In this document: one piece after another, positions 1 to 64,000 of the stretch | Layout of the letters: every line of letters starts with the position of its first letter | Numbering within the stretch: position 1 is the stretch's first letter | Assembly: GCF_900167555.1 (NCBI RefSeq) | Contig: NZ_FUYF01000006.1 | Location: 62,001 to 126,000, forward strand | DNA from: Gemmiger formicilis | GTDB taxonomy: Bacteria > Bacillota > Clostridia > Oscillospirales > Ruminococcaceae | DNA: 64,000 bases | Direction of reading: 5' to 3' | Notes under the pieces: generated by a model | Told to the model about the DNA's origin: nothing | The model's input: only the letters and a program-made list of their open reading frames with translations | Databases searched by the model: none | Translations under genes and position numbers: made by a program

Positions 1-216
1 TTTGGCATCATTCCGTTCAAGATGAAATACCTGGGCTGGATCGAGCTGGCGTTTTGGGCCTTCAGCTTTTTGACGGGCAGCTTCGCCATCAAGGTCAGCC
101 TCGTGCTGGGGCTGGCGGGTTTTCTGGCGTTTTATGGCCGCGAGGTCTTTGACTGGTGCGTTGACGCCGTGAAGGACTGGAAGCGCCGCCGCGACTGGGA
201 AAACCGCAACCGCTGA
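1..216 (+). CDS. C-terminal end of a membrane protein (5' truncated by window)
   Basis: The frame is open from base 1 and ends at TGA 214-216, so only the last 71 residues of a longer protein are visible. Two hydrophobic segments (starting IELAFWAFSF and VSLVLGLAGF) are followed by a charged tail with KDWKRRRDW. The short spacing between the helices and the basic cytoplasmic tail resemble the end of rhomboid-like polytopic proteins, but no catalytic motif is in view and the family cannot be assigned. An ATG at 22 is in frame but has no convincing ribosome binding site, so it is probably internal. It is followed 35 bases later by the c-di-AMP receptor gene on the same strand. Confidence 0.5.
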   Translation, partial: FGIIPFKMKYLGWIELAFWAFSFLTGSFAIKVSLVLGLAGFLAFYGREVFDWCVDAVKDWKRRRDWENRNR

Positions 217-251
217 AAAATTCGATGTATCAATAGAAAGGCTGGATAACC

Positions 252-575
252 ATGAAGCTTATCACTGCAATCGTCAATAAAGAGGATTCCAAGAATGTCT
301 GCAACGAGCTGCTGAAAAGCAAGTTCTACGTCACCCGTCTGGCCACCACCGGCGGCTTCCTGATGGCGGGCAACATGACGCTGCTGATCTGCACCGATGA
401 CGAGCGCGTCGATGACTGCATCGGCATCATCTCCAAGTGCTGCAAGCAGCGCACCGAGATCGTGCCCGGCACGGCCACGCTGGGCCTGGGCATTGAGAGC
501 ACGATGCCGATGGAGGTCACGGTCGGCGGCGCTACCGTCATGGTCACGAACGTCGAGCGCTTCGAGAAGCTGTGA
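252..575 (+). CDS. darA: Cyclic-di-AMP receptor, DarA/PstA (YaaQ) family
   Basis: A 107-residue PII-like protein that binds cyclic-di-AMP in Firmicutes. The start MKLITAIVNKED, the T-loop region with TRLATTGGFL and the GGATVMVTNVERFEKL C-terminus match the DarA/PstA family over its full usual length (about 109 residues). The start ATG at 252 follows the Shine-Dalgarno AGAAAGG at 236-242. The gene touches holB through a TGATG junction, the same yaaQ-holB order seen in Bacillus and Clostridia. What the receptor regulates downstream is not known from this sequence. Confidence 0.93.
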   Translation: MKLITAIVNKEDSKNVCNELLKSKFYVTRLATTGGFLMAGNMTLLICTDDERVDDCIGIISKCCKQRTEIVPGTATLGLGIESTMPMEVTVGGATVMVTNVERFEKL

Positions 576-1492
576 TGCTGGAGCGCCTGGCGGGCAATGA
601 CGCGCTGAAAGCCGAGCTTGGCACGGCCCTGCGCGGCGGGCGGCTGCCCCATGCGGTTTTGCTGGTGGGGGAGCCGGGCTGCGGCGCGGGCTTTGCTGCG
701 CGCTGTCTTGCTGCCGATTACCTGTACCCTGCCGGCGGCCCACACGCCGAGGCCGTGCTGAAAAAAGAGGACACCGAATGCCTGGTTCTGCAGGGCGAGG
801 GTGCAAGCGGGCAGATCCCCGTTAAAAAGGTGCGCGAGGCGCGGGAGGCGATCCAGCGCTCGGCGCTGTCCACCGACGCGGCGGGCCGCGTGCTGTTCAT
901 CTACGGTGCGCAGAATCTGAACGGGTCGTCCGCCAACGCGATGCTGAAGATCATCGAGGAGCCGCCCGAGGGGGTGCTGTTCCTGCTGACGGCGACGAGC
1001 GCGGCCACCGTGCTGCCGACGATCCGCAGCCGATGCGCGGCCTACACGATTGCGCCGGTGCCCGCGGCAGACTGTGCCGCCCGCTTAAAGGCCGAGCGTC
1101 TGCCCGCCAAGGCGGCGGAGGAGCTGGCGTTTTTGTATGAGGGGCACATCGGCACCGCGCTGAAAAGCTGGAACGACCCGACGGCCAAAGCCGCGCTGGG
1201 CATGGCCAAAACGCTGTGCGGCTATGCGGCGCAGGGCGACACCTACCGTGCGCTGGCGCTGCTGACGAAGTACGAGCGCGACAAGGACGGCTTTGCGGCC
1301 CTGCTGTGGACGCTGGACCAGCTGTGCAGCGCCGTGCTGCGCCGCCCCGCCTACGGGCAGGAGCAGTGCGGCGGGCTGACCCCGGCGGGCGCGGCGAAGA
1401 TTTTGAACGCCGACGCCCGGGCAAGGAAAAGCCTGACCGGAAACGGAAATCTGCGGTTGAACGTGGCCGTGCTGGCGGGGGAGATTGCGTGA
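575..1492 (+). CDS. holB: DNA polymerase III delta-prime subunit
   Basis: AAA+ clamp-loader subunit of about 305 residues that helps load the sliding clamp during replication. The N-terminal region has LPHAVLLVGEPGCGAG, a degenerate P-loop without the lysine, normal for delta-prime, which does not hydrolyse ATP. SANAMLKIIEEPPEGVLFLL and the sensor-1 RSRC motif (about residue 151) are clear family signatures. ATG 575 overlaps the last base of the darA stop; an upstream in-frame GTG at 572 is an alternative. Followed by ricT as in yaaQ-holB-yaaT operons of Firmicutes, although a repeat now separates them. Confidence 0.93.
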   Translation: MLERLAGNDALKAELGTALRGGRLPHAVLLVGEPGCGAGFAARCLAADYLYPAGGPHAEAVLKKEDTECLVLQGEGASGQIPVKKVREAREAIQRSALSTDAAGRVLFIYGAQNLNGSSANAMLKIIEEPPEGVLFLLTATSAATVLPTIRSRCAAYTIAPVPAADCAARLKAERLPAKAAEELAFLYEGHIGTALKSWNDPTAKAALGMAKTLCGYAAQGDTYRALALLTKYERDKDGFAALLWTLDQLCSAVLRRPAYGQEQCGGLTPAGAAKILNADARARKSLTGNGNLRLNVAVLAGEIA

Positions 1493-1496
1493 AAGA

Positions 1497-1582
1497 GCCT
1501 TCCCCCGAGGGGGAAGCCGCCCTACATGCGCAGGAGCGGATTTCATATCCGCCCGGGGCGTCGGGGACACTGCCCCCTGCAA
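1497..1582. repeat. Composite of family A hairpin and family B arm
   Basis: A CTTCCCCCGAGGGGGAAG palindrome at 1500-1517 is directly followed by CCCTAC, then by a GAGCGGATTTCATATCCGCCC arm and a GGGGACACTGCCCC arm. These are the same modules seen at many other intergenic sites in this window. The composite sits between holB and ricT. Confidence 0.6.
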
Positions 1583-1623
1583 CAATGCTAACATGACAAT
1601 GACCATATAAAAGGACCGAACCA

Positions 1624-2463
1624 ATGAAAGTAGTATCCGTTAAATTTAAAGAGAATGGCCGGGCGTATTATTTTGACCCGGGCGAGTTCAAGATCAAGGA
1701 GGGCGACTTTGTCGTCGTCACGACGGCCCGCGGCACCGAATGCGGCGAGGTCGTCCGCGCCGCGCATGAGGTGCCGGGCTTCTCCCGCGAGGTCAAGCCG
1801 GTCATCCGCGTGGCCGACGCCGTGGACGTGCGCCGTATGCGCCAGAACCGCGCCGATGTGCAGCAGGCGTACCATATCTGTGAGCAGCGCATTGCCGCCC
1901 ACAACCTGAAAATGAAGCTGGTCGATGCCGAGTACACGCTGGACCGCAGCAAGCTGGTGTTCTACTTCACGGCCGACAACCGCGTGGACTTCCGCGAGCT
2001 GGTCAAGGACCTGGCGTCCCAGTTCCACACCCGCATCGAGCTGCGCCAGATCGGCGTGCGCGATGAGAGCAAGATGCTGGGCGGCCTGGGGCTTTGCGGT
2101 CAGCCGTTCTGCTGCAGCCGGTTTTTGAAAAACTTCCAGCCCGTGTCCATCAAGATGGCGAAGGAGCAGGGGCTGAGCCTGAACCCCGCCAAGATCAGTG
2201 GGTCGTGCGGACGCCTGATGTGCTGTTTGGCTTATGAACAAAAGAGCTATGAATACCTGAACTCGATCACGCCGCAGGTGGGCAGCATCGTCCGCACGCC
2301 GGACGGCGAGGGCACGGTCATTGAAGTGAACGTGGTGGCGGGCACACTGAAGGTGCGCTCCAACGTGGAAATTCTGGCGCCGCGCATCTATAAGCGCGAC
2401 GAATGCGTCTATGTCCGCGGCGGCAAGCGCACACCGCTCCCCGCTGATAAAGAGGACAAATAA
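1624..2463 (+). CDS. ricT: PSP1-domain protein RicT (YaaT)
   Basis: A 279-residue PSP1 C-terminal domain protein. In Bacillus, RicT works with RicA and RicF as a complex that affects sporulation, biofilm formation and RNA maturation through RNase Y and carries Fe-S clusters. The cysteine-rich core is visible here: LGLCGQPFCCSRFLKNF and SGSCGRLMCCLAYE (about residues 155-205). The N-terminus MKVVSVKFKENGRAYYF is typical. The Shine-Dalgarno is weak (AAAGGACC at 1611-1618). It lies downstream of holB in the conserved order. Length is normal for the family. Confidence 0.93.
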   Translation: MKVVSVKFKENGRAYYFDPGEFKIKEGDFVVVTTARGTECGEVVRAAHEVPGFSREVKPVIRVADAVDVRRMRQNRADVQQAYHICEQRIAAHNLKMKLVDAEYTLDRSKLVFYFTADNRVDFRELVKDLASQFHTRIELRQIGVRDESKMLGGLGLCGQPFCCSRFLKNFQPVSIKMAKEQGLSLNPAKISGSCGRLMCCLAYEQKSYEYLNSITPQVGSIVRTPDGEGTVIEVNVVAGTLKVRSNVEILAPRIYKRDECVYVRGGKRTPLPADKEDK

Positions 2464-2520
2464 CGGACTACAGTGGCAGTTAGTTGCGACTTACCGTCGA
2501 AAAAATTCAAGATATGGCAC

Positions 2521-2549
2521 TTGCCAAATCAGTCGTAATGTGATACACT
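2521..2549 (+). promoter_or_regulatory. Promoter for the mini-ferredoxin
   Basis: TTGCCA at 2521-2526, a 17-base spacer and TACACT at 2544-2549. The predicted transcript has a leader of about 105 bases (2556-2660) that is GC-rich in its second half. Confidence 0.6.
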
Positions 2550-2660
2550 AAATACAACGCAGTAGGCAGAGCAAACCGACTGTGTGCCATCCCGGGGAGC
2601 AGCCGTGCAGGGCCGGGAGGGTACAAACTATAGATTCAGCACGGAGATAAGGAGTTCACG

Positions 2661-2828
2661 ATGGCTCATACCGTTTCCAGCGAGTGCGTTGCTTGCGGTG
2701 CATGTGTTGACACCTGCCCCGTTGGCGCAATCACCATGGAGGACAAGGCTGTTGTCGATGCAGCTTCCTGCGTTGACTGCGGCGCTTGCGAGGGCGTTTG
2801 CCCCACCGGTGCTATCCAGGCTGAGTAA
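2661..2828 (+). CDS. Small 2[4Fe-4S] ferredoxin
   Basis: A 55-residue clostridial-type ferredoxin starting MAHTVSSECVACGACV. Two CxxCxxCxxxCP motifs are present: C9, C12, C15, C19 (CVACGACVDTCP) and C37, C40, C43, C47 (CVDCGACEGVCP). These bind two [4Fe-4S] clusters and carry electrons for anaerobic metabolism. The Shine-Dalgarno GGAGATAAGGAG at 2643-2654 precedes the ATG. The gene has its own promoter and a strong terminator, so it is monocistronic and probably highly expressed. Codon use (GTT, GCT, GGT) differs from the GC3-rich neighbours, typical of a very highly expressed gene. Confidence 0.95.
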   Translation: MAHTVSSECVACGACVDTCPVGAITMEDKAVVDAASCVDCGACEGVCPTGAIQAE

Positions 2829-2845
2829 GCTACATTAGCACATTC

Positions 2846-2885
2846 CGCGCGGCCCCCAGGCAAAGGGGGCCGCGCGTTTTTTGTT
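2846..2885 (+). terminator. Rho-independent terminator of the ferredoxin gene
   Basis: A 12-base-pair GC-rich stem (CGCGCGGCCCCC / GGGGGCCGCGCG) with a 7-base loop, followed by TTTTTTGTTTT. Confidence 0.9.
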
Positions 2886-2896
2886 TTGAGAACAGG

Positions 2897-3035
2897 AAAA
2901 CGCCTGTTTGCCATTGCTTTGTAGGGAGCGGTCTTGACCGCTCCGGGGGCCATCCCGGGAAATCGTATTTCCGGGAGGCGGCGCGGTGGGGTCAAGACCC
3001 TACCCTATGATGCAAAGGGCAAACAGGCGTTTTTT
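2897..3035. repeat. Inverted repeat enclosing a family B element
   Basis: Outer arms AAAACGCCTGTTTGCC (2897-2912) and GGCAAACAGGCGTTTTTT (3018-3035) are complementary and end in a T-run, like a terminator stem. Between them lies a family B element, about 2921-3006, starting GTAGGGAGCGGTCTTGACCGCTCC and ending GGGGTCAAGACCCTACC. Confidence 0.7.
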
Positions 3036-3049
3036 ATTGTAGCAGTGCC

Positions 3050-3135
3050 GTAGGGGCCGGGCATGCCCGGCCCGACGGTGTACGGCGGACGGGCGCTTGC
3101 GGGAAGGGCGCGGGCCGGACATGTCCGGCCCCTAC
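3050..3135. repeat. Family B dispersed repeat (GTAGGG...CCCTAC)
   Basis: Begins GTAGGGGCCGGGCATGCCCGGCCC and ends GGGCCGGACATGTCCGGCCCCTAC, with a short non-palindromic middle. Each arm is itself a palindrome. Related copies occur at 19960, 28358, 39146, 42432, 46800, 46921, 55031, 55844, 61257 and 62979. Confidence 0.8.
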
Positions 3136-3166
3136 AGAGGCGCATTACAGGGGCATTACAGGCGCG

Positions 3167-3910
3167 TTACAGGGGCGCGGTTATCAGCTTTGCCTTCAGT
3201 ACATCCGCGGGCGGCTGGCCGGGGGCGCTGGCGGAGGTGCCGGAGGTCACACCGAAGGTCGCGCAGCTGCCGAAGGCACCGCCGCAGAAGCGGGTGACGG
3301 CACCCAGCGGGCCCATGCTCATTGTGATGAGCGGCGTGTCCGGGCGGGCGTCGGCGGCGCGGGCCGTGGCCTCCAGCAGGCGGGCGGCGTCGGCGGCACA
3401 GCGGGGCATAACGGCCAGCTTGGCAATGTCGGCTCCGGCGTCGGCCATGCCGGTCAGGGTGTCCGCCATGGCATCCGTGGCGGGCGTGGCGTCAAAGTGA
3501 TGCTCGCTGAAAAGCGCTGCGGCCCCGGCGGCGTGGGCGGCGTCGCGCAGCTCGGCACGGAACGCGCCGCAGGCCCGCCACTCAATGTCCAGCACGTCCA
3601 CGCCGCCGCGTGCCAGCAGGGCACGGCAGTGCGCGGCGTAGGCATCGGGCGTCAGGGCAAGCTCACCGCCCTCGGCCCGGGTGCGGATCGTGACGACCAG
3701 CGGCTTGTCCACGATGCCGCGCACAAGCGCCAGCGCGTTCAGAAATTCATCCGCGGGCAGCGGGTCCAGACGCAGCTCGACCAGCTCGGCGGCGGGGTCG
3801 GCGCTGGCGGCTTTCGCCAAAGGGCAGAGCGCTGCCGGATCGCGGGCGAACAGCGGCACAATGATGCGCGGCCGGGCGGCGGTCAGTGTGAGACCGCGAA
3901 GGGATACCAT
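3167..3910 (-). CDS. aroD: 3-dehydroquinate dehydratase, type I
   Basis: Shikimate pathway enzyme that dehydrates 3-dehydroquinate through a Schiff base. The catalytic histidine and lysine are visible in SEHHFDATP (about residue 137) and IAKLAVMP (about residue 163); the glutamate motif ELRLDPL is near residue 45. Length (247 residues) fits the type I family. ATG 3910 is preferred over ATG 3919 because the GAGAGG Shine-Dalgarno sits too close to the first ATG but nine bases before the second. The gene stands alone, divergent from the patatin gene. Confidence 0.93.
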   Translation of the reverse strand: MVSLRGLTLTAARPRIIVPLFARDPAALCPLAKAASADPAAELVELRLDPLPADEFLNALALVRGIVDKPLVVTIRTRAEGGELALTPDAYAAHCRALLARGGVDVLDIEWRACGAFRAELRDAAHAAGAAALFSEHHFDATPATDAMADTLTGMADAGADIAKLAVMPRCAADAARLLEATARAADARPDTPLITMSMGPLGAVTRFCGGAFGSCATFGVTSGTSASAPGQPPADVLKAKLITAPL

Positions 3911-3939
3911 AGCAATCATCCTCTCGGAGCGTTTTTTCT

Positions 3940-3968
3940 ATTTTAGCACAATTTGCCCGATGTGTAAA
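3940..3968 (-). promoter_or_regulatory. aroD promoter
   Basis: On the minus strand TTTACA, 17-base spacer, TAAAAT with an upstream TGC (extended -10). It lies beside the divergent promoter at 3987-4015. Confidence 0.55.
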
Positions 3969-3986
3969 ACTGCGGCGCTTTTTTGC

Positions 3987-4015
3987 TTGCACCTGCGGAT
4001 TTTATACGGTAAAAT
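3987..4015 (+). promoter_or_regulatory. Promoter of the patatin-like gene
   Basis: TTGCAC at 3987-3992, 17-base spacer, TAAAAT at 4010-4015. Confidence 0.55.
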
Positions 4016-4037
4016 AGCTAAATAGGGGGTGCTGTTT

Positions 4038-4910
4038 ATGAGCAAAATCACGATACCGGACAATTCGATCCTGCTGTTGGAGGGCGGCTCGCTGCGCGGG
4101 CTGTTCACGGCGGGCGTGCTGGATACCTTTATGGAGAATGACGTCTATTTCCCGGCGGTGGCCGGAGTCTCTGCCGGGTCACTGAACGCACTGAACTATG
4201 CGTCCCACCAGCCGGGGCGGTCCGCCAGCATCAACCTGCGCTACCGCCACGACAGCCGGTATTTCGGCCCCAAGGCGGCGCTGCGCGGCGGCAGCCTGTT
4301 TGGCCTGAAATTTATGCTGAACGACGTCAAAAAGGAAGTGCCCTTCGACGAGGAGACCTTCGCCCACGGCGGTATGCGGGTCTTTGCGGTGGCGACGAAC
4401 GTCGAGACCGGCAAGCCCGCCTACTTTGAGAAGGGAAAGACGGATTTTCCGTTCGACGAGGCCGTGCGCGCGTCGGCCAGCCTGCCGCTGGCATCCGTGC
4501 CTGTCGTGCTGGATGGTCAGCCGTACCTCGACGGCGGATGCTCCTGCCCGATCGCGCTGAACTGGGCGCTGAACGAGGGCTTTGAAAAGATCGTTGTCAT
4601 CACGACGCGGCAGAAGGGCTTCCGCAAGGCGATGCCCGGCCAGAAGATGGTGGACCTGTACGACGACTTTTACAGCGATAAGCCGCTGTTTCTGGCCGAT
4701 ATGCTGACCCAGGAGCTGCGCTACAACACCCTGATGGATCAGCTGGATGAGCTGGAGGCGGACGGGCGCATCTGCTGCGTGCGCCCGCAGGAGCCGATCA
4801 CGATAGGCCGGTTTGAGGGCGACGAGAACAAGCTGCTGGACCTGTACAACCGCGGCCACCGCGAGGGCCGCGAGGCGCTGGACAAGGTGCAGGGGTATCT
4901 GGAAAAGTGA
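4038..4910 (+). CDS. Patatin-like phospholipase family protein
   Basis: A 290-residue serine lipase-fold protein of the bacterial RssA/YjjU-like patatin group. The oxyanion-loop GGSLRGLFTAGVLD (residues 16-29), the nucleophile elbow GVSAGS (Ser45) and the catalytic Asp165 in YLDGGCSCP form the Ser-Asp dyad. No signal peptide or membrane helix is visible, so it is likely cytoplasmic. ATG 4038 follows AGGGGGT at 4024-4030; a GTG at 4029 is an alternative. Substrate is unknown; phospholipid or lipid acyl hydrolysis is the family expectation. Confidence 0.88.
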   Translation: MSKITIPDNSILLLEGGSLRGLFTAGVLDTFMENDVYFPAVAGVSAGSLNALNYASHQPGRSASINLRYRHDSRYFGPKAALRGGSLFGLKFMLNDVKKEVPFDEETFAHGGMRVFAVATNVETGKPAYFEKGKTDFPFDEAVRASASLPLASVPVVLDGQPYLDGGCSCPIALNWALNEGFEKIVVITTRQKGFRKAMPGQKMVDLYDDFYSDKPLFLADMLTQELRYNTLMDQLDELEADGRICCVRPQEPITIGRFEGDENKLLDLYNRGHREGREALDKVQGYLEK

Positions 4911-4912
4911 AA

Positions 4913-5117
4913 AAGCCTTCCTCTGCGGGGGAAGGTGGCCCGTAGGGCCGGATGAGGGGCAAGTTTGCGGAAATTGCCCTTGAATGGGTTGTAGTGGCAC
5001 ACTTTGCCCTCATCAGTCGCCTGCGGCGACAGCTTCAGTCTACGCGCTAAGAGCCGCCTTCGGCGGTTGCGCTCCGACACGCGCCTGCGGGCGCAGCCCC
5101 GAGGGGGAAGCCTTTTT
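4913..5117. repeat. Family A repeat, long form
   Basis: About 205 bases starting GCCTTCCTCTGCGGGGGAAGG and ending in GCCCCGAGGGGGAAGCCTTTTTT. Internal landmarks are GGTGGCCC.TAGGGCCGGATGAGGGG, TGCCCTCATCAGTCGCCTGC and a run of small palindromes. The copy at 34663-34861 is nearly the same over its whole length. The 3' end is a hairpin followed by a T-run, so it may also terminate transcription. Confidence 0.8.
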
Positions 5118-5119
5118 TC

Positions 5120-5148
5120 TTGCATCATGTCCGAAACTGCGGTACAAT
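5120..5148 (+). promoter_or_regulatory. Promoter of the HAD phosphatase gene
   Basis: TTGCAT 5120-5125, 17-base spacer, TACAAT 5143-5148, directly after the T-run of the family A repeat. Confidence 0.65.
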
Positions 5149-5182
5149 AGAGAAAATTATGTTTCGCGAAAGGATGACACCG

Positions 5183-5839
5183 ATGGTAAAAGGCGTTATT
5201 TTTGATATGGACGGGCTGATGTTTGACACCGAGCGCCTGTGGGATACCCTGTGGGAACCCGCGTGCGCCGCGCTGGGTCTGCCGCTGCCCGCGGATATGG
5301 AGAAGTTTCGGGCCGGGGGACGCGGCCTGGCGGGGGACAACCTGCGCCGCCATGTGGCCGAGTACATCCCCGGCGACCCGCAGAAGGTGCTGGACAAGAT
5401 CTGGCAGCTGGCGGACGAGCGCTTTGCCCGGGGCGTACCCTGCAAAAAGGGGCTGAAGGAGTTGCTGGCCGCACTGGAGGACATGGGCCTGCCGCGCATT
5501 GTGGCCAGCTCGAGCCCGCGGAATATGATCGAGATGAATTTGCAGACCACCGGCACGGCGCGGTATTTCCACGATGTTGTCTCCGGTACGGAGGTCGCCC
5601 ACAGCAAGCCCGCACCCGACACCTTTTTGGTCGCGGCGAAAAAGCTGCACCTTGACCCGCATGACTGCTTGGTGCTGGAGGACAGCTTTAACGGCGTGCG
5701 CGCGGGCCGCGCCGCGGGCTGTGTGACCGTGATGGTGCCGGATCTGATGCAGCCGACGGAGGAAATCGCGCAGCTGTATGACAGGAAATGTGAGGATCTG
5801 CTGGAAGTCAGAGACTTGCTGATCGAGGGGAAGCTGTAA
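5183..5839 (+). CDS. HAD-superfamily phosphatase (beta-phosphoglucomutase-like)
   Basis: A 218-residue subfamily IA HAD hydrolase. Motif I is DMDGLMFDTE (residues 9-18), motif II the serine in VASSSPRNM, motif III the lysine in HSKPAPDTF, and motif IV LEDSFNGVRAG. A helical cap lies between motifs I and II. Family members act on phosphorylated sugars or as phosphoglycolate-type phosphatases; the exact substrate cannot be told. ATG 5183 follows CGAAAGGA at 5167-5174 and is preferred to the in-frame upstream ATG, which falls in the repeat/promoter. Confidence 0.88.
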   Translation: MVKGVIFDMDGLMFDTERLWDTLWEPACAALGLPLPADMEKFRAGGRGLAGDNLRRHVAEYIPGDPQKVLDKIWQLADERFARGVPCKKGLKELLAALEDMGLPRIVASSSPRNMIEMNLQTTGTARYFHDVVSGTEVAHSKPAPDTFLVAAKKLHLDPHDCLVLEDSFNGVRAGRAAGCVTVMVPDLMQPTEEIAQLYDRKCEDLLEVRDLLIEGKL

Positions 5840-5846
5840 TTTATAC

Positions 5847-5872
5847 GCCTTCCCCCGTGGGGAGAAGCCTTT
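5847..5872. repeat. Family A solo hairpin
   Basis: GCCTTCCCCCGTGGGGAGAAGCC followed by TTTT, just after the HAD gene. Probably serves as its terminator. Confidence 0.6.
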
Positions 5873-5890
5873 TGGCAGCCGATTTTTTGC

Positions 5891-5919
5891 TTGCGTTTTC
5901 CTGCTGTTTGCTGTATACT
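5891..5919 (+). promoter_or_regulatory. Promoter of the ECF S-component gene
   Basis: TTGCGT 5891-5896, 17-base spacer, TATACT 5914-5919. The leader of about 75 bases contains a small GGTCC.GATA.GGACC hairpin (5931-5944). Confidence 0.65.
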
Positions 5920-6000
5920 TGGTTTCGGCGGTCCGATAGGACCGTACATTTGCGCTGTACTCCCGATTTGTAGGAGACGGCAGCAGGAGGAAAATTGAAT

Positions 6001-6612
6001 ATGAAAAACCGTACCAACGTCCGTTGGCTCACCCAGCTTGCGCTGCTGGTGGCCATTCTGCTTGTGTTGAACTACACGCCGCTGGGCTATCTGCAGATCG
6101 GCCCGCTGTCGGCGTCGCTGCTCACTGTGCCCGTGGCCATCGGCGCTATGACGATGAACCCTATGGCAGGTGCTATTCTGGGCGGTGTCTTTGGCGCAAC
6201 CAGCTTTATTCAGGCTGTTGAGGGCAAGTCCGCCATGGGCGCAGCCCTGTTCCAGGTCAGCCCTGCGGGCACCTTTGTGGTCTGCTTTGTGGCCCGTGTG
6301 CTGATGGGACTGTGCACCGCGCTGATCTTCAACGCGCTGCGCAAGGCTATGCCCAAGAATGAGAAGCTGGCCTGCTTCCTGGGCGGCTTGTCCGCGCCGG
6401 TGCTGAACACCGTGTTCTTCATGGGCTTTCTGGTACTGATCTTCTATAACTGTGACTATGTGCAGAACCTGGCCAACACGCTGGGCGCACAGAATGCGTT
6501 TATGTTCATTGTGCTGCTGGTCGGCGTGCAGGCTATTTTTGAGTGGGTCCTCTGCTGCGTCGTTGCCGGTGCCGTGTCGCTGCCGGTACGGAAATATCTG
6601 AAGATGAATTAA
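6001..6612 (+). CDS. ECF transporter S component (vitamin uptake)
   Basis: A 203-residue integral membrane protein with about six helices. YLQIGPLSASLLTVPVAIG, MAGAILGGVFGATSF and a late LFQVSPAGTF/APVLNTVFF region match the ECF S-component fold that captures vitamins for the shared EcfAA'T module, which is not in this window. The pattern is closest to the pantothenate/riboflavin-type S components; pantothenate is a guess. AGGAGG at 5985-5990 precedes ATG 6001; a TTG at 5995 is an alternative start. The gene is monocistronic, convergent with birA. Confidence 0.82.
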   Translation: MKNRTNVRWLTQLALLVAILLVLNYTPLGYLQIGPLSASLLTVPVAIGAMTMNPMAGAILGGVFGATSFIQAVEGKSAMGAALFQVSPAGTFVVCFVARVLMGLCTALIFNALRKAMPKNEKLACFLGGLSAPVLNTVFFMGFLVLIFYNCDYVQNLANTLGAQNAFMFIVLLVGVQAIFEWVLCCVVAGAVSLPVRKYLKMN

Positions 6613-6614
6613 AA

Positions 6615-6652
6615 AAATCCGGTGGGATAGGATGTCCCACCGGATTTTTTTG
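6615..6652 (+). terminator. Terminator after the S-component gene
   Basis: AATCCGGTGGGA / TCCCACCGGATT stem with a TAGGATG loop and a TTTTTT tail. Confidence 0.85.
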
Positions 6653-6683
6653 TATAAGAAAGGAAAAGTAGGCGGTAAGGCGA

Positions 6684-6795
6684 GGCTCTCTCCCTCCGGC
6701 GCTGCGGCGCCACCTCCCTCGCAGAGGGAGGCAAGGGGCCTTGGCCCCCTCTGCGAGGGGGCTGTCGCCCGCAGGCGACTGGGGGAGAGAGCCTA
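6684..6795. repeat. Family A-related palindromic element
   Basis: Outer arms GGCTCTCTCCC and GGGAGAGAGCC enclose CCTCCCTCGCAGAGGGAGG and CCCCCTCTGCGAGGGGG. It lies in the convergent gap between the S-component gene and birA. Confidence 0.7.
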
Positions 6796-6815
6796 TCGAA
6801 AGATGCCGTTTTCCT

Positions 6816-7550
6816 TTACACCGCCCCGTAAATCCCCTTTACGCTGACCTCGCCGGTAAAGACGCGGGTGTCGCCGGTCTCGTCGCGGACGATGAGACGG
6901 CCCTCGTCGTCCACGTCAACGGCGGTTCCGGCGCCGCCGTCGTAGGTGACGCGGCGGCCCAGATTGACGCAGAGCGCCTTGTAGCGCTCGCGGTAGGGGG
7001 CGAAGCCCTCGGCCTCGTAGGTGTAGAGCGCGCGGTCAAAGCCGAAGTCGGTCATGTATTGAGCCAGCCACTCCGGGTCGGTGTCCATGTCCACGGGCAC
7101 GCCCTGCAGAGCCAGGCTGGTGCCGTGGGGCAGACCCGCGGCGTCGAAATATTCCTGCGGCTGGGCCAGATTGATGCCGATGCCCACCACGATGCTGTGG
7201 CCGTCGGGGCCGACCTCGCACAGGATGCCGACGATTTTTTTGCTGTTCAGCAAAAGGTCGTTCGGCCATTTGATCTGGCAGTCGATGCGGTAGCGCTCGC
7301 GCAGGGCGTCGCAGACGGCCAGACTGGCAAACAGCGGCAGCGTGGCGGGCTGGACCAGATCGGTCCTGATGACGGCGGTGTAGTACAGGCCCTTGTGGGG
7401 CGCATCAAGCCAGCTGCGGCCAAGGCGGCCCCGCCCGGCGGTCTGGTGGGTGGTGTAGACCGCGCCGATGGGACCGAACTTGTCCAGATTATGCTTGGCC
7501 CAAAGGTTGGTGCTGTCTACCTCGGGCAGGTAAATAACGCTCTCGTTCAA
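6816..7550 (-). CDS. birA: Biotin-[acetyl-CoA-carboxylase] ligase, catalytic domain only
   Basis: A 244-residue biotin protein ligase that activates biotin with ATP and transfers it to carrier domains. The ligase signature QTAGRGRLGRSW (residues 39-50) and KWPNDLLLNSKKI (about residue 94) are intact, and a small C-terminal SH3-like domain follows (GRRVTYDGG onward). The N-terminal winged helix of bifunctional BirA is missing, so it should not repress transcription. The start appears to be TTG at 7550, overlapping the stop of the upstream phosphodiesterase gene in a TTGA junction; no in-frame ATG lies nearby. Confidence 0.9.
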   Translation of the reverse strand: MNESVIYLPEVDSTNLWAKHNLDKFGPIGAVYTTHQTAGRGRLGRSWLDAPHKGLYYTAVIRTDLVQPATLPLFASLAVCDALRERYRIDCQIKWPNDLLLNSKKIVGILCEVGPDGHSIVVGIGINLAQPQEYFDAAGLPHGTSLALQGVPVDMDTDPEWLAQYMTDFGFDRALYTYEAEGFAPYRERYKALCVNLGRRVTYDGGAGTAVDVDDEGRLIVRDETGDTRVFTGEVSVKGIYGAV

Positions 7551-8041
7551 AATTCAGGCACCCTCTTCCAGGTAAAGCTGCATTTGCCGTTTTCAATCGT
7601 AATGACGCCGTAGCTGCCGCCGTCGCGCAGACTGCCGGGGTTGAACACCGTGGCCGCCGTGCCGACGCCGCGCACCAGCTCGCGCCGGTGGGTGTGGCCG
7701 AACAGCGCCACATCTGCGCCGCGTTCACCGGCACACTCGGCCAGGCGTTCACTGCCCATCTTGACGCCGTAGTGATGCCCGTGGGTGTAGAAGAAAAGCA
7801 CCCCGCCGAAGGGGGCGAGCCCCTCGGACGGCTCGCTGTAGTTGACGTCGCAGTTGCCGGCCACGCGGTAGATGGGATAGGGCACCGGCTCCCTGCGCAG
7901 CTCCAGCGCGGCGTTCAGGTCGTACAGACCGTCACCGAGGTAGAACATGGCGTCGGCGGTCTCGTTTTGCAGCACCCACCGCAGGTCGCGCAGACGGCCA
8001 TGGACGTCGGAAATGACTAGAATTTTTGTGGATTCAGACAT
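7547..8041 (-). CDS. YfcE/MJ0936-family metallophosphodiesterase
   Basis: A 164-residue calcineurin-like phosphoesterase. Metal ligands are visible in VISDVHGRL (residues 10-18), YLGDGLYD, AGNCD, THGHHYG and GHTHRREL. Family members hydrolyse small phosphodiesters, but the natural substrate is often unknown. ATG 8041 has an AAGGAG Shine-Dalgarno at 8047-8052 on the minus strand. It is translationally coupled to birA. A family C AT-rich repeat starts 18 bases upstream of the start codon. Confidence 0.88.
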   Translation of the reverse strand: MSESTKILVISDVHGRLRDLRWVLQNETADAMFYLGDGLYDLNAALELRREPVPYPIYRVAGNCDVNYSEPSEGLAPFGGVLFFYTHGHHYGVKMGSERLAECAGERGADVALFGHTHRRELVRGVGTAATVFNPGSLRDGGSYGVITIENGKCSFTWKRVPEF

Positions 8042-8059
8042 GGGAACTCCTTGCTGTGC

Positions 8060-8183
8060 AAATAAAAAATAATAAATAAGAAATAATAAAGAAGGTGCGC
8101 CGCACAGCGGCACTTTTTATTTTCGCCCTCAGGCGAAAATTCCACCAAATTTATTATTTTTTATTTTTTATCTATTATTTAAA
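8060..8183. repeat. Family C AT-rich inverted-repeat element
   Basis: AT-rich arms built of AATAAATAA / TTATTATTT units enclose a GC-rich core with GCGCCGCAC.GCGGC and TTTTCGCC.GGCGAAAA hairpins. It stands out from the GC-rich neighbourhood. It lies between rsmI and the phosphodiesterase gene in the same strand direction. Confidence 0.75.
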
Positions 8184-8185
8184 AA

Positions 8186-9022
8186 TCACCCGTTGATAAG
8201 CTGGCGATACACATCACCCTTAGAGAACGGTGTCCCGGCGGCGGCCTGTTTGGCGGCGGCGGCGGGGGGCAGACCGCCCGCTTGCAGGGCGCGGGCGGCG
8301 GCGACGGCTTCTTCCAGGGTCGGCGCGGCGGCTTGCTCGACGGCGGCAGGGTCGGTACCGGCCAGAACCAGCACATACTCGCCGCGGGGGTCGTTGTCCT
8401 TATAAAAGGCCACGGCCTCGCCGAGAGTCGTCTTTTTGATCTCCTCGTGCAGCTTGGTCAGCTCACGGCAGAGCGAGACCGAGCGGTCCGCACCGAAGGC
8501 AGCGGCCAAGTCGTCCAGCGTGCCGCGCAGCTTGTGCGGGGCCTCGTAGAAGATCATCGTGCGGGTCTCGTTCTGCAAAAAGGCCAGCCGTTCGCGGCGG
8601 TCCCGCTTGGGAACTGGCAGAAAGCCCTCGAACACAAAGCGGGCCGTGGGCTGGCCGCTGGCCGCCAGCGCCGTGACGCAGGCCGATGCCGCCGGGATGG
8701 GCACGACCCTGATGCCGCGCTCGTGGGCCTCGCGGACGATCTGCTCGCCGGGGTCGCTGATGCAGGGCATACCGGCATCACTGCACAGGGCGCAATTCTC
8801 CCCGGCCTCGATGCGGTTCAGGATGGCCTCGCCGTGGTGGAGCGCGTGCTCATAGTAGCTGACCATCGGCTTTTTGAGGCCCAGATGGTTGAGCAGCCGC
8901 AGCGTGACGCGGGTGTCCTCAGCCGCGACGAAGTCCGCCAGGCCGAAGGTAGCCGCCACACGCGGCGGCATGTCATCCAGATTGCCGATAGGCGTGGCGA
9001 CAAGATATAAAGTACCGGGCAA
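8186..9022 (-). CDS. rsmI: 16S rRNA (cytidine1402-2'-O)-methyltransferase
   Basis: A 278-residue SAM-dependent tetrapyrrole-methylase-fold enzyme that 2'-O-methylates C1402 of 16S rRNA. Signatures are LYLVATPIGNLDDMP (near the N-terminus), AAEDTR, SDAGMPCISDPGE and IPAASACVTALAASG. The C-terminal region is alanine-rich as usual. The start is best placed at TTG 9022 (reading MPGTLYLVATP), which lies after AAAGGGG at 9028-9034; upstream codons would fall in the promoter. Own promoter at 9056-9084. Confidence 0.92.
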   Translation of the reverse strand: MPGTLYLVATPIGNLDDMPPRVAATFGLADFVAAEDTRVTLRLLNHLGLKKPMVSYYEHALHHGEAILNRIEAGENCALCSDAGMPCISDPGEQIVREAHERGIRVVPIPAASACVTALAASGQPTARFVFEGFLPVPKRDRRERLAFLQNETRTMIFYEAPHKLRGTLDDLAAAFGADRSVSLCRELTKLHEEIKKTTLGEAVAFYKDNDPRGEYVLVLAGTDPAAVEQAAAPTLEEAVAAARALQAGGLPPAAAAKQAAAGTPFSKGDVYRQLING

Positions 9023-9055
9023 TGTGAAAACCCCTTTTGATGTTGATATAATAGT

Positions 9056-9084
9056 ATTATACCTGTCACCGGGAAAAATGGCAA
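9056..9084 (-). promoter_or_regulatory. rsmI promoter
   Basis: Minus strand TTGCCA, 17-base spacer, perfect TATAAT. Confidence 0.8.
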
Positions 9085-9092
9085 CCACTTAC

Positions 9093-9259
9093 AAATAATA
9101 AAGAATAAATAATAAATAATAAAAATGGTGGAGTTTCCGCCACAAGGGGCGGAAACAAAAAGACTGCCGCCCTTTTGCGGGGCGGCAGCACGGTTTTCAG
9201 AACACGCCGCCGCGGGCGGCGTACCTGATTTATTATTTATTATTTCTTATCTATTATTT
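9093..9259. repeat. Family C AT-rich inverted-repeat element
   Basis: AT arms (AATAATAAAGAATAAATAAT... and ...TTTATTATTTATTATTTC) flank a core holding GTTTCCGCC/GGCGGAAAC and CTGCCGCCC/GGGCGGCAG hairpins plus the CGCCGCGGGCGGCG block shared with the copy at 33437. Confidence 0.75.
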
Positions 9260-9271
9260 GCGCGCAGCGCT

Positions 9272-9556
9272 CTATTCTCCGCTCCGCTCCTCAAACCCGT
9301 ATTCGTGTTCCTTTACGGGCAGGGGGGTGACTTCAACGTTCTCGATGCGGGCCCAGCGGTTGCTGCGCTCGATGAGGGGGACAAGGGCGTCGAGGGTGGC
9401 ACGCTCGCCCTGGGCCTCCAGCGTGACGCTGCCGTCCCAGTTGTTGGCGACCCAGCCGGTCAGGCCCAGATGCAGGGCTGCGGCGCGGGCATAATAGCGG
9501 AAGCCTACGCCCTGCACTGTGCCGGTGAAGCGCCAGCGGCGGCGGATGGCGCTCAT
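9272..9556 (-). CDS. acyP: Acylphosphatase
   Basis: A 94-residue acylphosphatase that hydrolyses acyl-phosphate bonds. The signature GTVQGVGFRYYARAAA carries the catalytic arginine (FR), and GWVANNWDGSV carries the catalytic asparagine. It overlaps the end of the copper ATPase gene in an ATGA junction (9553-9556), so it is probably translated by coupling from that operon. Length is normal for the family. Confidence 0.93.
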   Translation of the reverse strand: MSAIRRRWRFTGTVQGVGFRYYARAAALHLGLTGWVANNWDGSVTLEAQGERATLDALVPLIERSNRWARIENVEVTPLPVKEHEYGFEERSGE

Positions 9557-9765
9557 GCGTCGATGCCAGTGACGGTGTAATCCCTGGCCTCGACAGCGGT
9601 CTTGAGGTCGGCGTCGGCCACATCGTGGGTCAGGGACACAACGGCAGTGCCCTTCTCGTGGCTGACCTCGGCGCTCTGCACGCCGTCCAGGGCCTCCAAT
9701 GCCTTCTTCACAGTGGCCTCGCAGTGGCCGCACATCATGCCTTCAATGTGAATCGTCTTTTTCAT
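9553..9765 (-). CDS. Possible separately translated CopZ-like copper chaperone (internal start in copA)
   Basis: Within the copA frame, ATG 9765 (Met798) starts MKKTIHIEGMMCGHC and is preceded by GGAGGG with a seven-base spacing, a good Shine-Dalgarno. Initiation here would give a free 70-residue HMA copper chaperone with the CxxC pair intact. The same bases encode linker residues TEGT in the fusion. Whether both products are made is inference. Confidence 0.4.
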   Translation of the reverse strand: MKKTIHIEGMMCGHCEATVKKALEALDGVQSAEVSHEKGTAVVSLTHDVADADLKTAVEARDYTVTGIDA

Positions 9766-12156
9766 GGCAGTTCCCTCCGTTTGGGTGGTTTTATTTTCCG
9801 GGGCAGGCTGCACGGGGCAGCTGCCGGTGGGGCAGGGGATCTCGGGCGCAGACGCGCGGACCGGGGCTTTGCGCTTCGGCGGGGCATCGTGGGCGGCGCT
9901 GCGCGGGTCAAAGGTGTTCAGCCGCAGGGCATTTGTGACGACGCAGACGCTGGACAGGCTCATGGCCGCGGAGGCGATCATCGGGTTCAGCGTGATGCCG
10001 AAGCCCGTGAACACGCCCGCCGCCAGCGGGATGCAGATGGCGTTGTAGAAGAACGCCCAGAACAGGTTCTGATGGATGTTGCGCACCACCGCGCGGGACA
10101 GGCGCACCGCGGCGGGTACATCGGCCAGGTCGCTGCGCACCAGCACAACGTCGGCGGCGTCCAGTGCGACGTCCGCACCGGCACCGATGGCAATGCCGGT
10201 CTCGGCGCGGGTCAGGGCGGGGGCGTCGTTGATGCCGTCACCGACCATGGCGACGCGGCCCTGCTTTTGCAGTGCGCGGACCTCGGCTTCCTTGCCCGCG
10301 GGCAGGACGCCCGCAATGACATGGTCGGCGTCGAGGCCGACAGCCGCGCCGATGTGGCGGGCCGTGGCGGCGTTGTCGCCGGTCAGCATCACGACCTGCA
10401 GGCCGAGAGTTTGCATCTGGGCGATGGCGGCGGCGGAGGACTCCTTCACGACGTCGGACACGCCGATGACGCCTGCGGCCTTACCGGCCAGCGAGAAGTA
10501 GAGCGGCGTGATGCCGTCGGCGCTCATCTCGTCGCCCGCCTGCTGCAGGTCGTCGGGCAGGGCGCAGGTCTCGCGGATGAAATCGGCATTGCCGCCCGCA
10601 ATGACCTTGCCCGCGACCTTGCCGCGCAGGCCCTTGCCGGGTACGGCCTCAAAGTCGGTCACAGTGGCGTAGGACAGATGGTCCTTCTCGGCGCGCTGCA
10701 GGATGGCGCGGGCCAGCGGGTGCTCACTGCGCAGCTCCAGACCGGCGGCCATGCTGAGCAGGAATTTCTCGGGCACGTTGCGGGTGCCGAAGATTTTTAC
10801 AACGTTGGGCTCACCGGTGGTGACGGTGCCGGTCTTATCCAGCAGCACGGCGTCGGTGTAGCCGGTAGTTTCGAGGCTGGCGGCGGTCTTGAACAGGATG
10901 CCGTTTTTGGCACCCACGCCGCTGCCGACCATGATGGCGACGGGCGTCGCCAGGCCCAGGGCGCAGGGGCAGCTGATGACCAGCACGCTGATGCCGCGGG
11001 CCAGCGCAAATGTAAAGGTCTGGCCCAGCAGCAGCCAGATGACAAACGTGGCCGCGGCGATACAGATGACGGTGGGCACGAAGATGCCGGAGACCCTGTC
11101 CGCGGTCTTGGCCAGCGGGGCCTTCGTCGCGGCGGCGTCACGCACCAGGCGGATGACCTGGGACAGCGTCGTGTCCTGGCCGACGCGCTCGGCACGGCAG
11201 GTCAGCGCACCGTTCTGGTTGATGGTCGCGGCGCTGACGGGGGAGCCGGGGAACTTGTCCACCGGCATGCTCTCGCCGGTCAGGGCGGCCTCGTTGACCG
11301 TGGAGATGCCCTCGGTGACGGTGCCGTCCACGGGGATGCTCTCACCGGGGCGGACTAAAAAGAGATCGCCGACGTTGACCTCACTGACCGGGACTGTGAC
11401 CTGCTCGCCGCCGCGCAGGACGCAGGCGGTCTGGGGGGCCAGCTTCATCAGGCTTTTCAGTGCGTCGGTGGTCTTGCCCTTGCTGTAGGCTTCCAGCGTT
11501 TTGCCGACGGTGATGAGCGTTAAAATCATGGCCGCCGATTCAAAATAAAGGTCGTGGCGGTACTGCATGACCAGGTCGTCGTTGCCGGTGCCAAGGCCGA
11601 CGCAGATCATGACGATGGCGAAGATGCCGTAGGCCAGCGACGCACCTGCGCCGAGGGCGACCAGCGTATCCATGCCGGGCGCGCGGGTCTTGATGCCCTT
11701 CCAGCCCGAGAGGAAAAACGCGCGGTTGATCCAGCAGACGGGCAGGGTCAGCACCAGCTGGGTGCCCGCGTACAGGATGGCGTGCCAGCTGCCGCCGTGG
11801 AACACACTGCCCAGCGGCAGGCCGATCATGTGGCCCATCGAGACATACATAAGCGGGACAAGGAAGCAGAGGCTGGCAATCAGCCGCTTTTTGAGCTTGG
11901 GAGTCTCGGTGTCCTCGAGCTCGGCGCTTTCGCTCTCGGCGGAGGCGAGGGACGCGCCGTACCCGGCGGCGTCCACGGCGCGGAGGATGCGCCGGGCGGT
12001 GGCATCGGGGTCGGCGTCGGGGGCGTAGTCTACCTGCATCGAGTTGGTCAGCAGGCTTACGGCGACGGATGCCACACCCGGCACCGCCGCAACGGCTTTT
12101 TCCACATGGCTTGCGCAGGCCGCGCAGCTCATGCCGGTGATTTCGTAGCGTTGCAT
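9553..12156 (-). CDS. copA: Copper-translocating P-type ATPase fused to a C-terminal CopZ-like HMA domain
   Basis: An 867-residue P1B-type copper exporter. The N-terminal HMA domain has GMSCAAC (residues 8-14). The transport site SCPCAL (Cys396, Cys398), phosphorylated Asp440 in DKTGT, TGES, the HP motif SEHPLA and GDGINDAP follow in order, with eight expected helices. After the last helices a Pro/Thr-rich linker with CPTGSCPVQ leads to a second HMA domain at about 798-867 with GMMCGHC, which resembles free CopZ. Such a C-terminal domain is unusual in Firmicute CopA. ATG 12156 has an AAGGAG Shine-Dalgarno. A family A repeat lies upstream. Confidence 0.93.
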   Translation of the reverse strand: MQRYEITGMSCAACASHVEKAVAAVPGVASVAVSLLTNSMQVDYAPDADPDATARRILRAVDAAGYGASLASAESESAELEDTETPKLKKRLIASLCFLVPLMYVSMGHMIGLPLGSVFHGGSWHAILYAGTQLVLTLPVCWINRAFFLSGWKGIKTRAPGMDTLVALGAGASLAYGIFAIVMICVGLGTGNDDLVMQYRHDLYFESAAMILTLITVGKTLEAYSKGKTTDALKSLMKLAPQTACVLRGGEQVTVPVSEVNVGDLFLVRPGESIPVDGTVTEGISTVNEAALTGESMPVDKFPGSPVSAATINQNGALTCRAERVGQDTTLSQVIRLVRDAAATKAPLAKTADRVSGIFVPTVICIAAATFVIWLLLGQTFTFALARGISVLVISCPCALGLATPVAIMVGSGVGAKNGILFKTAASLETTGYTDAVLLDKTGTVTTGEPNVVKIFGTRNVPEKFLLSMAAGLELRSEHPLARAILQRAEKDHLSYATVTDFEAVPGKGLRGKVAGKVIAGGNADFIRETCALPDDLQQAGDEMSADGITPLYFSLAGKAAGVIGVSDVVKESSAAAIAQMQTLGLQVVMLTGDNAATARHIGAAVGLDADHVIAGVLPAGKEAEVRALQKQGRVAMVGDGINDAPALTRAETGIAIGAGADVALDAADVVLVRSDLADVPAAVRLSRAVVRNIHQNLFWAFFYNAICIPLAAGVFTGFGITLNPMIASAAMSLSSVCVVTNALRLNTFDPRSAAHDAPPKRKAPVRASAPEIPCPTGSCPVQPAPENKTTQTEGTAMKKTIHIEGMMCGHCEATVKKALEALDGVQSAEVSHEKGTAVVSLTHDVADADLKTAVEARDYTVTGIDA

Positions 12157-12187
12157 GGGGATACTCCTTTTTTGGTAGTGCAGAGAA

Positions 12188-12328
12188 AGCCTTCCCCCGA
12201 GGGGGAAGGCGGCGCGGAGCGCCGGATGAGGGGAGAGCTGACGGATACTGCCCGTGAGCGGGTGGTGTTGGCGGGGTCTGCCCTCATCAGTCACCTTCGG
12301 TGACAGCTTCCCCCGAGGGGGAAGCCTT
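12188..12328. repeat. Family A repeat, medium form
   Basis: Starts GCCTTCCCCCGAGGGGGAAGGC, contains GCCGGATGAGGGG and TGCCCTCATCAGTCACC, ends CTTCCCCCGAGGGGGAAGCCTTTT. It lies between gluQ and copA. Confidence 0.8.
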
Positions 12329-12336
12329 TTATCTTA

Positions 12337-13257
12337 TTAAAACAGATTTTCCGGCAGAACGATGTCGCTTTTCGGGACCTGGGACCAATCGAAGGTGCGG
12401 GCCAGGGCCTGGGGCGTTGTAGGGGCGGGGGAGGCTTGCAGGCCGCAGGCAAAGGCCAGCTTGCCGATGATCTCCTCGGGGGTGTATTTCTCCCGCAGGT
12501 TCTCGAGACTCTGGTCGCCGTCGCGCTTTGAGAGGCGGCGGCCATCGGAGGCCAAAAGCAGCGGCAGATGGTAGAATTTCGGCGGGGTCAGGCCCAGCTC
12601 CCGGTAAAGCCAGAGCTGGCGCGGTGTGCTGGACAAGAGGTCGCTGCCGCGCACGACCTCATCGACGCCCATCAGCGCGTCATCCACAACGACGGCCAGC
12701 TGATAGGCAAACACACCGTCGGCCCGCCGCAGGAAAAAATCCCCGCAGTCGCGGGCGAGGTTTTCTTCATAATGCCCCATGTGGCCGTCCTCAAAGGCGA
12801 TGACCTCGTCGGGCACCTGCACGCGCCAGGCGGGGGCGCGGGTCTTGGAGCGCTCGGCAATTTCAGCGGGCGTCAGGCCGCGGCAGGTCCCGGCGTAGAT
12901 GACCTGCCCGTCGCTGCGGTGGGGCGCGCTGGCCGCGTGCAGCTGACTGCGGCTGCAAAAGCAGGGGTAGACCAGCCCACGGCGGGACAATTCGTCGAAG
13001 TACCGCTGATAAATTTCGCTGCGGTCACTCTGGTAGACCGGCGGCATCGGGCCGTCGGCGGCAAGGCCGAGCCACGCCAAATCGTCCACAATGGCGTCCG
13101 CATAGCTGCGGGGGCAGCGCTGGGTGTCCAGATCCTCAATGCGCAGCAGCACCTGCCCGCCCTTGCTTTTGGCGCTCAGCCAGGCCAGCAGGCAGCACAT
13201 CAGGTTGCCCAGGTGCATCCGCCCGCTGGGGCTGGGCGCGTAGCGTCCCGTGCTCAT
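12337..13257 (-). CDS. gluQ: Glutamyl-Q tRNA(Asp) synthetase
   Basis: A 306-residue GluRS paralogue without the anticodon-binding domain, which attaches glutamate to queuosine in tRNA(Asp). It has the class I HIGH-type motif SPSGRMHLGN (residues 9-18), the zinc ligands CFCSRSQ with YAGTC (about residues 99-124), and the KMSKS-type RLSKRDGD (about residue 242). The length and zinc site separate it from full GluRS. ATG 13257 overlaps the M18 aminopeptidase stop (ATGA at 13254-13257). Confidence 0.92.
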   Translation of the reverse strand: MSTGRYAPSPSGRMHLGNLMCCLLAWLSAKSKGGQVLLRIEDLDTQRCPRSYADAIVDDLAWLGLAADGPMPPVYQSDRSEIYQRYFDELSRRGLVYPCFCSRSQLHAASAPHRSDGQVIYAGTCRGLTPAEIAERSKTRAPAWRVQVPDEVIAFEDGHMGHYEENLARDCGDFFLRRADGVFAYQLAVVVDDALMGVDEVVRGSDLLSSTPRQLWLYRELGLTPPKFYHLPLLLASDGRRLSKRDGDQSLENLREKYTPEEIIGKLAFACGLQASPAPTTPQALARTFDWSQVPKSDIVLPENLF

Positions 13258-14552
13258 TCCAGCGTGTAGGTGCCGTCGCCAAGGGCACGCAGATGGACAC
13301 GGTAGAAGGCGGCCACGGCCTTTGTCATGGCCTCGGCGTCGGTGACGCTGGCCGTCTCGACGGCACTGTGCATCGCGAACTGGGCGCAGCCGATGTCTGC
13401 CATCGGGATGGGCAGTGTGTGGCTCTGCAAATTGCCCAGCGTGCTGCCGCCGGCCTCGTCGGCGCGGTTCGTGAACACCTGCACCGGCACGTCGGCCTTC
13501 CGGCAGATGGCGCGGAAGATCGCGCCGCTGACGGCGTTCGTCGTGTACTTCTGGCTGGCGTTGTACTTGAGCACCACGCCGCCGCCCAGCCGCACGGGCG
13601 CGCAGGGGTCGGACTTCTGCGGGAAGTTCGGGTGGGTCGCGTGGGCGTTGTCGGCGCTCAGCATAAAGCTGTTGGCCATGGCGCGGTGGCTGGCCTGTGC
13701 GCTGTGGGGCACGGCCTCAAGGATGCGGTCCAGCACGTCGCGCAGGTAGCTGCTCGCGGCACCCATCCGGCTCGAGGAACCGACCTCCTCGTTGTCGAAC
13801 ATCGCCCAGACCGGGGCGCAGGCGCTGTCGGTCTCCCCAGACGCATCCAGAAAGCCCAGCAGCGTCGTGGCGGCACATTCCAGATCGTCAATGCGCGGGG
13901 CCATGAAAAATTCACCGTCGGGGCCGATCTGGGTCGGGGCCTGGCGGGTGACGAGCTGCAGATCGCTGTCCAGAATGTCGGCGGCCTCCACGCCGAGGGA
14001 CTCGGCGACGAGGTCGGTCAAGGTGCGGCTGCCCGCGGGGCCCCACAGCGGCTGCATATCGACCTGCGGGTTGAAGGTGTGGCCCTTGTTGATGTCCCGC
14101 TGAAAGTGGATGGCCAGCGACGGGATGACGAGCAGGTCGCGGTCAAGGTACACAAGGCGGCTCTCGATGCCGTCCTCGGTCTTGACGAGGGCGCGCCCGC
14201 CGACGGTCAGCGGGCGGTCCAGCCAGGTGGACATGATCATCCCGCCGTAGCCCTCGACGCTCAGGCGGCGGCAGCCGTCGTTTTCAACGGTGTCGGCCTT
14301 GATTTTCCACGACGGGGAGTCGCTGTGGCTGGCCACGATGCGCCAGCCGCCGATGGCGTGCTGCGGCACGCGCCACGCCACAACGGACGAGCCGTTGCGG
14401 GTCGTGTAGTAGCCCTTGCCCGGCTCAAGGCTCCAGTAGTCGGCCTCCTCCAGCCGGGTGAAGCCGGCGGCGCACAGCCAGCTTTCGGCGGTGGCAGCAG
14501 CGTGGAACGGGGTGACGGACTCCTGCAGAAACTCTACTAAATCATCATACAT
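13254..14552 (-). CDS. M18-family aminopeptidase
   Basis: A 432-residue dinuclear-zinc aminopeptidase of the aspartyl aminopeptidase family (ApeB-like). Metal and catalytic motifs are ASHSDSPSW (about residue 83), APRIDDLECA, FDNEEVGSSS and ADNAHATHPN, with the last histidine in AMHSAVETAS. It removes N-terminal residues from peptides in the cytoplasm. ATG 14552 is supported by AGAGGAGAAAAC just upstream; the longer reading frame upstream runs through the promoter. Forms an operon with gluQ. Confidence 0.93.
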   Translation of the reverse strand: MYDDLVEFLQESVTPFHAAATAESWLCAAGFTRLEEADYWSLEPGKGYYTTRNGSSVVAWRVPQHAIGGWRIVASHSDSPSWKIKADTVENDGCRRLSVEGYGGMIMSTWLDRPLTVGGRALVKTEDGIESRLVYLDRDLLVIPSLAIHFQRDINKGHTFNPQVDMQPLWGPAGSRTLTDLVAESLGVEAADILDSDLQLVTRQAPTQIGPDGEFFMAPRIDDLECAATTLLGFLDASGETDSACAPVWAMFDNEEVGSSSRMGAASSYLRDVLDRILEAVPHSAQASHRAMANSFMLSADNAHATHPNFPQKSDPCAPVRLGGGVVLKYNASQKYTTNAVSGAIFRAICRKADVPVQVFTNRADEAGGSTLGNLQSHTLPIPMADIGCAQFAMHSAVETASVTDAEAMTKAVAAFYRVHLRALGDGTYTLE

Positions 14553-14652
14553 AGGTTGTTTTCTCCTCTTGGGTGATTTTCCGCACATTTGGCGGTGAAT
14601 ATTGTAGGGCGGGGTGAGGTCAGGCTGCCCTACCTTATAATCATACACAACT

Positions 14653-14681
14653 ATATTACCGCAAACATCCCTAAGAAACAA
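14653..14681 (-). promoter_or_regulatory. Promoter for the aminopeptidase-gluQ operon
   Basis: Minus strand TTGTTT, 17-base spacer, TAATAT. It nearly touches the divergent HxlR promoter. A short GTAGGGC...GCCCTAC palindrome lies downstream at 14602-14635. Confidence 0.45.
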
Positions 14682-14682
14682 G

Positions 14683-14711
14683 TTGCAAACGCGGGGAAAA
14701 TACCCTATACT
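14683..14711 (+). promoter_or_regulatory. Promoter of the HxlR-type regulator gene
   Basis: TTGCAA 14683-14688, 17-base spacer, TATACT 14706-14711. Back-to-back with the aminopeptidase promoter, so the regulator could control both. Confidence 0.65.
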
Positions 14712-14785
14712 TAGTATATTCAAATAGGCACTTTTGACAAGTACGCACTTTTTAGAAACCGCTACCCAAAAGGAGAGTGTGAGCA

Positions 14786-15169
14786 ATGCACCCGAACGAA
14801 CACTGTAACTGCCGCTATGCGGATGTGGGCTGTGACAGGATGGAGCAGGTCATGGACCAGATCAGCGGCAAGTGGAAGATGCGCATTTTATTCATGGTGG
14901 GCGCACACGGTACGCTACGCTACGGTGAGCTGCGCAAGCTGCTGGACGGCGTGACCCACAAGATGCTGTCGAACCAGTTGAAGGAGCTGGCCGCGGACGG
15001 GCTGGTGCAGCGCATCGACTACAACGAGGTCCCGCCCCGGGTCGAGTACCGCCTGACCGAAAACGGCGAGGCGCTGATGCCGATTTTTGATGACATTCAA
15101 AAATATATCCGCCGCCAGAGCTGCGGCGACTGCTGCAAGCAGGAAACACGCCACACCTGCTGTGAATAG
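14786..15169 (+). CDS. HxlR-family winged-helix regulator with terminal cysteine clusters
   Basis: A 127-residue MarR-like HxlR regulator: QISGKWKMRILFMV and LRYGELRKLLDGVTHKMLSNQLKELAADG are the wing-helix core. Both ends are cysteine-rich: CNCRYADVGC at the N-terminus (Cys8, Cys10, Cys16) and CGDCCKQ...HTCC at the C-terminus. HxlR proteins often sense electrophiles or oxidants by cysteine; the C-terminal cluster is beyond the usual single cysteine and may bind metal. AAAGGAGA precedes ATG 14786. The divergent aminopeptidase and the downstream lipoprotein are possible targets. Confidence 0.88.
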   Translation: MHPNEHCNCRYADVGCDRMEQVMDQISGKWKMRILFMVGAHGTLRYGELRKLLDGVTHKMLSNQLKELAADGLVQRIDYNEVPPRVEYRLTENGEALMPIFDDIQKYIRRQSCGDCCKQETRHTCCE

Positions 15170-15195
15170 TATAAAGTAGGATTGGGGGCGTTGGT

Positions 15196-15693
15196 ATGCG
15201 TAGGTTAGCGATTCTCTTAGCGGGGGCCGCCCTGCTGGCCGGGTGCGCGGCCCCGGCGGTGCCGGAGGCGGCGTCCGCGGTGCAGGCGGTATCGTCCGAA
15301 GCGGGCACCGGGCACGCAGGCAGCCGGACCGAGCAGCTTGCCGTGCTGGATGGGCTGGTGGATTTCGGCGCGGACACGGCAGGCTGCAGCCTGAAAACGG
15401 CCCGGACCGCGGCGGTACTGGTGGAGTACCTGAGCGCGTCGGAGTTTGAGGATGGTACAGCGGATACCTGGCGGGCCGGGCTGAGCGGCGACGCGCAGGA
15501 GCGGCTGGCGCTGAACTGGCCGGGCATCCTGGCCGAAGCACAGGCGATTTGTGCCGACCCCGCGGCCTGTGCCGATGAGCTGGCGTCCGCGGGCGTGGAG
15601 ACGGATTTCCCCGGTATGGAGCTGGACGGTGTGCCGGATAAGCTGACGGCGCTGGACGCAGTGCTGGGCGCACAGGGGAAGCCCGTAAAATGA
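15196..15693 (+). CDS. Small lipoprotein of unknown function
   Basis: A 165-residue secreted protein with a lipoprotein signal (LLAGCAAP, lipidated Cys17). The mature part is acidic and alanine-rich, with four further cysteines, but no domain I recognise. It starts 26 bases after the HxlR gene and probably shares its transcript, ending at a strong terminator. Function unknown. Confidence 0.7.
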   Translation: MRRLAILLAGAALLAGCAAPAVPEAASAVQAVSSEAGTGHAGSRTEQLAVLDGLVDFGADTAGCSLKTARTAAVLVEYLSASEFEDGTADTWRAGLSGDAQERLALNWPGILAEAQAICADPAACADELASAGVETDFPGMELDGVPDKLTALDAVLGAQGKPVK

Positions 15694-15696
15694 TAA

Positions 15697-15745
15697 CAAA
15701 AAAGACAGCAGGTACGCGGTTTTTGCGTGCCTGCTGTTTTTTCGA
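15697..15745 (+). terminator. Terminator after the lipoprotein gene
   Basis: ACAGCAGGTACGC / GCGTGCCTGCTGT stem followed by TTTTTT. Confidence 0.9.
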
Positions 15746-15884
15746 CAGCGGAAAACAGCTGTCCCTAAAATAAAACGGCGTTCGGTCTTATAATGCGGCA
15801 GGATTCGACAAACGGTTATGGTAAGATGAGGGTGTTCCGAGAAACGGACACCATAAATGATACAAAATGAAAGGCCTACAAGCT

Positions 15885-16448
15885 ATGAAAAAACAAAGTC
15901 TGAATGCACTCGCTGCCTCCTACCGCGCTGACCTGCTCTACTACATTGAGCGTGCCAAGCTGGGCAAGTGCCCGCCCCACTGGCAGGCCTACTGCTTTGG
16001 GGAAATCGCTGCTGCCAAGGGCACGGATGCCTACCCTGAGGACGGCGACGCACTGCTGGACGAGCTGCACCGGCTGGTGGACACCGTGCCCCAGATCACG
16101 AACCGCGAGGAAAGCGCGGCGGAGATCGCCGCCTACCGCGGGCAGATGCTCTTTTACTTTGACCGCGACTACTACACGCTGGCCGAGCTGGTGCGCCTGC
16201 CGGACCGGAAAAAGTACGGCGCCTGCGTTTACATTGACGCCGACGGCAGCAGGCAGGACCGCCCGGGCTATGCCAATGACATAGCACTGCAGGTGGACGA
16301 ATGGCGCAGGGAGAACGGCATCCCGTTTGACAAGTCGACCATCGCCGCCAGCCCCAGCGAGGTAGACGGCGGCGAGTTTGACACGATGGACGAGGCACTG
16401 CGGTACCTGTACACCTGCCTGAATTTCCCGGACAGCGTATTATGCTGA
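15885..16448 (+). CDS. Conserved-looking hypothetical protein
   Basis: A 187-residue soluble acidic protein not matched to any family I know. It begins MKKQSLNALAASYRADLLYY, is rich in Tyr and Asp, and shows no membrane helix, signal peptide or clear catalytic motif. ATG 15885 is chosen because AAAGG lies 11 bases upstream; an in-frame ATG at 15867 has no Shine-Dalgarno. It stands alone between two terminators, so it is its own transcription unit. GC3-rich codon use like its neighbours supports it being real. Confidence 0.65.
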   Translation: MKKQSLNALAASYRADLLYYIERAKLGKCPPHWQAYCFGEIAAAKGTDAYPEDGDALLDELHRLVDTVPQITNREESAAEIAAYRGQMLFYFDRDYYTLAELVRLPDRKKYGACVYIDADGSRQDRPGYANDIALQVDEWRRENGIPFDKSTIAASPSEVDGGEFDTMDEALRYLYTCLNFPDSVLC

Positions 16449-16488
16449 AAAAATCCCGCCGGAAAAGGGCATCCGACGGGATTTTTTG
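16448..16488 (+). terminator. Terminator after the hypothetical gene
   Basis: AAATCCCGCCGG / CCGACGGGATTT stem with a TTTTTT tail. Confidence 0.8.
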
Positions 16489-16558
16489 TGCGGTATAGCG
16501 GAGAACGGAGGCGGGGTGAGGGCACCCCGCCCTACGCATGGCCCGGAAGGCTCCTGCT

Positions 16559-18049
16559 TTACAGCTCGTACAGCTCGGTGTATTTCTTCTTTAAATAATC
16601 GGTGAAGTGGTGCGGGTCGAACTTGCCGCCGCAGAGGCTCTCGACGAGCCAGGCGGGCTCCTTCATGCTGCCCCACTGCCAGACGCGCTCCTTTAAGGCG
16701 GCCTTCAGCGGCTCCATGTCGCCGTTGGCCCACTGGGCGTCAAAGTCGTTTGTTTTGCGCAGGTCGTCGAGGGCCTGTGCGCCGTAGGCACTGCCGAGGG
16801 CATAGCTCGGGAAATAGCCGATGTCGCCCATGGACCAGTGGATGTCCTGCAAACAGCCGTGGGCATCGTCGGGCACATCGACGCCGAGGTACTCTTTATA
16901 CTTGGCGTTCCAGGCGGCGGGCAGGTCGGCCACGGCCAGTGTGCCCTGCATCAGGGCCTTTTCCAGCTCATAGCGCACCATGATATGCAGGGAGTAGGTC
17001 AGCTCGTCGGCCTCGGTGCGGATCAGGCCCGGTTCGGCGCGGTTGACGGCGCGCCAAATCTCCTCGGCGGAGACGTCGGCCAGCTGCGCGGGGAACAGCT
17101 CCTTCAGCGTCGGGTACAGGTAGTGGACAAAGGCGCGGGAACGGCCCACCAGGTTCTCAAACAGGCGGGACTGGCTCTCGTGAATGCCCATCGTCGCGCC
17201 GTGGGTGACGACGGTGTAGTCGTAGTCGGGGTTGATGTTCAGCTCATACAGCGCGTGGCCGCCCTCGTGGGCGACGCTGTAGAGGTTCGAGAAGATGTCC
17301 CGGGGCATGTAGTGGGTCGTGATGCGCACATCGCCGCGCCAGAACTCGGTGGTGAAGGGGTGCTCGCTCTCGGCCAGATAGCAGTGGGCCGGGTCAAGGC
17401 CCCACAGCTCCATGATCTTTTTGCTGACCCGGCGCTGGGCGTCGATGGGCCACTCCTGGTCAAGGAAGTCGGTGCGCACGGCCTTGCCGCGGGTCTGGAT
17501 GTCCGCCAGCAGCGGGACGATGGTTTCGCGCAGAGTCGCGAAAAATTCATCGCACTGGGCAATGGTCAGGCCCTTCTCGTAGCGGTCCAGCAGGACCTCA
17601 TAGGGGTCGCGGTCCGGCGCAAAATACCGGGCCTGGGCGCGGCGGGCGGCGATGATCTTTTCCAGATACGGCGCGAACAGGCTGAAATCGTTCGTGCGCT
17701 TGGCCTTGGTCCAGGCGGGCACGCTTTGGCTGCACAGCTTGGTGAAGGCGGCGTACTCGTCGGCGGGGATCCGGGCGATCTCGTCGTACTGGCGCTGCAA
17801 ATTGCGGACCTCGGCGCGCTCCTGCTCGGTCTCGGCGTCGGCAGCGGCCTCCTTCAAAAGGGCGGCGGTGCCGTCGTTGACCAGCAGGTCAAAGCTGGCG
17901 CGGCTCAAAACCTCGGTGGCCTCGGCGCGGCCATCGGCGCTGCCCTCGGGCGCGACGGTCTCGGCGTCAAAGTCGATGACGGTCATAGCATACAGGTAGG
18001 CGTACAGCTGCTTTTCCAGCGCACGCAGGCGGATGATGGAAGGCTTCAT
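16559..18049 (-). CDS. M32-family carboxypeptidase (thermostable carboxypeptidase 1-like)
   Basis: A 496-residue zinc metallocarboxypeptidase removing C-terminal residues from peptides. The HExxH-type motif reads HEGGH (residues 261-265), followed by the family GIHESQSRLFEN glutamate motif about 30 residues on. ITTHYMPRD and EADELTYSLHIMVRYELE are further M32 signatures. Length matches the family (about 500). ATG 18049 has GAGGTCACC upstream. It ends about 25 bases from a CCCTAC-type palindrome and is a single-gene unit. Confidence 0.92.
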   Translation of the reverse strand: MKPSIIRLRALEKQLYAYLYAMTVIDFDAETVAPEGSADGRAEATEVLSRASFDLLVNDGTAALLKEAAADAETEQERAEVRNLQRQYDEIARIPADEYAAFTKLCSQSVPAWTKAKRTNDFSLFAPYLEKIIAARRAQARYFAPDRDPYEVLLDRYEKGLTIAQCDEFFATLRETIVPLLADIQTRGKAVRTDFLDQEWPIDAQRRVSKKIMELWGLDPAHCYLAESEHPFTTEFWRGDVRITTHYMPRDIFSNLYSVAHEGGHALYELNINPDYDYTVVTHGATMGIHESQSRLFENLVGRSRAFVHYLYPTLKELFPAQLADVSAEEIWRAVNRAEPGLIRTEADELTYSLHIMVRYELEKALMQGTLAVADLPAAWNAKYKEYLGVDVPDDAHGCLQDIHWSMGDIGYFPSYALGSAYGAQALDDLRKTNDFDAQWANGDMEPLKAALKERVWQWGSMKEPAWLVESLCGGKFDPHHFTDYLKKKYTELYEL

Positions 18050-18074
18050 GGTGGTGACCTCGTTTCATAGTGAT

Positions 18075-18209
18075 GCCTTCCCCCTTGGGGGAAGGTGGCC
18101 GAAGGCCGGATGAGGGGCAGGTCTGCGGGGATAGCCCATGAACAGGCTGCGGCGGAAGGCTGGCCCTCATCAGTCCGCTTTGCGGACAGCTTCCCCCGAT
18201 GGGGAAGCC
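18075..18209. repeat. Family A repeat, medium form
   Basis: GCCTTCCCCCTTGGGGGAAGG at the left, GGCCGGATGAGGGG and GGCCCTCATCAGTCCG inside, CTTCCCCCGATGGGGAAGCCC at the right. It lies in the divergent gap upstream of the M32 gene. Confidence 0.8.
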
Positions 18210-18247
18210 CTTATAAGCATCATACCACACCTCGCGCACTTTTTCCA

Positions 18248-18276
18248 TTGCCAACCGGGCAAAAGTGTGGTATTGT
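18248..18276 (+). promoter_or_regulatory. Promoter of the GT2 gene
   Basis: TTGCCA 18248-18253, 17-base spacer, TATTGT 18271-18276. Confidence 0.5.
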
Positions 18277-18309
18277 GGATATACTACTACAAAAAGGAGG
18301 TCACCTGCC

Positions 18310-19155
18310 ATGTCGGAGCAGCCGCTTGTCAGTATTATCGTGCCGATTTATAATGCCCAGGATCATATCGCCCGCTGTGTGGAGAGTATCCGCCGCCAGA
18401 CCTACCGGAACCTTGAAATTCTGCTGCTGAACGACGGCAGCCAGGACGTCAGCCTGGAGGTCTGCAAGATGTATGCCAACGTCGATCCGCGCATCGTGCT
18501 CATCGACAAGGCCAACAGCGGCGTGGCCGCGACCCGCAACATGGGCCTGCGGGAGGCCAGGGGCAAGTATCTGCAGTTCGTCGATGCCGACGACACGATC
18601 CAGCCCTACGCCACGGAGCTGCTGGTGCAGCGGGCCGAGGAGAGCGGCGCCGATTTGGTCATTGCGCACTACAACCGCATTACGCCGCCCCGCCCCCGTG
18701 CCGAGGATGACCCCCGCCCCGAGCGGCCCACCAAGGTGCAGACCTACGGCTTCCTGATGGAGGGCCCGATGACGAAGGAGGAATTCGCCGCGGGCCTGAT
18801 GCAGGAACCGGCCAGCTTTTACTACGGTGTGATGTGGAATAAGCTCTACCGCGCCGACATTGTCCGCGCGCACGATGACATTATATGCGCCGAGGACATG
18901 GACTGGTCGGAGGACTTGTATTTCAATTTGAGCTATATCCGCTATGCGGAGAAGTTCTACGCGCTGTCGACGCCGATCTACAACTATTTCAACACGCCCG
19001 GCAGCGCGGTGCACACGGCGCTGAACCCGGTGAACATCGTGGCGACCCGCGCGACCCTGTTTGCATATTATAAGGAGCTGTATGAGCATCTGGGCCTGTA
19101 TGAGGAGTACAAGCCGCAGATCTACAAGTATCTGGTGGCGGTGGCAGAGGCGTGA
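18310..19155 (+). CDS. Family 2 glycosyltransferase
   Basis: A 281-residue GT-A fold glycosyltransferase. VSIIVPIYNAQDHIARC opens the nucleotide-binding domain, LNDGSQDVS and FVDADDTIQP (the DxD-like metal site) follow, and DWSEDLYFNLSYI matches the ED acceptor-side motif. No membrane helix is visible. AAAAGGAGGTCACC gives a strong Shine-Dalgarno for ATG 18310. The likely role is addition of a sugar to a surface polysaccharide; donor and acceptor are unknown. It stands alone, near but opposite in strand to the capsule control operon. Confidence 0.88.
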   Translation: MSEQPLVSIIVPIYNAQDHIARCVESIRRQTYRNLEILLLNDGSQDVSLEVCKMYANVDPRIVLIDKANSGVAATRNMGLREARGKYLQFVDADDTIQPYATELLVQRAEESGADLVIAHYNRITPPRPRAEDDPRPERPTKVQTYGFLMEGPMTKEEFAAGLMQEPASFYYGVMWNKLYRADIVRAHDDIICAEDMDWSEDLYFNLSYIRYAEKFYALSTPIYNYFNTPGSAVHTALNPVNIVATRATLFAYYKELYEHLGLYEEYKPQIYKYLVAVAEA

Positions 19156-19218
19156 GCGCGGCGAATAGTACGCGGTAGGGGCCGGGCAGACGGTGGAAAA
19201 CGGGCAATAAAAATAGCG

Positions 19219-19247
19219 TAGGGGAGGGTTTTTAACCCTCCCCTACG
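19219..19247. terminator. Bidirectional palindromic terminator
   Basis: GTAGGGGAGGGTT / AACCCTCCCCTAC perfect palindrome between convergent genes. A near copy with the same flank (GGTGGAAAACGGGCAATA) is at 20076-20104. Confidence 0.7.
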
Positions 19248-19254
19248 TATTGCA

Positions 19255-19839
19255 TTATACTTTCTGCTCAAACAGCCCGTGCTTATTACAGTACCAATAG
19301 AGCTTGCCGTGGCCGCGGCGGAAGAAGCGGGCGGCGGCGGGACCCTCGGGGTAGAGGCGGACAAGCTCAAAGCGGTCCCCAGTGACGTAGACGATGAAGG
19401 AAATGTAGTGCGTCTTGGTCATCTCATGGGGGATTTCCACGTACAGCTCATGCTCGATTTCGGTGACGGCGGCGTTGTGGGCGTCGTCGGGTGCTTCTGC
19501 CTCCAGCTGGGGCAGAGTGACGCCGCAGCAGCTGATGCCCGCCGCGCCGGTAGCGGGCAGGATGTTGCCGCAAATCGGACAGACGTAGAGGCGGCTGCGC
19601 AGCAGGTTGGCGGAACGGTTCGCGTTGGTGATGACCTCGCCGGAGAGCAGCTCCGGCAGCGAGACGTGCAGCGCGGCGGCCAGCGGCTCCAGCAGGGTGA
19701 TGTCGGGCAGGCCGCGGCCCGTCTCCCACTTGGAGACGGTCTTGTCGCTGACGCAGAGCTGGTCCGCCAGCTGGGCCTGGGTCAGGCCGCAGCGCTCCCG
19801 CAGGGCCTTGATGGCGGCCCCGGTAATATAGTGATCCAT
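19255..19839 (-). CDS. XRE regulator fused to a desulfoferrodoxin/superoxide-reductase-like domain
   Basis: A 194-residue fusion. Residues 5-65 are a lambda-repressor-like HTH (LTQAQLADQLCVSDKTVSKWE). Residues 85-110 match the desulforedoxin-type iron site: CPICGN (Cys87, Cys90) then Cys104-Cys105. Residues 120-190 match the superoxide reductase centre: His121, IPHEMTKTHYISF (His138, His144) and YCNKHG (Cys184, His187), with spacings like those of class I desulfoferrodoxin. All nine iron ligands appear to be kept. It could be a redox or superoxide sensor, or an enzyme tethered to a DNA-binding domain. Own promoter at 19869-19897. Confidence 0.85.
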   Translation of the reverse strand: MDHYITGAAIKALRERCGLTQAQLADQLCVSDKTVSKWETGRGLPDITLLEPLAAALHVSLPELLSGEVITNANRSANLLRSRLYVCPICGNILPATGAAGISCCGVTLPQLEAEAPDDAHNAAVTEIEHELYVEIPHEMTKTHYISFIVYVTGDRFELVRLYPEGPAAARFFRRGHGKLYWYCNKHGLFEQKV

Positions 19840-19868
19840 GGGTGGTCACGCTCCTTTCGTTTGGTCTG

Positions 19869-19897
19869 ATGATACCACAGGGAAGGCGCGGGGACAA
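19869..19897 (-). promoter_or_regulatory. Promoter of the XRE-desulfoferrodoxin gene
   Basis: Minus strand TTGTCC, 17-base spacer, TATCAT; the Shine-Dalgarno GAAAGGAG follows at 19850-19857. Confidence 0.5.
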
Positions 19898-19959
19898 CCT
19901 GCGGAAAGTAGAATGGGGGCTGAGCCGGGAACGGGCAGCTGTGCGCTTACAATTGAATC

Positions 19960-20034
19960 GTAGGGAGGGGTCTTGACCCCTCCGTGCCTGTGTGCGGCGG
20001 CGGAAGCCTCGGCGGAGCGGTCAAGACCGCTCCC
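19960..20034. repeat. Family B dispersed repeat
   Basis: GTAGGGAGGGGTCTTGACCCCTCC at the left and GGAGCGGTCAAGACCGCTCCC at the right. The arm sequences are the same type as in the copies at 2921 and 46921. Confidence 0.75.
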
Positions 20035-20075
20035 AACAAACCGGTGGAAAACGGGCAATAATAAAATAAAAAGTA

Positions 20076-20104
20076 ATAGGGGAGGGCTTTAGCCCTCCCC
20101 TACG
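20076..20104. terminator. Palindromic terminator at the end of the capsule control operon
   Basis: TAGGGGAGGGCT / AGCCCTCCCCTA palindrome, near copy of 19219-19247, directly downstream of the CpsB stop. Confidence 0.65.
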
Positions 20105-20115
20105 TATATTCTGTT

Positions 20116-20871
20116 TTACACCCAATGCCCGAAGCGGTAGACCGGCTTCGTCGGCTCGGGGGGACGCAGGTCGTCGCCAAGATAGATGTCGATGGCGTTG
20201 CGCTGCATGCGGCGGGCGACCTTGTCAGGCAGATGGGCAAAGCCCTCGGCCAGGTTGGGCGGGCGCTTGACCGGGTGGTGGCAGTCGCTGCACAGAATGT
20301 GCACAAGGTTCCACTCGATCAGCTTGTGCAGCCACTTGGCGGTGTGTCCGTCCCGGATCAGGCCGGTGGCGTTGATCTGCGCCAAACACCCGTCGCAAAC
20401 CCAGTTGTAGAGCAGCGTCGGGTCCTCGGTCACAAAGGGATAGCGCTCCACGTGGGCCAGAATCGGCGTGTACCCCTGCGCACGGATGGCGTAGAGTGTC
20501 TCGTCGATGCCCGGCGGGTGCATCGTGGTGGGGAACTCAATCAAAATATAGTTGCTCCCCGCAAAGGCCAGCTGGCGCAGGTCAAGGCTGGGCAGCGCGG
20601 TGGAGTAAAACACCTCGGCACCCATCTTACCGGCCAGCCGCAGGCCCTCGGCCTTGCAGGCCGCGGACACCTGCAGGAACGCTGCCTTGCGCCGCGCGGT
20701 AAACTGCTCCACGGAAATGCGCTCATAATAGAAGTGCGGCGTGAACACAATGCCCGCCGCACCATCCTGTAATTCCTTGCGAATGAGCGACATTGACATA
20801 TCCAGATCTTTGGCACCGTCATCAATGCCGGGCAGGATGTGGCAGTGCAGCTCTACAAGGGCATTACTCAT
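20116..20871 (-). CDS. CpsB/YwqE-type tyrosine-protein phosphatase (PHP domain)
   Basis: A 251-residue manganese-dependent PHP-fold phosphatase that dephosphorylates the CpsD-type kinase. Metal ligands: ELHCHILPGIDDGAKD (residues 7-22), TPHFY, GAEVFY, LAHVERYPF and SDCHHP. Length is typical. It is the last gene of the minus-strand operon sortase-membrane protein-Wzz-kinase-phosphatase, and its ATG overlaps the kinase stop (ATGA at 20868-20871). Confidence 0.92.
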   Translation of the reverse strand: MSNALVELHCHILPGIDDGAKDLDMSMSLIRKELQDGAAGIVFTPHFYYERISVEQFTARRKAAFLQVSAACKAEGLRLAGKMGAEVFYSTALPSLDLRQLAFAGSNYILIEFPTTMHPPGIDETLYAIRAQGYTPILAHVERYPFVTEDPTLLYNWVCDGCLAQINATGLIRDGHTAKWLHKLIEWNLVHILCSDCHHPVKRPPNLAEGFAHLPDKVARRMQRNAIDIYLGDDLRPPEPTKPVYRFGHWV

Positions 20872-21614
20872 GCATCGTTTCCTTTTTTATCTTCGTCGTA
20901 ATAGCTGTAGGAGTAAGCGTAGGAGTAGCCGTCGCGGCGGCCGCTCTGCGTGCCATTGTAGCCGTTCATGACAACACCCAGGATGTGGGCGTTGACGGCC
21001 TCCAGGTTCTTTTTGCTGAGCTGGGCGCTCTGAATGGTGGTGACGCCGGGGCGCACGACCAGCAGCACGCCGTCTGCAATGCCGCAGAGGACCGCTGCGT
21101 CGGTGACAACGCTGACAGGCGGTGTGTCGATGATGACATAATCAAATGCCTTCTGCAGGGAGGCAAAGATCTTCTCGGTCATAGGGGTGGAGAGCAGCTC
21201 AGTGGGATTCGGCGGGATCGTACCGGCGGTCAGGACCGTGATGCCGGAATCCTTGACGCGGACAAGCGCCGCGGCCAGCGCGCCTTCATCCTTGGAGGTG
21301 ATGACGTTCGTCAGACCGGCATGGTTGCGCGGAATGCGCAGATAGCGGGAGATCGTTGCCTTGCGCAGGTCACAGTCCACCAGAACAACACGATTGCCGG
21401 AGGCGGTCAGTGTCATGGCCAGGTTGAGGGCTACGTTGCTCTTGCCCTCCTCCGGGACAGAGGAGGTAATCAGGATGGTCTTGCAGTTGCCGGCAGAGGA
21501 AAGAAATTCCAGGTTGGTACGCAGAGATTTGTAGGCTTCCACAAACTGGAACGGGGCGTCGCCGCCGACGGTATACAGTTTGCGATGGCTGGTGTTTTTG
21601 CTTGCCTTGCTCAT
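20868..21614 (-). CDS. CpsD/CapB-family capsule tyrosine kinase (BY-kinase)
   Basis: A 248-residue bacterial tyrosine kinase controlling capsule export. Walker A is SSVPEEGKSN (residues 51-60), Walker A' VVLVDCDLRK, Walker B YVIIDTPP. The tail is tyrosine-rich (YSYAYSYSYY), the usual autophosphorylation cluster. As in Firmicutes, the membrane activator is a separate protein, the Wzz/CpsC gene just upstream, which overlaps it by four bases. It is expected to switch polymer synthesis through cyclic phosphorylation with CpsB. Confidence 0.94.
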   Translation of the reverse strand: MSKASKNTSHRKLYTVGGDAPFQFVEAYKSLRTNLEFLSSAGNCKTILITSSVPEEGKSNVALNLAMTLTASGNRVVLVDCDLRKATISRYLRIPRNHAGLTNVITSKDEGALAAALVRVKDSGITVLTAGTIPPNPTELLSTPMTEKIFASLQKAFDYVIIDTPPVSVVTDAAVLCGIADGVLLVVRPGVTTIQSAQLSKKNLEAVNAHILGVVMNGYNGTQSGRRDGYSYAYSYSYYDEDKKGNDA

Positions 21615-22306
21615 TTCTTTTTACCTCCCTGATATTCCGGAATGACGCCCACAACGGCGAGGTCAAGATACTTGGCCACATCGTCCTCGGTATGGATCTT
21701 GTTGTCCAGCAGGACGGTCAGCAGGATGATGCCGACGCTGATGACCAGGCCCAGCACGCCGCCCAGCATGGTGTTGCGGCCCACGTTGGGGGAGACAGGG
21801 GCCGGGTTAATAGCAGCGTTAGAAATGACCTTTACAGAGCCGGCCTCAACGGACTCGAGGATGACGTCGGGGGAGATTACAGTGATCTGCTCACAGACCT
21901 GACGCGCCCACTCGGGGTTGTCGCTCTTGACTGTGACCTTCATGACCTGAGTGTCATCCACGGCGCTGACTGTGACGCGGCTTGCCAGCTGCTGATAGGT
22001 CAGGGACAGACCCAGGTTGTCAATGACCTGCTGCAGCACGGTATCGCTCTTGATGATGATGCTGTAGGTGGAAACCAGCTTGGTGGCGGAGTTGATCTGG
22101 TCGCTGGTGACGTTGGAGGTGATGTCCTGACGGGTGTTGACGATCATCAGGGCGGAAGCCTCGTATTGCGGGGTGATAAGGAACTTGGAGACGCCGAACC
22201 CGGCAGCGGCCAGGATCACGGTGGCGAGAATGACGGCCAGCAGGTGCTGCCGGACGGCGTTCAGGACCTCCAAGAGGTCAATCGTTTCGTAACCTTCGTT
22301 TTCCAT
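21611..22306 (-). CDS. Wzz/YveK (CpsC) chain-length and kinase-activator protein
   Basis: A 231-residue polysaccharide co-polymerase with two membrane helices (about 23-45 and 175-200). The N-terminal TIDLLEVLNAVRQH and the extracellular YEASALMIVNTRQ are typical of the Wzz domain. The C-terminal cytoplasmic piece would contact the CpsD kinase. It overlaps the kinase gene by four bases. Confidence 0.92.
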   Translation of the reverse strand: MENEGYETIDLLEVLNAVRQHLLAVILATVILAAAGFGVSKFLITPQYEASALMIVNTRQDITSNVTSDQINSATKLVSTYSIIIKSDTVLQQVIDNLGLSLTYQQLASRVTVSAVDDTQVMKVTVKSDNPEWARQVCEQITVISPDVILESVEAGSVKVISNAAINPAPVSPNVGRNTMLGGVLGLVISVGIILLTVLLDNKIHTEDDVAKYLDLAVVGVIPEYQGGKKK

Positions 22307-22321
22307 GTGTGGGTCCTCCTG

Positions 22322-23191
22322 TTAAATGTTCTGGCGGCGTTTCATGCGGCTTCTGGCGGTGATGGTCAGGGCCAGAAGGATCACGGCGACTGCGCCGTAG
22401 ATGATAGCAAACAGGCCGAAGCGGCCAAAAAGATTCTGCACATAGGTGACGATCAGCTGCTTGACCGAAGCGGGATTGATGCTCAGCGTCTCCATGTGGA
22501 TCGCAGGGAAAATAATGGTGGCGGCCAGCGCGCAGAGCGCCGCAGCCGCAGTGAAAGCAAACGTCAGGCAGCGCACGCCGTAGCGGGAACTGCCGGCTAA
22601 GCGCAGCATCACAAAGAGGCTGACTGCGCAGAGCACCGCCATGATGGCGACGGCCACCGGCACAACACGGCTGCACTTTTCAATAAAAGTGTACAGCTGG
22701 CTGGCCAGGGGTACCGTGACATAGTTGGCGTAGTCCAGACGGCAGGCGTCGGCGACGACGACGACGGCGGATTCCACATCGGATGTGACCTCGACGCCGC
22801 GGCTGTTCAAATCGTTGATCAGGTTGTCATACGTCGTATTCAGAATCGCGTTGCGGGTGTCAATAGCGGTGTCGCCCTGGTACAGACGGGTGATGGAATC
22901 CTCCATATCCGCCGTGATCTGGTCGCGGGAGAGGGCGGCGGTCATCACGTCGGCGGAGAAGCCGGACGATGCGCCGTAGCTGATGAAGTTGTCATACAGA
23001 TAGCTGTAGGCGGCCTCACTGAAATCACTGCGGTTGACCTGCTCCCTCATGTAGGAGGCGCTGCAGATCGTTGTCATCAGGACAAGGCAGAGCGCCAGCA
23101 GTGCCAGCAGCAGACTGGACAGCCAGCTTAAAACCGTGGCCCACACAACGCTGCCCTTGCGGCGGGGGTGCGGATCTTGTTTTTGTGCCAT
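22322..23191 (-). CDS. Polytopic membrane protein with a large external loop, unknown function
   Basis: A 289-residue protein with one helix near residues 18-45, an extracellular region of about 130 residues rich in Ser, Thr and Asp, then three helices (about 178-200, 208-232, 257-280) and a basic tail. I do not recognise the family. Its position between the sortase and Wzz, with short gaps and an AAGGGGGT Shine-Dalgarno, ties it to surface polymer assembly or anchoring. Confidence 0.75.
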   Translation of the reverse strand: MAQKQDPHPRRKGSVVWATVLSWLSSLLLALLALCLVLMTTICSASYMREQVNRSDFSEAAYSYLYDNFISYGASSGFSADVMTAALSRDQITADMEDSITRLYQGDTAIDTRNAILNTTYDNLINDLNSRGVEVTSDVESAVVVVADACRLDYANYVTVPLASQLYTFIEKCSRVVPVAVAIMAVLCAVSLFVMLRLAGSSRYGVRCLTFAFTAAAALCALAATIIFPAIHMETLSINPASVKQLIVTYVQNLFGRFGLFAIIYGAVAVILLALTITARSRMKRRQNI

Positions 23192-23203
23192 ACCTACACC
23201 CCC

Positions 23204-23914
23204 TTAGCTGTTGGCGTCCAGCACGGGGCCGGACACGTATTTGGCATAGACGAAGAAACGGTTCGGCGTGAAGCCGAGCGCATCGAAGGGATAGCAGGTG
23301 TACAGGATCAGATTCTCGTCGGTGCGGGTGAAGTCGTAGGCGGTCTCGTCCTGATAGTCGAGGATCTCGGTGCCGGTGACCTCATAGGTGTAGACGCCGT
23401 AGTGGGTCGTGATCGTGACCGTCGCGCCGGCCTCGGCGTGCTGCAGGTCATTGAAGAAGGTGTTGTTGTGCCCGGCCAGCAGGATGGTCTTGCCCTCGCC
23501 GGGAATGCCGACGCGGGCGTCGTCCTTGTAGGTGCCGACGCCGGCGTTCAAAATTTTGTTCGTGTCGCCGTAGTAGACCGGGGCGTCCACGTTGGTGCCG
23601 GAGATCGTGATCGTCGCGTAGCGGTCCCCCTCGGACGGGTAGGTGACGGAGCTCAGCGGCAGTGTCTCGGGCTGGGTCTCGGGCTCCTCCACGGTGCCGC
23701 CGTTGATGACGGTGGCGGCATCGTCCAGCAGATCCCTGGGCTGCGCGACCTCCGTTGTGCTGAAGAACCAGCCCAGCAGGGCCTGGTACGGGGTCAGCAC
23801 GGTGCGGCCCACGATAAAGACCAGCGCGGTGCTGACCAGAACAAAGGCCAGCGGGACCACTACATAAGCCAGTGGACTGCGGCGCAGAAAAGAGTGGTTC
23901 TTGCTTGCCTGCAT
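23204..23914 (-). CDS. Sortase (class D-like transpeptidase)
   Basis: A 236-residue membrane-anchored sortase. One N-terminal helix (about 16-36), a linker, then the beta-barrel domain with His149 in LAGHNN, catalytic Cys207 in LYTCYPF and Arg219 in TPNRFFVYA. The TCYPFDALGFTPNR pattern is like class D enzymes. It heads the operon with Wzz, kinase and phosphatase, unusual company for a sortase. The adjacent upstream gene encodes a wall-anchored-like protein, a likely substrate. The start ATG 23914 is preceded by a run of eight G (23927-23934) acting as Shine-Dalgarno. Confidence 0.9.
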   Translation of the reverse strand: MQASKNHSFLRRSPLAYVVVPLAFVLVSTALVFIVGRTVLTPYQALLGWFFSTTEVAQPRDLLDDAATVINGGTVEEPETQPETLPLSSVTYPSEGDRYATITISGTNVDAPVYYGDTNKILNAGVGTYKDDARVGIPGEGKTILLAGHNNTFFNDLQHAEAGATVTITTHYGVYTYEVTGTEILDYQDETAYDFTRTDENLILYTCYPFDALGFTPNRFFVYAKYVSGPVLDANS

Positions 23915-23963
23915 GGTGATATGCTTCCCCCCCCTGATATGATTGATAATTACGGCATCCTAC

Positions 23964-23969
23964 ATTATA
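23964..23969 (-). promoter_or_regulatory. Probable -10 of the sortase/capsule-control operon
   Basis: TATAAT on the minus strand in an AT-rich stretch between the terminator at 24035 and the sortase start; no clear -35 box. Confidence 0.4.
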
Positions 23970-24034
23970 AACTATTTTCTATATAAAAGGAAGGTCTAAA
24001 ACAGGAATAAATTGACCAATTCCGTGTAAGCAAC

Positions 24035-24064
24035 GAAAAACGGGCAGAGCCAGAGGTTCTGCCC
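24035..24064 (-). terminator. Terminator of the surface protein gene
   Basis: Minus strand GGGCAGAACC / GGCTCTGCCC stem with TCT loop, then CGTTTTTCG. Confidence 0.8.
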
Positions 24065-24098
24065 GCTGCCGGTCAAAAACCGGACTTATGCAGCTGGA

Positions 24099-24791
24099 TT
24101 ACAGTGCACGCTCCTTGCGGACGGCCATGCCGAGCATGCCGACAACAGCCAGAGCAGCGACAGCAAAGACAACGGCGGTGTTATCGCCGGTGGCCTTGAT
24201 GACAGCGCCGGAAGAAGCGGTGATGGGGTTCGCAGCGGAAGAAACGGTCTTGACGCTGGAAGCGGCGGCACTGTTCTGGGCGGCGTTGCTGACAGCGTCG
24301 CTGGCAGAGGTGTTGTTGTCAGTGGTGGTGGTAGACAGAGGCCGGGCGATAGCACCGGAGTCAGTCGTGCCGTTGACGGTGACGTCAGCACTGACAACGA
24401 ACTGGGAAGAGTCGCTGGTATCGAGCGCCGGGTTGGAGATGACGATACCGACAGCGCTCAGCATGCTGTTCATGGAGGCCACAGCGTCGTTGGCAGCCTT
24501 GAGGGCGACATTGGCGTCGGTGGTGCCCTTGATGGTGTTGACGGCGTTAGCGGCAACAGCCTTCAGGGAATCCATGTTGGCATAGATGACGTTCAGCTGG
24601 TCAGCGGTCAGCTTGTTGACCGTGTTGTCGATGGTGGTGACGCCGTAGCTGGCAGCGAAAGACAGGATTTCCTCTCTCGCGCGCTTTGCGTTATTGGGCT
24701 TGTTGAAATCAGCAGCGAAAGCGGAGGTAGCGAAGACGCAAGCCATCACAACACCCAGCAGAACGGCAGCGAACTTCTTGAAGTTGTTCAT
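24099..24791 (-). CDS. Secreted surface protein with an atypical C-terminal sorting signal
   Basis: A 230-residue protein with a Sec signal peptide (cleavage expected after ATSAFA, residue 26), a helical region of about 110 residues, a Ser/Thr/Ala-rich stalk (about 125-190) and a C-terminus made of IKATGDNT, a hydrophobic helix and VRKERAL. This is the layout of a sortase substrate, but the motif is KATGD instead of LPxTG. AAGGAGG precedes ATG 24791. A sortase gene starts 185 bases downstream in the same direction. Confidence 0.8.
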   Translation of the reverse strand: MNNFKKFAAVLLGVVMACVFATSAFAADFNKPNNAKRAREEILSFAASYGVTTIDNTVNKLTADQLNVIYANMDSLKAVAANAVNTIKGTTDANVALKAANDAVASMNSMLSAVGIVISNPALDTSDSSQFVVSADVTVNGTTDSGAIARPLSTTTTDNNTSASDAVSNAAQNSAAASSVKTVSSAANPITASSGAVIKATGDNTAVVFAVAALAVVGMLGMAVRKERAL

Positions 24792-24888
24792 TGGTGGTAT
24801 CCTCCTTTCTTCTAAAGATATATGGGTGTGTTGCCCATATACCATACTGCAGGAAATTCATACTTTCCCCTTTTAATATGGTTCTTAA

Positions 24889-24894
24889 ATTATA
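24889..24894 (-). promoter_or_regulatory. Extended -10 promoter of the surface protein gene
   Basis: Minus strand TGCTATAAT, a perfect extended -10; no good -35. Confidence 0.6.
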
Positions 24895-25090
24895 GCACAA
24901 TGCCGGGAAAAATTCCAGCACATATCCATAAAAATGATATGAATTTTTCGGGATTTAGAAAATTGAACAAAGAAAAAAGTGTCAAAACGGTAAAAACTGA
25001 CGCGCGCCATACAAATGTGTACCAGCGTTATGAAGTAATGTGCGAAGGACCCAACGAAACGGCAAAAAATGTGCGTTTCTTCCCGCCCGG

Positions 25091-25119
25091 TTGAAAGCCG
25101 CCCGGCAGTGTGATACAAT
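25091..25119 (+). promoter_or_regulatory. Promoter of the TagA/WecG gene
   Basis: TTGAAA 25091-25096, 17-base spacer, TACAAT 25114-25119. Confidence 0.65.
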
Positions 25120-25151
25120 AAAAGCCAAACAGGAAAGTGAGGAGAAGCGGC

Positions 25152-25880
25152 ATGCAGACCTGCAATATTATGGGCGTGAACATCGCCGTCACCGACATGG
25201 ACAAAACGCTGCGCCTGGTGGAGGACAACTGCGAGGCATGGCGCGGGAAATATATCTGCGTGGCGAACGTCCACACCACCGTTACGGCCCACGACGACCC
25301 GACCTATCTGCGGGTGCAGAACGGCGCGGTCATGGCCCTGCCAGACGGCGGGCCGCTGTCCAGATACAGCCGCAAGAAGGGCTTTGCCGACGCCGCCCGC
25401 GTGACAGGCCCCGACCTGATGCGCGAGCTTTTGAAGGAGAGCGGGACAAAGCACTACCGGCACTATTTCTACGGTTCCACGCAGGAGACGCTGGACATCC
25501 TGCGCGAAAAAATTACGGAAAAGTACCCCGGCGCGGTCATCGCGGGGATGTACTCTCCGCCGTTCCGCTCGCTGACGGCGGACGAGGATGCGGAGATCGT
25601 GGAGAAAATCAACGCGGCAAAGCCGGATTTTGTCTGGGTGGGCCTGGGCGCGCCGAAGCAGGAGCGCTGGATGGCCGCCCATGAAAACCGCGTGCAGGCG
25701 CTGATGCTGGGCGTGGGTGCGGCCTTTGACTACGAGGCCGGCAACATCCGCCGCGCCCCGGCCTGGATGCAGCGCTGCAATCTGGAATGGCTGTACCGCC
25801 TGATGCAGGACCCGAAGCGGCTTTTCAAACGCTATTTCGTGACGAACACCAAGTTTTTGTGGTGGAGCTGGAGACACTAA
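25152..25880 (+). CDS. WecG/TagA/CpsF-family glycosyltransferase
   Basis: A 242-residue GT26 enzyme. TagA adds N-acetylmannosamine to undecaprenyl-PP-GlcNAc in teichoic acid synthesis, and relatives act in capsule synthesis. Signatures: ICVANVHTTVTAHDDP, ALPDGGPLSR, RVTGPDLM, FYGSTQETLDIL and WVGLGAPKQERWM. The GNIRRAPAWMQRCNLEWLYR tail is typical. GAGGAG at 25139-25144 precedes ATG 25152. It is a single-gene unit ending at a family A hairpin. Confidence 0.92.
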   Translation: MQTCNIMGVNIAVTDMDKTLRLVEDNCEAWRGKYICVANVHTTVTAHDDPTYLRVQNGAVMALPDGGPLSRYSRKKGFADAARVTGPDLMRELLKESGTKHYRHYFYGSTQETLDILREKITEKYPGAVIAGMYSPPFRSLTADEDAEIVEKINAAKPDFVWVGLGAPKQERWMAAHENRVQALMLGVGAAFDYEAGNIRRAPAWMQRCNLEWLYRLMQDPKRLFKRYFVTNTKFLWWSWRH

Positions 25881-25884
25881 GGAA

Positions 25885-25910
25885 GGCTCCCCCCTCGGGG
25901 GAAGCCTTTT
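25885..25910 (+). terminator. Family A solo hairpin acting as terminator
   Basis: GGCTCCCCCCTCGGGGGAAGCC then TTTT, directly after the TagA-family gene. Confidence 0.6.
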
Positions 25911-26067
25911 GCGAGCATCGCCCCTTTTTATGGGTGGCGGTGCTCTTTTTTGTTTGTTTATACGCTCTTTTCGGTTTTCCACGCTCTGCGGCAAAAAACA
26001 GCGTGCGGGGGTGGTATAGTGCAAAGCGTCCGAGACATATACTGTACATTTACGGAGGGCTTGCACG

Positions 26068-28341
26068 ATGGCTGTACTGAACGGGGAACGTATGCACGAC
26101 ACAATGGAAAGGCTGCTGCCCGGAGCGCGCAGTGCGGCGCTGCTGTGGCAGGGCGCGGCAGTGCTGGGCGGCGCGGCGCTGGGGGCCGGGCAGGTCTACG
26201 GCGGGGCTGCGCCGTTTGGGCTGGCGCTGGTCATCGGCTGCCCGCCGTCCTACTGCCTGGCCGCGGCGCTGGGTACGCTGGCGGCGGGACTGGCGTTCCA
26301 GCCGATGCTGCTGGGCGTCAAGCTGGCCGTGGCGGCCGTGGCTTCCGCGGCGGTGCGGCGGCTCATTGATGGCCGCCCCGGGGCCGGGGCGCTGGCGGGC
26401 TGCCTGACGCTGACGGCGGCGCAGGTGCTGCAAATCGTGCTGGCGGGGGGACTTTTCAACCCGGGGCAGACCGTCACGGTGGGGTGTACGGCGCTGCTAG
26501 CCGCGGTTTTTGGCTGGGCGTTCGCGCATTTTCCGGCGCGGGAGCCGCGCGGCGTCTGCCTATGGCTGGCTGTGGCTACGGCATGCCTGCAGCGCTGTGC
26601 CGTCGGGCCCTTGGCTCCGGGCCTGGCGCTGGCCGCGGGGGCCGGGCTGTGCGCGGCCATCGGCGGCACGCTGGAGCAGACCGCCGTGCTGAGCATTGCG
26701 CTGGCGGCGGCCATCACGGCGTCGGGGCCGACACTGGCCTACGCCGCGCTGGCTGTGGCGCTGGGCAGTCTGGCGGCATCCTGCCTCTGCCCGGGGGAGC
26801 GGGGCCGCTGCGCCGGGGTGTTTGCGGCGGGCTGCACCGCGGGGGCACTGGCCGCGCCCGACGCTGTCAGTGTGCTGCCGCTGGCGGTCAGTGCCGGGGT
26901 GGGCGTTGTGGCTGCGCTGGCTGTGCCGGGGAGCGTGCTGCACAAAATTTTCCCGCCGCCCGCGCCGCCCGTGCAGACGCAGGGCCTGGGCGGGGCAGCG
27001 CGCAAGCTCTCCGCCGTGGCGGACACGCTGAGCGACATTGCCGACACGGTCAACGCGGTCTGCCAGCGGCAGCTGCCGCCCAAGGGCGAGACCTTTGACT
27101 TTGTGGTGGAGCAGGTCGCCCGCACGACCTGCCAGAGCTGCACCCGCCGCAGCCGGTGCTGGGTGCGCGGCTACGCCACGGCCATGGACGGGCTGTACCA
27201 TTTGAAGCCGACGCTCGAGAGCAAGGGCCGCGTGGAGGTCGAGGACCTGCCGGGGCAGCTGGCGGGGTGCATCCACCCGGCAGACCTCTGTACAGCGGCC
27301 AACCATGGTTACCGGCTGTGGCGCAGCCGCCGCCAGACCCGTGCCCGGGCTGTGACGCTGCGCGCCGCCCTGACCGAGCAGTACAGCGCACTGGCCGGGG
27401 CGCTGGCCCAGCTGGCGGGCAAGCTGGGCCAGGCCGGTCTGCCCGACCCGCGGCGTGAGGCCCGCGTGGCGCAGCTGTTTGCCGAGCTGGGGCTGGACGC
27501 GCTGGAATGCAGTGTGACCGCTGATTTGGCCGGACGGCTGACTGTGAATGTGACAATCTGCCGCACGCGGTTCACCCCCGACGAGGTCGCGGGCCTGACC
27601 GACGAGATGACCCGCATCTGCCGCCGCGACATGGATACGCCCGAAATCACCCACTGCCGCACGGTCACGATGCTGTGCTTTGGCGAAAAACCGCTGTTTA
27701 CCGTTGAATTTGGCGCGGCGGCGCACGCAGCCGGCGGGCAGAGCGTCAGCGGCGACGCGCTGGACCAGTTTTGCGACACGAGCGGGCGGGCGCAGATGCT
27801 TTTGTGCGACGGCATGGGCACGGGCCGCGCCGCCGCCGTGGACGGTCAGATGGCGGCCAAGCTGACGGCACAGCTGCTGCGCGCCGGGTTCGCAGCGGAG
27901 AGCGCTGCCCGGCTGGTGAACGTGGCGCTCGGCCTGAAGGGAGCCGAGCAGGAGGCCGGGGCGACGCTGGATCTGCTGACGGTGGACCTGTACACCGGGC
28001 GGGCCGGGCTGTTCAAAGCGGGCGCCGCACCGAGCTTTCTGGTGCGCGGCGGCGTGCCGCGGATGCTGGACGGTGCAAGCCTGCCCATGGGGGTGCTGGA
28101 CAGTCTGGTGGGACGGAGCACGACGTTTGCGCTGGATGCCGGGGACTGGGTCGTGCTGGTCAGCGACGGTGCGCTGACCGACGGGAGCGACTGGCTGATG
28201 CAGCAATTGCAGCTTTGCGCCAAATTGGGCCATACGCCGAAGCAGGCCGCCGAGACCGTGGCTGACGCCGCCGCCCGCCGCGCCGGGGCCAAGCAGGATG
28301 ACATAACGGTGGCGGTGCTGGCGATGGGGAGAGCAGGGTAA
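26068..28341 (+). CDS. spoIIE: Stage II sporulation protein E (PP2C phosphatase)
   Basis: A 757-residue membrane phosphatase that dephosphorylates SpoIIAA and activates sigma F in the forespore. The first ~300 residues contain about ten hydrophobic segments; the central region has TTCQSCTRRSRCWVRGYATAM, typical of SpoIIE. The C-terminal PP2C domain holds LLCDGMGTGRAAA (metal-binding Asp581), DLLTVDLYTG and WVVLVSDGALTD. GGAGGG at 26055-26060 precedes ATG 26068. It indicates an intact sporulation-type regulator in this strain, though not that spores form. Confidence 0.93.
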   Translation: MAVLNGERMHDTMERLLPGARSAALLWQGAAVLGGAALGAGQVYGGAAPFGLALVIGCPPSYCLAAALGTLAAGLAFQPMLLGVKLAVAAVASAAVRRLIDGRPGAGALAGCLTLTAAQVLQIVLAGGLFNPGQTVTVGCTALLAAVFGWAFAHFPAREPRGVCLWLAVATACLQRCAVGPLAPGLALAAGAGLCAAIGGTLEQTAVLSIALAAAITASGPTLAYAALAVALGSLAASCLCPGERGRCAGVFAAGCTAGALAAPDAVSVLPLAVSAGVGVVAALAVPGSVLHKIFPPPAPPVQTQGLGGAARKLSAVADTLSDIADTVNAVCQRQLPPKGETFDFVVEQVARTTCQSCTRRSRCWVRGYATAMDGLYHLKPTLESKGRVEVEDLPGQLAGCIHPADLCTAANHGYRLWRSRRQTRARAVTLRAALTEQYSALAGALAQLAGKLGQAGLPDPRREARVAQLFAELGLDALECSVTADLAGRLTVNVTICRTRFTPDEVAGLTDEMTRICRRDMDTPEITHCRTVTMLCFGEKPLFTVEFGAAAHAAGGQSVSGDALDQFCDTSGRAQMLLCDGMGTGRAAAVDGQMAAKLTAQLLRAGFAAESAARLVNVALGLKGAEQEAGATLDLLTVDLYTGRAGLFKAGAAPSFLVRGGVPRMLDGASLPMGVLDSLVGRSTTFALDAGDWVVLVSDGALTDGSDWLMQQLQLCAKLGHTPKQAAETVADAAARRAGAKQDDITVAVLAMGRAG

Positions 28342-28357
28342 ACAGGAGGGAACCCTG

Positions 28358-28520
28358 TAGGGGCGGGCACTGCCCGCCCGCGCCGTTTGCGGCAGTGAGA
28401 CAGCGCCCGGGCGGATATGGAATCCGCCCCTACGGCTGTAGGGGGCGATGCTCGTCATCGACCCGGAGGGCTTCCGCTGACGCACACCTCCTGCGGGCGA
28501 GCAATGCTCGCCCCTACAGA
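28358..28520. repeat. Two tandem family B repeats
   Basis: First copy GTAGGGGCGGGCACTGCCCGCCC to GGGCGGATATGGAATCCGCCCCTAC; second copy GTAGGGGGCGATGCTCGTCATCG to GGGCGAGCAATGCTCGCCCCTAC. Four different palindromic arms appear in one 160-base stretch. Confidence 0.8.
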
Positions 28521-28524
28521 ATGA

Positions 28525-28568
28525 AAAACACGCCCCGCGGTTCAAAATGAACTGCGGAGCGTGTTTTG
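28525..28568. terminator. Bidirectional terminator between spoIIE and the next minus-strand gene
   Basis: AAAACACGCCCCGCGGTTCA / TGAACTGCGGAGCGTGTTTT with a short loop. Confidence 0.75.
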
Positions 28569-28571
28569 GGT

Positions 28572-29090
28572 TTAAAATAGCTTTTGCTTTTTGGTGGGCT
28601 GGGGGTCGAAGGGGGTGTCCTCGTGGTGGCGCTTGATAAAGACCTGGCGGGTCTTTTCGGTCACGCTGCGTCCGTTGTGCTTGGGGACAGAGTAGAATGT
28701 CCGGGTGATGTTGTAGTACCCCAGTAGGTGCTGCACCAGATATTGTGCTACGGCGGGCAGACAATCGGTGTCGTCGATGGTCTCGTAATTGTAGTCGCCG
28801 TAGAGGAACGGTACCTCGTCGCTGCCGGCAAACAGCGTGATGGCGGCCTCGTCCAGGACGATCTCCCGGATGACGCTCTGCTGCAATCCCGCAGTGCCGC
28901 ACTCGGCGGCGCGCTTCGATGCCAATGGGCGCTGATCCAGCGGCACGCTCTGGGGGTCGAGCTTCTCGGTGCCGCGCTGGCCGATCTCCAGCAGGATGTC
29001 GCGCATCATGCGGCTCTCCAGCAGCGGGCGGATGCGTTCCCTTGCGCGGGCTTGTTCGGTTTTGTTCTGGATGGTGGTAATCAGGCCCAT
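28572..29090 (-). CDS. Hypothetical cytoplasmic protein
   Basis: A 172-residue protein starting MGLITTIQNKTEQARARERI. It has no membrane helix or signal and no domain I recognise; the central FLYGDYNYETIDD and the basic TRQVFIKRHHEDTPFDP tail are its clearest features. AAGGAGG lies well placed before ATG 29090, and it has its own promoter at 29128-29157 and a terminator, so it is likely a real single-gene unit. Confidence 0.7.
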   Translation of the reverse strand: MGLITTIQNKTEQARARERIRPLLESRMMRDILLEIGQRGTEKLDPQSVPLDQRPLASKRAAECGTAGLQQSVIREIVLDEAAITLFAGSDEVPFLYGDYNYETIDDTDCLPAVAQYLVQHLLGYYNITRTFYSVPKHNGRSVTEKTRQVFIKRHHEDTPFDPQPTKKQKLF

Positions 29091-29127
29091 GTGGGCGCCT
29101 CCTTGCAAAGTATGACGATTTGATAAC

Positions 29128-29157
29128 AGTATACCACATCCGAAAGCAGGATGACAA
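29128..29157 (-). promoter_or_regulatory. Promoter of the 28572-29090 gene
   Basis: Minus strand TTGTCA, 18-base spacer, TATACT. Confidence 0.6.
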
Positions 29158-29185
29158 CCGTTCCCGATTGTAAAATTCCGCAAAA

Positions 29186-30922
29186 TTACCCGACGACGAG
29201 CACCTGCAGACTGGCCGTGCCGTGCTGCACGGTGTAGCGGTCTGTGATGGTAAAGTGCTGCTCGATCCAGGCGTGGAATTCGGCCATGTCGCGGACCTCG
29301 GCATCATCGTAGAGGATGACGGCGGGCTGCTTTTCCGGCAAAAGCGCATAGTACTGTTCAAAACGCGGGTCGCTGTCGGTGCCCGAGATGACGGACGCCT
29401 GCGCGACGGTCAGCGTGCCGTCTGCCATCAGAAAGCCGAGGCCGTGCTGCTCACCGATGGCCTGGAGCACGCTCTTGCCCGCATAGGGGGCGAGGGCTTC
29501 ATACAGGCATTCCTGCATGTCGGCGGCCTTGGTGTCGGCCCAGGTCCCGGCGGCGGGGCCGCGGGTGATCCTTTCGGGCTGGATGGCCGTGATCGGCTCA
29601 CAGTGCCAGCCGGTCTCCAGCACAAGGCAGAGCCTCGGCACGGCACAGGCCAGCAGGAGCCCGGCTGTCAGCAATGCCGCCGCGGCGCGGTGCCGCCGGG
29701 TCGGGCGGGGCTTGAGCAGCAGCACTGCCGTTCCGCAGACCGCGGGCCAGAACAGGTACATAAAGGTCGTTGGCAGCGCGATCAGCGTGGAGCGCAGGAT
29801 AAACAGGTACGCCGCTATGCCGGGCAGCCAGCCCAGCCAGAACAGCAGACGGCGCAGGGGGCGGTGGTCGGCCTCGCGCCGGTCACACCAGAACGTCCAG
29901 CCGCCGGCCAGCGCGAACGCCGGGCACATGTAGCGGAAATCCAGCTCCTGCGCGCGCAGACAGTAGGCCGTGCACCAGAGAGAGAGGAAGAACGCTGTGT
30001 ACCAAAGCGCCTTTTCAAGGCTGCGGGCAAAGCCGCGGCGCTCGCCAAAGAGCATCCCGGCGGCGGCCAGCGCCACACCGGCCAGGGCCGAAAGCCAGCA
30101 GTTGCCGATGACGGCGGAAAGCTGGGAACGGAGCATGGCAAGACGGTCCGCTGTGGTAAAATCATACTGTGGGTCGTGTAAAATCAGGTCGGCGCGTGCG
30201 AGCAGGGCGGCGAAATCAAAGCCCATGCCCTGCAAAACATACACGACAAACGCACCGCCGCAGACGGCACAGGTCAGCACAAATACCCAGAGACCGCGGC
30301 ATTTGTCGGCACTGCCGCGGCCCAGCAGGAGCAGCGCCAGCATCAGCACCGGCGCGGCAGCGAGGGTCTGCGGGTAGGCGAGGAAGCTCAGGCAGGCGCA
30401 GACGCCGCCCGCCGCGACCCGCCACAGACCGCGGTACTGCCGCGGGCCGGGCGCGTAGTAGCCGTACAAAAACAGGAACGCCGCCAGCGTAAAGTGGAAC
30501 TGCTGGCTGACGTAGTCCGGCCCCAAAAACCACTTGGGCGTGAAGGCCAGCACGGCCAGCGTCAGCAGATAGGCGCAGCGCCCCCCGAGGGCCACGCGCA
30601 GGCTGCGGTAAAACCAGACGGCCAGCGCGAGCTTGACAGCCAGCACAGCGCCGCGCACAAACAGCAGCACGCCGGTGGTCGTGCCCGCGACGGCGGTAAA
30701 CAGGCCGATGAGCAAAGCGGGCGGCAGGGCGGCCAGCTGGTGCGGCTCCCACATCGAGTAAAAGAGCCGGTCACCGCGCACAAGGCGGAAGCCGAGGGAC
30801 AGGGCGTACTCCTCGTCGATCTCCAGCCCCAGGAACATTGTGCGGACGAGCGCGGCCAGCGCCAGCAGGCCCAGCAGGGCAAGGATGATTTTTTCAATTG
30901 TCGGTTTTTTGGTATGGCTCAT
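29186..30922 (-). CDS. Polytopic GT-C-like membrane glycosyltransferase
   Basis: A 578-residue protein with about ten to twelve membrane helices and a C-terminal soluble domain (about 440-578). The first external loop carries EIDEEYAL (residues 34-41), the acidic pair expected at the active site of GT-C enzymes using lipid-linked sugars. It is the last gene of the polysaccharide locus; its ATG overlaps the GT6 stop (ATGA at 30919-30922). The donor would be a polyprenyl-phosphate sugar; this is inference. Confidence 0.72.
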   Translation of the reverse strand: MSHTKKPTIEKIILALLGLLALAALVRTMFLGLEIDEEYALSLGFRLVRGDRLFYSMWEPHQLAALPPALLIGLFTAVAGTTTGVLLFVRGAVLAVKLALAVWFYRSLRVALGGRCAYLLTLAVLAFTPKWFLGPDYVSQQFHFTLAAFLFLYGYYAPGPRQYRGLWRVAAGGVCACLSFLAYPQTLAAAPVLMLALLLLGRGSADKCRGLWVFVLTCAVCGGAFVVYVLQGMGFDFAALLARADLILHDPQYDFTTADRLAMLRSQLSAVIGNCWLSALAGVALAAAGMLFGERRGFARSLEKALWYTAFFLSLWCTAYCLRAQELDFRYMCPAFALAGGWTFWCDRREADHRPLRRLLFWLGWLPGIAAYLFILRSTLIALPTTFMYLFWPAVCGTAVLLLKPRPTRRHRAAAALLTAGLLLACAVPRLCLVLETGWHCEPITAIQPERITRGPAAGTWADTKAADMQECLYEALAPYAGKSVLQAIGEQHGLGFLMADGTLTVAQASVISGTDSDPRFEQYYALLPEKQPAVILYDDAEVRDMAEFHAWIEQHFTITDRYTVQHGTASLQVLVVG

Positions 30923-31767
30923 AGATCGTTTTTAAAATCAATGCGGCGGCGCAGCAGCGTGTCGCGCGCCAGCCAGAGATAGGGCAGCCAGTTCAGGCGG
31001 AACGCCTCCCACTTGCGCTGGACAAAATTCTGCGGCTTGGCAGCGCCCTTGACGCTTTCCACGTTGATGCAGCGGCTTTTTTGCAGCACAAGAATGGCCT
31101 CATGCCCGGTGGGCGTTTCCTCCGGCGTGCAGTAGTCGGGCGGCAGGATGCGGAATTTTCCGGGCGTTTCGGCGACCAGGCGGTTGAGCTGGCTTTCATC
31201 GTGAAAGCGCGCAATGACGTTGTTTTGCAGATCCTCGTCCGTGCGCTTTTTCAGCTCCCGGCACAGGGCCAGATAGGCCGCCGCCGTGCCGCCGTTCAGC
31301 CCGCCCGCCACGTAATACTGCCCGCAGCTGTACGGGATGGACGCCCGGCTTTTGCCGCTGCGGTCATAGGGGTGGAAAATCGGATTTTTGCCATAGTAGG
31401 GCAGGTGGCAGACCGCGGTCAGGCTCTGCCCGGCGGCGGGGTCGGGCAGCAGCTCGTCGGCGCGGATGACGCGGGTGCAGTGCAGGTTGGCGTTGGCAAA
31501 GAACAGGTAGTCATAGCCTTGCAGCGCGTCGGCCTGACCGAGGAAGGCGTCAAAGCGCAGCATCGTGCTCTGCGGCCAGGGCAGGGCCTTCTGATAAATG
31601 CGGCGCACGTCGGGGGCGTCCTCATAGTCAATATGCGCTGCATCGGTAAAAACGTAGAAGATGCGGTCACAGTCAGGCAGAAAATTTGCCTTGAAGTTGG
31701 GGTAAAAATCATGCCAGAACACCGCGTAGGGGCCGGTGCAGATATACAGGATGGCGAGAGTTTTCAT
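30919..31767 (-). CDS. GT6-family glycosyltransferase (histo-blood-group ABO transferase family)
   Basis: A 282-residue member of the GT6 family, which transfers Gal or GalNAc in alpha-1,3 linkage. The family DxD metal site is replaced by NAN (residues 92-94 in FFANANLH), as described for bacterial metal-independent GT6 enzymes. GGLNGGTAAAY (155-165) and FHDESQLNRL (188-197) match the acceptor-binding and catalytic-glutamate regions of human ABO and bacterial homologues. The C-terminal part is basic. It overlaps the next gene by four bases. Its locus also holds a GT11 enzyme, which makes the H-type acceptor used by ABO transferases. Confidence 0.85.
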   Translation of the reverse strand: MKTLAILYICTGPYAVFWHDFYPNFKANFLPDCDRIFYVFTDAAHIDYEDAPDVRRIYQKALPWPQSTMLRFDAFLGQADALQGYDYLFFANANLHCTRVIRADELLPDPAAGQSLTAVCHLPYYGKNPIFHPYDRSGKSRASIPYSCGQYYVAGGLNGGTAAAYLALCRELKKRTDEDLQNNVIARFHDESQLNRLVAETPGKFRILPPDYCTPEETPTGHEAILVLQKSRCINVESVKGAAKPQNFVQRKWEAFRLNWLPYLWLARDTLLRRRIDFKNDL

Positions 31768-31794
31768 AAGATCACCACGTTATTTGCCTCCCTC

Positions 31795-31888
31795 GCGTGC
31801 GAGGGAGGTGGCCCGGAGGGCCGGAGGGAGGGCGGCAGGCGGAAAGCTCCCCCACCGCCTGCGGCGGAGCCCCCTCCCAGAGGGGGCC
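31795..31888. repeat. Family A-related palindromic element
   Basis: GCCTCCCTCGCGTGCGAGGGAGG, then GGCCCGGAGGGCCGGAGGGAG, ending GCCCCCTCCCAGAGGGGGC. Between the flippase stop and the GT6 start. Confidence 0.7.
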
Positions 31889-31899
31889 AAGAAGGGAAG

Positions 31900-33420
31900 T
31901 CACTTTTTCAGCAGCTTCTTGGCCACCTTGCCCGCGTACTGGCGCAGGTAGGCGGCGTCTTTGCCCCAGCCGTAGACGGCGAGGTTCAGGGCGTTGGGCA
32001 CGACGAGGACGACGAGAATCCGCGGCACAAGGCCGAGCCAGCCGCCGGGCATCCGGGCGCAGAGCGCGTAGCTGCCGCCCATGCAGACAGCCAGCGTGAC
32101 CAGATGCAGAGCCTGCACGCCGAGATAATGCCCGAGCCCGCCGCGCATGTACTGGCGGAACACGACCCGGATACGCCCGGCCCACATGATGCAGTGGGCG
32201 ACGACGGTGGCGATCAGTGCGCCGGTGATGTCGAACAGCGGGAACAGGATAAAGCTGAGCGCCAGATTGACCGTGGCCGACGCGACCATGAACCACTGGT
32301 CGTCCTCAAAATGGCCGAGGACGGCGCGGTAACTGCCGAGCATCCGGTGGTTCCAGCCGACGTACTCATTTAAGCAGAACACGAGCACGAAGCCCAGCGG
32401 CAGCAGCCATTTTTCGCCCATCCAGGACGCCATGAACGGCTGGAACAGGCAGAAATACGCTGTAGCTACGAAGCTGGCAAACAGGTAGCTGAACAGGTCC
32501 ATGCCCCAGAACACCTGCTTGTCGTGGTCGTTGGCGGCGGCGGACTTGTCGTAGACGATGCTGCCGATGGCCGCGGCGAAGCTGTCCATGACCTTGTTGC
32601 CGAGGTCTGTGGCGGAGGTCGAGATCGTGTTGTAGTTGCCTAAAAACGTCGTCTGGGTCGAGCCGCCCAGGCGGGAGGTCACGATGGTGTCGGACGAGCC
32701 GTAGATGGTGTTGGACAGGCGGTGCACCAGAAAGTACCGCAGATCGTGGAAAATGCCGAGGTCTTTAAAGTCGTTGACCGTGACCTTAACGTCGTGTACG
32801 TAGGGAAAATCCTTCCTGAAGCGGCGGGCAATCAGCAGGTTGGCCGTGACGTTGAAGAAGATCGTCACGCTGAAATAGAGCACGTAGTTGGGGAACCACA
32901 GCGACACGGCAATTTTGGCAAGGCTCGTCAGCACGTTGCAGCAGAAGTCGATCTGGGTGCAGCGGTAGCCCTGCTGGGTGCAGGTGTACATCAGGCGGCG
33001 AGTTATCAGAAAATAACTGCACAGCGTTGAAACGACGTTCAGGCCGTAGACTGTGTATGCCGTGGCGGCGGGCACGTCGGGCATGATCCACCGCAGGGCC
33101 GCCGCGCCGATGAGCGCCAGCCCCGCAATGACCAGGCCGACGACGCGGTAGGCCCACTTGTACATCGACATGTACTTGCTGATCTTTTCCTCATTTTTGG
33201 CGGCGATTTGCTCGTAGAGACGATAACTTATGACGCTGCCAACGCCGAACTCGGCGATGGAGAAAAAGTTGAAAAGCTGGCTGACGACCTGCGATGCCGT
33301 GGTGATCTGCGGGCCGAAGTTATCGACGAGCAGACGCCGCGTGACGAGGCCCAGCAGCAGAAGCAGCAGACTGGACCCGAGAGCGTAGGCCATATTCAGT
33401 AAGGTACGTTTGGTACGCAA
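31900..33420 (-). CDS. Polysaccharide flippase (Wzx/MATE-like oligosaccharide translocase)
   Basis: A 506-residue polytopic protein with about 12-14 helices, the flippase family that moves lipid-linked repeat units across the membrane. The first helix region NMAYALGSSLLLLLLGLVTRRLLVDNFG and FNFFSIAEFGVGSVISYRLYE are typical. A TTG start at 33420 is chosen because CGGAGAT lies seven bases before it; the first ATG (33393) is an alternative. Upstream sequence belongs to a family C repeat. It fits the surrounding transferases as the exporter of a Wzx/Wzy-type pathway. Confidence 0.88.
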   Translation of the reverse strand: MRTKRTLLNMAYALGSSLLLLLLGLVTRRLLVDNFGPQITTASQVVSQLFNFFSIAEFGVGSVISYRLYEQIAAKNEEKISKYMSMYKWAYRVVGLVIAGLALIGAAALRWIMPDVPAATAYTVYGLNVVSTLCSYFLITRRLMYTCTQQGYRCTQIDFCCNVLTSLAKIAVSLWFPNYVLYFSVTIFFNVTANLLIARRFRKDFPYVHDVKVTVNDFKDLGIFHDLRYFLVHRLSNTIYGSSDTIVTSRLGGSTQTTFLGNYNTISTSATDLGNKVMDSFAAAIGSIVYDKSAAANDHDKQVFWGMDLFSYLFASFVATAYFCLFQPFMASWMGEKWLLPLGFVLVFCLNEYVGWNHRMLGSYRAVLGHFEDDQWFMVASATVNLALSFILFPLFDITGALIATVVAHCIMWAGRIRVVFRQYMRGGLGHYLGVQALHLVTLAVCMGGSYALCARMPGGWLGLVPRILVVLVVPNALNLAVYGWGKDAAYLRQYAGKVAKKLLKK

Positions 33421-33436
33421 GGTTAAATCTCCGTTT

Positions 33437-33653
33437 TTAAATAATAAATAAAAAATAATAAATAATAAATGTGGTGCGGCACCGCGTGCCGCGTTTAAAA
33501 ATTGCGGGCAAACGAAGGGAAAATGGTATATATAGGCGGGGCGCGGGGCGTCGGGGACGCCGCCCCCTACAGCGGAGGTACACACGCAATTTAAATCACG
33601 CCGCCGCGGGCGGCGTACATGATTTATTATTTATTATTTATTATTTTTTATTT
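33437..33653. repeat. Family C AT-rich inverted-repeat element with family B insert
   Basis: Arms AATAATAAATAAAAAATAATAA and TTATTATTTATTATTTATTA, inner GCGGCACCGCGTGCCGC and CGCCGCGGGCGGCG. The middle contains GGGGCGTCGGGGACGCCGCCCCCTAC, a family B half. The stop codon of the next upstream gene (33648-33650) lies inside the right arm. Confidence 0.75.
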
Positions 33654-34643
33654 GCGTTGAAGGCTTGCCGCCCAAAGCGTGAACCGCGGCCCGAAGGTCT
33701 GCATCATCCACTGGAACAGCCGCCAGTCGCGGCGGGTGCGGACCTCGGTGCCGTGGGGGTAGAGCGGGCGCAGCTGCTCGATATAGGGCAGGCAGGCCTT
33801 GCGGATGGCGGCGTCCCTGACCGCTGCCGTGCGGGCCTGCGGCCAGAAAACGTCTGCAGCGGCATCCTGCATGGCGGCGTAGGCCGCGGCGTCCGCCGTG
33901 CCGTTGGCGGAGAGCCTGGCCAGGCGGCGCTGTGCGGCGGCAAGGCCCCGAAAGCGTTTGGGCAGATTTTTGGCATCTGTCAAAAGACTGCCCTGCCGTC
34001 CGACGCGGTAGTGGGTGAAAACCGTGTCCAGAAAGTAGAGCCTGTCGCAGTGCAGCAGCAGCTCAAGGTCAAAGGGCCAGTCCTCGGCCCAGACGCAGTC
34101 CGGCAGGAAGCGGACGCGGGCCTGCTCCAAAAAGGACCGCCGGATGCAGTATTTCCAGACCGACCAGTGCCCGGCGGTGTACAGGGCCTTCAGCCGCGCG
34201 GCGTAGTCGCTGCTGGCAAACGGGCCGGGCACCAGATGCAGACCGTCGTGCGGGGTCAGCGTGCCGTCGGGCTGCCATTCGAGATGCTTGCCGATGAACC
34301 AGTCGCAGTCCGGGTGGGCGGCCAGCGCACCGCGCAGCTGCGCCAGCAGGCCGGGGGCCATGGCGTCGTCACTGTCGAGAAACAGCAGCCAGTCGCCGGT
34401 GGCGGCCTTGAGGCCGGTGTTGCGCGCCGCGGCAAGGCCGCCGTTTTCCCGGTGAATGACCTGCAGGCCGGGCAGCTCGGCGGCGAGGGCGTCGCACATC
34501 GCGCCGCTTTGGTCGGTGGAGCCGTCGTCCACAAGGATGCACTCCCAGTCGCGCGGACCGGGCTGCTCGACCACGCTTTTGACGCAGGCGGACAGGTAGT
34601 TTTGCACGTTGTAGACGGGGATGATGATGGAAAAGAGAGGCAT
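33648..34643 (-). CDS. Family 2 glycosyltransferase
   Basis: A 331-residue GT-A enzyme: FSIIIPVYNVQNYL at the N-terminus, ILVDDGSTDQSG, NGGLAAARNTGL and FLDSDDAMAP (DxD metal site), VWAEDWPFDLELL as the ED motif. It has an AAGGAGA Shine-Dalgarno before ATG 34643. Its stop TAA is supplied by the arm of a family C repeat. It would add one sugar of the repeat unit; donor unknown. Confidence 0.9.
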   Translation of the reverse strand: MPLFSIIIPVYNVQNYLSACVKSVVEQPGPRDWECILVDDGSTDQSGAMCDALAAELPGLQVIHRENGGLAAARNTGLKAATGDWLLFLDSDDAMAPGLLAQLRGALAAHPDCDWFIGKHLEWQPDGTLTPHDGLHLVPGPFASSDYAARLKALYTAGHWSVWKYCIRRSFLEQARVRFLPDCVWAEDWPFDLELLLHCDRLYFLDTVFTHYRVGRQGSLLTDAKNLPKRFRGLAAAQRRLARLSANGTADAAAYAAMQDAAADVFWPQARTAAVRDAAIRKACLPYIEQLRPLYPHGTEVRTRRDWRLFQWMMQTFGPRFTLWAASLQRK

Positions 34644-34662
34644 AAGTGTCTCCTTGCTATAA

Positions 34663-34861
34663 AGCCTTCCCCCGAGGGGGAGGTGGCCCGAAGGGCCGGA
34701 TGAGGGGAGAGTGTGCGCTGCAAGCTGTCAGCGGGTGATGATGGCGAGGTTTGCCCTCATCAGTCGCCTGCGGCGACAGCTTCAGTCTCCGCGTCAAGAG
34801 CCGCCTACGGCGGTTACGCTTCGACACGCGCCTGCGGGCGCAGCCCCTTGGGGGAAGCCTT
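34663..34861. repeat. Family A repeat, long form
   Basis: Nearly the same as 4913-5117, including CAGCTTCAGTCT, GAGCCGCC.ACGGCGGT and CGACACGCGCCTGCGGGCGC. Its right end overlaps the 3' end of the fucosyltransferase gene. Confidence 0.85.
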
Positions 34862-35770
34862 TATAAGCTGCCATCCGTCCTGATACAAGGCCGTTTTCTT
34901 TGTGTGCGCATACCACTTATCCGGCGCCCAGGTTTGTTTATCGGGGGCGGGGGCGAGGTACTGCGCCCACCAGCTGTAGGTGGAGTTGCTCAGGACAAAG
35001 CCGCGGCAGAGCTGCATGAAGGCCAGGTCGGCGACGGCCTCGCCGCGGGGCAGGAACACGGCGGGCAGACCCGCGGTGTCCAGATGCTCCCGTGCCCAGT
35101 CGATGTCGTCGGAAAAGACAAACAGCGCGGCGTCGGGGTGTTCGTCCCTGACCGCTGCGACAGCGCGGGCGTAGTAGTCCGGCGTGCAGACCTGTAAGAT
35201 CGCGTTCTCGGGCTTCTGGTAGTCGCCGCGGCGCAGATGGACGCAGACGGGGTACGCGGCGGCGGTGATCTGCGCCGCATAGGGCCCGGCGGGGGCGGCT
35301 TTTGCACGCAGCTCTTCCTTTATAATAGGGGCAAAATCCGCAAAGTAACGCTCACTCTGGAAGTACCCCCACGCGAGGAAATCGCGGGCGTGGCCGCGGC
35401 GGACGGGGGTGTAGCCGTCGGTGGCAAAGTGCAGGCCGACGGCGTTCAGCAGCGGGGCAGCGGCAGCCTCAAAGCTGTGCCAGTCGCGGGCCATCAGGCC
35501 GCGGCGCTGCTCGTACTTGATCATCAGCGCCTTGGCGGCGTTCCGGCACGGCAGGTGTGCCTTGGCAAAGCCCGCGTCGGCAATGATTTTGACATCCGGC
35601 GAGATGTTCAGTGCATCCAGCGCGCAGACCGTGTGCGCCGGGGCACCGTCGCGCCAGTCCTGCCGGTCCAGCAGGGTGACGGGCTCGCCGCAGCGCAGAC
35701 CCAGTGCCCGCGCGAAGGCGTAGATGAACATCTGGTTGCCGAGGCCCCCGGCCAGTTCGGCGTAGATCAT
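34814..35770 (-). CDS. GT11-family alpha-1,2-fucosyltransferase
   Basis: A 318-residue GT-B enzyme that transfers fucose from GDP-fucose to galactose in alpha-1,2 linkage. Motif GGLGNQMF (residues 8-15), VHLRRGDY (177-184, the HxRRxD motif), FSDDIDWAR (219-227) and VLSNSTYSWWAQYL (259-272) cover all four family motifs. Residues ~302-318 (end KGLRPQARVEA) are encoded by the family A repeat, which also provides the stop. ATG 35770 overlaps the GT4 stop (ATGA). With the GT6 gene it makes the two-enzyme set used for A/B antigen synthesis. Confidence 0.92.
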   Translation of the reverse strand: MIYAELAGGLGNQMFIYAFARALGLRCGEPVTLLDRQDWRDGAPAHTVCALDALNISPDVKIIADAGFAKAHLPCRNAAKALMIKYEQRRGLMARDWHSFEAAAAPLLNAVGLHFATDGYTPVRRGHARDFLAWGYFQSERYFADFAPIIKEELRAKAAPAGPYAAQITAAAYPVCVHLRRGDYQKPENAILQVCTPDYYARAVAAVRDEHPDAALFVFSDDIDWAREHLDTAGLPAVFLPRGEAVADLAFMQLCRGFVLSNSTYSWWAQYLAPAPDKQTWAPDKWYAHTKKTALYQDGWQLIKASPKGLRPQARVEA

Positions 35771-36873
35771 GCGTGTCCTCCCAGTTTGTCGTACAGCTGC
35801 TCCATGCGGCGGGCAGCGGTTTTCAGCTCGTACCCGGCGGCGGAGAGCGCGGCCCAGTGGTCGTCGTGGTCGCCGTGGGCGGCGATGGCCTCGGCCTTGG
35901 CGGCCCAGTCGGTCAGCGGCGCGGCCAGCGGCAGAAAATGCACAAGGTCGGTCACCGAGCCGTCGTCGGGCACGTTGGTGGACGCCAGGCACGGCACGCC
36001 GCAGCCCTGCGCCTCCACCAGGGTGACGGGGCTGCCCTCAAAGTTGCTGGGCAGCAGAAACAGGTCAAAGGCGTTCATGAAGGCGGGCACATCGCTCTGC
36101 ACGCCCGCAAAGATGACGCGGTCTGTCAGGCCGCGGCGGGCCGCGGCGGCGCGCATTTCAGGCTCCATCTCGCCGGTGCCGACGAGCAGCAGCTTCCAAT
36201 GCGGGTCCTGCGCGGCCATCGCGGCAAAGACCTCCATCAGGAAAAGCGGATTTTTCTGGTGGTTCAGCCGCCCGACGAACCCGGCCAGCCGGTCCGTGTC
36301 GGTAATGCCCCAGGCGGCGCGGGTCGCGGCGCGGGCGGCGGCATCCGGGTGAAAGCGCCCGGCATCCACGGCGTTGCAGGCTACGGAAAAGTTCGGCTTA
36401 GCGTCGATATGGTCACCGAACACGAACCGCCCCGCCGCGACGCCGCAGCCGAGGAAGTAGTCCGCGAACAGCTGGTACACCAGATGGGCGGCGCGCCAGG
36501 TCAGCGTCATGGGCGGGTAGACGATGTGGCTATGCACCACGATTTTAGCCCGGGGGCAGAGTACGCGCATCATGCCGCAGACCGGGGCACCGATCTTGCT
36601 GGCCGTGTGGTAGTGGATGATGTCGTAGTCCTTATGGGTGCGCAGGTGGGCGGCCAGGGCGCGGATGCGGTCCTTTTTGTTGTCCGGCACGGCGAGGATC
36701 TCGACGCCGTGCGCCTCGAGCGCAGGGGCCGTGCTGGCCTGGTCCGGCGGGCACTGACCGACGAAAAGGGTGACGCGGTATTTGGTGGTATCGAGGTGCA
36801 GGAGCAGGTTCTGGACATACCGTTGTACGCCGCTCTGCACGCCGAGGTGGTTGCTGATCATTAAGATTTTCAT
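35767..36873 (-). CDS. Family 4 glycosyltransferase
   Basis: A 368-residue GT-B enzyme. N-terminal MKILMISNHLGVQSGVQRYV, IIHYHTASKIGAP, FVGRLNHQKNP (donor domain start) and FEGSPVTLVEAQGCGVPCLAS (the E-x7-E type motif) are visible. ATG 36873 has a GGAGA Shine-Dalgarno. Translationally coupled to the fucosyltransferase. The sugar is unknown. Confidence 0.92.
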   Translation of the reverse strand: MKILMISNHLGVQSGVQRYVQNLLLHLDTTKYRVTLFVGQCPPDQASTAPALEAHGVEILAVPDNKKDRIRALAAHLRTHKDYDIIHYHTASKIGAPVCGMMRVLCPRAKIVVHSHIVYPPMTLTWRAAHLVYQLFADYFLGCGVAAGRFVFGDHIDAKPNFSVACNAVDAGRFHPDAAARAATRAAWGITDTDRLAGFVGRLNHQKNPLFLMEVFAAMAAQDPHWKLLLVGTGEMEPEMRAAAARRGLTDRVIFAGVQSDVPAFMNAFDLFLLPSNFEGSPVTLVEAQGCGVPCLASTNVPDDGSVTDLVHFLPLAAPLTDWAAKAEAIAAHGDHDDHWAALSAAGYELKTAARRMEQLYDKLGGHA

Positions 36874-36884
36874 GGTGGTCTCCG

Positions 36885-37092
36885 GAAAAAATAAAAGATA
36901 AGAGATAAAAGATAATAGAAGTGGAGCGGCGCCGCGCGCCGCAATTTTAACCACAGGGGAGTATAAGGATAAAGCGATATGCGGGGAAGGTTGAGGGCCG
37001 GACATGTCCGGCCCCTACGGGCAGGCTTTTTAGGACGCGCCGTCTAACGGTGTACATTTTTTATTATCTGTTATCTCTTATCTATTATCTGA
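36885..37092. repeat. Family C AT-rich inverted-repeat element
   Basis: Arms AAAATAAAAGATAAGAGATA and TATCTCTTATCTATTATC, inner GCGGCGCCGCGCGCCGC, and a family B half (GGGCCGGACATGTCCGGCCC) at 36994-37013. It lies between two minus-strand genes of the polysaccharide locus. Confidence 0.75.
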
Positions 37093-37096
37093 AAAA

Positions 37097-38005
37097 TTAC
37101 CAGTAGCTCCCGCCCTCGACCTTTTCTTTATTGCTGATGCCCTCGGTCTCGTCGGGACGGACCCAGGCGGGGTTGTAGAGCTTGGAAATGACAGGGTGGT
37201 CGTCCCAGCGCTTGCCCTTGATGCCAAACAAAAGCTGCGTGGCACCGCTCATTTGTATGGCGGCGTGGCCGGTGTCGCGGGCGTGGGCGGCCAGCGGCAG
37301 GCTGTAGGCCCCTGCGCCGACGATGGCGACGTCGTAGTCGACGGCGTCCATCCGGCGCTCCATCTCGGTCAGGGCGTCAAACCAGTCGGCGTAGCCGGTA
37401 TCCTGCCCGCCCAGACCCTGTACGGCCTGAATGACCGTCAGGCAGGCAAGCTCCGGCAGCACGTCTTTGCCGGGAAACAGCTGGGTGCGCTTTTCATACT
37501 GGGCTAAAATCGTGCGGCGGAACGGATGCACGACGAGCACCCGTTTGCCCGCGAGGGCGGCGCTCCACGGGCGGGCGTGGTAGTAGGGCTCCAAGGCGCG
37601 CAGCTCGGTAAAGCGGGTCGCGTCACAGCCGCGGATCACCTCCCGCTCGGCCCCGACGTTCCAGAGGGCGAGCAGCTCGGCGCTCTGCGCAGTCTTGACG
37701 TAGTGACGGCAGAATTTGTCCAGCGTGGCATCGTCGGTGGGAAAGACGCCCGACAGATTCCGAATGTCCGCCCGCGTGCGGTCCGTGAAATTGTGCCCGC
37801 CGTTTTGCAGCCAGTCGGCCACGGTGCGCATCTCGGTGGCACCGCAGCGGCCAAACAGGAACGGCTGACCGCTCTCGAGCAGGTCGCGCACTAGGTCGTT
37901 GCCGGCAGCCGCGGGCAGGATGTCCACGCCGCGGTATTTCATTGTAAAGCGCAGACCGCGGTAGAGGTCGGCGGCCTTCTGCAAAAGAGGATTGTCGTTA
38001 TCCAT
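37097..38005 (-). CDS. GT-D-like / polysaccharide locus protein of uncertain function
   Basis: A 302-residue soluble protein. FLFGRCGATEMR (residues 49-60) resembles the RxGxxE motif of GT-D fold glycosyltransferases, and YDVAIVGAGAYSLPLAAHAR with a C-terminal EGGSYW is a pattern I associate with proteins in capsule loci. Identity is tentative. It overlaps the upstream GT4 by eight bases, so it belongs to the operon. Confidence 0.65.
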   Translation of the reverse strand: MDNDNPLLQKAADLYRGLRFTMKYRGVDILPAAAGNDLVRDLLESGQPFLFGRCGATEMRTVADWLQNGGHNFTDRTRADIRNLSGVFPTDDATLDKFCRHYVKTAQSAELLALWNVGAEREVIRGCDATRFTELRALEPYYHARPWSAALAGKRVLVVHPFRRTILAQYEKRTQLFPGKDVLPELACLTVIQAVQGLGGQDTGYADWFDALTEMERRMDAVDYDVAIVGAGAYSLPLAAHARDTGHAAIQMSGATQLLFGIKGKRWDDHPVISKLYNPAWVRPDETEGISNKEKVEGGSYW

Positions 38006-39110
38006 TGGCTTTTCCCTTTTTGGGCAGCAGGGTCAGGGCCAGCTCGGCACTGTTCTGCCACAGAAAGTTTTCGTTCACGCGGCTCTGGGCGGCGTGGCCC
38101 ATGGCGGCGGTGGTTTTGTCCAGCGCTGCGGCCAGCTCGGGCACGGTGCCGCACAGCAGGCCGCTGATGCCGTTCTCAATGATAAGGTTGGGGCCGGGGG
38201 CGTGGCGCGCCACCGGCGGGCAGCCCGCGTACATGGCCTCCAGCAGGCTCATGCCGAAAATCTCATTCGGGTTCAGGTTCACAAAAGCGTCGCAGGCATG
38301 ATAATAAACGTGCACCTGCTCGTTGGGCAGCTGCGGGATCAGGCGGCAGCGGTCCAGTAAGCCCGCGTCGGTCAGGCGGCGGGTCAGCTCATCGCCCAGT
38401 GAGCCCCGGCCAATGATGATGGCGTACCAGTCCGGCGCGGCCTGCAAAAGCGGCACAAGGTCGAGCGGCTGCTTGTAGGGGTCAAGGCGGCCCACAAAGA
38501 TGAACACCCGCGCGTGCTCGTCGATTTTGAGCGCACGGCGGATCTCGGTGCGGTTGTTGGGGATGGACGGGATGATGGCGGTGTCCAGCCCGACGGGCAT
38601 CAGCCCCGCGCAGGGCACGCCGAGGCTTTCCAGCTCGGCGGCGACGGCGGGGGTTTTGGCGTAGGTGGGCGTTTTGCGGTATACCGCCAGATTGCGGCGC
38701 AGCAGCAGATCCATGACCCTGCGCACGGCGGCGTGGTTGGAGGTGCTTTTCAGCGCACCGAGCTGGCTGTAAAACAGGATGCCGTGCTTTTGGCAGAAGC
38801 GGTACAGCCCCGGCACGCCGAGGGAGTTGTCGCCCATGACATGGACGGCGTCGGCATGCTCGTCAAGCAGAATCTGCCAGCTTTTATAGAATGCCTGCAC
38901 GCCGAAGGCGACGGCGGGCATATAGCAGATTTTTACGTTTGGCTCCGGGGTCTCGATCCGGGGGGCTTTAGCGCCCGGCTCCGGGTAGAGCACGACGGCG
39001 CGGCAGCCCAGCGCGGCAAAGGCGCGGGCCAGGCCGACCTCCTGCCGGTTATACAGGCCCTTCTGGCCCGACGGCCCGCGGTAAAATTGCGGAATGACGA
39101 TGGTTTTCAT
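37998..39110 (-). CDS. Family 4 glycosyltransferase
   Basis: A 370-residue GT-B enzyme. It has GLARAFAALGCRAVV near the N-terminus, FIFVGRLDPYKQPLDL at the start of the donor domain, and LNPNEIFGMSLLEAMYAGCPPVA as the EX7E motif. GAGGTAAT lies before ATG 39110. A family B repeat separates it from the upstream gene. Confidence 0.9.
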   Translation of the reverse strand: MKTIVIPQFYRGPSGQKGLYNRQEVGLARAFAALGCRAVVLYPEPGAKAPRIETPEPNVKICYMPAVAFGVQAFYKSWQILLDEHADAVHVMGDNSLGVPGLYRFCQKHGILFYSQLGALKSTSNHAAVRRVMDLLLRRNLAVYRKTPTYAKTPAVAAELESLGVPCAGLMPVGLDTAIIPSIPNNRTEIRRALKIDEHARVFIFVGRLDPYKQPLDLVPLLQAAPDWYAIIIGRGSLGDELTRRLTDAGLLDRCRLIPQLPNEQVHVYYHACDAFVNLNPNEIFGMSLLEAMYAGCPPVARHAPGPNLIIENGISGLLCGTVPELAAALDKTTAAMGHAAQSRVNENFLWQNSAELALTLLPKKGKANG

Positions 39111-39145
39111 GAATGGATGATTACCTCTTTTGGGGTATAGAGACC

Positions 39146-39248
39146 GTAGGGGCGAACATGGTTCGCCCGTGGCCGTTTGCTATGCGCGCAGCCTTCCCGG
39201 AAAATCGATGCGGCGTCAGGTTGGCGGGCGAACCATGTTCGCCCCTAC
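39146..39248. repeat. Family B dispersed repeat
   Basis: GTAGGGGCGAACATGGTTCGCCC at the left, GGGCGAACCATGTTCGCCCCTAC at the right. Confidence 0.8.
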
Positions 39249-39261
39249 AGAGCACGATTTT

Positions 39262-40278
39262 TTACGGCTTTGCTTCGGAAACGGTTTCGACGGCTGTCTC
39301 AATCTTCGGCAGCCTTGTCAGATACCTTGCGTCGATGATCTCTAAAACGTCATCGCGGCAGTAGGTGTGGATGCCGATGATGTCCGCGGGGGCAAGGCCG
39401 GTGATCTCGACGTTCTGCGGCGTGGCGGCGCAGAGAGGCACCTCCGAGCTGCCGCGGCGGGCGAGAAACTGCAGATAGACCCCGTAGTCCACGGTGGTGC
39501 TGACCTGGGTGGGGTGGATGATCTGCTCACCCAGCAGGAAAAACGGCCCGGCGTTGCGGCTGACAAGGTCAAAGTCGCGGTGCTGCAGATTGTAGGCTTC
39601 ATCGGGCAGCAGCTCAAACGGGCCGGGCGCGGCGGGCAGGGTGTCCTCGGCAGGCAGCGGGACGGCGGCGGTCTCCTGTACGGCGTGGCGCAGCGTGTAG
39701 CGGCGGTAGCGCACATAGAGCTGGTTGTCGGGGCGGGTCTCGCTGCAAAGCAGGGTCAGGGCCTCGGCGCGGCGGTCCAGCAAAATCGTGTCGCAGAGCT
39801 CCTCGTCCGTGGGAAAGCGCTGCACCAGCTCCCATTGGGTGGGAAAGGTCTTGCAGCGGTAGAGCCGCAGGCTGTGGTCGCTGCCGGTCTCGGGGATCAT
39901 CCAGACCTCACCGTTCCAGTCAAAGACCATCGGGAACGACAGGTGGAAATCTTCTTCCAGCGCGACGCGCCAGTCGTCGGCGGTGCCGTCGTCGTGCAGC
40001 TCGCAGACCTCGAGGCGGCCCTTGCCGGTGGAGAGGTCCATCGCCTCGGCGAACAGCCAGCGCTTGCCGCGCCGGTGGTAGAGCAGCGGGTCGGCAAACC
40101 ACCAGCCCTCCCGCCGGGGCAGCAGGGTGTAGGGGCCGCCTTCCAGAGCGGGCAGCGGCTCGGTGCCCTCGGCAGTGGGGCGGGGGCGCACGGCGATGGT
40201 GTAGATTTCTTTTTCGCCCATGACTTTGCGCAGCAGCCGCTTGGGCGGCATGTGCAGGGCGCGGTAAAACTGGTTCAT
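39262..40278 (-). CDS. Beta-propeller protein of the inositolphosphorylceramide-glucosaminyltransferase-like family
   Basis: A 338-residue protein. WWFADPLLYHRRGKRWLFAEA, HLSFPMVFDWNGEVWMIPETG and LRLYRCKTFPTQWELV are repeated-blade signatures of the five-bladed propeller domain annotated in bacteria as a glucosamine-IPC transferase-like or formyl-transferase-associated domain. The role in polysaccharide loci is not settled; sugar binding or glycosyl transfer are both possible. ATG 40278 overlaps the next GT4 stop (ATGA). Confidence 0.75.
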   Translation of the reverse strand: MNQFYRALHMPPKRLLRKVMGEKEIYTIAVRPRPTAEGTEPLPALEGGPYTLLPRREGWWFADPLLYHRRGKRWLFAEAMDLSTGKGRLEVCELHDDGTADDWRVALEEDFHLSFPMVFDWNGEVWMIPETGSDHSLRLYRCKTFPTQWELVQRFPTDEELCDTILLDRRAEALTLLCSETRPDNQLYVRYRRYTLRHAVQETAAVPLPAEDTLPAAPGPFELLPDEAYNLQHRDFDLVSRNAGPFFLLGEQIIHPTQVSTTVDYGVYLQFLARRGSSEVPLCAATPQNVEITGLAPADIIGIHTYCRDDVLEIIDARYLTRLPKIETAVETVSEAKP

Positions 40279-41450
40279 GATACTTCCTCGGCGGCGCGGC
40301 GGCCGTATAGTTTTAGCAGGGTCTTGTAGTTTTCCTCGGCGCTGAAGCGGCGGCGGGTGGCGTTGGCAATGGCCGTGCAGTCAAACTGCATGGCGCTCAT
40401 GGCGCGGACAGCCCCGGCCAGCGCGGCGGGGTCGCCGGGGGCAAAGCACAGCCCGTCAAACCCGGGCCGCACCGACGCCCCGACATTGCCGATGCCGCTG
40501 GCCAGCACCGGCGTGCCCAGCGCGTGGGCCTCCGCCGGGACAAGGGCAAAGCTCTCATAGCAGAGACTGGCGGCGACGACGGCGCGGCTCTCGGCCATCA
40601 GGCGGTGCAGCGCGTCCCGCGGAAGCTGGCCGACGAATTGCACCTTGGGCAGATTCTGCGCTTTGGCCCAGTCGGCCAGCGGACCGTCCCCGGCCACAAG
40701 CAGCAGCGGTGCGTCCTTGCCCAGAATGCGCCATGCCTCAATGACGGTGCGCAGCCCCTTTAGTTCCTCCAAGCGGCCCGCAAAGACGAACTGACGCTTG
40801 CGCTCCTCCCAAGGGGTGACGGGGCCGGAGGGCACAGTCACGGGATTCGGCTTGACGACAAGGCGGTTTTCGTCAAAGGTGGGATGGATCTTATTGAATT
40901 CCAGCAGCTTTTCCCGGTCAAACTCGGTGGGGGTGGTGATGGTGATGCCGCGCCATGTGCCCAGCACCCGATGCAGCCAGTAGGCGGCCACGACGACGAG
41001 CGTCTGCGCCCGGCTGCCGCGGTAGCAGCGGTGCCGCAGTGCGCAGTGCAGGCCGTGGTGCGGGCAGTCCTCACAGACCCGGCCGTCCCGCAGTAAGATG
41101 CCGTTCGGGCAGAACAGGCGGAAGTTGTGGAGCGTCAGCACCACCGGCACGCCGCATTTTTTGGCGGCGCGCACAACAGCAGGGCTGAGGAGCAGCAGCG
41201 TGTTGTGGATGTGGACGGCGTCGATGTGCTGCTGTTCCATGATATTCCGCACGTCGCGGGCGGCCCGGCGGTTCCAGACGGCGCGAAAAGGCAGCAGCGC
41301 CTTAGCCGCGCCGTGGGCGGCCTCCTCATTGCTGCGCTCATAGACGACGACGGTGTGGCCGTGCTGCTCCAGCAGGGCGCGCTCCGCGGCAAAGACGGCG
41401 TCCTCGCCGCCGGGCAGCCGGTAATGACAGTGTATCAGCAGAATTTTCAC
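40275..41450 (-). CDS. Family 4 glycosyltransferase
   Basis: A 391-residue GT-B enzyme. HYRLPGGEDAVFAAER, VLTLHNFRLFCPNG with the cysteine-rich insert VCEDCPHHGLHC, FVFAGRLEELKG and CYESFALVPAEAHALGTPVLAS are visible. The start is GTG 41450, eight bases after AGAGGAGG. It is the first gene of the minus-strand polysaccharide locus, with a strong promoter at 41490-41518. Confidence 0.9.
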   Translation of the reverse strand: MKILLIHCHYRLPGGEDAVFAAERALLEQHGHTVVVYERSNEEAAHGAAKALLPFRAVWNRRAARDVRNIMEQQHIDAVHIHNTLLLLSPAVVRAAKKCGVPVVLTLHNFRLFCPNGILLRDGRVCEDCPHHGLHCALRHRCYRGSRAQTLVVVAAYWLHRVLGTWRGITITTPTEFDREKLLEFNKIHPTFDENRLVVKPNPVTVPSGPVTPWEERKRQFVFAGRLEELKGLRTVIEAWRILGKDAPLLLVAGDGPLADWAKAQNLPKVQFVGQLPRDALHRLMAESRAVVAASLCYESFALVPAEAHALGTPVLASGIGNVGASVRPGFDGLCFAPGDPAALAGAVRAMSAMQFDCTAIANATRRRFSAEENYKTLLKLYGRRAAEEVS

Positions 41451-41489
41451 GCAGCCGCCTCCTCTTGCAGACAATAAACCTATTATGAC

Positions 41490-41518
41490 ATTATACCCTT
41501 TTTGCGGCGCTTTCGCAA
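41490..41518 (-). promoter_or_regulatory. Promoter of the polysaccharide locus
   Basis: Minus strand TTGCGA, 17-base spacer, perfect TATAAT, about 30 bases before the GTG start region. Confidence 0.8.
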
Positions 41519-41556
41519 CAAAAAAAGAGGAACGCAGTGCGTCCCTCGCGGTAAAA

Positions 41557-42345
41557 TTACTGGTCGTCGTCACCGTGGAGCTGGGCCTCACGGATGGCCT
41601 TGATTTTTTTCTCGATGTCAAAGCTCTTTTCCAGTGCGGGGTAAATGGCCATCAGGCTCAGCAGGCAGGGCAGCCACAGGCTGGTTAAAATCAGCACAAA
41701 GCTGGAAATCGGCCAGAACAGCGCCACAGCGCCCCAGTACAGCAGCTGCCACAGCAGGCCCAGGCCGCTGCGGGGCAGGTAGCCCAGGAACAGCATGAGG
41801 GAGTTCTTCAACAGTCCGGCGAAGGACAGGTCAAGCAGCGCGACCTGCACGTAGAGGTACTGGGCAATGCCGGCCAGCAGGATGATGGCGACCAGCACGG
41901 CGATCACGGCCACCTGCCCGCCGGCAATGTTGATGTGGCAGAGTGAGAAAAGTTCCATGGCCAGCAGCAAGCCGCAGACAGCGCCGGGCAGCAGGGATTC
42001 CTTCAGGTTGCGCTTCCAGGTGCGGCGGTAGGTCTCCCACCAGTAGCCGGGCTCGTCGCGCAGCGTGCGCAGGATCGTGTCGTTCAGGCCGACGATCTGC
42101 GGCGCGGCGATCATGCCGCCCAGCACGCCCGCGATGACGAGCGGGACCAAAGAGTGGGTCTCGACGGCGAACCAGACACCGGCGGCAAACGGCAGACCGC
42201 CGAGCATCGCCAGTATGCCGGCCAGCCAGATGGTGGAGAAGTCGCGGCCCAAAATCTCAAAAAAGCGGGCAGCGCCCTTTTTACGGGGGGCGTCGGGCGA
42301 TACGCCCGGGCCGGGTTTATCAAAATTGCGCGTGAAAAGTCCCAT
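41557..42345 (-). CDS. DUF624-like membrane protein
   Basis: A 262-residue protein with about six membrane helices and a charged C-terminal tail (KKIKAIREAQLHGDDDQ). The middle loop YWWETYRRTWKRNLKESLLPG is like DUF624/YesL proteins of Firmicutes, which often sit near sugar transport genes. Function unknown. AAGGAG precedes ATG 42345. It lies just upstream of the polysaccharide locus on the same strand. Confidence 0.75.
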   Translation of the reverse strand: MGLFTRNFDKPGPGVSPDAPRKKGAARFFEILGRDFSTIWLAGILAMLGGLPFAAGVWFAVETHSLVPLVIAGVLGGMIAAPQIVGLNDTILRTLRDEPGYWWETYRRTWKRNLKESLLPGAVCGLLLAMELFSLCHINIAGGQVAVIAVLVAIILLAGIAQYLYVQVALLDLSFAGLLKNSLMLFLGYLPRSGLGLLWQLLYWGAVALFWPISSFVLILTSLWLPCLLSLMAIYPALEKSFDIEKKIKAIREAQLHGDDDQ

Positions 42346-42431
42346 GATACAATAGCTCCTTATGGAATGATGTTGGGGGAAAAGGGGGCGCGGCGGCCTT
42401 TCGGGTCGATGCAAGCAGCGACCCCTGCGCC

Positions 42432-42510
42432 GTAGGGGCGGATTCCATATCCGCCCGGGGTGTTTGCCGCTGCCGCAAACGAGCACGGGCGGGCGATGCC
42501 CGCCCCTACA
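42432..42510. repeat. Family B dispersed repeat
   Basis: GTAGGGGCGGATTCCATATCCGCCC at the left and GGGCGGGCGATGCCCGCCCCTAC at the right. The right terminus provides the stop codon of the methyltransferase gene. Confidence 0.8.
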
Positions 42511-43195
42511 AAGTAGTGGGCCCGTAGAGGGCGGCACCGCTTTGAATCAGAATGTCCGGCTCGACGCGCAGGCCGGTTTTGCGGCCCTTCTGGGCTTCGA
42601 CGAGGAAAAGCCAGGGCGCGGCGTCGGGGCGGTTCTTGACAAAAGCCAGACGCTTCGGCTCAAGGCGCGCGGCGCGTAAGGCAGCCAGAATTTCCGCCAA
42701 CTGCTCCGGGCGCTGGCAGAGCAGAAACCGCCCGCCGTCCCGCAGGGCGCGGCGCGCGCAGTCCACGGCGTCGGCGGTGGTGCAGCTGCCGGTGTGGCGG
42801 GCCTCGGCCCGGCGCGGGTCCGGGCTGCGGGGACCGGCTGTGAAGTACGGCGGGTTGCAGGCGGCAAAATCGTACTGCCCCTGCTCCGGCCCGGCGGTGC
42901 AGAGCTGCCGCAGGTCGCCGCAGACCGGCGCGATGTGCGCGGCGTCGGCGTTTTCGGCCAGGGCCGCGGCGCAGAGGGCGGACGCGGCGGGGTCGATCTC
43001 CAGCGCGGTGCAGGGGCCGCGGTGCCCGGCGTCGTGCCAAACGAGTGAGACGATGCCGCACCCGCTGCACAGGTCGAGCGCACGCTCGTTTCTGCGGGGC
43101 TGCGCGAAGCGGGCCAGCAGCAGCGCGTCGGTGCCGAACGTCGCGCCCGGCGCGGTCAGCACGCGGGTGCCGTTGTCGAGAATTTCAACGCCCAT
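42506..43195 (-). CDS. tRNA1(Val) adenine-N6-methyltransferase family (YfiC/TrmN6-like)
   Basis: A 229-residue Rossmann-fold SAM methyltransferase. DLCSGCGIVSLV is the SAM loop and ACNPPYF the N6-adenine methylase motif. The N-terminus (TFGTDALLLARFA) matches the YfiC-like group. The TAG stop lies in the TTGTAGGGG end of a family B repeat, so the C-terminus was probably altered by the insertion. It starts directly after the Nudix gene stop. Confidence 0.85.
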   Translation of the reverse strand: MGVEILDNGTRVLTAPGATFGTDALLLARFAQPRRNERALDLCSGCGIVSLVWHDAGHRGPCTALEIDPAASALCAAALAENADAAHIAPVCGDLRQLCTAGPEQGQYDFAACNPPYFTAGPRSPDPRRAEARHTGSCTTADAVDCARRALRDGGRFLLCQRPEQLAEILAALRAARLEPKRLAFVKNRPDAAPWLFLVEAQKGRKTGLRVEPDILIQSGAALYGPTTL

Positions 43196-43735
43196 TCAGA
43201 CTTTTGCGCGCAGCTGCGCGTATTTCAGCAGTGCGACCTGGGTCTTGCTGTCCTTGATCGTGCCGTCCATCACAAGGCCGAGGGCCTCGTCGAACGGCAT
43301 TTTGACGACATCAAGGAACTCGCCCGCGTCGAGGTGCTGCGCTGTGCTGTGCAGGCCGGTGGCGGCCCACAGATAGATTTTCTCGCTGTCGTAGCCGACG
43401 GTGGCATAGACGACGCCGAGGTCGATAAAATTGTCGGCGGTCAGGCCGCACTCCTCGCTCAGCTCGCGCTTGGCGGCCTCAAACGGGTCCTCGTCCGCTT
43501 CGAGCTTACCGGCGGGCAGCTCCCAGATCTCCTCGCCGAAGGCGTAGCGGAACTGACGTACCATCGTCACGCTGCCGTCGGCGTCCACAGGCAGGATGCA
43601 GGCGCCGCCGTGGTGGTGGACGATCTCCCGCGTCGAGGTCGTGCCGTCCTCAAGCTGTACCTTGTCCACGGTCACGCGGATGACGCGGCCATTGAAGATT
43701 TCTTTGCTTTCCAGCATGGTCTCGGTATGTGCCAT
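43196..43735 (-). CDS. nudF: ADP-ribose pyrophosphatase (Nudix)
   Basis: A 179-residue Nudix hydrolase cleaving ADP-ribose to AMP and ribose-5-phosphate. The Nudix box GKLEADEDPFEAAKRELSEECG (split here: GKLEADEDPFEAAKREL then SEECG) is complete, and VRQFRYAFGEEIWELPAG is the ADPRase signature. AAAGGAG precedes ATG 43735. It abuts the methyltransferase gene. Confidence 0.93.
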   Translation of the reverse strand: MAHTETMLESKEIFNGRVIRVTVDKVQLEDGTTSTREIVHHHGGACILPVDADGSVTMVRQFRYAFGEEIWELPAGKLEADEDPFEAAKRELSEECGLTADNFIDLGVVYATVGYDSEKIYLWAATGLHSTAQHLDAGEFLDVVKMPFDEALGLVMDGTIKDSKTQVALLKYAQLRAKV

Positions 43736-43795
43736 TGCTTTTCTCCTTTGCAGAAAGGGCCCCGCCGTACAGGCAGGGCCGATACTGCTTCTATT

Positions 43796-45241
43796 TTACA
43801 GCAGACGCAGACAATAATCAATAAAGTCGAGCGTATATTTTTGGCTGCGCAGCCAATCAGAGGCGTGGCCGTCATCGAGGTAGGCCAGCAGGGCTTCGGT
43901 CAGGTTGGGGTCCTGCATCAGATACTCGCGGCAGTACTGCCCGTCCGGCTCCCGGATAGCCTGGCAGAACACAACGCCGCGGCCCTGAAAAACATTGACG
44001 CTCATCGACGGAGTCGGCGCCAGCCGGGCAGAGTCCACGATGCGCAGGGTGCGGCGGTCAGACTCCGCAGCGCGGCGCAGCCGCAGGAGCAGCTCCCGGC
44101 GGGTGGGAATGTCCGGCGCATCGCACAGATCCGGCGGAATGTCGAACATTTTCCCGGTGCGTACAAACTGCAAAAGACCTTCCTCACAGAAATAGAGGTC
44201 CGGGGCCTGGGCGCTCCACATCTGCAGGTGTTCGAGCAGGGCGGGCAGGGACTGCAGCGCGGCGCCGGGCCGGACAAGCTGCAGGGCCATTTTCTCGTCG
44301 GCAAACAGGGCGAACGGCGGCTGGTAGCGGATCATGGAGCAGCGGCGCTTTTCCGAAAAGAGGTCGTTGTACAGCGCTATGGATTCCGAAAAGTCGTGGG
44401 CATCGGTGGCGAGCTTCAGCACCGATGCGGCGTTGAGATATTTGCGGCTGAACGCAAGGCGCAGATTTTCGACGGCCTGGCGGTCCATGATGATGTAGGC
44501 CTTCTGGCCCTGGATGTCCATCATGACGGCGGCCTTGGGCAGCAGCAGATAGACAGGCATCAGCGTGCCGGGGCTGGGCTCGGTCATGACGTGGCGCACG
44601 ACGCGGGCCTCGTAATTCAGCTTGGGCAGGAAAAGGAACGGCAGTGTGCGGGTCAGGACGGACACGCCGGACACCCATTCCCGGGGAATGTCGCGGTTCT
44701 CGGCATAAACCAGCAGCTGGGACAGTGCGACGGGTGCGCCGTCCGCTGCCGAAAAGCGTTCTACCAGCACATGGTCCAGCGTGGGGTTTGTGAACGGCGA
44801 GAGGAGCAGCGGGCGGGTATCGCCGGACAGAATGTGGTTGGCCACCAGCGATGCCACGGCGGCGGCGACTGCGCGGCTGCCCTCTATGTACTGCTCGCTG
44901 CAGTGCAGCTGGCCGGCGGCTTCGTTGGAGATAAGGCCCTCGCGGTGGGTGAAATCCTCCACCCGGAAAGAGACCTCCAGCAGGTGGTGCAGCTCGGCGC
45001 GCAGCCTGGGATCGGGGCCGCGGCCACGCTGCTTGTATTGCAGCAGCAGGGCGGATTTCTGTTCCTCGCTCAATTCCAGCGCGTCGGCCAGGTGCTCCAG
45101 CTGGAACTCCCGCGGGGTGCGCTGACCGCTTACAATTTTGTACAGCGTGGAGCGGTCGATCGACGCTTTGCGGGCCAGCTCGGCCATTGTGCCGGGGTAG
45201 CGGGTGACGAATATCTTCAGGGTCTGGGTCAGTTCGCTCAT
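43796..45241 (-). CDS. HTH regulator with a large uncharacterised C-terminal region
   Basis: A 481-residue protein. Residues ~10-60 form an XRE-type HTH (PGTMAELARKASIDRSTLYKIVSGQRTP). The remaining ~400 residues are soluble, with no domain I can name; such regulators are common in Ruminococcaceae and may sense through this region. Start ATG 45241 uses GGAGG nine bases upstream; the ATG at 45256 overlaps that Shine-Dalgarno. It is divergent from the alpha/beta hydrolase gene. Confidence 0.82.
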   Translation of the reverse strand: MSELTQTLKIFVTRYPGTMAELARKASIDRSTLYKIVSGQRTPREFQLEHLADALELSEEQKSALLLQYKQRGRGPDPRLRAELHHLLEVSFRVEDFTHREGLISNEAAGQLHCSEQYIEGSRAVAAAVASLVANHILSGDTRPLLLSPFTNPTLDHVLVERFSAADGAPVALSQLLVYAENRDIPREWVSGVSVLTRTLPFLFLPKLNYEARVVRHVMTEPSPGTLMPVYLLLPKAAVMMDIQGQKAYIIMDRQAVENLRLAFSRKYLNAASVLKLATDAHDFSESIALYNDLFSEKRRCSMIRYQPPFALFADEKMALQLVRPGAALQSLPALLEHLQMWSAQAPDLYFCEEGLLQFVRTGKMFDIPPDLCDAPDIPTRRELLLRLRRAAESDRRTLRIVDSARLAPTPSMSVNVFQGRGVVFCQAIREPDGQYCREYLMQDPNLTEALLAYLDDGHASDWLRSQKYTLDFIDYCLRLL

Positions 45242-45323
45242 GGGGGCGGCCTCCATTTATTGAATGCTTTTACTATACCGCGAAAGTGCTGCGCTGGCAA
45301 GTGTAAACTTTTTTGGTACAACG

Positions 45324-45352
45324 TTGCGATATGCCGGGAAATTTGTTATAAT
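45324..45352 (+). promoter_or_regulatory. Promoter of the alpha/beta hydrolase gene
   Basis: TTGCGA 45324-45329, 17-base spacer, perfect TATAAT 45347-45352. Confidence 0.8.
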
Positions 45353-45380
45353 CTGGGAAAGTGAAAACGAGGTGACCGTT

Positions 45381-46367
45381 ATGAAAAAGCATCCTCTTTT
45401 GGCGGCAGGGGCCGCGGCGGGCACGGCGGTGCTGGGCGCGGCGTATGCCGTCTACCGCGTTGCCTTTTACCAGAAGCCGACGACGAAGGTGCCCTCCCCG
45501 GCGGATATGCCCACGCGGGAGTGCTACCGCAAGGCCATGGGCCCCGACGCCGACGCGCTGGCGCGGGATATGTTCAAGGCCGTGCACATCACGGCGCAGG
45601 ACGGTACGCCGCTGGCCGCACGCTACTACCACCACGCCGACGGTGCGCCGCTGGCAATCATCTTCCACGGCTACCGCGGCTATGCGGAGCGGGACGGCCT
45701 GGGCGGCTATACGCTGTGTACGGCGCTGGGCTACAATGTGCTGCTGCCCGACCAGCGCGCCCACGGCTACAGCGGCGGCCATACAATCACGATGGGCGTG
45801 AAGGAGCGCTACGACGCCCGCGACTGGACGGTCTGGGCGCGGAGCCGCTTCGGCCCCGAGGTGCCGATCTTTTTGATGGGCGTCTCGATGGGGGCGGCCA
45901 CCGTGCTGCTGGCCGCCGGGCTGAACCTGCCGGACAACGTCTGCGGCATTGTGGCAGACTGCGGCTACACCAGCCCGCGGGAAATCACCCGCAAGTGCCT
46001 GCCGGAGTATCTGCCCGGTATGCCGCTGGAGCTGACCTATGCGGTTGGACGGCTGGGCGCGATCCTGTTCGGCCACTTTGACCCCGAGGACGCCGACTGC
46101 GAGGCCGCCGCAGCGCAGAGCAAGGTGCCGATTTTGTTTGTCCACGGCGACGCGGACGGCTTTGTACCCTATGATATGGGGAAGCGCAACTATGAAGCCT
46201 GCCGCGCGAAGGGCAAGAAATTTTTGACGGTACACGGCGCAGAGCACGCCGTGAGCTACTACCACGACAACGACGCCTACACGAAGCAGGCAACGGAGTT
46301 TTTGCAGGATTGTCTGGCCCGGCGCGGCTTTGTATGGCCGCCCGAGACCGACGAGCCTGAAAAATAA
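45381..46367 (+). CDS. Alpha/beta hydrolase with N-terminal membrane anchor
   Basis: A 328-residue hydrolase. A hydrophobic stretch at residues 6-28 looks like an uncleaved signal anchor. IIFHGYRGYAE is the oxyanion region, GVSMGA the nucleophile elbow, HGDADGFVP the acid and GAEHAVSYY the histidine. It resembles the YqkD/bem46-like serine hydrolase group; substrate unknown. GAGGTG precedes ATG 45381. It may share a transcript with ridA 22 bases downstream. Confidence 0.88.
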   Translation: MKKHPLLAAGAAAGTAVLGAAYAVYRVAFYQKPTTKVPSPADMPTRECYRKAMGPDADALARDMFKAVHITAQDGTPLAARYYHHADGAPLAIIFHGYRGYAERDGLGGYTLCTALGYNVLLPDQRAHGYSGGHTITMGVKERYDARDWTVWARSRFGPEVPIFLMGVSMGAATVLLAAGLNLPDNVCGIVADCGYTSPREITRKCLPEYLPGMPLELTYAVGRLGAILFGHFDPEDADCEAAAAQSKVPILFVHGDADGFVPYDMGKRNYEACRAKGKKFLTVHGAEHAVSYYHDNDAYTKQATEFLQDCLARRGFVWPPETDEPEK

Positions 46368-46388
46368 TATAGAGGAGTGTTTAGTATT

Positions 46389-46796
46389 ATGAAGCGTATT
46401 GCTACCACGAACGCACCCGCCGCCCTGGGCCCCTATGCCCAGGCTGTTGACACCGGTGACACCGTCTATTGCAGCGGCCAGCTCGGCCTGGACCCCGCCA
46501 CCGGTGCATTGGCCGAGGGCGTGCAGGCCCAGACGCACCAGGCGCTCAAGAATCTGCAGGCTGTGCTGCAGGAGGCCGGTCTGACGCTGGACAATGTCGT
46601 CAAGACGACAGTATTTGTGCAGGATCTGGGGGATTTCGGCACCGTGAATGAAATTTACGGCACCTACTTCCACGGCGGCTTCCCCGCGCGCAGCTGCGTG
46701 CAGATCGCCGCGCTGCCGAAGGGAGCGCTCGTCGAGATCGAGTGCATTGCGGTGCGTGAGGATAAAAAGGCTGGCATTCCAATCGTTGATTTTTAA
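46389..46796 (+). CDS. ridA: RidA-family enamine/imine deaminase
   Basis: A 135-residue homotrimeric-type protein that hydrolyses reactive 2-aminoacrylate-like enamines. [22 protein letters not shown] and the C-terminal signature [22 protein letters not shown] with the catalytic arginine and glutamate are intact. GAGGAG at 46372-46377 precedes ATG 46389. Confidence 0.93.
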
Positions 46797-46799
46797 TTT

Positions 46800-46880
46800 G
46801 TGGGGGCGGATTCCATATCCGCCCGGGGATGCTTCCGCCACCGCGAACGGCGCGGGCGCATATAGAATGCGCCCCGACGG
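46800..46880. repeat. Family B dispersed repeat
   Basis: GGGGGCGGATTCCATATCCGCCC at the left, GGGCGCATATAGAATGCGCCCC at the right; same arms as the copy at 61257. Confidence 0.75.
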
Positions 46881-46920
46881 AGGCTCCGTGAGGGGAAATC
46901 GCAAATAGAAAACGCGGATT

Positions 46921-47000
46921 TGTAGGGAACGGTCTTGACCGTTCCGGGCCGTGAGTGCCGATCACAAAGCGCCGCGGAGGGGTCAAGACCCCTCCCTACA
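46921..47000. repeat. Family B dispersed repeat
   Basis: TGTAGGGAACGGTCTTGACCGTTCC at the left, GGAGGGGTCAAGACCCCTCCCTACA at the right. Confidence 0.8.
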
Positions 47001-47001
47001 G

Positions 47002-47046
47002 AAAAAGATAACCGGCAGACCGTTGAATCGAACGGTCTGCCGGTTT
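47002..47046 (-). terminator. Terminator of the amino-acid ABC operon
   Basis: ACCGGCAGACCGTT / AACGGTCTGCCGGT stem; the minus-strand side is followed by TATCTTTTTC. Confidence 0.75.
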
Positions 47047-47049
47047 CGG

Positions 47050-47832
47050 TTATTTCCCGTAGCTTGCCAAAAACTGCCGGGTGCGTTCCTCTTTGGGGTG
47101 GTCGATGAGTTCCTTGGCGTCGCCCTGCTCGACGACGACACCGCCGTCCATGAAGAGGATGCGGTCCGCAGCGTCGCGGGCAAACTTCATCTCGTGCGTG
47201 ACGATGATCATCGTCGTCTTGTGCTCGGCCAGCTCGCGCAGGACGCGCAGCACCTCGCCGGTCAGCTCGGGGTCAAGGGCTGAGGTCGGCTCATCAAAGC
47301 AGAGGATGTCCGGGTGCAGCGCCAGTGCGCGGGCAATCGCCACGCGCTGTTGCTGCCCGCCGGAAAGCTGGTGCGGGTAGTGGTTCTCCCGGTCAGAAAG
47401 CCCCATCTGCGCCAGCAGGGCCTTTGCCTGCGTTTCAATGTCGGCCAGAATCTGCCGCCGGTTCTGCTTGTAGTCGGGGCGCTCCTTCGCCAGGAGCTGG
47501 CCCGCCAGCATGACGTTCTGCAGCGCCGTGTACTGGGGAAACAGGTTGAAGCTCTGGAACACAAGGCCGAAGTGCAGCCGCTTTTTGCGGATGGCTTCTT
47601 CGCTCTGCGTTTTGGTGTCGGCGGCGCTCCACAGCGTTTCACCCGCTACCGTAATGCTGCCCGTGTCGGCAGTCTCCAGAAAGTTCAGACAGCGCAGCAG
47701 CGTTGTTTTGCCGGAGCCGGACGAGCCGATGATGGCGAGAGCCTCGCCCTCGGCCAGATCAAACGAGATGTCGCGCAGCACCTTTGTGGCACCAAAGCTC
47801 TTGCCGATGCCGTTTACTTCCAACAATGCCAT
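47050..47832 (-). CDS. Amino-acid ABC transporter ATP-binding protein
   Basis: A 260-residue ATPase of the polar amino-acid uptake family (GlnQ-like). Walker A GSSGSGKTT (36-44), signature LSGGQQQR, Walker B ILCFDEPTSALD and H-loop VTHEMKF are intact. It is the last gene of a binding protein-permease-ATPase operon. Confidence 0.94.
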   Translation of the reverse strand: MALLEVNGIGKSFGATKVLRDISFDLAEGEALAIIGSSGSGKTTLLRCLNFLETADTGSITVAGETLWSAADTKTQSEEAIRKKRLHFGLVFQSFNLFPQYTALQNVMLAGQLLAKERPDYKQNRRQILADIETQAKALLAQMGLSDRENHYPHQLSGGQQQRVAIARALALHPDILCFDEPTSALDPELTGEVLRVLRELAEHKTTMIIVTHEMKFARDAADRILFMDGGVVVEQGDAKELIDHPKEERTRQFLASYGK

Positions 47833-47844
47833 AGCCGCGCCCCC

Positions 47845-48504
47845 TTACTTGAAATAGTCCAGCCGCTTTTCCAGCCAGCCGAACAGCAGCGTCAGCGCAC
47901 CGACGAACACGAGGAAGAACACCGCCGTGGAGAACAGCGGCCAGATCAGGCCCTTGGCGCTGTACTCTTTCGCCATCATAATGATGTCCTTGTTGGCGAT
48001 GACGTTCGCCAGCGAGGTATCCTTGACCAGCGTGATGATCTCATTGCCCATGGGCGGCAGGATGCGCTTGATGACCTGCAGGAGCGTGACGCGGAAGAAA
48101 ATCTGGGTCTTTGTCATGCCCAGCACCTGCCCGGCCTCGGTCTGGCCCCTGGGCACAGCCTCGATGCCGCCGCGGTAAATTTCCGAGAAATAGCAGGCGT
48201 AGTTGATGGCGAACGCCACGACGGCGGCGACCAGACGCCCGCTGCCGCCGGACGGCCACGGGCTGGTGAAGCCCAGCAGGCCGGGCCCTAAGTAGATGAC
48301 CAGGATCTGCAGCATCAGCGGCGTGCCGCGGATGACCCAGACAAACGTTTTGACGACGCCGCGCAGCGGGGCAAGCCTGCTCATGGAGCCGAACGACACC
48401 ACCAGCCCCAGCGGCAGTGCGAACAATAGAGTCAGACCGAACAGCTGGCAGTTGAGCCAGAACGCCTCGGTCAGGCGGCCCCAGATGACTGCTGCCTCGC
48501 CCAT
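47845..48504 (-). CDS. Amino-acid ABC transporter permease
   Basis: A 219-residue HisM/GlnP-type permease with about five helices. The EAA-like loop AVPRGQTEAGQVLGMTKTQIFFRV contacts the ATPase. Its ATG overlaps the last base of the binding protein stop. The IRGTPLMLQILVIY segment is typical for the family. Confidence 0.94.
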   Translation of the reverse strand: MGEAAVIWGRLTEAFWLNCQLFGLTLLFALPLGLVVSFGSMSRLAPLRGVVKTFVWVIRGTPLMLQILVIYLGPGLLGFTSPWPSGGSGRLVAAVVAFAINYACYFSEIYRGGIEAVPRGQTEAGQVLGMTKTQIFFRVTLLQVIKRILPPMGNEIITLVKDTSLANVIANKDIIMMAKEYSAKGLIWPLFSTAVFFLVFVGALTLLFGWLEKRLDYFK

Positions 48505-49334
48505 CAGTCGGCCAGCGTCAGGCTGTACTTGTCGGCCAGGGCCTGCATCGTGTCGTCGGCCTTCAGCTCGTCAAAGGCGGCGTTCACGGCGTCGGCGGCA
48601 TCGCTGCCCTTGCGGAAGGCGACGCCGTACTCCTCGGCGTTCAGCTCGTCCTTGATGGCGAGGTTTGCGTAGTCGGTGCCCTCGCCGATCATGGCGGTGG
48701 CCAGCGTCAGATCCAGCACGGCGGCGTCAGCCGTACCGGCGGCGACCTCCATCAGGCAGTCAGTCTGGACGGACTTGCTGACGTAGTCGGCCTGGGAGAG
48801 GCTCTCGTCCTCGCTGATGGCGCTCTCACCGGCGGAACCGGCCTCGGCCACGATGGTCTTGCCGACAAGGTCGGCGGTGGAGCTGTAATCGGCATCGGCC
48901 TTCATGACGACGACCTGCGCGTTCTTGGCATAGGCCTTCGTGCAGGCGGTGTTGGCCATGATGTCATCGGTCAGGGTCATGCCGTTCCAGATGCAGTCGA
49001 TGCTCTTGGCGTCCAGCTCGACAATTTTGGTGTCCCAGTTGATCTCAACAAAGTCGGGCTCCACGCCCAGCTTTTCACAGACGGCAGTGGCAAGCTCGGT
49101 GTCAAAGCCGGTGAAATTGCCGTCGGCGTCAGTGTAGTTCATCGGCTCATAGACGGTGTAGCCGATGGTCATTTTGCCCTTGTTTTTGATGTAGGCAAGG
49201 TCGCTGTCGGCAGTGGCTTCAGCGGCGGAAGCTGCGGTGCTTTCCGTAGAAGCTGCCGTGGATGCGCTGCCGCCGCAGGCGGCCAGGCTCGCGGCCATGC
49301 CGAGTGCCAGAACGGTGCTGATGAATTTTTTCAT
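48504..49334 (-). CDS. Amino-acid ABC transporter substrate-binding lipoprotein
   Basis: A 276-residue family 3 solute-binding protein with a lipoprotein signal (SLAACGGS) and a Ser/Thr/Ala linker. Core signatures: IGYTVYEPMNYTDADGNFTGFDTELATAV and VVEAGSAGESAI-type hinge region (IVAEAGSAGE). Substrate is a polar amino acid, not further resolved. AGGAGG precedes ATG 49334. Confidence 0.94.
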   Translation of the reverse strand: MKKFISTVLALGMAASLAACGGSASTAASTESTAASAAEATADSDLAYIKNKGKMTIGYTVYEPMNYTDADGNFTGFDTELATAVCEKLGVEPDFVEINWDTKIVELDAKSIDCIWNGMTLTDDIMANTACTKAYAKNAQVVVMKADADYSSTADLVGKTIVAEAGSAGESAISEDESLSQADYVSKSVQTDCLMEVAAGTADAAVLDLTLATAMIGEGTDYANLAIKDELNAEEYGVAFRKGSDAADAVNAAFDELKADDTMQALADKYSLTLAD

Positions 49335-49399
49335 GATACTTCCTCCTATACTTTGCACAGATCCCTCACACTGCCGGTTTAAAGCGGCGGTATGCTTTA

Positions 49400-49428
49400 A
49401 TAGTAATGCAAAACCGCGGGTTATGCAA
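49400..49428 (-). promoter_or_regulatory. Promoter of the amino-acid ABC operon
   Basis: Minus strand TTGCAT, 17-base spacer, TACTAT; leader about 60 bases. Confidence 0.5.
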
Positions 49429-49492
49429 GAGGTTTGGGGGATTTTTGCAGAAAAAAGAATATTTATGCAGGGGAGAGGCGGCAGGCTGCGGC

Positions 49493-49521
49493 TTGACAAA
49501 GGGACAGCACAGCGTTATAAT
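49493..49521 (+). promoter_or_regulatory. Consensus promoter of a putative small RNA
   Basis: TTGACA 49493-49498, 17-base spacer, TATAAT 49516-49521: both hexamers are perfect, the strongest promoter in the window. No protein gene follows on this strand. Confidence 0.85.
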
Positions 49522-49527
49522 AAGTAT

Positions 49528-49627
49528 AGAAAAAGGCACTGCGACAAGCGGTTGGTCTCTTTCAAATTGGGTTGATAGGTAAGAACCTAAGAACCGTCAC
49601 TTGGCAGAGTGGCGGTTCTTGCTTTTT
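49528..49627 (+). ncRNA. Putative small antisense RNA
   Basis: Predicted transcript of about 100 bases from the consensus promoter to the hairpin AAGAACCGTCACT / AGTGGCGGTTCTT (49589-49620) and its T-run. It has no credible open reading frame with a Shine-Dalgarno. Its 3' two-thirds are antisense to the end and downstream part of the small peptide gene on the minus strand. Its 5' part (GCACTGC...GCGGTTGGTCTCT) is the same sequence that occurs in the leader of that peptide mRNA. Confidence 0.55.
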
Positions 49628-49686
49628 ACAACGATGCTCAATGTAATAGTCTTGCGACCAACATAAAACGTGAATGTAAAACGCAT
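49597..49686 (-). CDS. 29-residue peptide, candidate type I toxin-like product
   Basis: An ORF of 29 codons beginning MRFTFTFYVGRKTITLSIVV and ending NRHSAK. It has a strong Shine-Dalgarno (AAAGGAGGTGA) six bases before ATG 49686. The GGAGG is the 3' arm of a CCTCC-GAAA-GGAGG hairpin, so translation is likely controlled. A promoter lies at 49764-49792. The peptide has alternating hydrophobic residues and a basic tail; it is not a clear single membrane helix. The product is not recognised; the layout is what suggests a function. Confidence 0.5.
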   Translation of the reverse strand: MRFTFTFYVGRKTITLSIVVKSKNRHSAK

Positions 49687-49761
49687 GATCTCACCTCCTT
49701 TCGGAGGGTAGAGACCAACCGCCTGCCGTATGTGCAGTGCCCGCCGCATAAAGCGGCATAA

Positions 49762-49814
49762 AAAGAATACCATGTTTCGACGGTTTTTGCAACCGGGAAA
49801 CATGGTATTTTTTA
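49762..49814 (-). terminator. Terminator of the FMN alpha-hydroxy-acid dehydrogenase gene
   Basis: AATACCATGTTTC / GAAACATGGTATT arms with a 16-19 base loop; minus-strand side followed by CTTTTTATG. Confidence 0.75.
49764..49792 (-). promoter_or_regulatory. Promoter of the small peptide gene
   Basis: Minus strand TTGCAA, 17-base spacer, TATTCT. It lies inside the terminator hairpin of the upstream FMN enzyme gene. Confidence 0.5.
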
Positions 49815-49823
49815 TTGCGTTTT

Positions 49824-50843
49824 TTACTTGATGACCCGTACCATATCGCGGGTGATGGCGTCCAGCGTGGGCGCACCGCACAGGCGCATCGTGTCGGCCA
49901 GCTCATTGCCGAGCTGGGCTGTGTAGGCGGCGACGCCGTCGGCACCGGCACCGTAGACGGCGGTGACGAAGGGCCGCGCGATCAGCACGGCGTCTGCGCC
50001 GAGGGCCAGCGCCTTGAAGACGTCGCTGCCGGTGCGGATGCCGCCGTCCACCAGAATTTTGGCGCGGCCATCCACGGCGGCGACGATGTCGGCCAGCACC
50101 TCCTGCGTGGCGGGGCAGTCGTCCAGCACGCGCCCGCCGTGGTTCGAGACAACAATGCCCGCGGCACCGGCCTCGATGGCCTTTTCCGCGCCTTTGACGG
50201 TCATGATGCCCTTTAAGATAAACGGCACGCCCGCGGCCAGGGCGATTTCTTTTAACTGCTCCACGGTCTTGCTGCCCGCGGGCGGGTCAAGGTGCTGTAA
50301 AAACGGCAGGCCCGCCGCGTCGATGTCCATGGCCATGGCAAAGCAGCCGGAGCTGCGCGCCAGCGCTATTTTCCGGGCCACCGTGGCGTTGTCCCACGGC
50401 TTGACGGTGGGGATGCCCGCGCCGCCGCAGGCCGTGATGGCAGCAGCCGCGCCCTCCATGACCTTGTGGTTCGTGCCGTCGCCGGTGAAGGCAGCAATGC
50501 CGGCCGCCGCGCAGGCGGGGACAAGGATATTGTTGTAGTCCAGATCGTTGTACTTGTCGCCGTAGTGCAGCGTCATGGCGCCGACAGGCCCGGCAAAGAA
50601 CGGATATTTGAAGCTACGGCCAAACAGCGTCAGGGAGGTGTCCGGCTCAAAATTTTCATGGATGGTATCCATGTTCAGCCGTACATTGCGCCAGGCGTCA
50701 AAGTTGCGGACGGCCACCGTGCCGCTGCCCTTGGCACCGGGGCCGGGGATCGTGCCGCCGCAGGCGCGGCCGTTGCAGACCGGGCAGGCGCGGCAGGGGC
50801 CCATCTGACCCTGGGCAGCCTGTAAAACTTCTTTATATGTCAT
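49824..50843 (-). CDS. FMN-dependent alpha-hydroxy-acid dehydrogenase
   Basis: A 339-residue TIM-barrel flavoenzyme of the lactate oxidase / glycolate oxidase family. The catalytic histidine is in VVSNHGGRVLDD, and LVDGGIRTGSDVFKALALGADAV binds the FMN phosphate. FAGPVGAMTLHYGD replaces the usual N-terminal APMG region. The first 40 residues carry CRACPVCNGRACGG, four cysteines not needed for FMN binding, which may hold a metal or Fe-S site. AGGAGG precedes ATG 50843. Substrate unknown; lactate is one option. Confidence 0.87.
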   Translation of the reverse strand: MTYKEVLQAAQGQMGPCRACPVCNGRACGGTIPGPGAKGSGTVAVRNFDAWRNVRLNMDTIHENFEPDTSLTLFGRSFKYPFFAGPVGAMTLHYGDKYNDLDYNNILVPACAAAGIAAFTGDGTNHKVMEGAAAAITACGGAGIPTVKPWDNATVARKIALARSSGCFAMAMDIDAAGLPFLQHLDPPAGSKTVEQLKEIALAAGVPFILKGIMTVKGAEKAIEAGAAGIVVSNHGGRVLDDCPATQEVLADIVAAVDGRAKILVDGGIRTGSDVFKALALGADAVLIARPFVTAVYGAGADGVAAYTAQLGNELADTMRLCGAPTLDAITRDMVRVIK

Positions 50844-50905
50844 CTGGATTTTGCCTCCTGTGTTGCGAGCCGATGCGAGCATCGGCCCCTACAAAAATCG
50901 GGTAA

Positions 50906-52108
50906 TCATGCTCCGCGCCCATTATAGCGCGTTTTGCCCGCTGCCGCAAGGCCGCTGACGACGACAAGTGCGCACAGTACACAGAGCCCTGCGCCCGCCT
51001 GGCCGGTCAGGTCGCCCACAAGGCCCACAAGCGGGCTGGCGGGGATCATCAGCAGACTGTAGGCCATGCTGTCCACGCTGATGAGCGTTGCGCGGCGGTC
51101 ACTGGGAATCGCGTCGTTGAGCCGCTGCATACTGTGCAGGAACCAGACGGAGAGTGCCCCCTGTACGAGTACCGGCCCGGCGGCGCAGAGCAGCGCCGGG
51201 GCCGCGCCCGCCAGAAGCGTGCCTGTGCCGACGAGCAGCGCACAGCCGAAATAGAGCGCGCGCAGCCGTTTGGGGTGCAGGCGGCGGCCCAGCGATGCGC
51301 CCGCCATGCCCGCGGCCCCGGCCAGCAGACCCGGCAGGAACAGCCATTCCATGGCTCAGCCCTGCTGGGTCAGCCGCTGCTGGACGAACATCGAGGTCAG
51401 GTAGGATGGCAGCGAGATGACCGCGTCGGCCATGATAATGCGCCGCGCCGGCGTGCTGCTGCACAGGCAGTCGAGACTGTCCAAAATGTGCACACGCAGC
51501 CGGGCGGGCAATTCTTGTAAGATGTGCTTCTCGCGGGCGGCCTGTTCGTCAGTGACGACAGGTTCGGTCAGGTTGGCCGCGGCCAAGGCGGAGACGGCGC
51601 TGACCGCGGCGTCCGCAAGGTAGTAGCCCGCCGAGGTCAGCACCCCGGCCAGCAGGCTGGCCAGTGCGCCGAGGGCGGAGGCTAGCTTCATGAAGATGGA
51701 CGCTTTGGCGTCAACTTTAATGTAGTCGCGCTCCCGTCCGGCGGTTTTCAGGCTGTCGTAGGTCAGGGCTTCCGTGGTGCCGGAGAGCAGGTTGTAGCCC
51801 AGCGCTTTCAGCCCCATGCCCGCGCAGATGAACGCGAGACTGGGCGCAAACGCCATGGCGGCGGCGGAGACAACGCCCAGCGCACCGCCGAAGATCAGCG
51901 TGCGCCGCCGCCCCAGCAAATCGGCGGCCATGCCGCTGGGAACCTCACACAGCAGGCTGACACCGTGGAAAACACCCTCGGCCAGGCCAATTTGTGCCAG
52001 CGAGAAGCCGCGGGCCGCCAGCAGCGCGACCCAGACGGCGTCGGTGAAGCGCAGGGTAGAGGTAAATGCGTGCAGATACACGCAGCGAAGCTGTTTTTGT
52101 AAATTCAT
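50906..52108 (-). pseudogene. MFS transporter interrupted by an in-frame TGA
   Basis: Two same-frame parts: residues 1-250 (51356-52108, start MNLQKQLRCVYLHAF, AG-rich helices, GMAADLLGRRRTLI as the MFS loop) and, after TGA at 51356-51358, a 149-residue part (50906-51352, MEWLFLPGLLAGAAG...). Together they give a normal MFS of about 400 residues and twelve helices. The flanking text LTQQG-stop-AMEWLF would fit a tryptophan (TGG) changed to TGA. A strong Shine-Dalgarno before ATG 51352 is not seen. It is preceded by a leader peptide and terminator on a shared divergent promoter region. Confidence 0.75.
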
Positions 52109-52160
52109 GGGGGAACACCCTTTCGTGATAGTATACGAAAACGTGCCCGATTTTTTGCAT

Positions 52161-52195
52161 AACAAAAGCGCCCCGCGGCAAAGCCACAGGGCGCA
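52161..52195 (-). terminator. Leader terminator upstream of the MFS gene (putative attenuator)
   Basis: Minus strand GCGCCCTGTGGC / GCCGCGGGGCGC stem followed by TTTTG, located after the transcription start and before the MFS start. Two near-direct repeats ACGCT(A/G)TAAGTGTGC lie just upstream (52201-52246). Confidence 0.6.
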
Positions 52196-52255
52196 AAAAC
52201 TGCACACTTACAGCGTTACCGAGGTAAAAAAGGGCACACTTATAGCGTCAGTACG

Positions 52256-52303
52256 TCAAGGGTTTCCTTTTTTCTGGAACACAACACCAAACTGCCAACG
52301 CAT
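52256..52303 (-). CDS. 15-residue leader peptide of the MFS transcript
   Basis: MRWQFGVVFQKKGNP then TGA, with AAGGAGA at 52315-52321 as Shine-Dalgarno. It lies about 30 bases after the predicted transcription start and about 60 bases before the leader terminator. The arrangement fits ribosome-dependent attenuation, as in antibiotic-inducible efflux and ribosome-protection genes. The peptide itself is not recognised. Confidence 0.5.
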   Translation of the reverse strand: MRWQFGVVFQKKGNP

Positions 52304-52339
52304 AAGGGGGTGCTCTCCTTCCTCGGTGAATTTGGGATA

Positions 52340-52368
52340 AGTATAGCACAGCGTTTGCCAAATGACAA
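52340..52368 (-). promoter_or_regulatory. Promoter of the leader/MFS transcript
   Basis: Minus strand TTGTCA, 17-base spacer, TATACT. Its -35 box lies in the spacer of the opposite promoter. Confidence 0.7.
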
Positions 52369-52383
52369 GAAAAATTGTACAAT
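52355..52383 (+). promoter_or_regulatory. Promoter of the TetM-NYN gene
   Basis: TTGCCA 52355-52360, 17-base spacer, TACAAT 52378-52383. Overlaps the divergent MFS promoter, so the two compete for RNA polymerase. Confidence 0.7.
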
Positions 52384-52418
52384 AGGGGCATGATTTTTGA
52401 AAGCTAAGGGGAACGGGT

Positions 52419-55022
52419 ATGAAACGTCTGGTCGTCGGGCTGCTGGCACATGTGGACAGCGGCAAAACTACATTGGCCGAAGGGCTGCTTTACCGCGCGG
52501 GGGTGCTGCGCAAGCTGGGGCGCGTGGACCACAGGGACGCCTTTCTTGACACCGACAGCCAGGAGCGGGCGCGGGGCATCACGATCTTTGCCAAGCAGGC
52601 CGTGCTGACGCTGCCCGCCGCGGACGGCGCCGACGAGACCGAGCTGACGCTGCTGGATACGCCCGGCCACGTGGACTTTTCCGCCGAGGCCGAGCGCGCC
52701 TTGCAGGTGTTGGATTACGCGGTGCTGGTCGTCTCCGGCACCGACGGCGTGCAGGCCCACACCGAGACATTGTGGAAGCTGCTGGCACGTTACCGCGTAC
52801 CTACGTTTGTATTTGTCAACAAGATGGACCTGCCCGGCGCGGACGCCGCCGTGCGCCTGCGGGAGCTGCGCGGGCGGTTCGGGGACGGGTGCGTGGATTT
52901 TTCCGCCGCGCCCGACCCGGAGGCGCTGGCTCTGTGCAGCGAGCCGCTGATGAACGAGGTGCTTGAGACCGGCGCAGCAGCGGCGGAAACGATACAGACC
53001 GCTATTGCGCGGCGGCAGGTGTTCCCGGTGTTTTTCGGCGCGGCGCTGCGGCTGGACGGGCTGGACGGGCTGCTGCGCGGCCTGCAGACGCTGACCCGCA
53101 CCCCGCCCCGGTGGCCGGAATTCGGCGCGCGTGTGTTCAAAATCAGTGAGGATGCGGGCACGCGGCTGACCTGGCTGAAGGTCACGGGCGGCGTGCTGCA
53201 TGTAAAAGATGTGCTGCCCGGCGGCGAGAAGGCCGACGCGCTGCGGCTGTACAACGGCGGCAAATTCCGGCTGGTCAGCGAGGCACTGCCCGGCATGGTC
53301 GTGGCCGCAGCGGGGCCGGTCAGTACGCGGCCAGGGCAGGGGCTTGGCGCAGAATCCGACGCCGAGACGCCGCTTTTGGAGCCGGTGCTCAACTACCGCG
53401 TGGACTGTGACGCCGACCCCCATACCTTATTAAAGGCGCTGCAAACGCTGGAGGGCGAGGACCCGCAGCTGCACGTCAACTGGCGGGATGACCTGGGCGA
53501 GGTACACGTCCAGCTGATGGGCGAGGTGCAGCTGGAAATTTTGCAGACGATCTTGCAGGAGCGGTTCGGGCTGACCGTGGCGTTCAGCGAGGGCGGCATT
53601 TTGTATAAAGAGACGCTGACAAGGGCGGTGGAGGGCATCGGCCACTATGAGCCGCTGCGCCACTATGCCGAGGTACATCTGCTGCTGGAGCCGGGGGCGC
53701 GGGGCAGCGGTGTGCAGCTGGCGGCGGACTGCCCGCCCGACACGCTGGCCGAAAACTGGCAACGGCTGATCTTAACGCATCTGGCCGAGCGCACCCACCC
53801 GGGCGTGCTGATCGGTGCGCCGCTGACCGATGTGAAGATCACGCTGGCGGCGGGCCGTGCCCACCAGAAGCATACCGAAGGCGGGGACTTCCGCCAGGCG
53901 ACCTACCGCGCCGTGCGGCAGGGTCTGCGGATGGCCGAGGCGAAGGACGGCGTGCAGCTGTTGGAGCCGTGGTATGATTTTACGTTGGAGCTGCCCGCCG
54001 ACGCGCTGGGCCGCGCCATGGCCGATGTGCAGAGGATGTGCGGCAGCTTTGAGGCACCGGAGACGTCAGGCGGCACGGTGCGGCTGACGGGCCGTCTGCC
54101 TGTGGCGACGGCGCGGGGCTATGCGCGGGAGGTCGCGGCCTACACCCACGGGCTGGGCCGCTGGGCCGTGCTGCCTGCCGGGTACGATGCCTGCCATAAC
54201 GCCGACGAGATCGTCTCCGCCGCGGGGTATGCCCCCGACGCGGATGTGGAAAACCCGGCGGATTCGGTGTTCTGCGCCCACGGGGCCGGGTATCTGGTCA
54301 AATGGGACGAGGTGCCCGCCCGGGCACATCTGTCCACCGGGCTGGACCGGCGGCTGAACGGCGAGACGGTGAAAGAAGAAGCCGATGCTGAGGACGACGC
54401 CAACGCGCGCCGCCGCCGTGCCGACGCCTACCGCGGCACACTGGAGCAGGATAAGGAGCTGCTGGCAATTTTTGAGCGCACCTACGGAAAAATCAAACGC
54501 CGCGGCGAGACGGGTGACGCGAAAAAGGCGGCCCGCGCGGCCCTGCACACAGCCCCCGCGGCGGCGTCCGTGCCCGCAAAGCCTGTGCCCGCCGGGCCGG
54601 ACTACCTGCTGGTGGACGGCTACAACGTCATTTTTGCGTGGGACGATTTAAGGAAACTGGCCGACGGCAATCTGGACGCCGCGCGGCGCAGACTGATGGA
54701 TATTCTGTGCAACTACGCGGGCTACCGCCGCTGTGTGCCGATCCTGGTCTTTGACGCCTACAAGGTGCGCGGCGGTGCGCGGGAGGTGGAGCAGTACCAT
54801 AACCTGTATGTTGTCTACACCCGCGAGGCCGAGACGGCGGATATGTACATTGAGCGCGCGACCCACGAGCTGGCGAAGGAGCACCGCACCCGCGTTGTCA
54901 GCAGCGACGGCGCGGAGCAGATCATCGTCATGGGGCACGGCGCGCTGCGCGTGAGCGCCCGGGCGTTTGAGGAGGAAGTCAGGGCCGTGGAGAAGGAGAT
55001 ACGGGAGTTTTTGGGAGAATAA
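52419..55022 (+). CDS. TetM-like translational GTPase fused to a C-terminal NYN (YacP/Rae1-type) nuclease domain
   Basis: An 867-residue fusion. Residues 1 to ~640 follow the ribosomal-protection/EF-G plan: AHVDSGKTT (10-18), RGITI, DTPGHVDF, NKMD, then domains II-V with the domain IV/V texts. Residues ~640-720 are a charged linker (KRRGETGDAKKAARAA). Residues ~727-867 match the NYN domain of YacP/Rae1: YLLVDGYNVIF (Asp near 732), VFDAYKV, ETADMYIE and VVSSDGAEQ supply the acidic site. Rae1 cuts mRNA in the ribosomal A site, where TetM domain IV also reaches. AAGGGGAA precedes ATG 52419. Base composition is like its neighbours, so not a recent arrival. Confidence 0.88.
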   Translation: MKRLVVGLLAHVDSGKTTLAEGLLYRAGVLRKLGRVDHRDAFLDTDSQERARGITIFAKQAVLTLPAADGADETELTLLDTPGHVDFSAEAERALQVLDYAVLVVSGTDGVQAHTETLWKLLARYRVPTFVFVNKMDLPGADAAVRLRELRGRFGDGCVDFSAAPDPEALALCSEPLMNEVLETGAAAAETIQTAIARRQVFPVFFGAALRLDGLDGLLRGLQTLTRTPPRWPEFGARVFKISEDAGTRLTWLKVTGGVLHVKDVLPGGEKADALRLYNGGKFRLVSEALPGMVVAAAGPVSTRPGQGLGAESDAETPLLEPVLNYRVDCDADPHTLLKALQTLEGEDPQLHVNWRDDLGEVHVQLMGEVQLEILQTILQERFGLTVAFSEGGILYKETLTRAVEGIGHYEPLRHYAEVHLLLEPGARGSGVQLAADCPPDTLAENWQRLILTHLAERTHPGVLIGAPLTDVKITLAAGRAHQKHTEGGDFRQATYRAVRQGLRMAEAKDGVQLLEPWYDFTLELPADALGRAMADVQRMCGSFEAPETSGGTVRLTGRLPVATARGYAREVAAYTHGLGRWAVLPAGYDACHNADEIVSAAGYAPDADVENPADSVFCAHGAGYLVKWDEVPARAHLSTGLDRRLNGETVKEEADAEDDANARRRRADAYRGTLEQDKELLAIFERTYGKIKRRGETGDAKKAARAALHTAPAAASVPAKPVPAGPDYLLVDGYNVIFAWDDLRKLADGNLDAARRRLMDILCNYAGYRRCVPILVFDAYKVRGGAREVEQYHNLYVVYTREAETADMYIERATHELAKEHRTRVVSSDGAEQIIVMGHGALRVSARAFEEEVRAVEKEIREFLGE

Positions 55023-55030
55023 AACGAAGG

Positions 55031-55116
55031 GTAGGGGCGAGGCGTGCCTCGCCTGCAGCTTACCCATGAGATGGAGCTGATGGGAAAGCTGCGGGCCGGG
55101 CATGCCCGGCCCCTAC
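55031..55116. repeat. Family B dispersed repeat
   Basis: GTAGGGGCGAGGCGTGCCTCGCC at the left, GGGCCGGGCATGCCCGGCCCCTAC at the right: two different arms in one copy. Confidence 0.8.
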
Positions 55117-55187
55117 TTTTTGTGCAGCGGAAAACTTTCAGAAACCCTGCCGTGCTATACTGGCCTCAACGAAAGGGGGAAAACGCG

Positions 55188-55847
55188 ATGCTTCCGATTT
55201 TGATCGTGGATGATGAGCCGCATATTGCCAGGCTCATTGAGATGACGCTGGAGCCGCTGGGACAGCCGCTTGTGCTGGCCTGCGACGGCGAGCGGGCCGC
55301 CGACCTGCTGGAAAAGCAGCAGTTTGATCTGGTGCTGCTGGACGTCATGCTGCCGGGCGTGGACGGCTTTGCACTGATGGACTACATTGCGCCCACCGGC
55401 ACGCCGGTCATCTTTCTGACGGCGAAAAACGCCGTGGCGGACCGTGTGCGCGGGCTGAAGCTGGGCGCGTATGACTACATCGTCAAGCCGTTTGCCCCGG
55501 CGGAGCTGCTGGCCCGGGTCGAGGGACTTCTGCGCCACACCGGGCGGCGGGCGGCGACGCTGCGGGTGTTCGATGCCGAGATAGACCCGGACAACCGCAC
55601 TGTGACCCAAAACGGGTGCGCGGTGGAGCTGACCCCGCGGGAGTTTACGCTGCTGTTGGTTCTGGTGCGGGCGCGGGGACAGGCGCTCTACCGTGATATT
55701 TTGTATGAGCGGGTCTGGGGCCCCGACGCCGAGCCAAACCCGCGGGCGCTGGATCTGCACATCCACCGGCTGCGCAAAAAGCTGGACTGGGCGGATAAGA
55801 TCGTGACCGTGCCGAAGGTGGGGTATAAATTATTGGCCGAACGGTAG
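55188..55847 (+). CDS. OmpR-family response regulator
   Basis: A 219-residue regulator with receiver domain (DDE at 8-10, phosphorylated Asp52 in LLDVMLPG, Lys near 101 in IVKPFAP) and a winged-helix DNA-binding domain (VELTPREFTLLLVL, ALDLHIHRLRKKL). AAAGGGGG precedes ATG 55188; an extended -10 TGCTATACT lies at 55153-55161. The stop TAG (55845-55847) is also the start of a family B repeat. The partner kinase follows. Confidence 0.93.
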   Translation: MLPILIVDDEPHIARLIEMTLEPLGQPLVLACDGERAADLLEKQQFDLVLLDVMLPGVDGFALMDYIAPTGTPVIFLTAKNAVADRVRGLKLGAYDYIVKPFAPAELLARVEGLLRHTGRRAATLRVFDAEIDPDNRTVTQNGCAVELTPREFTLLLVLVRARGQALYRDILYERVWGPDAEPNPRALDLHIHRLRKKLDWADKIVTVPKVGYKLLAER

Positions 55848-55940
55848 GGGCCGGGTATGCCCGGCCCGCGGGCTGCAAGACGGCAGACCGTGAATGGGTC
55901 ATGGCGGAAGGCTGCCGGGCCGGACATGTCCGGCCCCTAC
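55844..55940. repeat. Family B dispersed repeat
   Basis: GTAGGGGCCGGGTATGCCCGGCCC at the left, GGGCCGGACATGTCCGGCCCCTAC at the right. Its first bases contain the stop codon of the response regulator gene. Confidence 0.8.
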
Positions 55941-55994
55941 ATGGCGGTAAATCAAAATGGATCATACAACCGGGAAACCGCAGGAGGTGACTTT

Positions 55995-57269
55995 ATGAAG
56001 CGTACATCCATGTACACGGCTGTCCTTGCACTCTCGCTGGCAATGGCGCTGGCGGGCGGCGGGCTGGCGTGCAGGACGTTCCGGGAACGGCTGGACGCGC
56101 TGGAGGAACAGGCGGTTTTGCAGCACCAGCGCAATGTCTGTGGGCTGGAGGACGCCTTTGCCGCCGAGTACGATACCCGGAGCGGCGCGGGCTATCTGAG
56201 CAGCGGGGCCGACTCGGTCTGCGCCCGGGTAGGGCAGGCGTACACCCGCGGCCAGTGGCTGATCCTGGGCAGCAGCACTGCCGCGTTTGCGCTGATGCGG
56301 GAGGGCGACGTCGCCTACAGCGCCCTGCCGGAGAGCGTGGCCGCCGCCGATGTGCAGCAGGCCGCCGCGGCCACGGACGGCATCCTGCTGCGCGGGGAGA
56401 CGCTGCTGCTGGGCGGGGTGCTGAACACGCCCTACTCCTATCCCGTGGCCGTCGTCACGGCGGCGGATGCGTCCGAGGCGTTCGCCGCGCGGAACCGGCT
56501 TTTGTACAGCTGGCTGGCCGTGCAGGCGGTCATCACGCTGGCGGCGCTGGTCGCGGCGTACCACTATGAGCGTCTACAGGAGCTGAACGCCCGCCAGAGC
56601 CGCTTTGTGGCCGACCTGACCCACGAGCTGAAAACGCCGCTGACCAGCCTGATCGGCTACGCCGACCTGCTGCGCGGCGGCACGCTGGATGCGGAACGAC
56701 GGCGCACGGCGGCGGAGGCCCTCTACCATGAGTCCGCACGGCTGGAGAGCTTGAGCCAGCAGCTTTTGGCGCTGAACGGCTTGCAGGCGGACGGCGTGGT
56801 GCTGCGCCCCGTGCGGGTGGCCGCGGCCTTTGCCGATGCCGTGCGTAGTCTGCCGGATGTGGTGCTGGACTGCGACGCGCCCGCGGAGGCCGTTGTGCTG
56901 GCGGACCGGGTGCTGCTGGCGGACCTTGTGCGCAATCTGGCGCTGAATGCATGGCACGCCGGGCCGCAGGACGGCGCGGTCCACCTGCGCTGCACCGACG
57001 CGGGCGAATGCTGGCGGCTGACCGTGCAGGACACGGGCTGCGGTATCCCGGCGGAGGCGCTGCCCCACCTGACCGAGCCGTTCTACCGCGTGGACAAGGC
57101 CCGCGCCCGGGCCAACGGCGGCAGCGGCGTGGGGCTGGCGCTCTGCGCACAAATTGCAGAGGCATTCGGCACGCAGATGACCTTTGCAAGCCGTGTGGGC
57201 GAGGGCACGACAGTGACGATTTTATTGCAGAAGGAGGCAGAGCATGAAGAAGCAGCGCAGCAACAATAA
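55995..57269 (+). CDS. Two-component sensor histidine kinase
   Basis: A 424-residue membrane kinase. Two helices (about 10-30 and 172-193) enclose an external sensor domain of ~140 residues with no clear family. HisKA holds His210 in DLTHELKTPLTSL; the ATP domain has NLALNAWHAG (N box), DTGCGIP and GSGVGLAL. AGGAGGTGA precedes ATG 55995. It overlaps the next gene by 26 bases. Confidence 0.93.
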   Translation: MKRTSMYTAVLALSLAMALAGGGLACRTFRERLDALEEQAVLQHQRNVCGLEDAFAAEYDTRSGAGYLSSGADSVCARVGQAYTRGQWLILGSSTAAFALMREGDVAYSALPESVAAADVQQAAAATDGILLRGETLLLGGVLNTPYSYPVAVVTAADASEAFAARNRLLYSWLAVQAVITLAALVAAYHYERLQELNARQSRFVADLTHELKTPLTSLIGYADLLRGGTLDAERRRTAAEALYHESARLESLSQQLLALNGLQADGVVLRPVRVAAAFADAVRSLPDVVLDCDAPAEAVVLADRVLLADLVRNLALNAWHAGPQDGAVHLRCTDAGECWRLTVQDTGCGIPAEALPHLTEPFYRVDKARARANGGSGVGLALCAQIAEAFGTQMTFASRVGEGTTVTILLQKEAEHEEAAQQQ

Positions 57270-58101
57270 ATTTTTAAAAATTGCCGCGGTAAGCCTGGCT
57301 CTGCTGGCACTGCCGCCGCTGGCCGTGTACGGGCAGACGGTGCGCTGCCGTGCGGCCCAGCCGCGGCCCGCCCTGCCCGGCGTGATGAGCGACGAGATAC
57401 GCCTGGACCCCGTGGCCGGGGCGCTCTACCGTTACGGCGTGCAGGGCGGCATCAATCGGGCGGACAGCTATTGGTCCGACAATGTCTTTACCGTACTGCG
57501 CGGCAAGCTGAAGCAGGCCGCCACGCGGGGCCTTCTCAGCCGGGAGCAGCTTGACTACCTGCTGGACCGCGTGGCCGAGGGCGAGGCCCACACCGGGCCG
57601 GTGCAGCCGGAAAACGGCAGCGTGCAGGTCCAGTGCTACGGGTGCAGCTACACGGGCAATATCCAGACTGTGAGCTTCCGGATGTACACGGTGAACGCCT
57701 ACAAGGTGACGGAAAGCGGCGAGATGTACAGTATCGACGATGAGACGAGCATCGAGCTGATGTATCTGCCCGGCAACGGCGCGTTTTTGCAGGTCGGCGT
57801 CCTTGACAACCGACTGCCCACGGCAGAGAGTACACCGGAGGAGCAGGTGCAGGCGTTTTTGACCCAGCTGGACACAACGCTGGACGGCAGCTGGGAGCAG
57901 ACTACCACGGAGGACGGGCTGGAATATAAGCATACCTCCGGTGTGCTGCGGGTCGTGCGCTATGCCCCGGACGAGGTCGATTTCGCTCTGTGTGTCACGC
58001 TGGACCCGGACGTCTACGGCGGCCTGGACACGCTGAGCAATGTGGTCATCGGCCCCGATGGGACGATCTACACGCCGGGCGGGGAATATGATACTTTTTG
58101 A
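57244..58101 (+). CDS. Secreted or membrane-anchored protein linked to the two-component system
   Basis: A 285-residue protein. The N-terminus (FLKIAAVSLALLALPPLAVYG) is a signal peptide or anchor; the rest is acidic and soluble, with two cysteines in VQCYGCSYTG. No family recognised. Overlap with the kinase gene suggests coupled translation and a role as an accessory sensor or target. Confidence 0.75.
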   Translation: MKKQRSNNKFLKIAAVSLALLALPPLAVYGQTVRCRAAQPRPALPGVMSDEIRLDPVAGALYRYGVQGGINRADSYWSDNVFTVLRGKLKQAATRGLLSREQLDYLLDRVAEGEAHTGPVQPENGSVQVQCYGCSYTGNIQTVSFRMYTVNAYKVTESGEMYSIDDETSIELMYLPGNGAFLQVGVLDNRLPTAESTPEEQVQAFLTQLDTTLDGSWEQTTTEDGLEYKHTSGVLRVVRYAPDEVDFALCVTLDPDVYGGLDTLSNVVIGPDGTIYTPGGEYDTF

Positions 58102-58110
58102 AAAGGAAGA

Positions 58111-58146
58111 AAAGCGCCCTGCACGGTAAAAAAGTGCAGGGCGCTT
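58111..58146. terminator. Bidirectional terminator between convergent genes
   Basis: AAAGCGCCCTGCAC / GTGCAGGGCGCTTT stem with a GGTAAAAAA loop. Confidence 0.85.
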
Positions 58147-58153
58147 TGCGGTT

Positions 58154-58471
58154 TCAGTTGGCGCTGTTCAGGCGGTAGCCGACCTTGTAGACGGTCTGGA
58201 TGTCGTTTTGCAGGCCGAGCTTGCGGCGCAGGCGGTTGATATGTACGTCCACGGTGCGGCTCTCGCCGATAAAGGCGTAGCCCCAGGCAGCCTCGAGCAG
58301 CTGGCTGCGACTTAAAGCTGTGTCGCAGTGGGTCACGAGCACGGCCAGCAGGGCGAACTCCCGCGGGGTCAGCAGCAGCTCATGCCCGGCGCGGGATACG
58401 CGGTGGGCGGTAAGGTCAACGGCAAGGTCTTTATACAGAATATCCTGTTTGCGGTTTATGATGGGATTCAT
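58154..58471 (-). CDS. Orphan winged-helix DNA-binding protein (response-regulator output domain alone)
   Basis: A 105-residue protein consisting of the OmpR/PhoB-type winged helix only: LLLTPREFALLAVLV, SRSQLLEAAWGY and RTVDVHINRLRRKLG with KVGYRLN at the end. There is no receiver domain or space for one: a -10 TATAAT lies at 58520-58525 and AAGGAGGC precedes the ATG. It is either a domain-loss regulator or a constitutive repressor/activator. Confidence 0.82.
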   Translation of the reverse strand: MNPIINRKQDILYKDLAVDLTAHRVSRAGHELLLTPREFALLAVLVTHCDTALSRSQLLEAAWGYAFIGESRTVDVHINRLRRKLGLQNDIQTVYKVGYRLNSAN

Positions 58472-58692
58472 AGCGGGGCCTCCTTCCGGCAGGATGTTTT
58501 TTGAAAGGGTGTACTATCTATTATAACGACAAATGTTTCCGAGTTGTTACAAAATGCGGGAAAATTTGGACGGAATTTTGACATTTGTTTAAAAATAGAC
58601 GGAAAAGTTGGTGACTGGGGCGAACGGGCTGGACCCTTCCGGCCATTGCTGCGCTCGGCCACCTCCCCTGAAAGGGGAGGCTTAGCCGCCGG

Positions 58693-58825
58693 TTTTCCAC
58701 ATTTCAACAAACCCTGTCTATCGTGCTATTTTGTGGGTTTGCACGGGGTTTTCCACAGTTTCAACATGGTTTTCCACATTTCCACAGTGGAAAGATGTCG
58801 AAAACCTGTGCAAAATGTGGAGAAA
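58693..58825. promoter_or_regulatory. Cluster of DnaA-box-like sequences
   Basis: TTTTCCACA at 58693-58701, 58749-58757 and 58770-58778, then the palindrome TTTCCACAGTGGAAA (58779-58793) and TGTGGAGAAA on the other strand (58816-58825). Each is one base from the TTATCCACA consensus. Not an origin by context (no dnaA/dnaN), but possible DnaA binding sites. Confidence 0.4.
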
Positions 58826-58884
58826 GCCCGCAGAAGCCCGCCGCGGCGGGATTTTTTGCGGTTCGTTCAAAGTTGCTTCACACG

Positions 58885-58913
58885 TTGTTCATTTTTTGGG
58901 AGCATGCTATAAT
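58885..58913 (+). promoter_or_regulatory. ftsH promoter
   Basis: TTGTTC 58885-58890, 17-base spacer with TGC, TATAAT 58908-58913 (extended -10). Confidence 0.75.
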
Positions 58914-58944
58914 AGTTACAAAAGATAAGGAGGAGGCATTCCCT

Positions 58945-60834
58945 ATGAAAGAGACGACACAGCCGCCGAAGGACCCCAAAAAGAAGCTTTGGATCGGCTA
59001 TGCGATCATTCTGGCCATCGTTATTTTAAGCAATGTTTTCCTGTTCCCGGCTTTGATGCAGGCGAGCGTGAAAAGCGTGAACTACAGCACCTTCCTGCAA
59101 ATGCTGGAGAGCAAGGAGCTGGCCACCGTCCAGATCGAAGATCAGCAGATCTACTTTGTGGACAAGAACGACAATTCCTACAAAACCAACGCCATTGCGC
59201 AGGACAACAACCTCGTCACCCGGCTGGAGGATGCGGGGGTGGAGTTCGGCACGGTTTATCAGTCGCCCACGATCTGGGATTCGCTGCTGAACCTGCTGAT
59301 CTCGTTCCTGCCGATGATCATCCTGTTCTGGTTCGTCAACCGCTGGGCGTCCAAAAAGATGCAGGAGATGGGCGGTGCCGGCGGCAACGCCATGCTGTTC
59401 GGCGGCAAATCCGGCGCGAAGCAGTACGTAGTGGACGATGAGACCGGCATCAAATTCAACGATGTAGCGGGCGAGGACGAGGCCAAGGAGAGCCTGCAGG
59501 AAATTGTAGACTTCCTGAACAACCCCAAAAAGTATGAGGAGATCGGCGCGAAGATGCCCAAGGGCGTGCTGCTCGTCGGCCCTCCGGGCACCGGCAAAAC
59601 GCTGCTGGCCCGCGCCGTGGCCGGTGAGGCCGGTGTGCCGTTCTTCTCCATCGCCGGCAGTGAGTTTGTGGAGATGTTCGTCGGCATGGGCGCGTCCAAG
59701 GTGCGCGACCTGTTCAAGCAGGCAGGTGAAAAAGCGCCCTGCATCGTCTTTATTGATGAGATCGATACGATCGGCAAGAAGCGTGACGGCGGCTCCAACC
59801 TTGGCGGCAACGACGAGCGTGAGCAGACGCTGAACCAGCTGCTGACCGAGATGGACGGCTTTGACGCCACAAAGGGCGTCGTCATCCTGGCGGCGACGAA
59901 CCGCCCGGAATCCCTGGACCCTGCGCTGACCCGCCCGGGCCGTTTTGACCGCCGTGTGCCCGTCGAGCTGCCCGATCTGAAGGGCCGCGAGAGCATCCTG
60001 CGCCTGCACGCTAAGAAAGTCAAGCTCGGCCCCGACTGTGACTTTGGTGTTGTGGCCCGCATGACGCCCGGTGCGTCCGGCGCCGAGCTGGCTAACATCG
60101 TGAACGAGGCCGCGCTCTGCGCTGTGCGCCATCACCGCAAGGCCGTGACCCAGTTCGACCTGCAGGAGGCCGTGGACACGATCCTGGCCGGTGCGCAGAA
60201 GAAGAACAAGATCCTCAACAATAAGGAAAAGTGCATCGTCTCCTACCATGAGGTCGGCCACGCGCTGGTGGCGGCCTTGCAGACGAACAGCGCCCCCGTG
60301 CAGAAAATTACCATTGTGCCGCGCACGTCCGGTGCGCTGGGCTTCACCATGCAGGTGGAGGACGGCGACCACACGCTGATGACGAAAGAGGAGATCCTGA
60401 ACAAGATCGCGACGCTGACCGGAGGACGCGCGGCGGAGGAGCTGATCTTCCACTCCATCACGACGGGCGCGTCGAACGATATTGAGCAGGCCACCAAGCT
60501 GGCCCGCGCACTGGTCACCCGCTACGGCATGACCGAGGATTTCGATATGGTCGCGCTGGAGACTGTGAACAACGCCTACCTGGGCGGCGACGCGAGCCTG
60601 GCCTGCAGCGAGCAGACGGCGGCTCAGGTCGATGCCAAGGTCGTGGAGATCGTACAGGCCGAGCACAAGAAGGCCTACCAGCTGTTGGCCGACAACAAGC
60701 GCAAGCTGGACGAAATTGCCCAGTATCTGTATGAAAAAGAGACGATCTCCGGCGAGGAGTTTATGCGCATTTTGAACGCACAGCCGCAGTTACCGGCGGG
60801 GCCTTCGGCAGATTCCACAAATCAGGCGCAATAA
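58945..60834 (+). CDS. ftsH: ATP-dependent zinc metalloprotease FtsH
   Basis: A 629-residue membrane AAA+ protease that degrades misfolded and regulatory membrane and cytoplasmic proteins. Two helices (about 15-35 and 108-130) flank a small external domain; Walker A GPPGTGKT (212-219), the second region of homology [20 protein letters not shown] and the zinc motif HEVGH (435-439) are intact. AGGAGG lies before ATG 58945. Length normal. Monocistronic with a strong promoter. Confidence 0.96.
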
Positions 60835-60862
60835 ATTTGTGCGGTTGTTGCTGGTTTGCCCC

Positions 60863-60891
60863 TTGACGGAACCGCTGTGGGCTTGTATGAT
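60863..60891 (+). promoter_or_regulatory. Promoter of the ACP-like gene
   Basis: TTGACG 60863-60868, 17-base spacer, TATGAT 60886-60891. Confidence 0.65.
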
Positions 60892-60929
60892 AAGAACACA
60901 AAACTTCCCAGTGAGAGGGGGAAAACGGA

Positions 60930-61181
60930 ATGACCTTTGAAGAATTGCAGGATCTGCTGGCAGAGCAGTTCAGCTGCGACACGGGCGATTTGAGCCGCGG
61001 CACAGCGCTGGCTGACCTGGGCGCCGACCATGAGGATATGATCGAGCTGGCGTGGGCACTGGGCGAGGCAATCGGCGAGGCAATCGGCGAGGAGATCGAC
61101 GAGAGTGAGCTGAGCGAGGATTTCACCATCGGTGAGCTGTGGCGTTTTGTGCGTGACAAGGAAGAAAACGCACAGGAGTAA
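60930..61181 (+). CDS. Acyl-carrier-like protein without the phosphopantetheine serine
   Basis: An 83-residue acidic four-helix-type protein of ACP length and charge. Where ACPs have the DSL attachment motif, this has GADHEDMIELAW, with no serine. A 12-base tandem repeat gives GEAIGEAIGEE, adding four residues to helix III. GAGAGGGGG precedes ATG 60930. It has its own promoter and terminator. It may have lost the carrier role and act as a binding partner; it could also be an unrelated acidic protein. Confidence 0.7.
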   Translation: MTFEELQDLLAEQFSCDTGDLSRGTALADLGADHEDMIELAWALGEAIGEAIGEEIDESELSEDFTIGELWRFVRDKEENAQE

Positions 61182-61192
61182 AACAAACGAAG

Positions 61193-61218
61193 GGCCTGCC
61201 TTTTGAGGCAGGCCTTTT
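61193..61218 (+). terminator. Terminator of the ACP-like gene
   Basis: GGCCTGCC / GGCAGGCC stem, TTTTGA loop, TTTTT tail. Confidence 0.9.
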
Positions 61219-61256
61219 TGGTATGCAGGTGTGTAAACGAACGGGCGCGCATTCCC

Positions 61257-61334
61257 GTAGGGGCGGATTCCATATCCGCCCGGGAGGTTTGCGGCGGCGC
61301 GAGGTGCGCGGGCGCATATAGAATGCGCCCCTAC
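61257..61334. repeat. Family B dispersed repeat
   Basis: GTAGGGGCGGATTCCATATCCGCCC at the left, GGGCGCATATAGAATGCGCCCCTAC at the right. Confidence 0.85.
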
Positions 61335-61362
61335 GGTCAGGCAGATACGGAAAGCAGGAATC

Positions 61363-62910
61363 ATGAAAAACACAAAAACCAAGCGCATGCTGGCGGTGGC
61401 GGCGCTGCTGGCCGTGGGGCTGGCGCTGATGCTCTACTACGCGGCGCACAAGCAGGGCTACCATGTGGACGAGCTGTACACCTATGAGCTGGCAAACTAT
61501 CCCGGCGGGTTCTACGCGCTGGAGGACGGCTATATGGACAGCTGGCACGACGGCAGCTTTTACAGCGCGGTCCTGACGCCGGGCCGCCCGTTTGACTATA
61601 CCATCCCGTGGAACAACCAGAAGATCGATGTCCACCCGCCGCTCTACTATTGCCTGATCTATACGGCGGAGTCGCTGTTCCCGCAGCTGGGTCTGCCGTG
61701 GGTGGGGCTGCTGCCGAACTTTGTCTGCATCCTGGCGGGCGCGGCGGTGCTGTACTGCACGGCGAAGCGGCTGATCGGGCGGTTCTGGCCCGCGTGGACG
61801 GCGGCGGCCTGCTGGCTGCTCTGCGTCGGCGTGCAGGGCATGGCGGTGTTCACCCGGATGTACAGCCTGATGATGCTGGAGGGCATCGTGCTTTTGTACT
61901 GCCATGTGGTTTTGTGGCAGGCGCTGCAGGCGGGGCAAAAGCCGCCGCGGGCGGTCTGGCCGGGTCTGTTTGCGGTCACAATGGCCGGGGCGCTGACGCA
62001 GTATTTCTTTTTGGTGTTCTGCTTTTTCGTCTGCGGGCTGTTCGGCGTCTGGCTGCTGGCTACGCGGCGGTTCAAGACGGCGGGCGGCTATGTGATCGCC
62101 GAGTTTGCCGCGCTGGCTGCGGCGTATGCGGCCTTCCCCACGATGAAGGCCCATATCTTCTCCGGCTCCCGCGGAAAAGAGGCATTTGCGAGCGTCTTTG
62201 ACCTGTCCGCGCTGGCGGAGTGGGGCAGGAGCATCGGCACGGTGGTGCAGCTGCTGGCGGCCCAGTTCGGCGGGCTTTGGCTGTGGGCTGTGGTTGTGGC
62301 TGCCGCGGCGGTGGTGCTGTGGCGGCGCGGCTGCCGTCTGCGCGGCAATGGCCTGTTTGCCGCCGGGCTGCTGCTGGCGTCGGCGGGGTACGTGGCGCTG
62401 ATCGATAAGGCCGCGCCGTTTGAGGCGGACCGCTACTATGTGGTGATCTACGCCGCTGTGGTGCTGGCTGTGGCTGTGGTGCTGGCCAGGCTGGCCCCGC
62501 AGCACGAGACCCTGCTGCTGCTGGCACTGGTGCCGATCCTTGCGGCGCACCGGACCGACCCCAACGCCTACCTGTATGAGGACGCCGCCCCGCGCAAGGC
62601 TGCGCTGGCCGACACCGAGAGGCTGCCCGCCGTTGTGCTGAACAAGGCGGGGTATGAGGTCGCGCCCGACCTGTTCTTGGAGGAGTTCGCCAAGCGCGAG
62701 GCCGTTGACCAGGCAAGCGGCGAGGACGATGCTGCCAGCCTGCGCGCGGCGGTGGAGAGCCGGGACCTGCACGACGGATTTTTGCTGTACGGCTACAATT
62801 ACGACGCCGCCGTGCTGCGTGCCCTGGCCGAGGATACGCTGGACGTGGAAAAAATCGAGCTTGTGACCGACGGGGAACGGTGCCCGGTGTATTATATTGA
62901 GCTGAAGTGA
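61363..62910 (+). CDS. GT-C type membrane glycosyltransferase (GT39-like)
   Basis: A 515-residue protein with about eleven helices. The first external loop carries YHVDELYTYELANY (acidic active-site pair) and later IDVHPPLYYCLIY, the DxHPPLYY pattern of dolichyl/undecaprenyl-phosphate sugar transferases. The C-terminal ~110 residues are soluble. Donor and acceptor unknown. A weak AAAGCAGG precedes ATG 61363. Confidence 0.78.
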   Translation: MKNTKTKRMLAVAALLAVGLALMLYYAAHKQGYHVDELYTYELANYPGGFYALEDGYMDSWHDGSFYSAVLTPGRPFDYTIPWNNQKIDVHPPLYYCLIYTAESLFPQLGLPWVGLLPNFVCILAGAAVLYCTAKRLIGRFWPAWTAAACWLLCVGVQGMAVFTRMYSLMMLEGIVLLYCHVVLWQALQAGQKPPRAVWPGLFAVTMAGALTQYFFLVFCFFVCGLFGVWLLATRRFKTAGGYVIAEFAALAAAYAAFPTMKAHIFSGSRGKEAFASVFDLSALAEWGRSIGTVVQLLAAQFGGLWLWAVVVAAAAVVLWRRGCRLRGNGLFAAGLLLASAGYVALIDKAAPFEADRYYVVIYAAVVLAVAVVLARLAPQHETLLLLALVPILAAHRTDPNAYLYEDAAPRKAALADTERLPAVVLNKAGYEVAPDLFLEEFAKREAVDQASGEDDAASLRAAVESRDLHDGFLLYGYNYDAAVLRALAEDTLDVEKIELVTDGERCPVYYIELK

Positions 62911-62918
62911 GGGAAAAA

Positions 62919-62944
62919 GGCTTCCCCCCCCCGAGGGGGAAGCT
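62919..62944. repeat. Family A solo hairpin
   Basis: GGCTTCCCCCCCCGAGGGGGAAGCTT with eight C in a row, downstream of the GT39-like gene. Confidence 0.6.
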
Positions 62945-62978
62945 TAGCTTGTAGAAAAAGCCTGTTACCGGAAGATTT

Positions 62979-63112
62979 GTAGGGATGGGTCTTGACCCAT
63001 CCGCACATCTGGCCGCGCGCAGCGCATAAAATCGCGCCGAATGGCGCGCGGTTTTCCCGTCGTGTCGTGCTTTTGGCAAGGCAGCACGGAACGGTCAAGA
63101 CCGTTCCCTACA
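62979..63112. repeat. Family B dispersed repeat, long form
   Basis: TGTAGGGATGGGTCTTGACCCATCC at the left, GGAACGGTCAAGACCGTTCCCTACA at the right; the middle has GCGCGC.ATGGCGCGC hairpins. Confidence 0.8.
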
Positions 63113-63160
63113 AATCTACCGAAAGTTTGCAATATTCCCATTAAGTTTATCGACAGCTCG

Positions 63161-63187
63161 GCCTTCCCCCGCGGGGGAAGGCTTTTT
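63161..63187 (+). terminator. Family A hairpin with T-run
   Basis: GCCTTCCCCC-GC-GGGGGAAGGC followed by TTTTTA, an ideal terminator shape, just upstream of the next gene. Confidence 0.7.
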
Positions 63188-63205
63188 AGAGAAAAGGGGG
63201 CGTGT

Positions 63206-64000
63206 ATGCTTTCTAAAAAAAGAAACGGCTGGCTGTGGGTCGTGATGCTGTTTGCGGTGTGCGCCGTTGTGTACGGGATGCTGAGCAGCTACCCGCGGGA
63301 GCTGGCCGTCTACAGCGACGAGCTGCGGTATCTGGATGTGGCGCGCAGCCTTTTGCAGGGGCGCGGGCTGCGGGTGCGCAATATGCCCAGCGACTACCAG
63401 AAGATTCTATACCCGCTCTGCATCCTGCCGGCGCTGCTGCTGAAAACCACCGCCGCGCAGATCACGGCCATCGGCTGGCTGAACGCCGTATATATGGCAA
63501 GCGCGGTGTTCCCGGCCTATGCGCTGGCACGGGCCATGGACATGAACCGCCACCGCACGGCGTTTCTCGTCGGCGTTACGGCAGTGATGCCCACGATGTC
63601 CGCTGCGAGTACGTTTATGAGCGAGACGGTGTTTCTGCCGCTGTCGCTGTGGCAGGTGTATTTTTTCCTGCGGGCGATGCTGGCAGAGCCGAAGGCCCGC
63701 GTGGGCTGGTGCGCGGCGGCGGGGGCGTTCTGCTACCTGTTGTATCTGAACAAGGAGGTCGCGCTCTATTATCTGATCGCCTGGGTGCTTGTGCGCGCGT
63801 GGGTCTGGTGGCATGACAAGGCGTCGTGGCGGGCGGAGCTGGCCTGCAATGCCGCGCTGCTGGGCAGCTTTCTGGTCTGCTTTCTGCTGGCCAAGGCGAC
63901 GCTGTTCCGCGGGCTGGGCAACTCCTACAACCAGACCGGCTGGCTGACGGCGGCGCAGTGGCGCTTTCTGCCGTTTGCGCTGGTGTGCGACGCGCTGTTT
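63206..64000 (+). CDS. GT-C type membrane glycosyltransferase, 3' truncated by window end
   Basis: The frame is open from ATG 63206 (AAAAGGGGG Shine-Dalgarno at 63192-63200) to the window end: 265 residues, at least six helices. YSDELRYLDVARSLLQGRG follows the first helix, with the acidic residues expected at the active site of GT39-like transferases, and NMPSDYQKILYPLCI comes next. It is likely a functional partner or paralogue of the preceding membrane enzyme. Confidence 0.75.
   Translation, partial: MLSKKRNGWLWVVMLFAVCAVVYGMLSSYPRELAVYSDELRYLDVARSLLQGRGLRVRNMPSDYQKILYPLCILPALLLKTTAAQITAIGWLNAVYMASAVFPAYALARAMDMNRHRTAFLVGVTAVMPTMSAASTFMSETVFLPLSLWQVYFFLRAMLAEPKARVGWCAAAGAFCYLLYLNKEVALYYLIAWVLVRAWVWWHDKASWRAELACNAALLGSFLVCFLLAKATLFRGLGNSYNQTGWLTAAQWRFLPFALVCDALF

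Follow-up and report, generated by a model that had tools for sequence, protein, structure and literature searches.

A probable type I toxin-antitoxin-like locus in Gemmiger formicilis with a covarying long-range helix in its predicted peptide mRNA

Layout, relatives and flanks of the locus

Within the 64,000-nucleotide stretch of Gemmiger formicilis DNA analysed here (the window; contig NZ_FUYF01000006.1, positions 62,001 to 126,000), two promoters face each other across some 300 bases. This description, taken from a first-pass annotation made from the letters alone, stands unaltered for the plus strand, where TTGACA-17-TATAAT (49493-49521) matches the consensus perfectly at 12/12 positions, and needs tempering for the minus strand, where TTGCAA-17-TATTCT (49792-49764) is a weak promoter (8/12) lying within the terminator palindrome of the neighbouring gene. 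The plus-strand promoter would give rise to a predicted antisense (antitoxin) RNA of ~100 nt (49528-49627), with the start placed from the promoter and the end from a hairpin, termed T1, behind which the plus strand has a T-run. T1 (49589-49620) is a palindromic terminator hairpin common to both strands, forms covarying helix 4 and contains the last codons and the stop codon of a 29-codon ORF on the minus strand. Inspection of the ORFs of the window found none inside the predicted plus RNA, which, as first described, is a transcript without an ORF whose end hairpin overlaps the last codons of the ORF opposite. At its 5' end (49534-49560, plus strand) the antisense RNA carries a hairpin block of the form X-loop-Y, recognised from the X:Y duplex energy and a strand-biased fold.

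The predicted peptide mRNA (49528-49757, minus strand) would start where its promoter places it and continue beyond T1 as far as the antisense gene's start, its 3' extent resting on covariation and a U-tract. The RNA opens with a predicted hairpin, GCCGC-UUUAU-GCGGC (49743-49757), which is seen by eye in some homologues and is absent in others. This is followed by the 5' arm of a long-range helix (49710-49742), composed of X' (49734-49742) and Y' (49710-49727); the 3' arm (49534-49560, minus strand) is the complement of the antisense 5' block. Behind the 3' arm, UUUUUCU (49528-49534) is a putative true 3' end of the mRNA (T2), in which region the consensus of 56 loci ends GCGCCCTTT. Between the two arms lies the 29-codon ORF (49597-49686; MRFTFTFYVGRKTITLSIVVKSKNRHSAK), for which the ORF listing gives the same frame as a 94-codon ORF from an upstream GTG. 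Its ATG stands behind a Shine-Dalgarno (SD) sequence that is, as already annotated, locked in a predicted CCUCC-GAAA-GGAGG hairpin (49694-49707), and pairing of UGGUCUC with GAGAUCA could extend this hairpin to 49686-49717 once the 5' arm is freed. The predicted minus RNA folds at -107.8 kcal/mol (z -10.75) and the predicted plus RNA (49528-49629) at -38 kcal/mol (z -4.43), with 0/200 shuffles as low in each case. At gathering score the window and 13 related loci had no match in Rfam (RatA included), and a loose threshold returned sub-threshold matches only.

Relatives were collected by a pattern search of GTDB, which returned at least 119 stretches, many of them GC-rich chance matches without ORF and terminator. 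Among the matches listed are Gemmiger, Faecalibacterium, Oscillibacter, Evtepia, Dysosmobacter (an ORF half at a contig end), Yanshouia, Oscillospiraceae and Lachnospiraceae. From 126 distinct pattern matches, 60 were kept and 66 set aside, the latter including a few true or decayed members (L004, L011, L012, L050 and one L092 copy). A looser terminator rule and the addition of viral contigs, on which at least 11 of 20 matches are full members, brought the number kept to 74. In four of these the antisense block went unrecognised: it can be made out by eye in L038 and L046, L042 runs into a contig end and L063 is a chance match. The remaining 70 loci were reduced to 65 by dropping L115 (a misread block), L073 and L119 (no ORF by rule) and the duplicates L080 and L147. 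An alignment (A1) of 56 of the 65 omits near-copies or near relatives (L004, L045, L053, L059, L066) and loci in which the X arm or the spacing is unusual (L037, L060, L110, L122), a choice that favours helix 1 in A1 and in the covariance model R1 built from the 56 loci; the X' and Y' cell counts given below used all 65.

By DNA similarity the locus is present in 7/35 genomes of the genus, the host included. The host genome holds a second copy (two full-length covariance-model matches) and up to nine model matches occur in one genome. Identical readings were obtained for L005 and L023 and for L010 and L024, which include Gemmiger formicilis records. One plasmid record, in five places, and two phage records are similar at ~70% identity; the plasmid record, NZ_AP023416.1 (861 kb, Vescimonas fastidiosa), has no annotated feature under the best match. 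In L074, L092, L199, L204 and L224, two copies of the RNA chassis stand side by side, a few hundred bases apart. Half loci are also found, with L008 and L017 retaining the antisense half only, L011 an intact ORF without the antisense half, and L012 a further case, from which it appears that copies decay by halves.

The antisense promoter reaches at least 9/12 in 65/65 loci, window included (mean 11.57), a score attained by 4% of composition-shuffled regions, and the mRNA promoter does so in 46/65 (shuffled 7%), with the window locus outside the 46. In the eight bases after T1, the mean number of T residues over the 65 loci is 3.68 on the mRNA strand versus 4.55 on the antisense strand. The gene next to the locus (49824-50882), which we take to be dehydrogenase-like, has a terminator palindrome (49743-49816) that overlaps the peptide mRNA promoter. 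A syntenic site with the same flanking genes and without the locus, L160 (G013:C85, near base 2100), represents a gain or loss polymorphism; since the same -10 letters and a 5' hairpin are present at this empty site, the mRNA promoter may predate the locus. The heptamer GTCGAAA, presumably akin to a Spo0A box, occurs upstream of the mRNA in 7/65 loci (shuffled mean 0.4, maximum 2) and upstream of the antisense RNA in 0/65; in the window it lies directly upstream of the -10 at 49764.

Mirrored blocks and a long-range helix

The antisense block X-loop-Y and its mRNA counterparts X' and Y' mirror each other in the DNA. Their likeness (49534-49560 and 49710-49742), which the first-pass annotation had pointed out, is borne out, with the addition that each block is also complementary to the 3' end of the mRNA. 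Over the first seven letters after GCGG, the two blocks agree at 5.44 positions per locus versus 4.12 when shuffled (maximum 4.37 in 1000 shuffles; 70 loci). The strings ACGG.AGGCGG, GGTGA and CCGCCAC are fixed by the search pattern and the antisense core by the search expression, and none of these counts as evidence of conservation.

Covariation shows that the predicted minus-strand RNA folds back on itself, its 5' leader (X' and Y') pairing with its own 3' end. The fold of the window contains 27 long-range pairs, formed by 49534-49560 with 49710-49742. Across 65 loci, Y' and the 3' tail are paired in 1009 of 1040 cells (shuffled 936.5 +/- 4.7, maximum 952 in 1000 shuffles) and the six tail positions free of the search pattern in 378 of 390 (shuffled 317.3 +/- 4.3, maximum 332), counts in which the shuffles do not keep relatedness and the paired cells are not independent events. 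A single Y' position illustrates the range of solutions, with pair types G-C (26), A-U (20), G-U (9), U-A (7), C-G (1) and U-G (1). When the Y cells are read on the antisense strand, 868 are paired versus 1009 on the mRNA strand; that 868 also lies above its own shuffles (796.6) is expected when the blocks are alike. X' and the complement of X pair in 428/455 cells over seven positions (shuffled 382.5 +/- 3.7, maximum 396; antisense strand 411), this being one of three ranges, of which the others give 474/520 (shuffled maximum 434) and 514/585 (maximum 472). RNAalifold recovers both helices unaided from the 56 loci, with 20/33 predicted pairs changed on both sides. A pair count over the loci gives 96.5% paired, a value that 0/500 shuffles reach and that falls to 28-50% on sliding.

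If Y' and the complement of Y have to pair on the mRNA strand, differences between the blocks should be asymmetric, as G-U is allowed and A-C is not. In the Y tail, 35 block differences are wobble-compatible for the mRNA strand, 4 are incompatible and 8 are transversions (naive binomial p 3e-7); the 35 have G in the mRNA against A in the antisense RNA, or U against C, and the reverse applies in the 4. The Y core shows the same asymmetry (118 versus 50, where 42 of the 50 fall on the position that directly adjoins the helix), as does the X helix (25 compatible, 8 incompatible, 19 other), and a wider X window shows it more weakly (113 versus 83, with 164 transversions). This preference for the mRNA strand bears on a different account of the mirrored blocks, according to which they mark the ends of a small mobile element as its terminal inverted repeats, or serve as DNA sites to which a dimeric protein binds. 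The blocks are indeed inverted in DNA, the syntenic G013 site lacks the locus and several copies per genome occur, all of which would suit such elements. However, in addition to the wobble-asymmetric covariation, the arm sequences are specific to each locus rather than forming one conserved site, and no clear target duplication was found by eye at the G013 site, so that mobile ends or protein sites are almost certainly not what the blocks represent.

The predicted 5' hairpin of the antisense RNA is conserved separately from the long-range helix. Its X:Y duplex is more stable within its own locus than when shuffled (-11.61 versus -10.43, z -6.7; 65 loci), and the hairpin folds better on its own strand than on the complement (mean -12.2 versus -8.2 kcal/mol). 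A conserved hairpin in this position would be in keeping with a common protein or RNase that binds the same 5' element on both RNAs, the explanation originally offered for their similar 5' ends. Against this, the likeness is accounted for by the pairing of both 5' ends with the same mRNA 3' tail, the positions of which vary and yet stay paired, and the wobble-asymmetric covariation indicates that the mRNA 5' block pairs with its own 3' end. The original explanation is therefore abandoned, and a shared binding factor is considered very unlikely.

For the long-range helix to be under selection, some RNA must hold both of its arms, and the mRNA must consequently run past T1 through the antisense gene. 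It probably ends at the U-tract at 49528-49534, as judged from the covariation and the tract itself, and T1 could terminate many mRNAs ahead of the synthesis of the 3' arm. The two RNAs had been described as antisense at their 3' parts; by position the predicted RNAs do overlap there, and the overlap would cover the whole length of the plus RNA if the mRNA runs to the U-tract end.

As a general feature of chassis loci, the T1 arm AACCGCC offers the 5' arm a second partner, being complementary to its GGCGGUU, and the two could pair transiently while the 3' arm has yet to be transcribed. Pairing with the terminator arm (GCGGUU:AACCGC) was also considered as the driver and rejected: one compensatory case was found (L007), and in L107, L127 and L137 the blocks change, by eye, and the terminator does not follow. 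Two further candidates were set aside. Self-complementary kissing of the shared GGUURRYY fits by GU pairs, yet several loci break the motif by eye (e.g. L036 and L137), and strand exchange between the two 5' hairpins gave z -1.9 for X' with antisense Y and z -0.2 for antisense X with Y'.

Peptides carried by the chassis

The peptides of the pattern-found loci, typified by MRITLHIGxFTVTIIVKSRNRHSAK and MPITLTFHVFGFTVTIRIKRDNRHPGR, have 20-30 residues and are amphipathic, strand-like and mostly basic-tailed. Purifying selection on the peptide is indicated by sequence comparison: among 482 pairs with identities of 70% or more, the uncorrected pN/pS is 0.23 for the codons preceding the terminator and 0.42 for those lying within it, with the caveat that the pairs are not independent. 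The C-terminal NRHSAK is encoded by the terminator and is missing in L081 and L136, which stop before it, so this ending probably reflects a constraint on the RNA. A broken ORF beside two retained RNAs, which the first-pass annotation had named as the observation that would speak against its reading, was looked for. By rule, 68 of the 70 loci with both arms have an intact short ORF; of the remaining two, L073 differs only in continuing beyond the usual stop, and L119 begins with ACG instead of ATG, its frame being otherwise open.

As was suspected from the letters, the peptide is unusual. Its hydrophobicity has the period of a strand (moment 1.43 at 170 degrees versus 0.50 at 100 degrees across the pattern-found peptides), the best 15-residue hydropathy averages 1.31, with 16/65 reaching at least 1.6, and the pattern-found set does not have the hydrophobic single helix with basic tail of Hol_Tox-like peptides. 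The window peptide has no match in NCBIfam, Pfam, PHROGs or PADLOC up to E 10, its sister peptides have none in these libraries at threshold, and neither the window peptide nor three sister peptides match Hol_Tox (PF16935). Below threshold, MPITLTFHVFGFTVTIRIKRDNRHPGR resembles YrzI small proteins in two libraries (E 0.025 and E 0.041) and phrog_4193 (E 0.056). A literature search with the peptide letters gave no match, and searches for papers on type I toxins, either from the same taxa or with comparable features, listed no description of the family. The earlier remark that the family was not a recognised one is thus in agreement with the searches of both RNA and peptide libraries.

A covariance search of relatives, suggested in the same annotation, found the same RNA chassis at the order, class and phylum levels. 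With a cut-off for distant matches of E 1e-8, R1 matches occur in 22/147 order-level, 31/293 class-level and 16/398 phylum-level genomes, samples that overlap, all contain the host and had stricter filters applied to them. In an alignment of 44 R1 matches (39 loci), 97.7% of cells agree with the structure and 24 pairs are changed on both sides versus 16.6 when shuffled; having been fitted to the model, this alignment is biased in the model's favour, and some close relatives are among its members.

Most of the distant loci examined encode hydrophobic peptides, for example MVTYEQLFLMITMIISVINLVITITKKK and MEYVYIMIFIIALIALIVSIKK. Among 63 model-found places, a subset of the R1 match places, 58 have an ORF by rule and 5 have none; 47 of the 58 reach a 15-residue hydropathy of at least 1.6, a proportion favoured by choosing the most hydrophobic candidate ORF near the SD. 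As 16 of the 65 pattern-found peptides also pass this cut, the two peptide classes are not cleanly apart, and the peptides of L189, L208 and L240 (MKITLVIEFLEYVLRIAFRKK and the like) lie between them and are possibly intermediates. Ten hydrophobic peptides were compared with profile libraries. Three resemble Hol_Tox (E 0.01 to 0.41) and one resembles ComI (E 0.0018), all short of the cut-off, and other sub-threshold matches are to HRG, SPT_ssu-like and CiaD. Conversely, a Hol_Tox search found nine places in 6/117 genomes, with a profile that also rings in the control genome of B. subtilis. R1 overlaps three of the nine at E <=1e-3 (L252, 2e-16; L255, 2e-4; L251, 5e-4) and not the other six, and the long-range pairs exceed all 30 composition shuffles in only 3/8 Hol_Tox loci (L250, L253 and L256). 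The presence of hydrophobic and a few Hol_Tox-like peptides on the same chassis suggests an association of the chassis with type I toxin-like genes of clostridia. On the evidence of these alignments and profiles, the window carries a different peptide on this chassis, and the whole resembles a widespread toxin-antitoxin switch, as yet unnamed, whose peptide is unusual here.

An alternative scenario is that the same RNA anatomy controls a peptide that is not a toxin, namely an antisense-controlled small regulator, signal or stress peptide. The lack of any toxin-family match, a strand-like periodicity in place of a hydrophobic helix and the weak likeness of one sister peptide to YrzI and phrog_4193 are all compatible with this scenario, as is the orphan ORF half of L011, which would be surprising if the peptide is strongly toxic, unless that copy is silent. 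However, relatives carry hydrophobic toxin-like peptides on this chassis and some Hol_Tox places are overlapped by it, the antisense promoter is nearer to consensus than that of the mRNA, and the locus has several copies per genome and a patchy distribution that extends to viral contigs. A non-toxin role is accordingly the less probable reading, albeit one to be taken seriously, and the locus is likely to be a type I toxin-antitoxin-like module, the transcripts, toxicity and switch of which are predictions.

A proposed ribosome-site switch and its known counterparts

In folding predictions over 65 loci, the SD has an unpaired probability of 0.08 in the zipped mRNA and 0.06 in an mRNA truncated at T1, and is hidden in both forms. 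The predicted difference lies next to it: the SD-AUG spacer is more open when zipped, by more than 0.3, in 27/60 loci and the reverse is seen in 0, and the AUG is more open when zipped in 8/65 loci and less open in 1/65. In the window, loss of the 3' arm is predicted to let UGGUCUC pair with GAGAUCA, lengthening the ribosome-site hairpin from 5 to 12 bp. Pairing of the ribosome-site strand within its own locus scores z -2.8 (5/2000 shuffles; 62 loci), which lends this helix moderate support. The outer part of the hairpin, taken alone, does not covary (z -0.8), which leaves the switch step weakly supported. Overall, these predictions suggest that antisense binding would tighten the lock on the ribosome site, as SR4 does on bsrG.

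The following mechanism is proposed. The mRNA would read through T1 and end at the U-tract behind the 3' arm, and its 5' leader would zip with its own 3' end, the ribosome site residing in a short local hairpin either way. The plus RNA, made from a promoter much nearer to consensus, would be able to pair with the entire 3' half of the mRNA; its 5' block copies the mRNA 5' arm and would thus compete for the same 3' tail. Once the antisense RNA is bound, the freed 5' arm would fall onto the SD-AUG spacer, the ribosome-site hairpin would lengthen and translation would be shut, with RNase III removing the mRNA:antisense duplex. When the antisense RNA runs out, the peptide would be made. By analogy with the hydrophobic peptides on the same chassis, the best guess is that it acts on membranes.

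A broader model, which is advanced tentatively and as a plausible idea rather than a favoured one, proposes that the RNA chassis is a portable Clostridia cassette carrying interchangeable, unrelated killer peptides, both hydrophobic helices and a new amphipathic, strand-like kind of type I toxin, while its antitoxin competes with the mRNA 5' end for the 3' tail and so toggles the ribosome-site hairpin. If the model is true, a strand-like member would extend the range of forms known among type I toxins. The analysis also offers a reason why the sense and antisense 5' ends stay alike, namely that both must pair with the same tail, provides a searchable model for an unnamed family of small genes in many gut Clostridia, and makes the exchange of toxins on a conserved RNA scaffold directly testable.

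Several known systems share parts of this anatomy. The Fst/RNAII system (par of pAD1) has convergent RNAs, a common terminator region and a locked SD, and its direct DNA repeats make the two RNAs complementary at their 5' ends. The repeats described here are inverted rather than direct, and the window peptide has no NCBIfam or Pfam match to Fst/Ldr. The type I layout recognised in the first-pass annotation is upheld, and the locus is not a member of Fst/RNAII, which that annotation had named as an example of the layout. Closer in taxonomy are the clostridial modules CD2517.1-RCd8, CD2907.1-RCd9 and CD0956.2-RCd10 of C. difficile, which, in the available portions of their description, likewise consist of a small toxin gene and an antisense RNA in convergent overlap (PMC6563280). 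Their toxins have 50-53 residues, in contrast to the 29 codons of the ORF described here, and the available text contains no words starting with Faecalibacterium, Ruminococc or Oscillo (PMC6563280).

In B. subtilis, according to the accessible parts of one source, the antitoxins of txpA/RatA, bsrG/SR4 and bsrE/SR5 bind the 3' end of the toxin mRNA, the ribosome site is hidden in four or five GC pairs, and in bsrG the SD helix grows from 4 to 8 bp once SR4 is bound (PMC6562991). The same source describes a 'main helix' in bsrG RNA (PMC6562991), to which the present long-range helix may be comparable. Some chassis members appear to encode Hol_Tox peptides, the family of TxpA and BsrG, while the window peptide is strand-like and without a Hol_Tox match. 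An antisense 5' block that copies the mRNA 5' arm, as found here, does not appear for txpA, bsrG or bsrE in the accessible parts of PMC6562991 and PMC3531473.

The idea of a closed toxin mRNA is already known from hok/Sok and from aapA/IsoA of Helicobacter pylori, in which, as far as the consulted sections of the source relate, a 5'-3' long-distance interaction closes the full-length toxin mRNA and short SD hairpins form during transcription (PMC6733600). The family searches made gave no peptide link to hok or aapA. The likeness lies in the RNA, as the present locus also has a 5'-3' long-range helix with compensatory changes. The difference lies in what that helix does: in hok and aapA it hides the SD and 3' processing activates the mRNA, whereas in the present locus a local hairpin is predicted to hold the SD in the zipped and the truncated form alike.
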